35,565 nucleotides of DNA, from assembly GCA_023481165.1 (NCBI GenBank), contig JAMCWO010000329.1:1-35565 (forward strand), in the 5' to 3' direction. Both the position numbers and the translations under genes were made by a program. Under the pieces are notes generated by a model. The model was not told where the DNA came from. It worked only from the letters and a program-made list of their open reading frames with translations, and did not search any database. Positions 1 through 35,565 of this stretch are shown here, in pieces (the first letter of the stretch is position 1; every line of letters starts with the position of its first letter). This DNA comes from Planctomycetota bacterium (GTDB taxonomy: Bacteria > Planctomycetota > Phycisphaerae > Sedimentisphaerales > Anaerobacaceae).

Positions 1-1283
1 CGCTGCGCCATCACGCCGACGACGGTCGAGGAGATCAGGTACGGCTCGATTCCCATGTCGGTCAGTCGGGTGACGGCCGAGGCGGCGTCGTTCGTGTGCA
101 GCGTGCTCAGGACCAAGTGGCCCGTCAGAGACGCCTGGATCGCGATCTCCGCCGTCTCGCGGTCGCGAATCTCGCCGATCATGATGATGTCAGGGTCCTG
201 CCGGAGGATGTGCCGCAGGCAGTTCGCAAAGGTCAGGCCGATCTTGGGACGGACCTGCATCTGCCCGATGCCCGGCAACTGGTACTCGACCGGGTCCTCC
301 ACGGTTAGGATGTTCCGCTCCTGGCAGTTCAACTCGTTGAGGGCGGCATAGAGGGTCGTCGTCTTGCCGCTGCCGGTCGGGCCGGTAATGAGGATGATGC
401 CATGAGACACCCCAATGAGGCGGCGGAACGTTCTCAGCAACTCCGGCCCAAATCCGATTTCCTCCAGCTTCAGCTCACCCCGACCTTTGTCGAGCAGTCG
501 CAGCACGACTCGTTCACCGCCGGCGGTGGGGATCACGGAGACGCGGATATCCACCGGATCGTCGCCGATGCTCACGCGGCTCTGGCCATCCTGGGGCAGA
601 CGATGCTCGGCGATGTTGAGGTTCGCCATGATCTTCAGACGCGAAAGGACCGGGGCCACCTGGATCTTGGGCAGGGTCAAGATGTTGCGCAGGACACCGT
701 CGACGCGAAAGCGGACGTTTACTTGCTCTTCATAGGGTTCGATGTGGATATCGCTGGCCCGGCTGTGGACCGCATGGAACAGGATTTTGTTGACCAGCTT
801 GATCGCCGGTGCCTTGTCGGCGATGTTGAGCAGGTCTTCCGCCCGCGTCTGGACGGTGCTGGAGACGTCGACGGTGCCGCTCTCCTGCGCTGCGGCGGCC
901 TGGGCGCCGTCGAGAGTGAAGCCGTTACCTTCTTCGGAGGAGCCGAGATAATAACAGCGGCTGATGGCTTGTTCGATCTCCGCCGCCGGACAGACGATCC
1001 GCCGGCACGGCCGGCCCAGAACGCTGACGATCGCGTCGTAGGCTTGCAGGTTCAGCGGATCGGCCAAAGCGACGGCCGGCTCGTTCTGGTTGAGCAGGAT
1101 GGGGATGGCCCGCTGCTTCTTGAGGAACTCCAGGGGCAGACGCCGCATCAGCTCCGGACTCAGTTGCTCGGGGCCGATCTTCTGGAGCTGCCGATCATCA
1201 GTTGGCTCGATCGGTTTCGGGCTCACGTCCTGCTCTCCGGCCGTTGGCTCAGCCAAAAGCTCCGTTGATCTGCGCCTGGCCAT
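1..1283 (-). CDS. gspE: Type II secretion ATPase GspE (partial, C-terminus off the left edge)
   Basis: Cytoplasmic hexameric ATPase that powers type II secretion or a related type IV pilus-like machine. About 427 codons are visible and the frame is still open at base 1. An N-terminal MshEN-like domain (about residues 30-150) precedes the ATPase core. The Walker A motif GPTGSGK lies near residues 301-307 (bases 363-383), the Walker B/Asp-box region IIMIGEIRD near residue 365, and the His-box HTND near residue 390. The C-terminal part, where many GspE proteins carry a Cys4 zinc motif, is outside the window. The ATG at 1283 shares one base with the TAA of gspD (TAATG), so translation is probably coupled to the secretin. 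PilB-type ATPases look similar; the adjoining gspC and gspD favour GspE. Confidence 0.95.
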
Positions 1284-3604
1284 TAGTGACTCGCCTCACG
1301 CGCCGCATCCATCTGCTGCTGCTTCTGGTCCGTCATCTCCTGCAGGTCCTCCTGCGTGGACATCACCCGTGGCGTGATGAATAACAGGAGGTTGGTCTTC
1401 TGCGTATGGTGGCTCTGGGACTGGAACAGGGCGCCTACCAGAGGGAGGTCCCCCAACAGGGGTACCTTCTTGACGGTTTTGACCGTGTCGTCCCGGATCA
1501 GGCCGCCGATCACGACCGTGGCGCCGCTGCTCATCACGACGTCGGTTTTGACGCTCCGCTTGGCGGTGGTGGGTGTGTCGGGCGACGGGCTCGTGACATC
1601 CTCAATCAGCTTGGTGAATTCGCTCTCTATTTTCAGCCGGATCATGCCGCCCTGGCTGACGTGGGGCGTGATGTCCAGGGTGATGCCCACGTCCTTGTAT
1701 TCGAAGCTCTTGATCACCGTGGGGGTGACCGGATCGACCGTCTCTGTGATCCGCGATTGGGTCACGAACGCCCGGTTCTCGCCAACGATGATCTTGGCCT
1801 TGCGATGGTTGGAGGCCAGGATATTGGGGGTCGAGAGGATATTCACGCCGGATTGCTTCTCCATCGCTTGGAGAATCGCCCCGATCTTGACGGTTCCGCC
1901 GACCGATTTCCAGGCCCCGATCGCAAGTCCTTCCGCTGTGCCGCTGAGGAAATTGACCCGCGGCCCGAGATTGGTCATCCCGAAGCCACGCACGCCATCC
2001 GAGACAGGATTGTCCATCGTAGCCCAGTCAACGCCCAGCTCGCGGAGCGACTCATCGCTGATTTCCAGGATCAGCATCTCGACCAGGACCTGCTCCCGCA
2101 CGATGTCGAGTTGCTCGATGATCTGCGAGATCAGCTCGAAATCGGACGGCGGGGCGACGATCACCAGGGCATTCGTGCTGGTGTCCGGGGTGATTTGGAT
2201 GCGCGGCGCCAGTTGTGCCGGGCCGCCCAGCTTCATGCTGGTCAGGGCATTGGCCAGCGAGCGCGACACTTCATTGGCGTCGCCGTTCTTAAGGTAGACG
2301 ACGTGGACGCTGTCCATACCGACGGGACGCTCGATGTCGAGCTGCTGTACCAGTTGCCCTACGGTGGCGGCATCCTGGTCGGTGGCAACGACAATGAGGG
2401 AGTTGGTCCTCTCATCCGGCAGGACTCTTGGTCCATTTCCTATGGTCGGCACGGCCTGAGGGCGGCCTGTCGGCGGAGTCATCATCTTGCTCTTCTCCAG
2501 GATCCGCAAGACCTGCTCGCTCATCGTCTGGGCGGAGGCGTGGGCCAGCGGAAACAGGAGCACCTTCTCCTGGGAACCTTCCACGTCGAGCTGCTGAATC
2601 ACCTGGGCGATATGGTGGATATTGGCCGACGTATCGGTAATTACGAGCGAGTTGGTACGTGGGTACGTCGCGAGCTGGGCTCCGGGCGACAGGATCGGGG
2701 TCACGATCTCGCTGATCTCCGCGGCATCGGCGTACTTCAGCGGGATGATCTGGCGCGCGATCGTGTCGGTCTCGGGGATCGCCGCCGGGTCGGCCCCGAC
2801 ACGCACCTGGGTATGGCTCCTGACAGCCTCGGCCTTGGGCACCACCTTGACGACATTGTCCATCTCGATCGTGGCGTAGCCCGCCACATCCAGGATCGAT
2901 TGCAGGAAGGGATAAATGTCGCCCAGACGAATGGAGGTCGGCGACATGACGGTGACCGTGCCGTTGACGCTCGGGTGCGGGATGAAGTTGATGCCGGTCA
3001 GTTCCCCGATGGTTTTGAGCACGGTCCGTATGTCGACATTGTCGAAGTTGACGGAGACCAGCTCATCCGGGTTCGCGAGATGCGGCGGGGTGTGCCGGGC
3101 GGGACTCTGGGCCGCCTCAGTTCGTGGAGGCAGGCCCGCCCGCGCCGTTGTGTCCGGCTGGGGCAACGTGGCCTTGGCCTTCTGAGCCGGTGCGGTTTGC
3201 TGCACGCTGGGCGGCTCGTGGACCGTGGCCGCGGCCGGAAGGGCGACCGGAGGGATAGGGCCGGTCTCAGCCGGCCGTGGTTTTACGGCATTATCTTCGG
3301 GCCGTGGCGCCGGCTTGCAGTCTGGAGCGGCCTCGGGGACCGGCGGCAGTGGCACAGGGGCCACCGGGTGCTGCTCCACCGTTACATGGTCATTTCCCGA
3401 TCCGTCGGATGAGTCCGGCGGCTGGGCCGCAAGCTGAGCCGGATGGCCCTGGCTGCTCGCGGTAGCCTGGGGATGGACTTCACAGCCCGCTCCGAGTACG
3501 ACGACCGCATAGAACATCAACGCAAGCGTAGCCGCGACGAGGAGGGCCTGGTACGGCTCGCGATGGTTTTGGGGCCCCATTGTCTGGTGCTGCTTTGTCT
3601 TCAA
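1283..3604 (-). CDS. gspD: Type II secretion outer-membrane secretin GspD
   Basis: Forms the outer-membrane channel of the type II secretion system. I place the start at a TTG (3604) because AGGGAGGG lies just upstream. An ATG at 3580 and a longer start at 3694 are alternatives; the latter would overlap gspC. From the TTG the protein has 773 residues. A hydrophobic stretch ends in GAGC near residue 41 and could be a lipoprotein signal, though the lipobox is imperfect. A long Pro/Ala/Gln-rich linker follows (about 42-180). The N0 domain comes next (from about 182, with [14 protein letters not shown]), then N1-N3 repeats, and the secretin core from about residue 515, including [18 protein letters not shown] and the C-terminal LLLFITPRV. 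It lies 55 bp after gspC and overlaps gspE by one base. Confidence 0.95.
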
Positions 3605-3659
3605 GGTGCCCTCCCTTATGTCGGGTTCCCAAACTCGAGGTACCGCGTTTGGGGTCTTG

Positions 3660-4547
3660 TTACAAATCGAAGGATAACTCTTTGCTCTTGCCATCGCGCA
3701 GGATCCGGATGTCTACCCTCGGCTGCGTTCTGGCTTTCTGCAGGACCTGAAAGGCCTTCTGCTTGCTGGTCAATTGCTGTCCGTTGACGGTCTGAACAAT
3801 GTCGCCGTTCTTGAAACCGAACGCTTCGGCCAGCGGGATTCTGTCCAAGCCGGTAATCTTCAAACCCTCGGTTCGGTCGTTCTTTACGTAAGGCTCGATC
3901 GTCGCCTTGCGAAAGATCTCCGACATGGATCCCGTTCGGGAGGATTCGGAGGATGGGGCCGTGGCGACAGGCAACGGCTGACTGCGGTTGTCCACGTTCG
4001 GCACTGCGGCTTCTGTCTTCTGTTGTCCTTTGTTCACGGTCGTGCCGGAGCACTGCTTCAGTACCAAGATTCGGCCCTGGCAGCGCAGAACGACCTCTCC
4101 TCGTTGGATCGCCTCAACCGTGGCCGAGGCGACGATATCTCCGATCCGGTAGAAGTCGCTGGTGCTGCTCTTGGTGCTCTGGATGATGGCACGGGAGGCG
4201 GCCGGACCGCCGGCGATGGTCCCCACCAGCCTCAGGCCCAAGTCATCCGCCGAAGGCACGGACGGCACGGCCGGCGCGCGATTGGCATCGGGCTGCCGGG
4301 CGGCTGCGGTATCCGCGTCGGAGAACAGGTTTCGCTGAACAATCGCCTCGTAGTCCGACGGAGAGTGAGTGTCCGTGGGTGCGGCCTGTGTCTCGGCTAC
4401 GCGCAGCTCGCCACTGGCGGTGTCCGGATCGAACATGGCGTTCAGACGCATGCGGTTGACCACCACCCCGACACCTACGTACAACAGCACGGCCACAAGA
4501 GCGGCCTTGGCTATCCAGAGGATCGTGATGAAGCGTTTCTCATCCAT
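3660..4547 (-). CDS. gspC: Type II secretion inner-membrane protein GspC
   Basis: Links the inner-membrane platform to the secretin and helps select substrates. The 295-residue protein has one N-terminal membrane segment (about residues 8-30). A periplasmic homology region follows (about 65-160; it contains IVQRNLFSDAD and LRLVGTIAGG). A low-complexity linker and a C-terminal PDZ domain (about 205-295; GLKITGLDRIPLAEAFGFKNGD and IRILRDGKS) complete it. This is the standard PDZ-type GspC layout at roughly the usual length. It is the first gene of the visible gspC-gspD-gspE order. The upstream Shine-Dalgarno is weak (AGGCAGGC). The GspC call rests on the architecture and on the neighbouring secretin. 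Confidence 0.88.
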   Translation of the reverse strand: MDEKRFITILWIAKAALVAVLLYVGVGVVVNRMRLNAMFDPDTASGELRVAETQAAPTDTHSPSDYEAIVQRNLFSDADTAAARQPDANRAPAVPSVPSADDLGLRLVGTIAGGPAASRAIIQSTKSSTSDFYRIGDIVASATVEAIQRGEVVLRCQGRILVLKQCSGTTVNKGQQKTEAAVPNVDNRSQPLPVATAPSSESSRTGSMSEIFRKATIEPYVKNDRTEGLKITGLDRIPLAEAFGFKNGDIVQTVNGQQLTSKQKAFQVLQKARTQPRVDIRILRDGKSKELSFDL

Positions 4548-4730
4548 TTTGTGCCTGCCTATGATGCTTTGCTCATGGTGCTGTTATCGTCTCAGAAGGG
4601 TTGGCACTTGATGCAGAAGGAGAGGAACGGGCGCCTCAGGCAGAAATGGGTGTAGTGGATGCCGCGCGCCATCTCTTATAGGTCTGTGCGGGACCGAATA
4701 GAGAAGAAGTGGCGGGCGGATTTCCGGCTG

Positions 4731-5387
4731 TCACGGCCGGGCCATTATCAGGACGATGAGCGCGTAGGAGACGTTGGCTATCCCGTGAAACAAAATGGGA
4801 GCCAGCAGTGAGCCGGTTCGGAGGAACAGCCACGCCAGGATCAGGCCCGGCACAAATGTCAGAGCCGCCGTTATCTGGCCCTGAACTACGACGTGAGCCA
4901 GGGCAAAACAGCCGGCCGACACGAAGATGGCGATAACGGCCGGCGCGATCCGAGGTAATCGGGTAGCTTGACGCAGCCATCGGGCTGTGTTGCCCTGGAC
5001 ATATCCGCGAAAGAAGACCTCTTCTGCGACGGCCACGTAGAAGAACTGGTAGAACAGCCAGGCAGGCCAGCCTTGGCGTTCTGGGACTATCGGCCGCAGC
5101 GGCACGGGCAAATTCAGCCGTGTCAGTAGCCACAGACCGAAAAAGACCACCGGGAGAACACAGAGGCAGACAGCGCCGAGGGTGGCCGCAACGAGGCTGC
5201 CATGGTCGAGGTCGAGACCGAGGCGTGGGAATTCCCTTTTGCCGATCCAGGCAGGGACCAGGGCCGCCGTCACCAGCACGCCGGGAATGGCAATCCACTG
5301 GAGGCTCGGCGCACCGCTGACGTGGAGGAATCGAATGAGGGCCAGCACACCGCCCGTCACGAGCACCGTCTCAGTAATCACCCCCAT
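4731..5387 (-). CDS. CPBP-family intramembrane glutamic protease
   Basis: Polytopic membrane protein of the CAAX protease / bacteriocin-processing (CPBP, Abi) family. I start at the ATG at 5387, preceded by GGAAAG; a TTG at 5399 would add four residues. The 218-residue protein has about six to seven hydrophobic segments. It carries the family signatures EEVFFRG (Glu122, Glu123, Arg127), FALAH (His165) and a third His in FHGIANV (His201), so the catalytic set is complete. It precedes gspC on the same strand with a gap of about 180 bp, which contains no gene that I can support. Its substrate cannot be read from the sequence; roles range from prenyl-protein processing to bacteriocin immunity and anti-sigma degradation. 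Confidence 0.88.
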   Translation of the reverse strand: MGVITETVLVTGGVLALIRFLHVSGAPSLQWIAIPGVLVTAALVPAWIGKREFPRLGLDLDHGSLVAATLGAVCLCVLPVVFFGLWLLTRLNLPVPLRPIVPERQGWPAWLFYQFFYVAVAEEVFFRGYVQGNTARWLRQATRLPRIAPAVIAIFVSAGCFALAHVVVQGQITAALTFVPGLILAWLFLRTGSLLAPILFHGIANVSYALIVLIMARP

Positions 5388-5534
5388 AATTCTTTCCAAA
5401 GTGGGGCCGATGCCGCGACTTGCCCCTGCTAAATCCTAGGAACAAATCGCTCTCTGTCCAAATAGACCAGTGTCATCACGATAGGGAGGCAAAGTCGCAT
5501 AGACTCCGCCGGTGCCCGGGACCCGCACAGCGGC

Positions 5535-5858
5535 CTACCGGGCGTGAATCTCGCCGGTGTATTGCACGACGACCGGATAGCCGTCAACCTTCGGGGGAAT
5601 CTCCCGTCGGACTTGTTCCGTGTTGGCAGCCGTCAAAATCAGGATGCACGGCCTGTCCTCGCACTGCCCGATCGCCGTGCCGATGACGCCGGGAATCGCC
5701 ATCCACGCCTCCGTATGTTCCTGCTGCACCTGCTCAATCGTCTTGGCGGCCATCACGGTCCCCTTCTGCGACGAGAACGTCTCCGCACGCCGGCAGCTCG
5801 CGCCGCTCAGGATCGCCAGCACGATCCACGTCAGGATGAATTCCCTTGTGCTCACCAA
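5535..5858 (-). CDS. Small lipoprotein: stand-alone copy of the N-terminal domain of the neighbouring Nal1-like peptidases
   Basis: A 107-residue protein with a TTG (or adjacent GTG) start and AGGA upstream. The signal sequence ends in LSGASC, a plausible lipoprotein cleavage site. The mature part (about residues 40-105) shows the same pattern as the N-terminal domains of the next two genes: a helix with EQVQQEHTEAWM, then IPGVIGTAIG, a strand CILILTA, and a final IPPKVDGYPVVVQYTGEI. It has no peptidase domain. It follows the peptidase gene at 5896-6936 by 37 bp on the same strand, so the two probably form an operon. Function unknown. Possibilities are an inhibitor, a chaperone-like partner, or a surface adhesion module. 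The homology is seen by eye; the roles are guesses. Confidence 0.72.
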   Translation of the reverse strand: MVSTREFILTWIVLAILSGASCRRAETFSSQKGTVMAAKTIEQVQQEHTEAWMAIPGVIGTAIGQCEDRPCILILTAANTEQVRREIPPKVDGYPVVVQYTGEIHAR

Positions 5859-5895
5859 TCCGTTTCCTGCGTCGCCGCTCGGCGGTCCCCGGCGT

Positions 5896-6936
5896 CTATT
5901 CGCCGTCGATGTTCACGCCCAAAGCGCTCAGCACGGCATCGATGTTGTTGGCGATCGCGAATTTGCCGCTGCTGTCCCCGGCAAAGAGCAGTCCCACCGG
6001 GCTCTTGCCGGGATCGGTCACCAACAGAGAGCCGGAATCGCCGGCCTTGATGAACGGCGCGCGGGACTGCACAATGATCTGCCCTGTGAAGCGAGCCGTA
6101 CCGGAAGAGTAGCCGATGTTGATGATGGCATTGATCGCCGTGACAGTCCCCCTGGTCAGGGAGGTGGTTCGGCCGTACTTCTGGACCGCCATGCCGACCG
6201 TGGCGGTGGTCGTACTGGAAGTCGGCATTCCATAGCCGTCCGCAGGCGTGCTGTTGCCGAGCAAGTCCGTCGTGCTGGCGGCGATGGCGGCATCGACGGT
6301 GTTATTCGCACTGGTCGAGAACTCGATGGGAACGAACGCCGTCAGCGTGCCGATGTCGTTCTGAGGGTCATATTTGCCTCCGGTGTCGTACAGGCCCGGC
6401 TGGACCACCTTGTCGCCGATCGATGCGGTATTCTCCAAGGCGTACACGTGGTTGTTGCTCAGGGCGTACACGCTGCCGCCATGGCTTACGCGGCACCCGA
6501 TCGTTCCGGCCGAATAGGAGGTGGCGTTTCCCGTCGAGACACCGATGGGTACGGGGCGCTCGAACCAGTCGGTCGGGTCGATCTTCTGCGACGCTTTGCC
6601 CTTGCTCGGGAGTGCTTTCGACGACCCCAATGCTTCGATCTTGCCAGTGACGAGGGCCCGGACGGGCACGCCGTCCAACTCCCCGGGGATTTGCGCCACC
6701 CCGGTTTGCTCCAGCAAAACCAGGACCGCCGGGCGGTCATCCTCCGTTAGCCCGGCCGCCGTGCCAACCACGCCTTTTTGGGCCATCAGTTTGGCCGTGT
6801 GGCGCTCCTGGACTTCCTTGACGCGTTCAAAGGCGTTGTCGCTGTTTCCCTGGGCGGACGCCATTCCCGAGAAGACCAGCAGACAAGCAGTAACCACTGT
6901 GATGACAAGCATTTGGAACCATTTTCGCCTTGACAT
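5896..6936 (-). CDS. Secreted Nal1-like (chymotrypsin-fold) serine peptidase
   Basis: Exported 346-residue protein. The ATG at 6936 is preceded by AAGAAGGGG at good spacing; a TTG at 6960 is less likely. The signal peptide ends near MASAQG (residue 30). Residues 35-103 form the small shared domain (ERVKEVQERHTAKLMAQKG, GVVGTAAG, DGVPVRALVTGKI). Residues 140-346 form a trypsin-like peptidase domain with apparent triad His163 (SNNHVYA), Asp215 (VDAAIA) and Ser301 (GDSGSL). The surrounding patterns KYGRTT and PVGLLFAG match what I remember of bacterial relatives of plant NARROW LEAF 1 peptidases. It may be a type II secretion substrate of the nearby gsp genes, which is inference. The 7155-8480 gene is its closest visible relative. 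Confidence 0.82.
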   Translation of the reverse strand: MSRRKWFQMLVITVVTACLLVFSGMASAQGNSDNAFERVKEVQERHTAKLMAQKGVVGTAAGLTEDDRPAVLVLLEQTGVAQIPGELDGVPVRALVTGKIEALGSSKALPSKGKASQKIDPTDWFERPVPIGVSTGNATSYSAGTIGCRVSHGGSVYALSNNHVYALENTASIGDKVVQPGLYDTGGKYDPQNDIGTLTAFVPIEFSTSANNTVDAAIAASTTDLLGNSTPADGYGMPTSSTTTATVGMAVQKYGRTTSLTRGTVTAINAIINIGYSSGTARFTGQIIVQSRAPFIKAGDSGSLLVTDPGKSPVGLLFAGDSSGKFAIANNIDAVLSALGVNIDGE

Positions 6937-7154
6937 ATTTGGCCCCTTCTTAGAGTTCAATCAGGACAATCTATGAACAACTAAACGAGGATGTGGCTTC
7001 TATCGTTCCCATCGGTGAACCGCATCGACGATGCTGCTCCAGCGCGCCATCTATGTTAATGCATACCCCAGCCATCCAAAGAATAGCACAACTCTCCTGC
7101 TTTGGCAATACGCAGGCTTCTTCGGGCGGTTCGGTCCGGTGGTTCCGTGCGCCG

Positions 7155-8480
7155 CTATTGCCCATCAATGGTTACGCCGAAGCGGTTCAGCACGAGATCG
7201 ATCGGGTTCGCGATCGTATCGGTATCCCCGCCGGCAAACAACAAGCCCACCGGGTGATTTCCGTCCTCCGTTACGATCAGGGAGCCGGAATCGCCGCCCG
7301 CGCTGAAAGTGCCGGGCGAGACGATGATCTGGCCGACAAATCTGGCGGTACCGCTGTCGTAGGTGACGTCGACCGTCGCATTGACCGCCTGGACCTTGCC
7401 ATGGGTCAGTCCTGTGGTTCGGCCGTACTTCTTGACGGCCAGGCCGACCAAGGCGGCGGCAGTGGTCCGGCTGGGCGTGAAACTGCCGTCGGGCGCGCTG
7501 TTGCCCAGCGTTGCGGGTGTGCACTGGGCAATGGCGGCGTCGATCTGATTGGCGGCGTGCTTCGAGAACAGGAGGTCCTGGAAATCCGACAGAGTGCCGA
7601 TCCTGTCGCGCGGGTTCAGGCCGCCGTCCGACGGCCCCGGCTGCAACACGTTGTCGCCGAGGGACGCCCGGTTCTCATCGGCATACACGTGATTGTTGCT
7701 CAGGGCGTAGTACAGGAGAACACCGCCCACGTCCTTGCAGACGCGGCACGCGATCGTGCCGGCGGTGATCCTGGGGTGTCCCGTGGAGACGCCGAGCGGG
7801 GCCGGCCGCCGTCCGATGGAAGCCGCCTGCGTCATGGTCAAGGTCTTGGCCGAGACTTCGTTCGAGCGATGGGATTGGTTGATGGATGTGTCGACCGCCG
7901 TCACGATGTAGTAGAAGGTCGTGCCCGCCGGCAGGCCGCTGTCAGAGTAGACGGGCGCGGTGCTGGCGGGGACGATACCGATCTTCGAGTACGGCCCTAT
8001 GGGCCTGACCGAACGGTACACGTTGTAGTGATCCAGGTCCGTTTCGCTGTTCGCATTCCATCTCAGATTGATCTGGCGGCTGCCGACGATCTCGGCGACC
8101 AGACCTGTCGGTCCGGCCGGGGCCGTGTGGTCGTACCCGGATGCCGTCCGTAGCGCCCGTGGCCGCGCGTGCGCCAGAGCATAGATCTTGCCCGTGACGA
8201 TCCGCCGAACCGGCACGCCCTCGAGATCCGCCGGTACATCCTGGGCACTGGGGCCTTCCAGCAGGACCAGGACGGCGTATTCTCCGCGTTCGTTGAGCCC
8301 GACGGCCGTGCCCACGATCCCGGCCTGCGTCATCATCTTCTGCGTGTGTCGCTCCTGAACGGCGCGGACCCGCTCCAACGCCTGGTTTCGTTGCCCCCGG
8401 GCCGGCGCGGCTTGTGCCAGACCCAGCAGGCAGACGACCATGGTCGCTGCCAGCACCCGGAGACATCCTGTCTTCAACAT
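7155..8480 (-). CDS. Secreted Nal1-like serine peptidase with inserted fibronectin type III domain
   Basis: A 441-residue paralogue of the next gene on the strand. The ATG at 8480 has AAAGGG upstream and the signal peptide ends near residue 25-30. The layout is: shared small domain (about 35-102, with VQERHTQKMM and GIVGTAVG), an FN3 domain (about 121-213; LRWNANSETDLDHYNVYRS and YYIVTAVD), then the peptidase domain (about 225-441). Triad candidates are His264 (SNNHVYA), Asp314 (IDAAIA) and Ser398 (GGDSGSL). The FN3 domain sits between the two parts that are adjacent in the sister gene, so it was either inserted here or lost there. FN3 modules in secreted bacterial enzymes often serve as spacers or bind carbohydrate. 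The gap to the sister gene is about 218 bp, so a separate promoter is possible. Confidence 0.84.
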   Translation of the reverse strand: MLKTGCLRVLAATMVVCLLGLAQAAPARGQRNQALERVRAVQERHTQKMMTQAGIVGTAVGLNERGEYAVLVLLEGPSAQDVPADLEGVPVRRIVTGKIYALAHARPRALRTASGYDHTAPAGPTGLVAEIVGSRQINLRWNANSETDLDHYNVYRSVRPIGPYSKIGIVPASTAPVYSDSGLPAGTTFYYIVTAVDTSINQSHRSNEVSAKTLTMTQAASIGRRPAPLGVSTGHPRITAGTIACRVCKDVGGVLLYYALSNNHVYADENRASLGDNVLQPGPSDGGLNPRDRIGTLSDFQDLLFSKHAANQIDAAIAQCTPATLGNSAPDGSFTPSRTTAAALVGLAVKKYGRTTGLTHGKVQAVNATVDVTYDSGTARFVGQIIVSPGTFSAGGDSGSLIVTEDGNHPVGLLFAGGDTDTIANPIDLVLNRFGVTIDGQ

Positions 8481-8693
8481 CCACAGACCCTTTCAACCTG
8501 TGCTCATGACAGTCCATGAATGGTGCGGGAGAGGAACGGAGGTTATGCCCGCGCCGGCACAGCCAGCCCGAAAACCCTGTCCCCATCCGCCGTCGTTTCG
8601 GTGCCCCCAACGCCCACCCATACCAATAGGTACGAGGCTCAGACCATAATGCGCACGCCAGCCCCTGGCAACAGAATTCTGCGGGAATTCGGC

Positions 8694-9356
8694 TCAGTGG
8701 TCTCGCGCCGGCAGAGGGCAGGTCCACAGATAGAGCGTGTGTTTGAGGCCGTCGGCGTGAGAGATCATCTCCACCCTCTTATCCGGCGGAAGATCCCCCA
8801 TGGCGAAGTCGTGGGAGACGATTCGCGCGCCGGGCCGGAGTTTCTCCAATTGGGGAATCAGTCGGGCGTTGATCTCTGTGCCGAGGTATAGTGTCACCAC
8901 GCTGGCCCCCCGGAGGTCAACTTTGAGCACGTCCTTGCATTCGACAGTGACCAGATGGCTGACCGCGTGCCGGGCCGCATTCTGGCGGGCTTCTTCGAGA
9001 CGCAGAGGGTCCAAGTCATACCCGATGGTCCTGCAACCATACTGGCGGGCCGCCGTGACGAGGATGCGCCCATCCCCGCAGCCCAGATCGCAGAGCACGT
9101 CGCTCTTGGTCACTCCCGCCATCTCCAGCATCCGCTCGACAACATCCTGCGGCGTGGCGACGAATTCCACGAATATCACCGCCGATTTGTGGCCGCTGGT
9201 CATTCCTGGCGACGCGCCGGATGCGATGGCCGGAGCGGCCGGCTTGCCTTCCTCCCGCAGAAGAAACGGGCTTGAATTGTCTCTGTGATCGGCGCCGCAG
9301 CCGATCAAGGCAAACCCCAGGAGTGACACCAGAGTCCTGCTTACTGTTGCTTTCAT
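8694..9356 (-). CDS. Class I SAM-dependent methyltransferase with a lipoprotein-type signal sequence
   Basis: 220 residues. A Rossmann-type methyltransferase domain occupies about 65-205, with motif I VLCDLGCGDGRI (residues 87-98), the acidic IGYDLDP, a motif II-like VTLYLGTEIN and the post-motif PGARIVSHDFAMGD. The N-terminus MKATVSRTLVSLLGFALIGCG is a hydrophobic signal with a good lipobox (LIGC, Cys20). That would place the enzyme outside the cytoplasm, away from its cofactor. The ATPQDVVERMLEMAGV segment before motif I resembles a group of bacterial methyltransferases, sometimes compared with DOT1-like enzymes, in which I recall similar signal sequences. Substrate unknown. The gap to the upstream gloB-like gene is 38 bp on the same strand, so co-transcription is plausible. 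Confidence 0.82.
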   Translation of the reverse strand: MKATVSRTLVSLLGFALIGCGADHRDNSSPFLLREEGKPAAPAIASGASPGMTSGHKSAVIFVEFVATPQDVVERMLEMAGVTKSDVLCDLGCGDGRILVTAARQYGCRTIGYDLDPLRLEEARQNAARHAVSHLVTVECKDVLKVDLRGASVVTLYLGTEINARLIPQLEKLRPGARIVSHDFAMGDLPPDKRVEMISHADGLKHTLYLWTCPLPARDH

Positions 9357-9394
9357 GATTGTGACTTACCCACAGAGTTACTGCTCGCCCATTC

Positions 9395-10168
9395 TCAGCC
9401 AAACGAGTCTTTTCGGCTCCGCAATTCGGCGAAGACCTCCTCGGGCCGGACCTCGGGCAGGCCCAGGGCGGCCCGGATCTGCGGATGATCGGCTTGCAGG
9501 AAGATGTTCGCGGCCTTCTCCTGCCCGATCGTGGATGGGACCGTCAGCCGGCCGTACTCGATCGTTTTCTGGATCTCCGCGAGACGTTCCCGCAAGCGTC
9601 GGTGGCTCGGCGCGACGGTCACGGCGAATTCGTAGTTCTCCAACGCGTAGTCATGCCCGCAATAGACCAGGGTCTCATGCGGCAGGGCGGCCAACCGCTG
9701 CAGGGACTGCCACAGGGTGAGGGCGTCGCCTTCGAGCAGCCGGCCGCAGCCGCCCACGAAAAGAGTGTCGCCGGTATATACCACTCCATGAGCGCCGGGC
9801 CGCTCGGGCACGTGGTAGCAGACCGAATTCTGCGTGTGTCCCGGCGTAGCGATGACCTGAATCGTGACTTCGCCGATGTCCAGGACGTCGCCGTCGGCCA
9901 CCGTGCGGTTAGGCGCTGGGATGAGAGTGGAACCGGCCCCGACCAATTCGCAGCGGGCCTTTTGTTGGAGATCCGCCGCGCCGCCCACATGGTCCCAATG
10001 ATGGTGCGTCACCAGAATCGCCTTCAGCGCGAGGTGGTGCGCCTGGAGCGCCTCCAGCACGGCAGGAGCATGGCCCGGGTCCACGACGAACGCCTGATCC
10101 GGGCCACAACGGTGCAGGTAGATGAAATTGGTGGTGCCGGGGCCTTTGATCACAATCACATCAGTCAT
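9395..10168 (-). CDS. gloB: Hydroxyacylglutathione hydrolase-like metallo-beta-lactamase (glyoxalase II)
   Basis: 257 residues, close to the usual glyoxalase II length. The binuclear metal motif THHHWDH is at residues 54-60 (His55, His57, Asp59, His60). Further ligands lie in TPGHTQNS, YTGDTLFVGG and YCGHDY. The C-terminal helical part (ALENYEFAVTVAPSHRRL onward) is the region that holds the glutathione-binding residues in true GloB, which favours glyoxalase II over a generic MBL hydrolase. It would hydrolyse S-lactoylglutathione or another thioester in methylglyoxal detoxification. The ATG overlaps the stop of the upstream metalloprotease gene (ATGA), so translation is coupled. If this lineage lacks glutathione, another thiol ester may be the substrate. 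Confidence 0.86.
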   Translation of the reverse strand: MTDVIVIKGPGTTNFIYLHRCGPDQAFVVDPGHAPAVLEALQAHHLALKAILVTHHHWDHVGGAADLQQKARCELVGAGSTLIPAPNRTVADGDVLDIGEVTIQVIATPGHTQNSVCYHVPERPGAHGVVYTGDTLFVGGCGRLLEGDALTLWQSLQRLAALPHETLVYCGHDYALENYEFAVTVAPSHRRLRERLAEIQKTIEYGRLTVPSTIGQEKAANIFLQADHPQIRAALGLPEVRPEEVFAELRSRKDSFG

Positions 10169-11184
10169 GACTTGGCGTCCTCCTCCTTGGCCGCGACCAA
10201 CTTCCGGGCTTCCTCCCGACCGACGATCCCCTCCAGTCTCCGGCGCGTCCAGGCAGCCTCATCCTCGAAGCCCACCTTCCCGTAGAACCGATACAGGCGC
10301 GCATACCGCTGCGGCACATCGAAGCCGATACTATGATGCAGCTTGCGCAGGTCCACCGGACACTCATGCAGCGGCCGGGCATCGCTCTCGTCCAGGTGAT
10401 TCGAGCCGTTGAAGACGCAGCGAAAGCAGATGCAATGCGCCAGGCCGAACATATGGCCGGTCTCGTGGACCAGCACCTTGGCGCTGCGCCGCAGGAGAGT
10501 CTGCAGGTAGTCGTCGCCGCGCGGCGCGCCGTAGAAGGCCGGATCATAGCGTGCGAAGCTGTAGACGCCGACACGCTCGCGCAGACTGGCCTGCCCGAAG
10601 ACGAAGTTCCACGAGGGCTCGGGATAGAGATCCTCCATGGTAATGCCGAGCAGGCAAAAGGCATCCTCGGTAATCCGCTTTTTCAGAGCCGCCAGGATAT
10701 CCGTCGTCAGGAGTTGGCGATTGCCTGTGGCCGGATTGCGGCGGGTCGTGCTGTTCTCTTGGTTCAGACTCAGACTGGGCAGCACGCGCACCTCCAGCGC
10801 GAAATAGGCGGCCGCGTACTCGCGCAGGGATTCGAGCGGCGGCGCTGCGCCCGCGCGGAATTCTCCCAACGGCTGTAGATAGAGGATATTCCTCTTTCTG
10901 TCCGGGCGGTTCGGACCCGAACGCACGAACTGCTCGAAGCTCTGGCCTGGCTCCGGATGAACCGCCAGCCAATCGCTCGATCCAGGTGCCGGTAGCGGCT
11001 CAAAATCACTCGCCGGAGCGAAGGCCCGCTGCAAGATCGGCGGCAATCCCGCCGTGCTCCCGATCGCTTCGAGCCTCTGTTCTTTGTTCGGTATCTGGAA
11101 GTTCATAGCACCCATTACCATCGGCAGTAGAACCGCCATGCCGATCCGCCCCCTTCTCAGTCCATATTTTCGCAATGCACTCAT
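10165..11184 (-). CDS. Archaemetzincin-like zinc metalloprotease (peptidase M54 family), apparently exported
   Basis: 339 residues. The active-site motif HETGHMFGLAH (near residue 236) supplies three His ligands and the general base Glu. It continues as HCICFRC, the typical C-x4-C of archaemetzincins, and a downstream ECPVDLRKL. The usual final CxxC is altered: the last Cys position is Asp (CPVD), so the second structural zinc site is probably incomplete. The archaemetzincin Met after the second Cys is Phe (CVF). An N-terminal hydrophobic stretch (about residues 14-28, GMAVLLPMVMGAMNF) may be a signal peptide or anchor, whereas archaeal family members are cytoplasmic. It lies 21 bp after the glycoside hydrolase gene and overlaps the GloB start by ATGA, giving a three-gene string. 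Confidence 0.82.
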   Translation of the reverse strand: MSALRKYGLRRGRIGMAVLLPMVMGAMNFQIPNKEQRLEAIGSTAGLPPILQRAFAPASDFEPLPAPGSSDWLAVHPEPGQSFEQFVRSGPNRPDRKRNILYLQPLGEFRAGAAPPLESLREYAAAYFALEVRVLPSLSLNQENSTTRRNPATGNRQLLTTDILAALKKRITEDAFCLLGITMEDLYPEPSWNFVFGQASLRERVGVYSFARYDPAFYGAPRGDDYLQTLLRRSAKVLVHETGHMFGLAHCICFRCVFNGSNHLDESDARPLHECPVDLRKLHHSIGFDVPQRYARLYRFYGKVGFEDEAAWTRRRLEGIVGREEARKLVAAKEEDAKS

Positions 11185-11205
11185 GACTTCCGAACGTGTC
11201 GTTTC

Positions 11206-13356
11206 CTATTGGGCGAACGAGGTCGGGACGATCTTGCAGGCAATATCCCGAGTGAAGGGCGGGACCGCCAGTTGGAGACGGCCCCCCTCGGACGCCACCG
11301 TCTGTTTGCTGATCGCTTCGCCGTCCTGCGTGTCCGACCAGAGAACGACATAGCTGTGCGGCTCCAAGCCTTCGACGGTGATCCGGGCGGTGTCGATCGG
11401 CTCCGGCGGACGTTTCTGGACGACGAGATTCCACCAGACCGCCTGGCGATTGGTCAGCCACAGGTACGCGCGGTCGTTGGCCTGCTGTCCCACAATGCGC
11501 AGACGCGGCTCGGAAGTGGTCGCGGTGGTCGGCTGTAGACCCGCCGGCGAAAACCCGGCCAGGAAGGTCGTCAGCGGCTTGTAGTGCCGATAGGCATCCT
11601 GCCGGTCCAGTTGATCCCACCACCAGAACATCGCCGTGCCCGAGGTGCCCGCCAATGCCGACGCCCACAGACAATTGTGGAAGTGAATACCTTCGGGGTC
11701 CTGCTTCATGTACTCGCTCAGGCCCCACTTCGCGTCCGCCAGGCCGAACTCGCCGATGAGGGCCGGCTTGCCCGGCGCGTTGTCCCGCAGGAAGCGCGTT
11801 TGGCGAATGATGGACTCGACCTCATCCTTGAAGTCATCGTCACCCGGCCGCATGTAGTGGTGCTCCTGGGCGATGTCGAGCTGCGGATGGCGGCAGTCTC
11901 GTGCGGAAGGGGCCCAGGTGCTCGTGGTCCGCAGGTGGTTGTAGAGGTCCATCTTCGCGAGGTAGTTGCCGACCTCGGCGTAGAAGCGGTCCGTGGGCTT
12001 GCCGGGGTCCATCTCATTCCAGTATTCCCACGCCGCTACGCTCGTGGAATAGCCCCAGCGCGCCACCGCGTACCGCATGAATTTCTTGGCGTCCGTGACG
12101 GCCAGCCGGTACTCGGGACTATCGACCTTGGATAGCGCGTTCATATACAGGTCCCGCGTGATTGCGCAGAGCATTAAGTAAATCCCGTTTTGCTCGGCCG
12201 CTTCGATGATCTGATCCAGCATGAAGCAGTCGAGTGGATTATAGTAGCCCCGGCTCGGCCTGTTGACATCCGCTTCCCACAGCAGTTCCGCACCGCCCGC
12301 CGCTTCTTTCAAGGAGAGAGCATCGAGCCAAATGGTGCCCGGTCCCACGAGGCTGAACGCCACGCGGCCCAGCCAACGCTCGTTGCCGCTCGTCCCAAAC
12401 TCCTGGCGGAACGTCTGCCAATCGGGACTGCCACCGGACGAGGCGGACACTTCCCAACTACTGTTGCCAACCTGTACGCGCAGGGCCTTGCAGCCCTCGG
12501 CCCGGAACCTGCCGGCGAAGACGTAACGCGTGCCGGGTCGCAGGCCGATGGGGTGGGAAGGGGAGGCCGTGAGGGATGCCCCCTTGTCGCCTTTGAGCCG
12601 GATGCACTTGCGTCCATTGGAATCGCTCGCAGCGTCCGGCACGGGCACCACAGGCGATTCCCGTGTCCACGAGCGGGTCCACGCACTTTTCTGGGCCTCG
12701 ATCGCCAAGGCCCAGTCCTGGCAGCAGGTCCAGAGGCGCACGAAGTTGGCCCCGTTGGCCGCCAGCTTGCCGAACACCTGCTCGGCCTTGACCGGCGTAA
12801 CGTACTGGGTTTCGCCGACGAACGCCACGTTCTGGCCGATGACAAAGAACGGCTCCCCCTCGGTGAATTCGAGGAACCGCGGGTCCTTCGTGCCCATTCG
12901 CACGAAACCTTTGCGCGACGATGCAACGCAGTCGAATTTCAGGGGCGCCGACGTGACTTCCCCTTGCCGATCCCGCAACGAGGCCCGGGCAACATACGCC
13001 CCAACTTCCATCGGCGCGAACCGCGCCTTCCAGGACGTCGTGCCCTGCGGATAGTACCACGCCGCGGTCCGGCCGCCCTGCGGCACATCCTGCCGCTCGT
13101 AGTTCTGTCCATAGAACGCCGGCAGCACCAGCGACCGGCCGCCCGGGCCGGCGATCAGCACATTCACCTCGACCTCGCAAGGATCGAACGGATTGCGGTA
13201 CTCCCGCCCGACCTCGATAGCCAACTCCAGCTTTTCGTACTTACCGACTTCCTTCTGCCGCGTGCTCAGCGTGATCCCCTGCGCCGCCCCGGCGATGCCC
13301 ACGCCATAGATCAGACACGCCGGCACGACGCAACCAAGAAGCTTTGACTTCAGCAT
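11206..13356 (-). CDS. Secreted DUF5060 / clan GH-A glycoside hydrolase
   Basis: 716 residues. The ATG at 13356 has GGAGG eight bases upstream and is followed by a signal peptide ending near AGAAQG. Residues about 30-120 form a DUF5060 beta-sandwich. A TIM barrel begins with FFVIGQNVAFVGE and NGANFVRLW. It is interrupted at about 220-365 by a carbohydrate-binding-like jelly-roll (LRPGTRYVFAGRFRAEG through GTIWLDALSLKE). The barrel resumes with IYLMLCAITRD, the probable acid/base Glu in EYWNEMDPG (about residue 447) and the nucleophile Glu in LIGEFGLAD (about residue 535). A C-terminal beta domain (about 600-716) includes HSYVVLWSDTQDG. Family members act on mannans, glucans or agar-type polymers; the substrate cannot be assigned. 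It is a good candidate client of the nearby type II secretion system. Confidence 0.86.
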   Translation of the reverse strand: MLKSKLLGCVVPACLIYGVGIAGAAQGITLSTRQKEVGKYEKLELAIEVGREYRNPFDPCEVEVNVLIAGPGGRSLVLPAFYGQNYERQDVPQGGRTAAWYYPQGTTSWKARFAPMEVGAYVARASLRDRQGEVTSAPLKFDCVASSRKGFVRMGTKDPRFLEFTEGEPFFVIGQNVAFVGETQYVTPVKAEQVFGKLAANGANFVRLWTCCQDWALAIEAQKSAWTRSWTRESPVVPVPDAASDSNGRKCIRLKGDKGASLTASPSHPIGLRPGTRYVFAGRFRAEGCKALRVQVGNSSWEVSASSGGSPDWQTFRQEFGTSGNERWLGRVAFSLVGPGTIWLDALSLKEAAGGAELLWEADVNRPSRGYYNPLDCFMLDQIIEAAEQNGIYLMLCAITRDLYMNALSKVDSPEYRLAVTDAKKFMRYAVARWGYSTSVAAWEYWNEMDPGKPTDRFYAEVGNYLAKMDLYNHLRTTSTWAPSARDCRHPQLDIAQEHHYMRPGDDDFKDEVESIIRQTRFLRDNAPGKPALIGEFGLADAKWGLSEYMKQDPEGIHFHNCLWASALAGTSGTAMFWWWDQLDRQDAYRHYKPLTTFLAGFSPAGLQPTTATTSEPRLRIVGQQANDRAYLWLTNRQAVWWNLVVQKRPPEPIDTARITVEGLEPHSYVVLWSDTQDGEAISKQTVASEGGRLQLAVPPFTRDIACKIVPTSFAQ

Positions 13357-13435
13357 CGGCGAATCCTCCAGCAGGATACTCGTCTGTCACCTACGGCGGA
13401 TTGTAACCTTCAGTACGTCTCCTGGGAACCACCGC

Positions 13436-13735
13436 AAATTGGGTTCGTTTTGCATATCTCGCCTTCCGTGGCCCTGAGGAGGCAGGCCAAATTGGGTTCG
13501 TTTTGCACATTTGCCCTCATCCCACGCCCCTCTGGCCCCGTCCCGGCGGGCGAAATTGGGTTCGTTTTGCACAATGGGCTCCCCGAAATTGGGTTCGTTT
13601 CGCGCATTTTGCCCTTCGTCGCCCTGAGGTGGCAGGCTGAATTGGCTTCGTTTTGCACGATAAGTATCGCCGGTGCCGGCAGTGTTGCGAACCCTTGCGT
13701 ACTGCCATCCGGCCGGAAATTGGCTTTGTTTCGCA
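13436..13735. repeat. Cluster of six 19-bp interspersed repeats (QNEPN/KTNPI type)
   Basis: Consensus AAATTGGGTTCGTTTTGCA on the plus strand. Copies are at 13436-13454, 13489-13507, 13553-13571, 13586-13604, 13639-13657 and 13717-13735; the last three differ by one to four bases. Start-to-start distances are 53, 64, 33, 53 and 78, so the array is irregular. The two 53-bp intervals share a longer unit containing CCCTGAGG(A/T)GGCAGGC. On the minus strand the repeat reads QNEPN, KTNPI or KRTQF depending on frame. I recall such peptides from spurious planctomycete ORFs. No gene or transposase is attached. Confidence 0.9.
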
Positions 13736-13768
13736 CGATGGGTCCACGGCCACCCCTTACTTGCAATA

Positions 13769-13794
13769 TCAAACTTCGCACTTCAGACTTCTCC
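13769..13794. repeat. ACTTC-rich short repeat
   Basis: Three ACTTC units at about 7-8 base spacing (AAACTTCGCACTTCAGACTTC-like). This resembles a dispersed low-complexity heptad repeat that I recall in intergenic regions of this kind of genome. It abuts the end of the 19-bp repeat cluster. Confidence 0.5.
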
Positions 13795-14139
13795 TAATCC
13801 ATATGCCTCCCCCTATTACCCGCCGTGTTGCAGGAATCGGTCCAAAAAAATGGATTGCGCCACCTCCCGAGATCGCCGTAAGTCCTTGTCCTGACGCCAA
13901 TAAAAAAAATCTTAGCGCCGGCCCATTTTCGGTTCTGGACTGTTGCACGAATGGGACCATCCCAGGGGCTCTGAGGGGCGCGGATCGCCACTGAGTTCCG
14001 CCCAGCCCCCGGCCGGATGTGTGGTCGCGGGCAGCGGATTCCGCTTGCCTGCCCGGACGGCAAGGCTCATACTGATGTCATTGATGGGCAGCGGCGTCGT
14101 TGATGCAAACGGCAGACTTTCTATTGAGGATCTTGAGCT

Positions 14140-15078
14140 ATGGCAAATCAGGTCTCTTCCCGGCGGGAGTTTCTCAAAGACACGATGTTGGCGACCGCGC
14201 TGGCGGGTGCAATGGCAGGGGTAGGGCGGGCCGGCTCCGGCAGACTGCACGTGGCGTGCAACCAGTATCCCTGGGGGACCTTCTACGCGCGCGAAAAAAA
14301 GGACTTCAATGTGCTGCTCGATGCGGGTCTGGGCGAGGTCAAGGCCAGCGGCAATGATGGGTTCGAACCGGGGGTGGGGGGCTTGCAGCAGATCGAGCAG
14401 ATGGTGCCGCTGCTGAAGAAGCATGGACTGGAAATGCGGTCGCTGTATGTCAACAGCACGCTGCACGACCCGGCCGAGGTGGACAAAAGCATGGAAGAGG
14501 TCCTGGCGGCCGCGACGAAGGCCAAGGCCGTTGGCACGCGGATCATCGTGACCAATCCCAGTCCGCTCCGCTGGGGCGGACCGGAGAACAAGACCGATGA
14601 GCAGCTCAAGGTTCAGGCGGCGGCCTTGGATAAGCTCGGCGCCGGGCTCAAGAAGATGGGATTGGTCCTCGCTTATCACAATCACGACATCGAGCTGCGG
14701 AACGCCGCCCGCGAATTTCACCACATGATGGTCGGCACCGATCCGGCTCATGTGACTCTATGTCTTGATGCACACTGGATTTATCGCGGCTCGGGCAACT
14801 CGCAGGTGGCCCTGTTCGACGTCCTCAAACTCTACGGCCCGCGGGTGACGGAACTGCACCTGCGCCAGTCGCAGAGCGGCGTCTGGACGGAGGCCTTCGG
14901 GCCCGGCGACATCGATTACCCGCGTCTGGCCGAGTATCTGCTCCACCTCGGCATCAAGCCGCTGCTGGTCCTGGAACAGGCGGTGGAAGCAGGGTCGCCG
15001 AAAACGATGAATGCGGTGGAAGCGTTCCAGAAGAGCACGCAATACACGCGCGAGGTTTTCGCCGGTTTTGCTGCGTGA
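14140..15078 (+). CDS. Tat-exported TIM-barrel sugar isomerase/epimerase-like protein
   Basis: 312 residues. The N-terminus has a twin-arginine signal (SRREFLKD at residues 7-14) followed by the hydrophobic MLATALAGAMAGV. The rest is an AP-endonuclease-2-like TIM barrel of the xylose isomerase/IolE type. Likely metal ligands lie in AYHNHDIEL (His), CLDAHWIYRG (Asp and His), ELHLRQS (His) and LLVLEQAVEA (Glu). Members isomerise or epimerise sugars, inosose or hydroxypyruvate; substrate specificity cannot be read here. Tat export of this family is common in planctomycetes and similar bacteria, consistent with a cofactor- or metal-loaded periplasmic enzyme. It stands alone on the plus strand, convergent with the response regulator at 15194-15847. 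Confidence 0.85.
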   Translation: MANQVSSRREFLKDTMLATALAGAMAGVGRAGSGRLHVACNQYPWGTFYAREKKDFNVLLDAGLGEVKASGNDGFEPGVGGLQQIEQMVPLLKKHGLEMRSLYVNSTLHDPAEVDKSMEEVLAAATKAKAVGTRIIVTNPSPLRWGGPENKTDEQLKVQAAALDKLGAGLKKMGLVLAYHNHDIELRNAAREFHHMMVGTDPAHVTLCLDAHWIYRGSGNSQVALFDVLKLYGPRVTELHLRQSQSGVWTEAFGPGDIDYPRLAEYLLHLGIKPLLVLEQAVEAGSPKTMNAVEAFQKSTQYTREVFAGFAA

Positions 15079-15116
15079 ATCTCGGGTTTCTGGATCAAGC
15101 GCAGAAGACTCGATTG

Positions 15117-15190
15117 GTGGAATGATGGAATAACGGAATGTTGGGTGCGTCGCGCGAGTTCCCCATTATTCCACTTTTCCAGTATTCCAA
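15117..15190. repeat. GGAAT/ATTCC intergenic repeat
   Basis: Between the isomerase stop and the response regulator stop there are three GGAAT units at eight-base spacing (15119, 15127, 15135) and two inverted ATTCC units (15168, 15184). The two halves can pair into an imperfect hairpin between convergent genes. On the minus strand it reads ILEKWNNG and SVIPSFHQS, a peptide pattern I remember from spurious ORFs in several bacterial groups. It could also act as a bidirectional terminator. Confidence 0.6.
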
Positions 15191-15193
15191 TCA

Positions 15194-15847
15194 TCACGGT
15201 TCCGGCGGGGTGAGGCCCTCCTGGATGGCGTACTTGGTCAGCAGGGCCACGTTGTCGATGTCGAGCTTATTCATGATGCGCAGGCGGTGGGCTTCGACTG
15301 TTTTGGGGCTGATGAACAGCCGCATGGCGATCTGTTTGGTGCTGTTGCCCTCGGCCATGAGCTGCAGGACCTCGCGCTCGCGCTGGGTCAGCACGGAGAA
15401 CGCGCTTTCCTTATCCTCCGGCGAGCTGCGCATATAGCTCTCGACGACGATCTGGCTGATCGACGGGCTGATGTACGTCTGGCCCTCGGCAATCAGACGG
15501 ATGGTCTGGACCAGTTCCTCGAACTCGCAGTCTTTGAGCAGGTAGCCCGAAGCACCGGCCCGGAACATCTCGCGGACGTAGCGCTTCGCCGAGTGCATCG
15601 ACAGGGCGATGACCCGCGTGCCGGGAGACTCGCGGACAATCTCCCGTGTGGCCTCGATCCCGTTCAGGTCGGGCATGCTCACGTCCATGAGAACGACGTT
15701 GGGGGAAAGCTCCCGGGTCAGTTGTACGGCGGAATGACCGTCCATCGCCTGGCCGACCACCTCCATATCCTCCTGCTGCTGGATGGAGCGCGCCAACCCG
15801 TGCCGCACGATGCCGTGGTCATCTACGATCAATACCCTGATGCTCAT
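15194..15847 (-). CDS. NarL/FixJ-family response regulator (RR1)
   Basis: DNA-binding response regulator of 217 residues. The ATG at 15847 has AGGAG eight bases upstream; a GTG at 15856 is too close to that site. The receiver domain (1-120) has the acidic pair Asp9-Asp10 and phosphoacceptor Asp55 (VVLMDVSMPD). It also has the Ser/Thr switch in ALSMHS and Lys in GYLLKDC. The C-terminal LuxR-type helix-turn-helix is at about 148-210 (LTQREREVLQLMAEG, STKQIAMRLFISPKTVEAH). It is the third gene after the CheB-CheR fusion and the multi-PAS kinase, 175 bp downstream of the latter, and is the natural partner of that HisKA_3 kinase. A paralogue of identical length is at 31980-32633. Confidence 0.95.
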   Translation of the reverse strand: MSIRVLIVDDHGIVRHGLARSIQQQEDMEVVGQAMDGHSAVQLTRELSPNVVLMDVSMPDLNGIEATREIVRESPGTRVIALSMHSAKRYVREMFRAGASGYLLKDCEFEELVQTIRLIAEGQTYISPSISQIVVESYMRSSPEDKESAFSVLTQREREVLQLMAEGNSTKQIAMRLFISPKTVEAHRLRIMNKLDIDNVALLTKYAIQEGLTPPEP

Positions 15848-16022
15848 TTTTCCCACTCCTCATATGGGCGGCAGATTCTTGAGAATGTTGAGTCTGGAGC
15901 CTGAGGCAGGAACTGTCAAGACGTGAAATCTGCGGACGTCAGACTGCCGACTCCTTTGGTCCGTTCGCTACTCCCTTCACCGGCTCTATGGTTGGCCGAT
16001 CCAGGCTCCCCGACGCGCGTTA

Positions 16023-19000
16023 TCACGCTGGGGTGCCCTGCAGCGGCGCGACCAGGGTCACTTTCGTTCCCTGGCCCGGCGCCGACTCGACGGCAAACGC
16101 GCCGCCGACGTGGGTGAGACGCTCGCGAATACTGAACAGGCCGAAGCCCTGCCGCTGGTGAATGATCTCTTCCAGCCGCGCGATGTCGAATCCCTTGCCG
16201 TCATCTTCCATGATGATCCGAATACTCTCGTCGACCCGGTCAATACGGATGAATACGTTCGACGCCTGGGCGTGTTTGGAAATGTTCGTCAACAGTTCTC
16301 GCGACGCGCGGTAGAGCAGGGCCTTGATCTGCTCGCTGAGCGGCTTGTCCTCCTCGGTGGTCTCGAAGTGGTACTGGAAGCCGCCGCGCTGGGCGAACTG
16401 CTCCGCCAATTCCTCGACCGCCGCTTCGAGTCCGAACGTGTGCAGCGTCGTCGGGCTCAGCTCGAACGTCAGGCTGCGCGTCTGGCGGATCGCGTCGTCG
16501 ATCTGCTCCTTGACGTATTCCAGGGCTTGGCGGACCTCTTCGGGAGTGCTCTTTTGCAGCATGCCGATCTCCCGCTTCGAGAAGGCCAGGGATTGGCCAA
16601 TGGAATCGTGCAGCAGCAGGGCGAGCCGGCGCCGCTCGCGCTCCTCGGTCAGCAGCAGCTCCTCGGTCAGCGTGGCCAGCTCCCGCTGGTGTTCCTGAAT
16701 CTTCCGCTCCTGCTCCTTGCGGAGCGTAATATCCATGATGGCCAGCAGGATCATCTGGGTTTGCTGGCTTTGGCGGTAGATCTGTCGGGCGTTGAGCAGC
16801 ATGGTCCGGCGTCCGATGTGCTCGAAGTCGTGCTCGACTTCGTAGCTCTCGAAGCTGCTGCTGTGCGGCAGGACATCCTCCAGAAGCCGGCGCAGCTCCG
16901 GGATATCCCATTGGCGGTTGCCCAGCTCATAGATCAGCCGGCCCATGGTTTCTTCCCGGGCGACCCCGAACGTGCGATAGAACGTCTGGTTGGCCGAGAC
17001 CACGCGCAGATCCTGATTGAGCACCAGGAGCGACTCCTGGATCGTATCGGTGACGCTCTCGGCGAACCGCCAAGCCTCGATCGTAGCCTGCTCCGCGCGT
17101 TTCTGCTGCGTGATGTCGCGGTCGATCACGAGGATGCCGCTGGGCCGGCCGCTCTCGTCGGTCTGCAAGGCCCAGCGGGTCGAGACGACAATCGTCTCGC
17201 CGCCGCGGGTGGTGTGGGTCAGCTCCCCGTTCCAGCGGCCCTGGTCCAGGAGCTTGGCGGTGATCTCGATCAGGTTCAACGGGAAGCGGGTCCTGAGCAG
17301 CTCGTGGCTGATCTTGCCGACGGCCTCCTGCTGGGTCCAGCCGTAGGTTTGCTCGGCCCCCCGGTTCCAGAAGACGATCCGGCCTTCCATGTCATTGACG
17401 ACGATGCTGTCGTGCGCCAGGTCGAGCAACTGGGCCTGCTGCTGCAGCTTGGTGGCATTTTCACGCAGCTTGGTCTCGACCTGTTTGCGCGGCGTGATGT
17501 CGCGCAGGACGACCTGGTTGGCGGGCTGGTTCTCGAAGATGATGGGCATGGCGGCCAGCTCGATATCGATCGCCGTGCCGTCCGGCCGCACGATCTTCTC
17601 TTCCGTGACCGGTATGGGCTTACGGCGCTGGCGCAGGCGGGCGAACTGGCGGTCCACCCGCTGGCGGTGGTCCGGGTGGATGAAATCGAGCAGGGGCCGT
17701 CCGACAACCTCTTCGGCCGCTTTGGCCCCCAGCAGGCTGACGGCCGTGGAGTTGGCAAATTGAATGACGCCGTCGCGCTCCACGCTGATGGCGTCGGGCG
17801 ACATCTCGACCAGCGTGCGGTACCGCTGCTCGCTCTCCCGCACGCACGTCTCGAGTTGGACCCGCTCGCGGATATCGATGGCGATGGCGAGATAGGAGCC
17901 GTCGGCCAGCCGGACGCTCGCCCAAGAGCTGATGATCTTCTCGCCCTCCTTGTCTTGCACGAAGAAGTCCCGCCAACTGCCTCCGGCGGTCTGGAGGTAT
18001 TCCCAGACTTCGCGCCGGTGCTCGGGCTCCGGAAAACACAGATCCAGGGCCGTGTGCTCCTGGAAATCCCCGAGGGAATAGCCGAGGATCCGGGTGACCG
18101 CTTCGTTGATCATGCCGACGCAGCCCTCGGCATCCAAGAAGAACAGCAGCACCGGAATGTTGTTGATGATCTTCTGGAGGACCTCGTTCTGACGCAGCAG
18201 CAGGTTCTGGGCTTCGATCTTCTCGGCGACCTCCTCCTGGAGCGTGGCGACCGTCTGGTCGAGCTGCGTGGTCCGCTCCTGCACCTTCTCTTCCAGCCTG
18301 TCATGCGCTTCGCGCAGGGCCCGCTCCGCCTGCTTGAGCTCGGTAATATCCTGAATGACGGCCACGGCGCCCGTGGTTTTCCCCTCGCGCCCCACCAGAG
18401 GGCTCGTGTTGACCAGGGTGTGGCGGGTCGTGCCGTCCGGCCGCCGGACGAGAAGCTGCTCTTCGGTGTGCATTTCGCCGTAGAGCGCCGAACGGACCAG
18501 CGGCAAATCGTCCGGCTCACAGGGCGTGCCATCGAGATGATAGACGCCCATGTCCCGGTAGGATTCGAGGCCTGCGCCCGGGGACATCGAGCGCCCGGTG
18601 AGCTCCCCAGCGGCCGGATTTGCGTAACTGAGACCGCCGCGCTCATCCACCACGATGATCGCACTGAGCGCGGTGTCGAGGATGGTCGCCAGCTTCGAGC
18701 GCTCCGTCTCCAGTTGGTCGACCAATTCCAATTTTTCGGTCAGGTCCATCATGGAGCCGACCAGCCGCACGGCCCGACCCTGCTCGTCGCGCAGCACCCG
18801 CGCCCGGGCCATCACCCAGGCGTAGCTCCCGTCCTTGCGCTGGAAGCGATACCGGGCCGACCACCGGTCCTGGTGGTTCTGGAGAACCCCCTCGAGGGAG
18901 GAAACGACCTGCGCCCGGTCCTGCGGGTGGACATGCTCCTGCCACCATTGACGCGAAACGTCCACTTCCTCGGGGGCATAGCCAAAGGCCGTCAGGTAGG

Positions 19001-20387
19001 CGTCGTTGTGCCAGAAGGTGTCGGTCGCCAGGTCGAAGTCCCAGATCCCGTCGCTGGTGGCTTCGCTGACGAGTTCCAGCCGCTGCAAGGCCTCGATCCG
19101 CTTTTCCTCGGCGATCCGCCGCTCGGTCACGTCCCGGGCGAAGACGAAGAGTCGATCACTATCCAGGCGCTGCATCGTGACGTCGACATCCACCAGGCTG
19201 CCATCCTTGCGGACGTGCCGCGTCAGAAACTTGTCCCCGCCTTCCTGGAGAGTCTTTTGCAAGTGCCGGGCCACCTCCGCCCGTTGCGTTGGCTCCCAGA
19301 CATCCAGGACCTTCATCCGGACCAGGTCCTCGCAGCTATGACCGAGCATGCGGCAATAGGTGTCATTCACTTCGAGGTAGCGGCCCTCGGCGTCGAGGAT
19401 GCAGAAGCCGTCCTGGAGGTTGCGGATGACGGTGGTGTACTTCTCTTCGGCCTGGATGCGGTCCGTGATATCGCGGATCGTCACGAGCACGGTTCGGACG
19501 GTCCGGTCCTCATCGAACTCGGGCGCCACGGCGGCGCTGTAGTAGCGCAGACCCCGTGGCGAGTCGCACTGGAACTCGGCCCGCCCGGTTCTCGCCGTGC
19601 CGAAGACCTTCTGGATTGGCTCGGTCCAAGTCGCGACCAGATCCTCCGGCGCCTCCAACGCGCCCAGCGTGCGGCCGATGACTTCCTCCGCCGGAATACC
19701 CACGGCATCTTCCACGTGCCGACTGGCGTAGACGATGCGCAGGTCCCTGTCGATCCGGACGATGATGTCGGGGGAGTTCTCGGCCAGGGTGCGGAACCGC
19801 CGCTCCGAGTCCCGCAGCCGCTGCTCGGCGCGAACTAACCCGGTGACGTCCAGCATGGCCGTGCGGCACTGCACGACCTTGTTGCCTGCCAGCACCGGCC
19901 GGCTATGCAGCCGCACCGTCAAATGCACCTGGTCTTTGGCGATCACCTCGATTTCGCATTGTTGGCTCTTGCCGGTCTTGAAGAGGGCGCTGTAATGGAG
20001 CCGCCACGTATCCCGGCTGGCCGGCGCGACGTGCAGGCTGAAGGACCGGCCGACAATGCTGGATCGATCCAAGCCGAGCATGGAGGTGGCCGTCAGGTTG
20101 GCCTCGACCACCCGGCCGTCGGCGTCGAAGACGAGGTAGCCGACCGGGGCGAAGTCGAACAGATCGGCGTACCTGCTCCGCGACTGCTCCAGCTCGACCT
20201 GGGTCTTGCGCAGCTCCTCGTTCTGCATCTCCATCTCGACTTGGTGGACGCGCAGCTCGTGCACGAGCACGGCGACTTCAGCCTCGGACATCTCCTCGAC
20301 GGCGACCGTTTCGGGATGCAGCCTGTGCTCGGCCTGCTGTCTCAGGCCCTCGGAGGCCTCGGGGGGCTTTTCGTTGTGCTTCTTCAT
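16023..20387 (-). CDS. Multi-PAS sensor histidine kinase (about nine PAS domains, HisKA_3 type)
   Basis: 1454 residues with no obvious membrane segment or signal peptide, so a cytoplasmic sensor. After a Glu-rich coiled start come about nine PAS/PAC units (roughly 70-190, 195-315, 315-440, 445-560, 565-690, 745-860, 865-985, 1000-1115, 1118-1222). A coiled coil at about 690-740 separates the fifth and sixth. The kinase core has phosphoacceptor His1260 in LALLLHDSIGQSL (HisKA_3). Its HATPase boxes are ELLTNISKHAQ (about 1365), EDDGKGF (about 1395) and GFGLFSIRER (about 1415). This kinase class pairs with NarL-type regulators, and one follows directly. The start ATG overlaps the TGA of the cheB-cheR fusion (ATGA). 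The last PAS closely resembles the last PAS of that fusion. Ligands or cofactors for the PAS domains are unknown. Confidence 0.94.
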   Translation of the reverse strand: MKKHNEKPPEASEGLRQQAEHRLHPETVAVEEMSEAEVAVLVHELRVHQVEMEMQNEELRKTQVELEQSRSRYADLFDFAPVGYLVFDADGRVVEANLTATSMLGLDRSSIVGRSFSLHVAPASRDTWRLHYSALFKTGKSQQCEIEVIAKDQVHLTVRLHSRPVLAGNKVVQCRTAMLDVTGLVRAEQRLRDSERRFRTLAENSPDIIVRIDRDLRIVYASRHVEDAVGIPAEEVIGRTLGALEAPEDLVATWTEPIQKVFGTARTGRAEFQCDSPRGLRYYSAAVAPEFDEDRTVRTVLVTIRDITDRIQAEEKYTTVIRNLQDGFCILDAEGRYLEVNDTYCRMLGHSCEDLVRMKVLDVWEPTQRAEVARHLQKTLQEGGDKFLTRHVRKDGSLVDVDVTMQRLDSDRLFVFARDVTERRIAEEKRIEALQRLELVSEATSDGIWDFDLATDTFWHNDAYLTAFGYAPEEVDVSRQWWQEHVHPQDRAQVVSSLEGVLQNHQDRWSARYRFQRKDGSYAWVMARARVLRDEQGRAVRLVGSMMDLTEKLELVDQLETERSKLATILDTALSAIIVVDERGGLSYANPAAGELTGRSMSPGAGLESYRDMGVYHLDGTPCEPDDLPLVRSALYGEMHTEEQLLVRRPDGTTRHTLVNTSPLVGREGKTTGAVAVIQDITELKQAERALREAHDRLEEKVQERTTQLDQTVATLQEEVAEKIEAQNLLLRQNEVLQKIINNIPVLLFFLDAEGCVGMINEAVTRILGYSLGDFQEHTALDLCFPEPEHRREVWEYLQTAGGSWRDFFVQDKEGEKIISSWASVRLADGSYLAIAIDIRERVQLETCVRESEQRYRTLVEMSPDAISVERDGVIQFANSTAVSLLGAKAAEEVVGRPLLDFIHPDHRQRVDRQFARLRQRRKPIPVTEEKIVRPDGTAIDIELAAMPIIFENQPANQVVLRDITPRKQVETKLRENATKLQQQAQLLDLAHDSIVVNDMEGRIVFWNRGAEQTYGWTQQEAVGKISHELLRTRFPLNLIEITAKLLDQGRWNGELTHTTRGGETIVVSTRWALQTDESGRPSGILVIDRDITQQKRAEQATIEAWRFAESVTDTIQESLLVLNQDLRVVSANQTFYRTFGVAREETMGRLIYELGNRQWDIPELRRLLEDVLPHSSSFESYEVEHDFEHIGRRTMLLNARQIYRQSQQTQMILLAIMDITLRKEQERKIQEHQRELATLTEELLLTEERERRRLALLLHDSIGQSLAFSKREIGMLQKSTPEEVRQALEYVKEQIDDAIRQTRSLTFELSPTTLHTFGLEAAVEELAEQFAQRGGFQYHFETTEEDKPLSEQIKALLYRASRELLTNISKHAQASNVFIRIDRVDESIRIIMEDDGKGFDIARLEEIIHQRQGFGLFSIRERLTHVGGAFAVESAPGQGTKVTLVAPLQGTPA

Positions 20388-23300
20388 GCCTGGGTTTGTC
20401 CCGTGATATCCTCGAAGGCCAGGAGGATGCGGCCGGTGGTTTCACCCTTATGGACCGTCTGGCGGGCGTTGAGCAGCATCGTCCGTTCGCCGATCTGCGG
20501 GAAGTCGGCGCGCACCTGGTAATCGTCGAACCGGGTGTTTTGCGGAATGATGTCCTCGAGGAGCTTGCGCAACTCGGGGATGTCCCACTGATTGTTGCCC
20601 AATTCGTAGATCCGCCGGCCCAAGGTCTCCTCCGGGCGGACGCGGAAATGCCGGCAGAACGCCGGGTTGACTCCGACAACTCTCAGGCTCTGGTCGAGGA
20701 TCAACAGCGGCTGGCGGACGGTCTCCACGATGGCCTCGGCAAAGCCGGCGGCCTGCTTGGAGGTTTCGAGCAATTTCTTCTGATCGCTGACGTCGACGAA
20801 CGTGATCACCGTGCCTTCGATGACGTTCTCGGTGGTGCGATAGGGAATGACCCTCATCTGGTACCACTCGCCGCTGTCGCACGCGATCTCTTTGTCCACC
20901 CGCGTCAACGTCTCCAGCACACTGCGGATGTCCGTCAGGAGATCCGGGCACTGCAAGTTGGTGGAGATATCGTCGAGCGGCCGGCCCACATCGCGTTCCA
21001 TCAGCCGGAAGATCTTGCGGGCCGCCGGCGTAAACCGCCGAATCCGCAGGTCCCGGTCCAGGAACAGCGTGGCGACCTCCGTGGCCCCCAGCAGGTTGTT
21101 CAGATCGTCGTACGCTTTGGACAACTCGTCAATCTTCTGCTGATGCTCGGAGTTGACCGTGCGCAGCTCCTCGTTCGTCGATTGCAGCTCCTCGCGGCTG
21201 GTGTCCAACTCTTCATTCGTGCTCTGGAGTTCCTCGTTGGTCGATTGCAGTTCCTCGTTGGAGCTTTTGAGCTCCTCGTTACTCGTCTCGAGCTCCTCGA
21301 TGGTCGTCTGCAGGTACTCCCGGGAGGATTGCAGCTCCTGCTCCAGCTCGCGGATGCGGCCGCCCTTCTCCTGCCCGGGCCCCTCCGTGGGCAGGGGAAC
21401 CGCGACCGCGCTCTCCGGTTTCTTCTCCTTCAGGTGGCTTTTGAAGACCACCAGCATCAGGTTGTCGTCGGCCCCGGCCTCGGCGACCGGTCGCACGACG
21501 ATATCCGTCTCGAAGTAGTGCTCGTTGGCGCGGATCTGGATGTCCTTTTCCATCGCGAGGCGCTTCTCGTGGAAGGCTCGTTTGAGCAGCAGGTTGAGCT
21601 TGAAATGGATCTCCGGCCGGGCCATCTGGATAATGTTGGTGGTGGGCTTGCCGCTCGGCTGCATGAGATACGGGCTCGTATCGCCGTTGAAATAGACAAT
21701 GTTGAACTCTTCGTCGACCAGCACGCAGGGCAGGGAGTAATCGCGGAGAATCACGTGTTCGGCGACCTCGGCCACATCGTGCCTCGTTTTGGCGGCGCGG
21801 GGTTTCTCCCGCACCACGTCCGGCTCCCGATGATAACCCAGCTCCGCCGCCTCGGGGTCGTAACCGGCCTCGACGGGCTTACGCCGGAAGATCTTGTGCT
21901 TGGCGTCGACGGGCGCAAACAGGTCGGCGAACGTCCCGATGGACTCGCTTTCCCCCAGGAAGAGGATCGCGCCGGGATTCAGCGTGTAATGGAACATGGG
22001 GATCAGCTTCTTCTGCAGGGTGTTGTCCATGTAAATCAGGATATTGCGGCAGCAGGCGAGATCCAGCTTGGAGAAGGGGGCGTCCTTGATGAGGTTGTGC
22101 TTGGCGAAGACGATCGTCTCGCGGATATTGTTCTTGATCTTGTAGCTGTTGCCCTCTTCGATGAAGAAGCGTTTGAGACGCGTCTGCGAGACATCGGCGG
22201 CGATGCTCTTGGGATAGAGGCCCCGGCGGCCGGTATTGACGGACTCCTCGTCGAGATCGGTGGCGAAGATCTGCAGCAGGTGATGTTTCTCGTCCCGGGC
22301 CATCTGCTCGTGGAAGAGAATGGCGACGGTGTAGGCCTCTTCGCCCGTGGCGCAGCCGGCCACCCAGACTCGCAGCGGAACCTCCGGTGGCTTCTCGATC
22401 ACCAGGGGCCGGATGACCTGCTCGGCGAGCGCGTCCCAGGCCTCACGATCGCGGAAGAAGTTGGTCACCGTGATGAGCATCTCGCGGGCCAGGATCTCGA
22501 CCTCCTCGGTCCTTTCCTGCAGCAATTTGATGTAGTGGTCGAGGTCCTCGATCTGGTGCACGGCCAACCGCCGGGCGATCCGCCGCCGGATCGTGTTGCG
22601 CTTGTAATGGGAGAAGTCGTGCCCGGTCTGGTTGCGGATCAGCAGAAAGATTCTCTGAAGCTGATCTTCGGACTTCTCCTCCGGTTCCGGGGTCTTGCGC
22701 TGTTCGAGATAGGGGTGGCGCATATACTGGGCCAGTTGCTCGCCCATTTTCTCGACGGGCAGGATGAAATCGACCATGCCGGTCTCGATGGCGCTGCGCG
22801 GCATGGAATCGTACTTGGCCTGCTCCTCCTTCTGGACCATGGCCATGCCGCCGGCGGCCTTGATCTCGCGCAGGCCCAGGGTGCCGTCGGAGCCGGTACC
22901 GGACAGAATGATGGCGATGGCCCGCTCGGCCTCATCCCGGGCCAGGGTGCGAAGGAACGCATCGATGGGCAGATGGGCGCCCGAATGGGGCGGAGGCTCC
23001 ACCAGAAACAGGACGCCGTGCATGATCGAGACGTCCTTATCGGCCGGGGCCAGATAGATCGTGTTCGGCTCGACTCTCACGCCGTCCTCGATGTCCTTGA
23101 CGGCCAGGCGCGTATGCTTCTCGATCAGGGATTTCATGACGCTCGTGCGGTCCGTGGCCCGGTGTTGCACGACGACGAAAGCCACGTTCAGCTCGCTCGG
23201 CAGGCTGGCGAACATGCCCTGGAGGGCCTCCAGGCCGCCGGCCGAAGCGCCCACGCCCACCACGGGGCAGGGAGCCCGATTATAATCCGGTGCCTCCGGC

Positions 23301-23407
23301 TCCGCCGGCTGTCCCGCCTGGACGGGCTGCTCGTCCGGCCTTTGCTCGTTCGGAGCCTTCGGTTCCCGTTTACGTCGGGGAGTTTTGTCGCCCTTTTCTC
23401 CAGCCAT
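20384..23407 (-). CDS. CheB-CheR-PAS fusion protein (methylesterase / methyltransferase / PAS)
   Basis: 1007 residues. The CheB methylesterase domain (about 45-235) has apparent catalytic residues Ser55 (GVGASAGG), His82 (VVVQH) and Asp174 (SGTGSDGT). It lacks an N-terminal receiver domain, having instead a charged Lys/Pro-rich tail. The CheR methyltransferase domain (about 250-500) has [20 protein letters not shown], the acidic [11 protein letters not shown] and [10 protein letters not shown] region with PAS-like folds follows, then a long coiled coil (about 680-770) built on [10 protein letters not shown] repeats. Two PAS domains finish the protein. Such fusions are usually found next to PAS histidine kinases rather than chemoreceptors, as here. 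The ATG at 23407 has GGAGAG upstream. The stop is coupled to the kinase start by ATGA. Confidence 0.95.
21160..21320. repeat. In-gene 21-nt tandem repeat encoding a coiled coil
   Basis: Inside the CheB-CheR fusion the DNA repeats with a 21-base period around a core like AGCTCCTCGTTGGTCGATTG (plus strand). It encodes heptads of EELQSTN type at about residues 696-749 and so forms a continuous helix between the CheR and PAS parts. Such heptad coding arrays are common in this fusion family and can change length by slippage. Confidence 0.75.
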
Positions 23408-23735
23408 GCCAACTCTCCAATCCTATAGATCCTATAGGTCTCGAATTCCTCCCGTCAGAAGTATTTAATCATCCAATTTACCTACGAGTCCGGCAGGGTG
23501 CAAGCGGCGAAGGTTCGATTAAGGATTTTGCCTAGTTAGGCATCGGGAGTTGCCCTATTCCCTCCGGGTGTGGGGCGGGGACTGCGTCGTCGCCCGCGGC
23601 GCGTGGGAAATCCTGTTGGGCAATTGAGCACGTTCCTGACTCGTGACGGCCCCGAAATGGCCTAGACTATGTGGGTGGCGGCAGGGCATCCGCCTTCTCT
23701 GTCAAGGAGCAAGAGCCAGGAAAGGAGACGCGATC
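23408..23735. promoter_or_regulatory. Divergent control region between cheB-cheR and dodecin, with two palindromes
   Basis: About 330 bases between the minus-strand signalling operon and the plus-strand dodecin gene. It holds a perfect 7-3-7 palindrome, CCTATAG-ATC-CTATAGG, at 23422-23438. This lies just 15 bases before the cheB-cheR start codon, inside its leader. A second palindrome, TGCCTA-GT-TAGGCA, lies at 23529-23542, nearer the centre. Both are operator-like. I could not identify firm -35/-10 boxes for either side. No coding frame in the interval looks real. Confidence 0.5.
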
Positions 23736-23942
23736 ATGTCTGTCGCCAAGATCATCGAGGTCAGTGCCGGCTCGCCGAAGAGCTTTGAAGGTGCGATCGA
23801 GCAGGGGATCGCCCGGGCCGCGGAGACCGTTGACGATATCCGCGGCGCCTGGATCAAGGAGATGCAGGTCAAGGTCGAGAACGGGAAGATCACGGAATAC
23901 CGCGTGGACATGAAGGTCACCTTCGTGATCCACGGGACCTAG
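23736..23942 (+). CDS. Dodecin-family flavin-binding protein
   Basis: 68 residues, the normal dodecin length. The sequence has the family order: strand VAKIIEVSAGSP, helix SFEGAIEQGIARAAETV, then VDDIRGAWIKEMQVKVENGKI with the conserved Trp, and the closing strand YRVDMKVTFVI. Dodecins form hollow dodecamers that bind flavins through stacked Trp residues and act in flavin storage or protection. The start is the ATG at 23736, with AAAGGAG eight bases upstream; an earlier in-frame start at 23643 has no such support. The lipoprotein gene at 23972 follows by 29 bases, so the two probably share a transcript. Confidence 0.93.
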   Translation: MSVAKIIEVSAGSPKSFEGAIEQGIARAAETVDDIRGAWIKEMQVKVENGKITEYRVDMKVTFVIHGT

Positions 23943-23971
23943 GAGCGCGGGACGCTCGGGAGGATACGGCC

Positions 23972-24436
23972 ATGAAAGCGCACGCCCTCATGCTCGCCGT
24001 CTTCGGAATCGGCGGCGGTCTGCTGGCCCCAGGGTGCTCCACCTACCACGACCCTGCCACCGGCGAGAAAGCGACGTACGGAATACAGACCCTCAAGGCG
24101 CGGCTCGACCTCGATGTCGGGACGCTTTACGCCGCCGCCCAAAGAGCGGCGGTCGAGGCGAATCTCAAGGTGGTGCGGACAGCCGAGGATGGGATATCGG
24201 GCGAGATCTGGGCGTATGATGCCCAGCGGGACCTGGTGCAAATCCGGCTGGGGGCGCTGCCGGAGGGCCGAACCTTGCTGGCCATCAACATCGGGGTATT
24301 CGGCGACAAGAACAAATCCATCGTCTTGTTCGAGTATATCCTGGACAATCTGAACCGGGCGGAGCGGTTCGCGGCGGCCTGCTCTGGCCCGTGGGCTGAC
24401 CAAGCCGTCCGCCCCCCGCGCGGCGTGGCACCATAG
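23972..24436 (+). CDS. DUF3568-like small lipoprotein
   Basis: 154 residues. A hydrophobic start ends in LLAPGC, giving a plausible lipidated Cys near residue 22. The body (LKARLDLDVGTLYAAAQRAAVEANLKVV, then GISGEIWAYDAQRDLVQIRLG and TLLAINIGVFGDKNKSI) has the helix-strand-strand pattern of DUF3568-type lipoproteins. These are small envelope proteins of unknown role. The C-terminus is Pro/Arg-rich. The Shine-Dalgarno GGGAGG lies eight bases upstream of the ATG. It is in tandem with dodecin, and a hairpin repeat lies just downstream at 24464-24504. Confidence 0.68.
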   Translation: MKAHALMLAVFGIGGGLLAPGCSTYHDPATGEKATYGIQTLKARLDLDVGTLYAAAQRAAVEANLKVVRTAEDGISGEIWAYDAQRDLVQIRLGALPEGRTLLAINIGVFGDKNKSIVLFEYILDNLNRAERFAAACSGPWADQAVRPPRGVAP

Positions 24437-24463
24437 CCGCAGGGCGCGGCCATGGCACCGACT

Positions 24464-24504
24464 CTGTCATCCTTCACTCCGCTACGCTCCGTTCAGGATG
24501 ACAG
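24464..24504. repeat. Hairpin repeat, left copy flanking the uracil-DNA glycosylase gene
   Basis: Perfect 10-bp arms CTGTCATCCT (24464-24473) and AGGATGACAG (24495-24504) around a 21-base loop. Bases 24485-24503 (CGCTCCGTTCAGGATGACA) are the exact reverse complement of 25291-25309 on the other side of the gene. It lacks a T-run, so it looks more like a dispersed palindromic repeat than an intrinsic terminator. It may still protect or end the transcript of the lipoprotein gene before it. Confidence 0.75.
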
Positions 24505-24533
24505 ACAGAGCGCAAGAATTATTCCTAATCGTA

Positions 24534-25163
24534 TCACTTTCGCGCAGCGTGTAGTTGCGTGGCCAGGAGCTGCTTGAGCAGGGCCATGTCCTCCTCCATG
24601 CTGTCCCGGGTCTCGGGGACGCGGAAGGCTACGGCCGGATGGTAAGTCAGGAAATACTGCCGGCCGTCGCGCGCGACCACTTCGCCATGGATCTGCCGCA
24701 GGCTCCGCTGATCCTTTAGAACCTGCTGCAGGGCAACCCGGCCCAGGAGCACGATGATCGATGGGTCCACCAGATCGATCTGCCGATCGAGCCACGTCGC
24801 CTGGCAGATATTCAGCTCGTTCGTGTGCGGCGTGCGGTTGTTGGGCGGCCGGCACTTGACGCACGAGGTGATGTAGACCTCCTCCCGCTTCAGGCCCGCC
24901 GTCTCCAGCAGCCGGTTGAGGAGCATCCCGGAGGGCCCGACAAACGGGCGGCCCAACCGGTCCTCTTTGCCGCCGGGGGCCTCGCCGATGAAGAAGACTT
25001 CGGCGCCGACCGGACCCTCCCCCGGAACCGCGTGAGTCCGGCTCTTATGCAGGGGACAGCGCACGCAGACCCGAATCCCTTCATCCAGTTCGTGCATTCG
25101 CCTTTGCCGTTCTTGCTTGGTCATAAACGCGAATTCCCTGGCGGATGTATCTTCGTTCATCAT
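24534..25163 (-). CDS. Family 4 uracil-DNA glycosylase (4Fe-4S)
   Basis: 209 residues. It removes uracil from DNA as the first step of base-excision repair. The four cluster Cys are visible as Cys33, Cys36 (CVRC), Cys104 and Cys120, with spacing of the family 4 type. Active-site motif 1 is GEAPGGKEDRLGRPFVGPSG (residues 60-79) and motif 2 is HPAVAFR in the C-terminal third. There are two ATG choices at 25163 and 25160, and another Met at residue 14. It is a single gene on the minus strand, convergent with the dodecin-lipoprotein pair. An inverted pair of a 19-bp repeat flanks it. Confidence 0.94.
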   Translation of the reverse strand: MMNEDTSAREFAFMTKQERQRRMHELDEGIRVCVRCPLHKSRTHAVPGEGPVGAEVFFIGEAPGGKEDRLGRPFVGPSGMLLNRLLETAGLKREEVYITSCVKCRPPNNRTPHTNELNICQATWLDRQIDLVDPSIIVLLGRVALQQVLKDQRSLRQIHGEVVARDGRQYFLTYHPAVAFRVPETRDSMEEDMALLKQLLATQLHAARK

Positions 25164-25290
25164 AACCGGCCGCCGCTAGACCTGCGCGCAGGACGTTGTC
25201 TACATGTACACAGGAATTATCCTATGTTCCGCCCCTTCTGAGCCTGTGGTACCATGTGATACGAATTTTGACTGGCTCTTGCGTTCTGCT

Positions 25291-25319
25291 TGTCATCCTG
25301 AACGGAGCGCAGATGACAA
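25291..25319. repeat. Hairpin repeat, right copy flanking the uracil-DNA glycosylase gene
   Basis: Contains TGTCATCCTGAACGGAGCG (25291-25309), inverted relative to the copy at 24485-24503. It closes with GATGACA (25313-25319), so TGTCATC/GATGACA can pair. The translated peptide CHPERS is one I remember from many spurious bacterial ORFs, indicating a widespread repeat. Confidence 0.7.
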
Positions 25320-25397
25320 AGGCGGTATCACGCACGAACCTCACCGAATCCGTATAGCATACAGCATGGCTTTTGCGGCCGGGAAAGCAGAAGGGCC

Positions 25398-26213
25398 ATG
25401 GAAAGCATCTTGAACCAGAGTTATAAGTTGTTGAGCGGCTATTCGATGCCGGTTCTGGGGCTGGGCACCTGGCGGCTGGTCGGCGTAGCTTGCGAGCGCA
25501 TCGTGAGCGAGGCCCTCGAACTGGGTTACCGGCATATCGACACGGCGGAACTGTACGGCAACGAGGCCGAGATCGGCCAGGCGATTCGGAGCGTCGCGCG
25601 GGGGGAGCTGTTCCTCACGTCCAAGGTCAGCAGTGCGAATCTGCGGACGAATGATGTCATTCGCGCCTGCACCGGGTCGCTGGAGCGTCTGGGCACCGGC
25701 TATCTGGACCTGTATCTGGTTCATTGGCCAAACGACGAGGTTCCTATCGCCGAGACGATGGAGGGCATGCAGTATCTCGTCGAAGAGGGAATGATCCGGA
25801 GCATGGGAGTGAGCAATTTCGACGTGGGCCGCTTGCGGGCGGCGATGGACGCATCCGACATCCCGGTCTGCAACGATCAGGTGGAGTATCATCCGTACCG
25901 GCCCCGCCGGGAACTGCCGCAATTCTGTCAAGAGCACGGTGTGGCCCTGACCGCCTACTGCCCGTTGGGAAAAGGCCGGGTCGTTCGCGATCCCACGCTG
26001 ACCCGAATCGGACAGATGTATGGAAAGTCGGCCTCCCAGGTCAGCCTGCGCTGGCTGCTGCAAAAAGGGGCTATCGTGATCCCGAAGGCCGGCTCCGTCG
26101 AGCACCTCCGGGAGAATGCACAGATGGATGGATGGGAACTCACGCCGGAGGATATGCGCCGGATCGAGGAAATGGGGATCGAGATGAAGCTTGTCGATGC
26201 CACGTACACGTAG
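25398..26213 (+). CDS. Aldo/keto reductase
   Basis: 271 residues, typical for a prokaryotic AKR of the 2,5-diketogluconate reductase-like group. It is an NADPH-dependent reductase of aldehydes and ketones. The catalytic tetrad is complete: Asp48, Tyr53 (HIDTAELYGNE), Lys76 (TSKVSS) and His109 (LVHWPN). The signature GMIRSMGVSNF follows, and the cofactor segment IVIPKAGSVEHLRENAQ is near the C-terminus. The start ATG at 25398 has GAAGGG very close upstream. Its TAG overlaps the Shine-Dalgarno (AGGAGG) of the Pol X-like gene, so the two are co-transcribed. The physiological substrate is unknown; methylglyoxal is one option, given the gloB-like gene elsewhere in the window. Confidence 0.93.
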   Translation: MESILNQSYKLLSGYSMPVLGLGTWRLVGVACERIVSEALELGYRHIDTAELYGNEAEIGQAIRSVARGELFLTSKVSSANLRTNDVIRACTGSLERLGTGYLDLYLVHWPNDEVPIAETMEGMQYLVEEGMIRSMGVSNFDVGRLRAAMDASDIPVCNDQVEYHPYRPRRELPQFCQEHGVALTAYCPLGKGRVVRDPTLTRIGQMYGKSASQVSLRWLLQKGAIVIPKAGSVEHLRENAQMDGWELTPEDMRRIEEMGIEMKLVDATYT

Positions 26214-26222
26214 GAGGACGGT

Positions 26223-27095
26223 GTGAAGAAGACAGCGAGCAGCAACGATGAGATCGCCGATACGCTCGACCACGTAGCCGATTTGCTCGAGCTGGAGGGC
26301 GAAAGCAGTTTTCGCGTACGCAGCTATCGCAACGCCGCTCAGACGATCCGCGACCTGGACACGCCGGTCCGTGAGTTGATGAAGCAGGATGGAGAGCACC
26401 TGCTCAAGGATCTGCCGGGGATCGGCGATAAGCTCGCGGGCTCGATCAAGGAGATTGCGACCACGGGCCGGCTGGGACTGGCCGAGCGACTCGAACACGA
26501 GACCTGGCCCGGCCAGCTCTTTACGCAGGTGCTTGGTATCGGGCCGGAGTTGGCCCGGCGCATCCACGAGCAACTCAAGATCAGCACCCTGGAGGAACTG
26601 GAACTGGCCGCGCACGATGGACGCCTGGAGCAAGTGAAAGGAATCGGCCCGGAGCGGGCGGAGGGTATCCGTGTGGCCCTGGCCGGCATGCTCAGTCAGT
26701 CGTCGCGGCGGAGACTGCGGCAGGCCATTCGGGAAGAGGCGCCCAGGCAAGAGCGTCCGTCCGTCGATCTGCTCCTGGAGATCGATGACCAGTACCGCCG
26801 CAAGGCCGAGCGGGACCAATTGCGCAAAATCTCCCCGAAGCGGTTCAATCCCGAGGGCGAGGCATGGCTGCCGGTCCTGCGCACCCAGCGCCAAGGCTGG
26901 AGCTTCACCGCGCTATTTTCCAACACCGCCCTGGCCCACCGCAGCGGCAAGACGCACGATTGGGTCGTGATCTACTACGAGAGGGCGGGCGAGCAGCAGC
27001 AAGGCACCGTCGTGACGGCCGAGCGCGGACCGCTGGCCGGCCAACGCGTGATCCGGGGTAGAGAGCGGGAATGCCGCGAGCATTACGGCTTATGA
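26223..27095 (+). CDS. DNA polymerase X-like N-terminal/HhH protein lacking the polymerase domain
   Basis: 290 residues from a GTG with AGGAGG five bases upstream. Residues 8-60 match the 8-kDa helical domain of family X polymerases (IADTLDHVADLLELEG, FRVRSYRNAAQTIRDL). Three helix-hairpin-helix motifs follow: DLPGIGDKLA (about 63-72), VLGIGPELA (103-111) and VKGIGPERA (138-146). The protein then departs from Pol X: no nucleotidyltransferase GS/DxD motif and no PHP domain. Instead there is a compact C-terminal region (about 190-290) with RFNPEGEAWLPVLRTQ, FTALFSNTALAHRSGKTHDW and VVIYYER. It probably binds gapped or branched DNA. The role of the C-terminal region is unknown. It is co-transcribed with the aldo/keto reductase, and its stop overlaps the convergent marC stop. 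Confidence 0.8.
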   Translation: MKKTASSNDEIADTLDHVADLLELEGESSFRVRSYRNAAQTIRDLDTPVRELMKQDGEHLLKDLPGIGDKLAGSIKEIATTGRLGLAERLEHETWPGQLFTQVLGIGPELARRIHEQLKISTLEELELAAHDGRLEQVKGIGPERAEGIRVALAGMLSQSSRRRLRQAIREEAPRQERPSVDLLLEIDDQYRRKAERDQLRKISPKRFNPEGEAWLPVLRTQRQGWSFTALFSNTALAHRSGKTHDWVVIYYERAGEQQQGTVVTAERGPLAGQRVIRGRERECREHYGL

Positions 27096-27695
27096 GCCGT
27101 GAGTGATGGCCCGATAGGCTTGGCCGATGCCGTCGATGAACATCTGGACCGCTACGGCGGTCAGGACCAGTCCCATCAGCCGCTCGATGGCTGTGAGCGT
27201 TCGGCGGCCCAACAGCCGGGCCAGTTGGTCCGCCGATAAAAGGATGATGCCGGAGATGGACCACGCCAACAGCAAAGCCGCCAGCCACTGGGGCCAGTTG
27301 GATGGATCGTGGGCCATCAGCAGCATGAGGGTGGCCATGGCCGCGGGGCCGGCGATCAGAGGAACGGCCAGCGGCACAACAAAAGGCTCCTCCACCTCCG
27401 CCTCTTCCCCAAAGACCCCTTTGGGGACCGGGAAGATCATCCGCACGGCGATCAGGAACAGGATGATACCGCCGGCAGCGCCCAGCGACCCCTGGGAGAC
27501 TTGCAGAGCCGCCAGAATGAACTGGCCGAAGAAGAGAAACAGCCCCAGCACGATCAGCGCGATAAACAGCTCGCGGAAGATGATCCGTTTGTGCCTCTCC
27601 TCGGGCACGCTGCGAAGCACGACAAGGAACGCCGGGATATTCCCGATCGGGTCAATCACCAGAAACAGCAGCAACGCCGTCGAAAAGATGTCCAT
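27090..27695 (-). CDS. MarC-family integral membrane protein
   Basis: 201 residues with about six hydrophobic segments. The family motif LVIDPIGNIPAFL is at residues 13-25, and VPLAVPLIAGPAAMATLMLL is the matching second half-repeat signature. Despite the name, MarC (UPF0056) proteins have no established role in multiple antibiotic resistance; a transporter-like function is suspected. It follows the glucan phosphorylase gene by 44 bases on the same strand, so the two may be one transcript. The stop codons of this gene and the convergent Pol X-like gene overlap within TTATGA (27090-27095). Confidence 0.92.
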   Translation of the reverse strand: MDIFSTALLLFLVIDPIGNIPAFLVVLRSVPEERHKRIIFRELFIALIVLGLFLFFGQFILAALQVSQGSLGAAGGIILFLIAVRMIFPVPKGVFGEEAEVEEPFVVPLAVPLIAGPAAMATLMLLMAHDPSNWPQWLAALLLAWSISGIILLSADQLARLLGRRTLTAIERLMGLVLTAVAVQMFIDGIGQAYRAITHGS

Positions 27696-27739
27696 ATCAT
27701 CCGTTGCCAGTTCTCAGTGGAATGGTGCGTGATACGCAC

Positions 27740-29482
27740 CTACTGCATGTATGCCTTCAATAGATATTCCTGCAACATTCGTTGCGTGTGGAAGAAGGAT
27801 CCGTTCAAGGCCAGGGCGAAGAGCATGATGCGCAGGTATCGATCTCGATCTTGGTAGAACATGGGAATGACTACATCCTGCAGCTTGTCGTACAGGGCCC
27901 GGGGAGAGGCACAAACGGAATCGATCTTGCGGCTCGTTCGTGCTTTGCCTTTTTCGTTGATCGCCCAGCCGGTCAGGTTCTCGACCCAGCCCTCGATCCA
28001 CCAGCCGTCGAGGATGCTCAGGGACGGGATGCCGTTCAAGGCGGCCTTCATGCCGCTGGTCCCGGAGGCCTCGTGCGGCGGTTGCGGCGTGTTCAGCCAC
28101 AGATCGACCCCGGGGATCATGATCTTGGCCACGTCGATGTCGTAGTTCGGCAGATAGACGAGGCGGACCTGCGGCTCCAACCGCTGCGCGGCCTCAAAGA
28201 TGTGCCGAATCAACTCCTTGCCTGGCTCATCCTGCGGGTGGGCCTTGCCGCCGAAGATGATCTGGAAGGGGCCCGCCTTGGCGGCGATCGTGCGCAGCCG
28301 GGCCAGATCCCGGAAAATCAGGTCCGCCCGCTTATAGGCGGTCGCGCGTCGGCCGAAGCCGATGGTGAAGACCTCCGGATCGAGCCGCACCTTATTTTGA
28401 GCGGCGATCGTGCGGATCAACTTCCCCTTGCACTTCGTGTGCGCCTCCCAGAGTTCTTCCGCCGGGATGCTCAGCGCGTAGCGAATGCTGAAGTTGTCCG
28501 CCCGCCAGGCGGGAATGTAATGATCCAGCAGCCTTTGGACCGGCGGCGCGGTCCACGTGGCGGCGTGCACCCCGTTGGTAATCGCCTCGATGCGATATTC
28601 GCTGAACATCTCCTGCGATACTTCGCCATGCCGCCGGGAGACGCCGTTGACGTAATGGCTGAAATTCAGCGCCAGATAAGTCATGTTCAGCAAACGGCTG
28701 TCGCCGGTCAGTTCTCCCTGGATGTTCCAGATCTTGTGCCGGCCGATGACTTTGCGCACCAGTTCCATCGGGAATTTGTCATGGCCGGCGGCCACCGGGG
28801 TGTGCGTCGTGAAGACACATTTCCTGCGCACGCTCTCGAGATGCTCGGGCTTGATCTTCTTGCCGCCGGAGCGGCTCAGTTCCTCATCGAGCAATTGGAC
28901 GATCAGGAAGGCGGCGTGGCCCTCATTCATGTGGAAGCGGTCGATCTGATCATATCCGAGCGTGCGCAGCAGGCGGACGCCGCCGACACCGAGCACATAT
29001 TCCTGGCAGAGCCGGTATCGTTGGTCGCCACCATACAGGTAATGGCTCAACTCCCGATCTCGTTGATCGTTGGCGGGCAGGTCGGTGTCCAAGAAGAACA
29101 CCGGCACGACAAAGCCGGCCATGCCGACGACATCATATTGCCATGCCCGCACCTTGACTTCCCGTTTCTCCAGGAGGACCGTGACTTGCTCATCCCGCCG
29201 GCGCAGGTGCTGGGCGACATTCCATAAGTCCGGCGTTTCGACCTGCCGGCCGGCGGCATCCAACTCCTGATGAAAATAGCCTTTGCGGGCGAGCATCGTT
29301 ACGGCCACCATCGGCACTTCCATGTCGGCGGCCGTCTGAATCGTATCCCCGGCCAGAATGCCCAAGCCGCCGCTATACGTGGGCATGTCGGACCGCAAGC
29401 CGATCTCCATGGAGAAGTAGGCAATCGAAGGGCGGCGGGGGGGTATTGAGAATTTCTGATCCATCATAAATCCAAGTTCCAT
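27740..29482 (-). CDS. glgP: Alpha-glucan phosphorylase, short form (GT35)
   Basis: 580 residues. This is the short type of alpha-glucan/maltodextrin phosphorylase, well below the roughly 800 residues of classical glycogen phosphorylases. It releases glucose-1-phosphate from storage glucan. Visible features are IAYFSMEIGL and MPTYSGGLGILAGD at the start, HMNEGHAAFLI, TTHTPVAAGHDKF and IEAITNGVHAATW. Further on are TIGFGRRATAYKRADL and the PLP region PPHEASGTSGMKAALNG, whose Lys should hold the cofactor. The first ATG at 29482 has a weak ribosome site; Met6 or Met7 are possible starts. It lies upstream of marC and divergent from the PRC-barrel gene. Burning stored glucan fits the stress/dormancy character of the genes to its right, which is inference. 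Confidence 0.93.
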   Translation of the reverse strand: MELGFMMDQKFSIPPRRPSIAYFSMEIGLRSDMPTYSGGLGILAGDTIQTAADMEVPMVAVTMLARKGYFHQELDAAGRQVETPDLWNVAQHLRRRDEQVTVLLEKREVKVRAWQYDVVGMAGFVVPVFFLDTDLPANDQRDRELSHYLYGGDQRYRLCQEYVLGVGGVRLLRTLGYDQIDRFHMNEGHAAFLIVQLLDEELSRSGGKKIKPEHLESVRRKCVFTTHTPVAAGHDKFPMELVRKVIGRHKIWNIQGELTGDSRLLNMTYLALNFSHYVNGVSRRHGEVSQEMFSEYRIEAITNGVHAATWTAPPVQRLLDHYIPAWRADNFSIRYALSIPAEELWEAHTKCKGKLIRTIAAQNKVRLDPEVFTIGFGRRATAYKRADLIFRDLARLRTIAAKAGPFQIIFGGKAHPQDEPGKELIRHIFEAAQRLEPQVRLVYLPNYDIDVAKIMIPGVDLWLNTPQPPHEASGTSGMKAALNGIPSLSILDGWWIEGWVENLTGWAINEKGKARTSRKIDSVCASPRALYDKLQDVVIPMFYQDRDRYLRIMLFALALNGSFFHTQRMLQEYLLKAYMQ

Positions 29483-29571
29483 CTTTGCAGAGGGGTTTTT
29501 GCCATTTCCTTATGCCCAAGAACCTCGACCATGGCCGAGACCCAAGAGCTCGCCTTATCTTTACGAGCCTA

Positions 29572-29609
29572 AAGCAGAATACCTGCGGCATCTGCGAGGG
29601 CTTCTGCTT
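29572..29609 (+). promoter_or_regulatory. Inverted repeat in the glgP / PRC-barrel divergent region
   Basis: Perfect 8-bp arms AAGCAGAA (29572-29579) and TTCTGCTT (29602-29609), with a T5 run shortly after (29616-29620). A second smaller hairpin, ACCGG-CCGGT, is at 29684-29700, just before the PRC-barrel ribosome site. The pair might be an attenuator or leader structure for the PRC-barrel gene. I could not match it to a known riboswitch. Confidence 0.35.
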
Positions 29610-29734
29610 ACCGTGTTTTTCGTCCGGCGTCAAGGGCCGTGAATTCACAACCGTATTTATGCGGAACTTGCCTATGGGAGTAAACCGGTCGCAGGCCGGT
29701 AAGCTCTCTGGTATATCTGAACTCAAGGAGACCC

Positions 29735-30466
29735 ATGATGCTCGCCAGCCTGACAGAACTGAGAAGCTATTATGCGGAAGGCACGGACGGAGAGATCGGA
29801 CGAATCGCCGATTTGTGCTTTCGCGAAGATGAGTGGATCGTGCGGTACATCGTCGTGGACATGGAGGACCTCGATCGCGAGGCGCTGCTGCTCTCGGCCT
29901 ATCTGGGCAGTCTGAATCGGGAGAAGCACACGCTTGCGGCCGATATCCGGCGGGATCAGGTGGCCAATACGCCGCCGTTCGACCGCGCGGAGCCGCTGAC
30001 GCGGCGGGATGAGCAGGAGTTGCACAACCTCTACGGTTGGCCGGTCTACTGGTGGGAGCAGGAGCACGAGATCACGCCCATCGGCGGCCTGTGGGATGAG
30101 CCGGTCCAGGAGTCGGAGAATCCGGATGGACCGGAGGAAGCGGGACCGGAGTTGCTCTTCGTCGGCGATCTGATCGAGGTCTATAGCATTCAGCCGGAGG
30201 GAGGCGAGATCGGAACGCTGCAGGACATAATCGTGGAAGACGAAGGTTGGACCGTACCATATCTGGTGGTTCGTTTGGAGTCGTCCGGACACCGAGTGCT
30301 GCTGGCCTCCGACTACGTGCAGATGATCGACGTGGGGGCCAGAAGCATCCAGGTGTCCGTACCCCGAGAGGCGGTTTTGAATAACCCTGTGATTGCCTCG
30401 GAAGAACCGATCACGCCGCAATTGCAGCAAAGTCTGCGGGAGTATTACGACCAGTATTCCCGGTGA
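29735..30466 (+). CDS. Double PRC-barrel domain protein
   Basis: 243 residues with two PRC-barrel-like beta domains. The first (about 1-75) has ELRSYYAEGTDGEIGRIADL and WIVRYIVVDMED. The second (about 138-215) has GDLIEVYSIQPEGGEIGTLQDI and WTVPYLVVRLES. An acidic, Trp-rich linker (YGWPVYWWEQEHE, then ESENPDGPEEAG) separates them. PRC barrels occur in the H subunit of photosynthetic reaction centres and in RimM; stand-alone bacterial copies are often stress-induced and of unclear role. AAGGAG precedes two adjacent ATGs at 29735 and 29738; the second has better spacing. It has no signal peptide, so it is cytoplasmic. It is the first of a run of small plus-strand stress-type genes. Confidence 0.86.
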   Translation: MMLASLTELRSYYAEGTDGEIGRIADLCFREDEWIVRYIVVDMEDLDREALLLSAYLGSLNREKHTLAADIRRDQVANTPPFDRAEPLTRRDEQELHNLYGWPVYWWEQEHEITPIGGLWDEPVQESENPDGPEEAGPELLFVGDLIEVYSIQPEGGEIGTLQDIIVEDEGWTVPYLVVRLESSGHRVLLASDYVQMIDVGARSIQVSVPREAVLNNPVIASEEPITPQLQQSLREYYDQYSR

Positions 30467-30601
30467 CGGTCGCCTGCGAATTCGTGGCGGGGAGAATCAG
30501 CGCTTTCCTTAGTTCTGACACCCGCGCCGCCAAAGTAAATAAAATTGGAGCGGAAGATAGGTATAGTCCGTACGACAGCGGTTGTGCGAAAGGAGCGAAT
30601 C

Positions 30602-30868
30602 ATGGCTGTCGGTATGCGTTCGAGCGAAAACAGCGAGAATCAAACCGTGAGCCGGCTGGATCGCGATGGCCGGATTGCGGACAATATTGTCGCGGCGTTG
30701 GAGTTGAGCGTCCCCGACGATGTCGGCTCCATCGACGTGCGTGTCAACGACGGAGAAGTAACCTTGTCCGGCGCTGTCTCGAGTCTCCTGGCTTTTCGGA
30801 TCGCGCAGAAGTTCGCCGAGAGCACACCCGGCGTGATTGCGGTCAACAACGATCTGGAGATCCATTGA
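30602..30868 (+). CDS. BON-domain protein
   Basis: 88 residues from the ATG at 30602, which has AAAGGAG six bases upstream; an earlier in-frame start at 30545 lacks such a site. Residues about 25-88 form one BON domain: RIADNIVAALELSVPDDVG, then IDVRVNDGEVTLSGAVSS and PGVIAVNNDLEI. BON domains bind phospholipid or peptidoglycan-linked surfaces in OsmY-like proteins. This one has no signal peptide, unlike OsmY. The DUF2267 gene follows after 49 bases. Confidence 0.88.
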   Translation: MAVGMRSSENSENQTVSRLDRDGRIADNIVAALELSVPDDVGSIDVRVNDGEVTLSGAVSSLLAFRIAQKFAESTPGVIAVNNDLEIH

Positions 30869-30917
30869 GCGGCCCGGAGGCCGGACAGGCCGTTACATCA
30901 GGAAAGCGAGGCTTGTG

Positions 30918-31343
30918 ATGACAACGACACCAACAGGCGTGAGAACGTTTGATCAATCTCTGGAGACCACGCGCGAGTGGCTCCAGGCGGTGCAGGAGCA
31001 AATGGGACTCGATGACGAGCAGCGGGCGTTCCGGGTCCTGCGCGCCGTCCTGCAGACCTTGCGCGATCGACTGACGGTGGAGGAGGCGGCTCAATTCGCG
31101 GCGCAACTGCCCATGCTCCTGCAGGGAGTGTATTATCATGGGTGGACCCCCACGGGCAAACCGCTGAAGATCCGCACCCGGCAGGAGTTTCTGGATAAGG
31201 TGGCCGAGGGCTTGATGCGCCAGCACGATCCGGAAGAGGCCTGCCGCACCGTGTTTCGCGTGCTCGAGGACAGGATGCCCGGCGGCGTGATTGAGGATGT
31301 CAAACGCATTTTGCCCGAGCCGATACGGGATTTGTGGCCTTAA
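30918..31343 (+). CDS. DUF2267 protein
   Basis: 141 residues from the ATG at 30918. It matches the DUF2267 pattern throughout: FDQSLETTREWLQAVQEQMG, AFRVLRAVLQTLRDRLTVEEAAQFAAQLPMLLQGVYYHGW, then RTRQEFLDKVAEGL and a final LPEPIRDLWP. The family is all-helical, with two similar halves and no known reaction. It is often found among stress-related genes, as here between the BON and HPF-cold-shock genes. The gap to the next gene is 25 bases, so one operon is likely. Confidence 0.92.
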   Translation: MTTTPTGVRTFDQSLETTREWLQAVQEQMGLDDEQRAFRVLRAVLQTLRDRLTVEEAAQFAAQLPMLLQGVYYHGWTPTGKPLKIRTRQEFLDKVAEGLMRQHDPEEACRTVFRVLEDRMPGGVIEDVKRILPEPIRDLWP

Positions 31344-31368
31344 TGCCGGCTCGGGAGGGAGGCCCACC

Positions 31369-31962
31369 ATGAAAGTCCCTCTAGAGATTGTGTTCAAAGG
31401 GATTGAGCACTCGGACGAGGTCGAGGCTCTGATCCGGGAGGAAGCGGACAAGCTCGAGAGAACCTGCCATTATATGATCCATTGCCGAGTCGCGGTGGAG
31501 AAGAGACAGGAGCACCAGGAAGTCGGGAATCCCTACCGGGTTCGCATTGATATGACGGTCCCCCCCGGCCACGAGTTGGTGATCAGGCGCGAGCCCAGCA
31601 AAGGGGATATGCACGATCCGCTGGACATTGTGATCAAGCACGCCTTCGCCGCGGCGGCCCGGCAGTTGCGCAAGCTCGTGGAGCAGCAACGGGGCGATAT
31701 CAAGACCCACCCGGAGCAGCAGGTCATGGCCGTGGTGCACAAGTTGTTCCCGCAGGAGGGCTATGGCTTCTTGCGGACGGTGGACACGCAAGACGAGATC
31801 TACTTCCACCGCAACAGCGTGCTGCACGATGAGTTCGATCGGCTCAAGATCGGCCTGGGCGTCCGCTATACGGCGGAGCTTGGGGAAAAAGGACTCCAAG
31901 CGACGTCGGTGCAGATCGTGGATAAACCGCGAACCCCGGTAGAGGCTCCCTTCCGAGGATGA
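31369..31962 (+). CDS. HPF/RaiA-like ribosome-associated domain fused to a cold-shock domain
   Basis: 197 residues from the ATG at 31369, with GGGAGG upstream; an earlier in-frame start at 31291 lies inside the DUF2267 gene. Residues 1-108 resemble the S30AE/HPF fold (LEIVFKGIEHSDEVEALIREEADKLE, RVRIDMTVPPGHELVI, then DIVIKHAFAAAARQLRKL). Residues about 119-185 are a cold-shock (OB) domain with RNP1-like EGYGFLRT (130-137) and RNP2-like EIYFHRNSV (143-151). Classical long HPF carries a dimerisation domain at this position instead. The expected role is ribosome hibernation or RNA binding under stress. It is the last gene of the BON-DUF2267-HPF string and converges on the second NarL regulator. 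Confidence 0.88.
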   Translation: MKVPLEIVFKGIEHSDEVEALIREEADKLERTCHYMIHCRVAVEKRQEHQEVGNPYRVRIDMTVPPGHELVIRREPSKGDMHDPLDIVIKHAFAAAARQLRKLVEQQRGDIKTHPEQQVMAVVHKLFPQEGYGFLRTVDTQDEIYFHRNSVLHDEFDRLKIGLGVRYTAELGEKGLQATSVQIVDKPRTPVEAPFRG

Positions 31963-31979
31963 GAGCGAAAGAACGATCG

Positions 31980-32633
31980 TTACGGCTCCGACGAAGTCAG
32001 GCCTTCCTGAATCGCGTATTTCGTGAGCTGCGCGACGTTGTCGATCTCCAGCTTGTTCATGACGCGGAGTCGATGCGCCTCGACCGTTTTGGGGCTGATG
32101 TGCAGCCGCAGGGCGATCTGCTTGGTGGTACGGCCCTCGGCCAGCAGTTGCAGCACTTCGCGCTCCCGCTGGGTGAGCAGCGAGAAAGCGGTCGGCTCGA
32201 TCTTTTCTTCGGTGCGCATGAGGTCTTCGACCACGACGTTGCTGATGGAGGGACTGACGTAGGTCTTCCCGTCCGCCACGGTGCGCACGGCCCGTGCCAA
32301 CTCGTCGAAATCGCAGTCCTTGAGCAGGTATCCGGAGGCGCCGGCGCGAAACATCTCCGTCACGTAGCGTTTCGCCGAGTGCATGGACAGGGCGATCACC
32401 CTCACGCCGGGCGCTTCCCGTTGGATCTCGCGGGTGGCCTCGATGCCGTTCAAGTCCGGCATGCTGATATCCATCACCACAATATCCGGCTGCAGTTCGC
32501 GCGCCAGCTCCACCGTGGAATGCCCATCGCTGGCTTGGCCGACGACTTCCATGTCATCCTCCTGCTGCATGGCCCGGCTCAGACCATGACGCACAATGGC
32601 GTGGTCGTCGGCAAGTACGATTCGAATACTCAT
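31980..32633 (-). CDS. NarL/FixJ-family response regulator (RR2), close paralogue of RR1
   Basis: 217 residues, with AGAGGG eight bases before the ATG at 32633. Receiver with phosphoacceptor Asp55 (IVVMDISMPD) and Lys in GYLLKDC; LuxR-type helix-turn-helix at about 148-210 (LTQREREVLQLLAEG, TTKQIALRLHISPKTVEAH). It aligns with RR1 (15194-15847) over its full length without gaps and is about three-quarters identical by eye. The recognition helices match except for one or two positions. No kinase gene is adjacent, so it is an orphan in this window. It sits inside the stress cassette, between the HPF-cold-shock gene (convergent) and htrA (divergent). It could share its kinase with RR1. Confidence 0.95.
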   Translation of the reverse strand: MSIRIVLADDHAIVRHGLSRAMQQEDDMEVVGQASDGHSTVELARELQPDIVVMDISMPDLNGIEATREIQREAPGVRVIALSMHSAKRYVTEMFRAGASGYLLKDCDFDELARAVRTVADGKTYVSPSISNVVVEDLMRTEEKIEPTAFSLLTQREREVLQLLAEGRTTKQIALRLHISPKTVEAHRLRVMNKLEIDNVAQLTKYAIQEGLTSSEP

Positions 32634-32940
32634 AACATCGTCCCTCTTCTCTGCGCGGGTCTGCCAAATCCGACGCGCAGCCGTACTGCCAATTCTACCT
32701 GTGCGTCGGGCATTCCCGTCCTTCCAGTGGACCGGCGCCCTCGGAGCGACCGTACTGTGTCCTTAACGGCCCATACTAAGTCGTCCTGTCGGCGGTGTCA
32801 ATCATTCAAGGTATTTACGCGTCAATTTTCTCCATGTCATCCGGAAGATTGATCGATTTCCCGATATGGCGGCGCCGGGCGATGTGATATGCCAGCATCT
32901 GTCGGCTGATGCAGGAGAATCTCACCCTATGAGGAGAGTC
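32634..32940. promoter_or_regulatory. Divergent intergenic region between RR2 and the HtrA protease
   Basis: About 300 bases between two divergent starts. It must hold the promoters for both, but I see no clear -35/-10 pair and no strong palindrome. The part from 32866 could be read as an N-terminal extension of the protease. The ribosome sites argue that translation starts near 32929-32944 instead. Confidence 0.4.
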
Positions 32941-34485
32941 ATGATGCGAGGCGACAAGGTCAGGTCGAGCCGGATAGGATTCTATTGTGCCCTCCTGGGC
33001 GTCTGGGGCACGCTCTTGTTCGCTTCCGTGCAGCCCAGCGACGGAGGGCCACAGAGCCCCGCCCGGGATTCTCCGCGTGCCGCCGCCCCTCAGGAGAGCA
33101 TCGCCCTTCTCAAACGCATGGGCAGCGCGTTCGCCTCCGTGATGGAGCGAGTCTCTCCGGGCGTGGTGGGAATCCAGTCGGAAAGGAGAATCCTGCGGGC
33201 GACGCCGGAAGAGCCCGCCGACGGGCCCCTCGACCCCTTCAGCGAGGACTTCTTCGACTATTTCTTTCGCCGGCGCGCCCCCCAGGAGGACTCCGCGCGA
33301 CGGGAGTATACCCGGAAAGCGCAAGGCTCCGGCTTCCTTATTTCCGCGGATGGCTTCGTTCTGACCAACAATCACGTCGTCGCAGACGCCGATAAGATCG
33401 TGGTCGAGTTGGTGGACGGCCGCACGATGGACGCGCAGGTCGTGGGCACCGATCCGGAATCCGATGTGGCGGTCGTCCGGATCCGGGCCGACGGCCTGAC
33501 GCCGGTGGCATTGGGCAATTCCGATGCCTTGGAGGTCGGCGAGTGGGTGCTGGCCGTCGGGAATCCGCTGGGTCTGAGCCATACGGTGACGGCGGGCATC
33601 GTCAGCGCCAAACACCGCAGCGGCTTCAATGTCACCACGTACGAGAATTTCATCCAGACCGATGCGGCGGTCAACATGGGCAACTCCGGCGGGCCGCTCG
33701 TCAATCTCAACGGCGAAGCCGTCGGCATGAACACGTTCATCCTCGGACCGGCCGGCGGGAATATCGGGATCGGGTTTGCCATTCCGATCAACATCGCCCG
33801 GGAGGTTGCCGACCAACTCATCAAGACCGGTGCCGTGGAGCGGGGCTACCTGGGCGTCATTCCGCAGGACCTGACGGCGGAGTTGGCCGAGGCGTTCGGA
33901 CTCAAGGGGACCAAAGGGGCAGTTCTGAGCCAGATCACGCCGGACTCGCCGGCCGGCCGGGCCGGCCTGGTGCATGGGGACATCGTGCCGGAGTTCGATG
34001 GGGTGGCGATTGCCTCCGCCACGCAATTTCGCAACCTCGTGGCCAGCCGCAAGCCGGGAGTCACTGTCCCGATGGTGGTCTGGCGGGACGGCCAGCGCCG
34101 GACGGTGGATGTCACGCTGGAGAAGCGCCCGAGCGCCGAGGAACTCCGCGGCGAGCGCCGGGAACCGCCCAAACGCCCTCCCGAAGAGCCGCCCCGACGG
34201 CTTGGTCTGAGCGTGCAGGATCTGACGCCGGAGGCCGCGGAACGCGCGAAGATCAAGGAGCGGACGGGCGTGCTCATTGCCAAGGTCTCGCCCGGCTCCG
34301 AAGCGGCCCGGAAGGGACTGCGTGAAGGATACATCATCAAGGAAGTCAACCGGCGCCAAATCAATAGCGAGCAGCAGTTCAAAGAGGCGGTTTCCACGGC
34401 GCTGCGCGAGGGGAACCGTCTCCTGCTGCTGATCACCGATGGTCGGGTCAGTCTGTATGTCGTGCTGAACCCGGCACAGGAATAA
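32941..34485 (+). CDS. HtrA/DegP-type serine protease with two PDZ domains
   Basis: 514 residues from the ATG at 32941. GAGGAG lies just upstream; ATGs at 32929 and 32944 are alternatives. An N-terminal hydrophobic stretch (about 12-30) is a signal peptide or anchor. A flexible region (30-120) precedes the protease domain with His145 (TNNHVV), Asp175 (ESDVAVVRI) and Ser249 (GNSGGPL), a complete triad. PDZ1 follows (from about 300; GYLGVIPQDLT, GAVLSQITPDSPAGRAGL). After a Pro/Arg/Glu-rich hinge comes PDZ2 (about 420-510; GVLIAKVSPGSEAARKGL). It degrades or refolds damaged envelope proteins. It is divergent from RR2, a possible regulator. Confidence 0.95.
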   Translation: MMRGDKVRSSRIGFYCALLGVWGTLLFASVQPSDGGPQSPARDSPRAAAPQESIALLKRMGSAFASVMERVSPGVVGIQSERRILRATPEEPADGPLDPFSEDFFDYFFRRRAPQEDSARREYTRKAQGSGFLISADGFVLTNNHVVADADKIVVELVDGRTMDAQVVGTDPESDVAVVRIRADGLTPVALGNSDALEVGEWVLAVGNPLGLSHTVTAGIVSAKHRSGFNVTTYENFIQTDAAVNMGNSGGPLVNLNGEAVGMNTFILGPAGGNIGIGFAIPINIAREVADQLIKTGAVERGYLGVIPQDLTAELAEAFGLKGTKGAVLSQITPDSPAGRAGLVHGDIVPEFDGVAIASATQFRNLVASRKPGVTVPMVVWRDGQRRTVDVTLEKRPSAEELRGERREPPKRPPEEPPRRLGLSVQDLTPEAAERAKIKERTGVLIAKVSPGSEAARKGLREGYIIKEVNRRQINSEQQFKEAVSTALREGNRLLLLITDGRVSLYVVLNPAQE

Positions 34486-34508
34486 CTGACCCCGTGACAG
34501 GAATCATC

Positions 34509-34536
34509 GTAAGGGCGAATGATGATTCGCCCCTAC
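34509..34536. repeat. Palindromic repeat downstream of htrA
   Basis: Arms GTAAGGGCGAAT (34509-34520) and ATTCGCCCCTAC (34525-34536) around GATG, with one mismatch in 12. No T-run follows, so it is not a typical intrinsic terminator. The GTAGGGGCGAAT type of palindrome is one I recall as a widely dispersed intergenic repeat. Confidence 0.7.
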
Positions 34537-34591
34537 CGGAGCAAATCCCGACGCGCCGCAGCGCTGCGGGAGTTTTGACCAGGAGGAGCAC

Positions 34592-35101
34592 ATGAAAGCG
34601 TTGATTCTGACGGCCAGCGGCGTAGAGGACTGCGAATTATTCTACCCCTATTATCGTTTTAAGGAAGAGAACATCGAAGTGGACGTGGCCAGCCCGGAGG
34701 GCGAGAAGATCCTGGGCGAGCACGGCTACAGCCTGGAGGCCAACCTGCCGTTTGCCGATGCCAACGCCGAGGATTACGACCTGCTCTTTCTGCCCGGAGG
34801 CAAGGGACCGGAGAAGGTCCGTCTTCAGCCGGAGGCCGTGGAGATCACCAAAAGGATGTTCGAGTCGGACAAAATCGTCACCGCGATCTGTCACGGCCCC
34901 CAGGTGTTGATTTCTGCTGACGTCGTGCGTGGCAAACGAGCGACCTGCTGGCCGGCGCTGCGCGACGATTTGAAGGCGGCCGGGGCCGAGTACCTCGACC
35001 AGGAAGTGGTGGTAGCCGGCACTCTGATCACGAGCCGTTACCCGCCCGACCTGCCGGCCTTCTGTCGGGAGGTCTTCGCAGCGGTGCGGCAGGCTGTGTG
35101 A
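34592..35101 (+). CDS. DJ-1/PfpI-family protein
   Basis: 169 residues, with AGGAGG upstream of the ATG at 34592. The nucleophile elbow AICHGPQVL places Cys100-His101, and Glu12 or Glu15 in the N-terminal GVEDCEL is the usual acidic partner. LLFLPGGKGPEKVR precedes it. This is the PfpI/YhbO-like group, described as peptidases, chaperones or deglycases acting on glycated proteins; the exact activity in this family is debated. A role in carbonyl stress would fit the aldo/keto reductase and GloB-like enzyme elsewhere in the window. The DUF488 gene follows within a few bases. Confidence 0.92.
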   Translation: MKALILTASGVEDCELFYPYYRFKEENIEVDVASPEGEKILGEHGYSLEANLPFADANAEDYDLLFLPGGKGPEKVRLQPEAVEITKRMFESDKIVTAICHGPQVLISADVVRGKRATCWPALRDDLKAAGAEYLDQEVVVAGTLITSRYPPDLPAFCREVFAAVRQAV

Positions 35102-35111
35102 GGTAATGACT

Positions 35112-35504
35112 ATGGCGATCCAACTGAAAAGAGCCTACGAAAAGCCGCAGAAAAGCGACGGTTTCCGAGTTCTGATCGATCGCATTTGGCCGCGCGGGGT
35201 CCGCAAAGAGGACTTGAAGCTCGATCAGTGGCTCCGGACCCTGGCCCCGAGCACGGAGCTGCGCCAATGGTTCGGCCACGATCCCGCCAAATGGGACCAG
35301 TTCCGCCGGCGCTATTGGCAGGAGCTCGACACCCATCCCGAGGAGATCGAACTCCTGCGCCAGAAGATGCGCGCGGGCCCGTTGACGATCGTCTTCGGCT
35401 CCCGCGAGGAACGCTTCAATAACGCCGCCGCGCTGAAAGAATACCTGGAGAAGCGACCGGTGCGGGCGCGGCGATCTAAGCGCGTCGTTGTCGGCGCACG
35501 ATGA
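35112..35504 (+). CDS. DUF488 (YeaO-like) protein
   Basis: About 130 residues. It matches the DUF488 pattern: IQLKRAYEKPQKSDGFRVLIDRIWPRGVRKEDLKLDQWLRTLAPSTELRQWFGHDPAKWDQFRRRYWQEL. A later GPLTIVFGSREERFNNAAALKEYL completes the match. The start at 35112 has GAGG at eight bases; the ATG at 35106 is too close to that site. Small cytoplasmic protein of unknown function, often seen near stress genes. The C-terminus is Arg-rich (RARRSKRVVVGAR). It is probably co-transcribed with the PfpI gene, whose stop is 10 bases upstream. Confidence 0.92.
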   Translation: MAIQLKRAYEKPQKSDGFRVLIDRIWPRGVRKEDLKLDQWLRTLAPSTELRQWFGHDPAKWDQFRRRYWQELDTHPEEIELLRQKMRAGPLTIVFGSREERFNNAAALKEYLEKRPVRARRSKRVVVGAR

Positions 35505-35551
35505 GATCTTAGGTCTGCGGCTCGTCGTCAGGCAACTTGGGCGGGGCGGGG

Positions 35552-35565
35552 AGATCGGAAGAGCA
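35552..35565. other. Residual Illumina adapter sequence at the contig end
   Basis: The final 14 bases, AGATCGGAAGAGCA, equal the start of the common Illumina TruSeq adapter. They lie exactly at the end of the window, where untrimmed read-through would end a contig. They should not be treated as genomic sequence. Confidence 0.92.

Follow-up and report, generated by a model that had tools for sequence, protein, structure and literature searches.

The window analysed here, a stretch of 35,565 nucleotides from a Planctomycetota bacterium, contains three consecutive minus-strand genes whose predicted proteins have a domain of about 65 residues in common. The gene at 5535..5858 encodes the domain in stand-alone form: read from TTG 5858, it gives a protein of 107 amino acids (aa) with a lipoprotein-like signal, a linker, and the domain itself (5538..5738), which includes the class-specific cysteine (Cys) of the segment 'RPCILIL'. 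The next gene, P0002 (5896..6960; 354 aa as an open reading frame [ORF], with a probable start at ATG 6936), encodes a signal peptide, an N-terminal domain (N-domain; 6631..6825, residues 46–110, located by profile), and an S1 serine peptidase of the NAL1 type (5908..6558, residues 135–351) with His171, Asp223, and Ser309. The third gene, P0003 (7155..8480; 441 aa), encodes a signal peptide, an N-domain (8178..8372), an FN3 domain (7851..8111) inserted between the N-domain and the peptidase, and again an S1 serine peptidase of the NAL1 type (7167..7808); its N-domain and peptidase were delimited by profile. All three ORFs, and the series of architectures reported in a preliminary description of this DNA (domain alone, domain plus peptidase, and domain plus FN3 plus peptidase), were recovered at these coordinates.

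Pairwise comparison aligned the stand-alone protein with the N-domains of P0002 (41% identity over 80 aa, E-value 4e-13) and P0003 (32%, E-value 2e-08), and BLAST showed P0002 and P0003 to be 49% identical in the N-terminal 107 aa and 56% identical in the peptidase. Profiles built from many relatives detected the window domains with E-values between 1e-23 and 9e-30 (9e-30 for the stand-alone form), and comparison of the stand-alone with the fused domain profiles using hhalign gave a probability of 99.7. Judged from these sequence comparisons, the three N-domains are homologous, as had been proposed. The motif DGVPVxxxVTGxI had been described as common to all three proteins; this does not hold for the stand-alone protein, which has DGYPVVVQYTGEI instead, a class-specific departure. 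A search of the window genome found no member of the domain family beyond the three-gene cluster. Neither the domain nor the stand-alone family is represented by a Pfam or NCBIfam model, and recognition by Pfam is limited to the peptidase (Nal1_C, near or over the cut-off) and, weakly, to the FN3 domain of P0003 (0.0037, under the cut-off), whose identification is backed by many FN3 copies of related genomes that are 45–50% identical to it. Export signals had been assigned to all three proteins. Those of P0002 and P0003 are Sec-type, judged by sequence, and that of the stand-alone ORF is lipoprotein-like, ending in LSGASC, with a lipobox that is non-canonical in the window copy and canonical in relatives.

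Evidence from profiles, the two-domain fold, and the catalytic triad identifies the enzymes as NAL1-type S1 serine peptidases. The Nal1_C model matched P0003 with 28.7 bits (cut-off 26.1) and P0002 with 25.6 bits, just under the cut-off, and 72 of 74 relatives were matched at E <= 0.01. His171, Asp223, and Ser309 (P0002 numbering) are conserved without exception across the 74 relatives, in agreement with the intact triad previously noted in both window peptidases. In a predicted structure of P0002 (pLDDT 93.0, pTM 0.86), residues 35–354 align to residues 86–446 of NAL1 across both domains (Z 27.3, 296 residues, 3.6 A). Rice NARROW LEAF 1 (NAL1; Pfam NAL1_N PF25608 and Nal1_C PF25819) thus has the same two-domain architecture and catalytic His-Asp-Ser, whereas the bacterial enzymes are exported, contain inserts such as FN3, and have a separate paralogue of the domain alongside. 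The peptidase fold is also similar to that of alpha-lytic protease and the streptogrisins (Z about 20), whose mature N-terminus aligns at residues 135–137 of P0002 (135 for alpha-lytic protease), after the low-confidence linker (111–134) between N-domain and peptidase. A long hairpin of the P0002 model (strands 267–283 and 288–298) is taken, from secondary structure alone, to be the counterpart of the C-terminal hairpin of alpha-lytic protease, which builds a joint sheet with the pro region of that enzyme (PMC2829044).

Using an alignment of related enzymes as query, we scanned one genome per species and detected 577 relatives, of which the best 80 were kept. A stand-alone copy lies downstream on the same strand in 66 of these 80 loci, mostly within 300 bp of the peptidase gene and often overlapping it. 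Considering that, among the 14 loci without a partner, six contigs stop right after the enzyme, 66 of 74 testable loci are paired. The partner is not obligatory for the enzyme: the other 8 of the 74 testable loci have a fused enzyme without partner, as does one planctomycete family in the phylum survey described below. The paired loci belong to about a dozen phyla; by record titles they come from Planctomycetota, Gemmatimonadota, Desulfobacterota, other 'Deltaproteobacteria', Schekmanbacteria, Nitrospirota, Nitrospinota, Verrucomicrobiota, Zixibacteria, KSB1, Fibrobacteres, Chloroflexota, and Proteobacteria, single labels being uncertain because many of these loci come from metagenome bins. 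Paired genes were also found in the isolates Photobacterium obscurum and Oceanimonas marisflavi. In 23 Gemmatimonadota loci, the domain starts merely 11–35 nt past the stop codon of the peptidase.

Whole-genome surveys of Planctomycetota were queried with the stand-alone profile, so that loci were not chosen by the enzyme. In the class survey (347 genomes), 15 of 18 stand-alone copies adjoin a NAL1-type peptidase, including peptidases with a diverged N-terminal part, and in the phylum survey (392 genomes) 15 of 21 testable copies do so. With both surveys combined, 29 of 38 distinct copies adjoin a peptidase of this type, nearly all directly downstream on the same strand; the other nine are distant from any NAL1-type peptidase. 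By our rough estimate, chance adjacency would be about one in a thousand per copy, given a few such enzymes in a genome of 5 Mb. Exceptions in orientation were observed in G248 and G106 (stand-alone gene upstream) and in G084 (divergent), and exceptions in position in G058, G020 (two copies), G039 (second copy), G373, G578, G619, G720 (truncated copy), and G248 (second copy). The placement of the stand-alone gene is therefore far from random: a small gene is conserved next to, and co-oriented with, a protease gene, which is the gene arrangement of protease-coupled inhibitor cassettes such as those of Spi and staphostatin. These counts support the earlier suggestion of a dedicated, exported, and functionally linked set; the association of the genes has proved much stronger and older than was then suggested.

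A few neighborhoods point beyond the NAL1-type enzyme. In G393 (L078) the stand-alone gene comes immediately after a subtilase gene; in G248 (L096) a subtilase gene is followed, 1.3 kb further on, by a stand-alone gene; in G720 (L210) a matrixin gene has a truncated copy behind it; and a secreted four-domain protein has no peptidase (L231). Such contexts would fit a partner that inhibits several secreted peptidases in general. The peptidase cases are only three, one of them truncated, whereas the great majority of stand-alone genes adjoin a NAL1-type peptidase, and we regard so broad a specificity as rather improbable.

Phylogenetic analyses revealed that the stand-alone domains form a lineage of their own. 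A tree built from 60 stand-alone and 75 fused domains needs only a single change to separate the classes, and two changes still suffice after removal of the Cys and insert columns; in a larger FastTree set, 82 stand-alone and two to three fused domains fall on one side. The classes also differ in specific residues. A Cys in the motif 'PC[IL]KV' is present in 93% of stand-alone copies, whereas the fused class has Val or Ala at this position and Cys is not among its four commonest residues there; similarly, the stand-alone class has Gly-Tyr-Pro-Val where the fused class has Gly-Val-Pro-Val. In all six pairwise comparisons of stand-alone genes dN was lower than dS, some dS values being saturated, and the genes appear to be under purifying selection. 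P0002 is 67–68% identical to genes elsewhere and P0003 is 78% identical to its counterpart in G393, compared with a mutual identity of 56–58%. Since both are closer to genes in other genomes than to each other, they are old paralogues too. Taken together, the widespread pairing, the separate clades, and the class-specific Cys indicate an old two-gene cassette.

The homologous genes standing side by side in the window had suggested local duplication, and the stand-alone gene might accordingly be viewed as a truncated copy of the neighboring peptidase gene that has no selected role. This explanation is already contradicted by the separate ancient clade, the signs of purifying selection, the Cys conserved in 93% of copies, and the pairing in about 12 phyla, and we consider it extremely improbable; a local origin was abandoned for the window peptidases as well, each of which has a closer relative in another genome. 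As a separate observation, the partner in G399 looks degenerate and the peptidase there has a stop, as if both decay together.

A type II secretion system (T2SS) next door had been proposed to serve the cluster. The genes gspC and gspD lie beside the cassette in only two close relatives, both of the same genus. T2SS export is therefore possible for this genus, but because the neighborhood is conserved within the genus only, the T2SS does not belong to the cassette, and the idea of a general link was dropped. Searches of plasmid and phage collections yielded distant peptidase relatives at most, hypothetical where annotated, and a search of members for anti-phage defence functions gave no match beyond one weak DpdC match in one member. 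The pairing is nameless in the databases searched, and the libraries searched contain no model for the partner family; literature searches yielded nothing usable on bacterial NAL1 relatives, NAL1 structure, or stand-alone S1 pro-domains.

In addition to P0002, the stand-alone domain was modeled with AlphaFold2 (pLDDT 91.5). The predicted fold is helix-strand-strand-helix-strand, with its best match in residues 88–173 of NAL1 (Z 6.6, 65 aligned residues, 2.8 A). The pro region of alpha-lytic protease is also among the top ten entries (2pro, 4pro, and 3pro, with Z of 5.7, 5.5, and 5.2), but unrelated folds such as the KH domain of uS3 (Z 5.0–5.4) and the C-terminal domain of MamB (5.2) come close; values of 5–7 lie within reach of unrelated folds, so the pro-region match alone is no proof of homology. 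We give it weight mainly because this pro region is found in the same peptidase group. Sequence profiles gave no link between the domain and the alpha-lytic pro region, Pfam gave no pro-region match, and a sequence search of the PDB with the stand-alone profile returned no pro-region chain. NAL1_N (PF25608) did not match the window domains. A distant bacterial relative, L086, came just under its cut-off (24.8 bits of 27), and hhalign links the NAL1_N variant of the L086 type to the window-type domain (Prob 96–97). The stand-alone profile also gave weak matches to ribosomal protein S19 and, for one member each, to LAMTOR5 and DUF1543, all of which were judged to be due to chance.

Signals of the partner differ among phyla. 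A signal-like hydrophobic stretch is present in 44 of 84 stand-alone ORFs and a lipobox in 23, lipoprotein-like signals being found in many phyla. The signal-less copies are mainly from Gemmatimonadota and begin at the peptidase stop codon or close to it, which leaves no room for a signal. Considering that the Gemmatimonadota enzyme has a hydrophobic N-terminus and its partner has no signal, a single site of action cannot fit all members. This bears on the view that the partner is a pure steric chaperone, that is, a lipoprotein folding factor which helps an exported peptidase without inhibiting it, like Lif for T2SS lipases. The lipoprotein-like signals agree with such a role, as do the parallels to Lif (PMC3352829) and to the pro region of alpha-lytic protease (PMC2829044), but the peptidases already have a domain of their own in cis, and the signal-less Gemmatimonadota partners would have no access to the periplasm, the site of folding. 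We therefore think it improbable that folding assistance is the whole function.

Most signal-bearing stand-alone genes contain a second potential start. In 40 of 44 an in-frame start codon (ATG in 33) is located 2–9 codons before the domain, most often exactly five, whereas fused copies, which likewise have a signal and linker, have a start codon near the same position in 19 of 87 cases (ATG in 4). A Shine-Dalgarno-like motif precedes the internal start in 31 signal-bearing stand-alone genes versus two fused copies. In the window, the candidate start (5751..5767) consists of AGAAGGGG at 5767–5760 and ATG at 5753–5751, and would give a protein of 72 aa without signal. Selection on synonymous codons at the Shine-Dalgarno-like site was not significant (31 observed versus 27.7 expected, a value reached in 83 of 1000 simulations), so the dual-start idea draws on position and amino-acid pattern alone. 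Our hypothesis is that a second, cytosolic product may be made from this internal start.

With a probability of roughly 0.58, we favor the interpretation that the cassette consists of a NAL1-type peptidase and a separately encoded paralogue of its N-domain, which would inhibit the enzyme and/or help it fold, acting in trans in the manner of a pro-domain. The exported enzyme has its own N-terminal domain, which we take to be of the NAL1-N/alpha-lytic-protease-pro-region kind. The partner may dock in trans on the peptidase, at the docking place of the covalent domain, and would hold the peptidase inactive, or aid its folding, where cutting would be harmful. Its lipoprotein form would act in the periplasm at the membrane and its signal-less form in the cytosol. 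Both cytosolic and lipoprotein forms of inhibitor are known for protease-coupled inhibitor genes (PMC3462683), and Lif is a separate, membrane-based steric chaperone that has been grouped with the alpha-lytic protease propeptide and whose client uses the T2SS (PMC3352829). The domain occurs at the N-terminus, at the C-terminus (L074, L087, and L097), as a separate protein, and four times in tandem without peptidase (L231), and in L162 and L208 a peptidase without detectable N-domain is followed by a separate domain copy; these arrangements fit a domain that works by docking and not by its position in the chain. In the stand-alone proteins only a few residues follow the domain, which fits a trans-acting pro region. 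As the N-domain of NAL1 is attached in the solved structures, the domain is not necessarily a pro-domain that can be removed.

The same small alpha/beta module in so many positions could instead be a structural subunit, joining fused domains in an oligomer or recruiting substrates without control of activity. NAL1 has been solved as a multi-chain assembly, and P0002 reproduces its two-domain arrangement. However, each operon has a single partner gene, and this, together with the conserved class-specific residues and the lipoprotein anchoring, suggests that the partner has a role of its own and is not one more subunit; the resemblance of its fold to the pro region hints at contact with the peptidase. 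A structural role seems unlikely, if somewhat less so than general inhibition or folding assistance alone.

The trans-acting inhibitor or folding helper favored here resembles several known systems. Stand-alone copies of peptidase pro-domains act as inhibitors in the Inhibitor I9 (subtilisin pro-domain-like) family, which differs from the cassette in peptidase clan and domain; a profile search gave no I9 match for our domain. Spi resembles the pro-domain of SpeB, much as proposed for the cassette partner, and Lif differs from the cassette partner in protein family and client. The pro region of alpha-lytic protease is made in cis and cleaved off, whereas the cassette has a second domain copy as its own gene. 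In SpeB/Spi, staphopain/staphostatin, and Bacteroides Btp/Bti (PMC3462683), a small inhibitor gene is located beside the protease gene and co-transcribed with it; these systems, however, have cysteine proteases and unrelated inhibitor folds, and inhibition is established for some of them, whereas it is inferred for the cassette. Like the lipoprotein form of the cassette partner, Lif is a separate, membrane-based partner of a secreted enzyme (PMC3352829).

Most known examples of two-gene cassettes for protease control involve a small number of cysteine proteases from pathogens and commensals. The present cassette has serine peptidases and spans about a dozen mostly uncultured phyla. Because the domain is naturally separate beside the enzyme, the cassette offers a direct way to probe the function of the N-domain that the enzyme has in common with the plant growth regulator NAL1, which is practical because pairs occur in named isolates. 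A more far-reaching and unlikely possibility, about on a par with a structural role, is that the partners are an unnamed, widespread family of trans pro-domain inhibitors of NAL1-type serine peptidases, in which one gene would give rise to both a membrane lipoprotein and, from the internal start shortly ahead of the domain, a cytosolic guard, and the conserved Cys would be a redox or binding switch. If such a two-form trans inhibitor exists, plant NAL1, too, may carry a regulatory pro-domain in the form of its attached N-domain.

A cysteine distinguishes most copies of the stand-alone form of the domain from the forms attached to a peptidase. In the 72-aa form, which is read from a candidate internal start, this residue is Cys36 (window 5645–5647, alignment A4). 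The corresponding position is Cys in 93% of stand-alone domains, whereas fused domains have Val or Ala. No invariant Cys that could serve as a pairing partner for Cys36 was detected among 74 related peptidases, in which Cys156 is present in 26. Separately, a secreted protein at locus L231 (G118:C115, 2543–4087) carries four tandem copies of the domain without a peptidase.

An archaemetzincin-like metallopeptidase (M54), here in a bacterium, is encoded in the window at 10165–11184 (minus strand), and its neighbor set of GloB, M54, and a 716-aa protein (11206–13356) is conserved in G399 (locus L084). The minus-strand reading frame at 13410–13781, of the repetitive "CKTNPI/QNEPNLACLLRATEG" type, is probably a repeat element and not a gene. 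A further trypsin-family protein (32866–34485, plus strand; PF00089 match at 33313–33798) is one of 12 PF00089 matches in the genome. Genome G393 encodes a subtilase whose pro-domain is I9-like (L078, 3780–6142); the subtilase gene separates the stand-alone gene from those of the NAL1-type peptidases. The signal peptide of this subtilase is closely similar to that of P0002, one of the two exported NAL1-type peptidases of the window.

GspD and GspC of a type II secretion system (window 1283–4547, minus strand) adjoin the cluster only within the genus (L078, L084). A CPBP-family intramembrane glutamic protease is encoded directly downstream of the stand-alone gene (4731–5399, minus strand); its sequence comes near the myxosortase core models, with scores below their cut-offs, and its gene is retained in three same-genus relatives (L078, L079/L165, and L084).

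Follow-up and report, generated by a model that had tools for sequence, protein, structure and literature searches.

A scattered bacterial family joins a PolX-type helix-hairpin-helix module to a conserved C-terminal domain and may act as a gap-binding repair accessory

Gene and domain organisation

The window, which is the whole analysed stretch of 35,565 nucleotides from a Planctomycetota contig, carries an intact gene for a protein of 290 amino acids. Its upstream neighbours are an aldo/keto reductase gene and a gene of the uracil-DNA glycosylase superfamily. The features of the locus and of the protein are as follows.

24534–25163, minus strand: uracil-DNA glycosylase superfamily neighbour, 1 kb upstream (Pfam PF03167, E 2.3e-35)
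25398–26213, plus strand: aldo/keto reductase, upstream neighbour, 9 bases before the gene (Pfam PF00248, E 3.6e-55)
26212–26217, plus strand: AGGAGG, a likely ribosome-binding site read from the sequence, overlapping the aldo/keto reductase stop codon at 26211–26213
26223–27095, plus strand: whole gene, 290 aa, GTG start, intact open reading frame with the stop ending at 27095 (open reading frame list)
26241–26474, plus strand: 8-kDa (lyase-type) domain, HHH_8, residues 7–84 (Pfam, E 8.4e-24; T. thermophilus PolX)
26313–26315, plus strand: R31, at the K35 position of Pol beta (5'-phosphate contact), kept (alignment with PolX)
26442–26444, plus strand: S74, at the K72 position of Pol beta (dRP-lyase nucleophile), where the lysine is lost (alignment with PolX)
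26520–26681, plus strand: thumb-type helix-hairpin-helix pair, HHH_5, residues 100–153 (Pfam, E 9.5e-15)
26760–27092, plus strand: C-terminal domain, fold unassigned, residues 180–290 (conservation; predicted alone with pTM 0.85)

Considering the spacing between them, the aldo/keto reductase and the gene are probably co-transcribed. No promoter-like or Rfam match was found near the gene.

The HHH_8 match provides the 8-kDa domain with helix-hairpin-helix (HhH) motifs that is a trait of the DNA polymerase X (PolX) family. NCBIfam agreed with Pfam on a PolX-type front end followed by 110 residues without any match. In the phmmer search, residues 8–165 were aligned to residues 3–160 of Thermus thermophilus PolX (E 1.5e-26). 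The similarity to the solved PolX chains ends at residue 165, which indicates that the palm, the fingers, and the PHP part are absent. No nucleotidyltransferase palm family was found with Pfam and no PolX-chain match past residue 165 with phmmer, and neither Pfam nor NCBIfam gave a PHP exonuclease match across the C-terminal domain. The first-pass annotation had described the N-terminal module of PolX and, in place of the missing nucleotidyltransferase and PHP parts, a new C-terminal domain, and this description agrees with the searches. The two motifs that it had singled out, FTALFSNTALAH and DWVVIYYE, are both present in the gene product. The predicted structure of the full-length protein has a pLDDT of 89.1, and its HhH part was superposed on T. 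thermophilus PolX with a Z value of 16.2 (155 residues, rmsd 5.8).

Distribution of the family

A scan of genome contigs gave 29 relatives that are 36–60% identical to the window protein. Judged by record titles and tree labels, they come from seven phyla: Planctomycetota, Chloroflexota, Myxococcota, Bacteroidota, Pseudomonadota, Cyanobacteriota, and Fermentibacterota. Plasmid records added members from Gemmatimonadota and further ones from Pseudomonadota, two of which are annotated merely as 'helix-hairpin-helix domain-containing protein'. The C-terminal region is common to all 29 genome-contig relatives; therefore, its presence is not due to chance. One relative of 236 aa (L059) is without the thumb part.

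A profile search with the C-terminal domain alone, proposed at first pass as a check, was carried out. The domain was found in 6 of 199 genomes of Planctomycetota, the phylum of the window, in 8 of 289 genomes of the class of Limibaculum, and in 1 of 201 genomes of the phylum of the Anaerolineaceae genome, that one being the seed itself. Among the sampled genomes of Myxococcota, the phylum of Corallococcus, it was found in 49 of 193 (48 clear matches and one weak match of 26 residues). The family is thus rare and scattered, Myxococcota excepted. The HhH module lies in frame, 5–25 residues ahead of the C-terminal domain, in 11 of the 12 profile-recruited loci and in all 30 Myxococcota loci examined out of the 49 matched. 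Since this spacing holds in 41 of the 42 loci, there is no room for a polymerase between the two modules. Two observations had been named beforehand that would speak against the unusual build. A full PolX with the same C-terminal region was not encountered among the 42 loci, and a frame-disrupted polymerase gene is at odds with the same build in relatives of several phyla.

At one locus (L065, G202:C156:12901-13239), the C-terminal domain stands alone without an HhH module, downstream of an unrelated gene, and its conserved residues are intact. A whole-protein search was also done over 148 genomes related to that of the window. Besides the match of the window itself, only the one in G008, a genome of the same genus, reached the end of the C-terminal domain. 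This copy (L003:1426-2007) is a relic with a missing front part and one in-frame TAG. In place of its front stands sequence whose opposite strand carries a response-regulator frame, and the MarC and phosphorylase genes are still found downstream. Because G008 keeps only the broken copy, the gene would be dispensable there.

The C-terminal domain was absent from 50,697 phage records, and a scan of viral contigs with two short peptide patterns gave no confirmed match. PADLOC gave no match, and PHROGs gave weak matches in the HhH region only. On these searches, the reading as a phage or defence gene was rejected.

Origin of the HhH module and the K35 and K72 positions

In the tree of HhH modules, the 29 family members form one clade apart from 28 PolX proteins, with a support of 100/100. 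Two positions of Pol beta were followed in the alignment: K35, the 5'-phosphate contact, and K72, the Schiff-base nucleophile of the 5'-dRP lyase. When PolX proteins from relatives of the window were aligned with the family, lysine occupied the K72 position in none of the 30 family members versus 28 of 29 PolX. Arginine was found at the K35 position in all 30 members and in 28 of 29 PolX. The sole PolX exception at both positions is the protein of the window's own genome, for which part of the alignment row was lacking and the sequence is unusual at this place. The loss at K72 and the retention of arginine at K35 were repeated in 10 further profile-recruited members and in 30 Myxococcota members, where lysine at K72 was found in 0/10 and 0/30, respectively.

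The kept arginine and the lost lysine suggest that the protein probably still binds gaps and has probably lost the lyase chemistry. They also argue, at the level of sequence, for the gap-recognition adaptor, one of the roles first suggested for the protein and now the favoured one. PMC9226535 assigns recognition of the 5'-phosphate or dRP group to the 8-kDa domain.

A complete PolX, in which palm and PHP motifs are present, is also encoded in the window's own genome (L002, G000:C367 near 44214), 18 kb downstream on the same contig. A short stretch around its first HhH motif looks scrambled, as if two frame shifts had compensated each other or the assembly were at fault.

Conservation and predicted fold of the C-terminal domain

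Twenty positions of the C-terminal domain are invariant in 29 sequences, and 10 of these are polar. The invariant residues include D188, Y191, P205, R207, N209, S233, N234, D246, W247, T262, T265, R275, and G279, and H239, R278, R280, and E281 are nearly invariant. Nearly all the invariant positions are still fixed in 11 independently recruited sequences. The mean majority share is 0.73 for the C-terminal domain, 0.66 for the thumb, and 0.58 for the 8-kDa part; of the six peptide patterns that led to the first relatives, three lie inside the C-terminal domain, and this may slightly inflate its conservation. The corresponding values in the recruited set, itself drawn by the C-terminal domain profile, are 0.74, 0.69, and 0.65.

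Residues 180–290 belong to no Pfam or NCBIfam family, either alone or when 28 homologues were scanned singly, and the few matches listed had E values of 0.014 or more. The structure prediction proposed in the first-pass annotation, in search of a hidden catalytic fold, gave a confident fold for the domain alone (pLDDT 93.4, pTM 0.85) but no convincing match to a solved one. The predicted order is a helix, strands that are interrupted by a short helix, and another helix at the end, which makes an alpha+beta domain. Foldseek searches against PDB and BFVD returned nothing at an E value of 0.001 or better. The C-terminal domain is a candidate new fold.

Genomic neighbourhood

In the window, a gene with an S30AE domain joined to a cold-shock domain and a gene for a DegP-type protease lie 4–7 kb downstream. 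The former, at 31291–31962, has an S30AE domain of the ribosome-hibernation type. Usp and HSP20 proteins are among the commonest neighbour families of the members, and the neighbours are otherwise diverse. Four HSP20 and three Usp were counted among 110 neighbour proteins of the genome-contig loci, and five Usp among 41 neighbour proteins of the plasmid loci. For the enrichment count, 20 of the 29 loci were used, namely those with a full-length stretch of 10.8 kb; among the nine others is L058, where an HSP20 gene lies directly beside the member. A Usp or HSP20 gene lies within 5 kb in at least 6 of 20 genomes (G346, G350, G351, G353, G357, and G361) against 0.61 expected from whole-genome densities, and the P value of about 2e-5, obtained by simulation, is a guide only, as the families and loci were chosen after the neighbours had been viewed and the null ignores gene clustering. 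Repair genes near members, read from the sequences, are those of a uracil-DNA glycosylase (L033), PolX and LigA (L051), RecQ (L036), and a Nudix protein (L042).

Three plasmid members (L068, L069, and L071) are surrounded by genes for Usp, GroEL, ribose-phosphate diphosphokinase, pyruvate phosphate dikinase, alanine dehydrogenase, and a cation-ATPase, and these surroundings resemble low-oxygen survival islands. The Burkholderia low-oxygen (lxa) locus was considered and rejected, as the genes around the two Burkholderia copies (L070 and L072) are unlike it by eye. The account of this locus in the available part of PMC6127331 names no HhH protein.

No other HHH_8 protein was found in 10 of 20 genomes, and therefore a PolX partner is not needed; a full PolX as an obligate partner in the same cell was rejected as a rule. 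A second HHH_8 protein occurs as a frame of at least 500 aa in 9 of the 20 and as a 272-aa frame in G346.

Discussion

The most likely reading is that the protein is a non-catalytic repair accessory that would bind gaps or ends and be used under stress or dormancy. Its specific form, a lyase-dead clamp of gaps or ends with a C-terminal domain for docking or strand holding, is held with about even confidence. Like its counterparts in Pol beta and PolX, the HhH module would clamp DNA ends that are gapped, nicked, or 5'-phosphorylated, but it would do so without lyase chemistry. The C-terminal domain would then hold the neighbouring strand or a partner, which may be a glycosylase, a ligase, or a polymerase, at the site. 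The stress-gene neighbours suggest that the protein is used in stressed, oxygen-limited, or dormant cells.

The domain build, the loss at K72 with the arginine kept at K35, the separate clade, the superposition of the predicted structure, and the stress and repair neighbours all point to the accessory role, as judged from sequences and models. On the other hand, several points stand against it. The C-terminal domain is more conserved than the HhH parts, and 10 invariant polar residues exceed the needs of a passive adaptor and may mean catalysis. The link with stress genes had caught attention before any count was made, it did not show in 14 of the 20 genomes, and the neighbours are otherwise diverse. 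The broken copy in G008, the only one kept there, also counts against it.

A catalytic C-terminal domain is the chief rival to the accessory reading. The domain would be an undescribed type of nuclease, as was also suggested at first pass, or of another DNA-end-processing enzyme, brought to gaps or ends by the HhH module. We regard this as possible though unlikely. The domain is the most conserved part of the protein, its stand-alone copy in G202 fits an enzyme, and residues for catalysis could be sought among the invariant D188, R207, N209, S233, N234, D246, T262, T265, and R275 and the nearly invariant H239, R278, R280, and E281. However, neither a nuclease family in Pfam or NCBIfam nor a solved fold was matched. 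The conserved acidic candidates for metal binding are only D188, D246, and E281, which are far apart in sequence, and H239 is replaced by asparagine in L057. A bolder form of the idea joins a new fold with a new DNA-end-processing enzyme, brought to gaps by the lyase-dead PolX clamp for polymerase-independent gap repair in stressed or dormant bacteria, and we consider it somewhat less likely still.

The C-terminal domain may instead be a single-strand binder of the PC4/Whirly/PUR type, so that the protein grips the gap and the exposed strand; this is rather improbable. The best row of VIA-align was 2it9 (Z 4.5, 75 residues, rmsd 3.8), followed by two PUR entries (Z 3.7 for both; 64 and 82 residues, rmsd 4.6 and 4.8) and, in lower rows, by bacterial Pur-alpha (Z 3.0) and MRP1/2 (Z 2.3–2.5), but all these values are below 5 and below the background quoted for the tool, and they are tied with those of methyltransferases and lipocalins. 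We take 2it9 and MRP1/2 to belong to the PC4/Whirly/PUR fold class and DUF1818 to be the family of 2it9. Profile comparison of the domain with 30 DUF1818 sequences by hhalign gave a probability of 0.2%, which speaks against this kinship. A single sequence was obtained from each of the PC4 and DUF3276 searches, which does not suffice to build a profile.

A role as a regulator or sensor is less probable again. The HhH module would then attach to DNA without specificity, while the C-terminal domain would recognise a small ligand or a stress protein. The stress-gene neighbours would suit it, as would an HhH module without K72 that is fused to CBS domains on a Paracoccaceae plasmid. However, no known ligand-binding domain was matched in Pfam or NCBIfam, the CBS fusion is a single case, and the kept 5'-phosphate arginine points to recognition of gaps or ends. 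Finally, a decaying or truncated PolX gene without function, to which the broken same-genus copy might point, is highly improbable and is contradicted by the occurrence in several phyla of full-length relatives that share the C-terminal domain, by their strong conservation, and by their separate clade.

The proposed accessory can be compared with the known members of the PolX family. With bacterial PolX (PolX1; T. thermophilus PolX, 3au2), it shares the 5'-phosphate arginine and the HhH module made up of the 8-kDa and thumb parts; structural alignment of this module gives 38% identity over 155 residues. In contrast to bacterial PolX, the new family is without palm, fingers, and PHP, has lost the lysine equivalent to K72, carries the new C-terminal domain, and forms its own clade. 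The available text of PMC12926913 describes PolX1, PolX2, and actinobacterial PolX-like proteins, the last without the polymerase region but with PHP. Like these, the new proteins are PolX derivatives without a polymerase region. In the actinobacterial proteins, however, PHP is retained and the 8-kDa domain is partly lost (PMC12926913), whereas the new family is without PHP and has the 8-kDa and thumb parts whole. NCBIfam PRK07945 is probably this actinobacterial group. Noncanonical PolX, as covered in the available text of PMC9226535, have likewise lost polymerase function within the PolX family, but they keep degraded palm and fingers and a conserved PHP, and most have an intact 8-kDa domain. 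The build of HhH module plus C-terminal domain is absent from the PolX accounts in the available parts of PMC12926913 and PMC9226535, and no description of the family was found among the open-licence papers searched.

The same two papers argue that the importance of bacterial PolX lies more in the handling of DNA intermediates than in synthesis. The new family takes this trend further: both catalytic parts and the lyase lysine are gone, the putative gap clamp stays, and a conserved new domain is attached. It would allow the benefit of gap binding by itself to a cell to be studied cleanly. Members are present in 49 of the 193 Myxococcota genomes, and as the genetics of this phylum is workable, the question can be put to the test.

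The fusion on the Paracoccaceae plasmid (pLA6_003, L073:1582-2556) is annotated as Hypoxic response protein 1. Its HhH module is of the same kind and is also without K72. It carries CBS domains, CBS-type by reading, at the place where the new family has its C-terminal domain.
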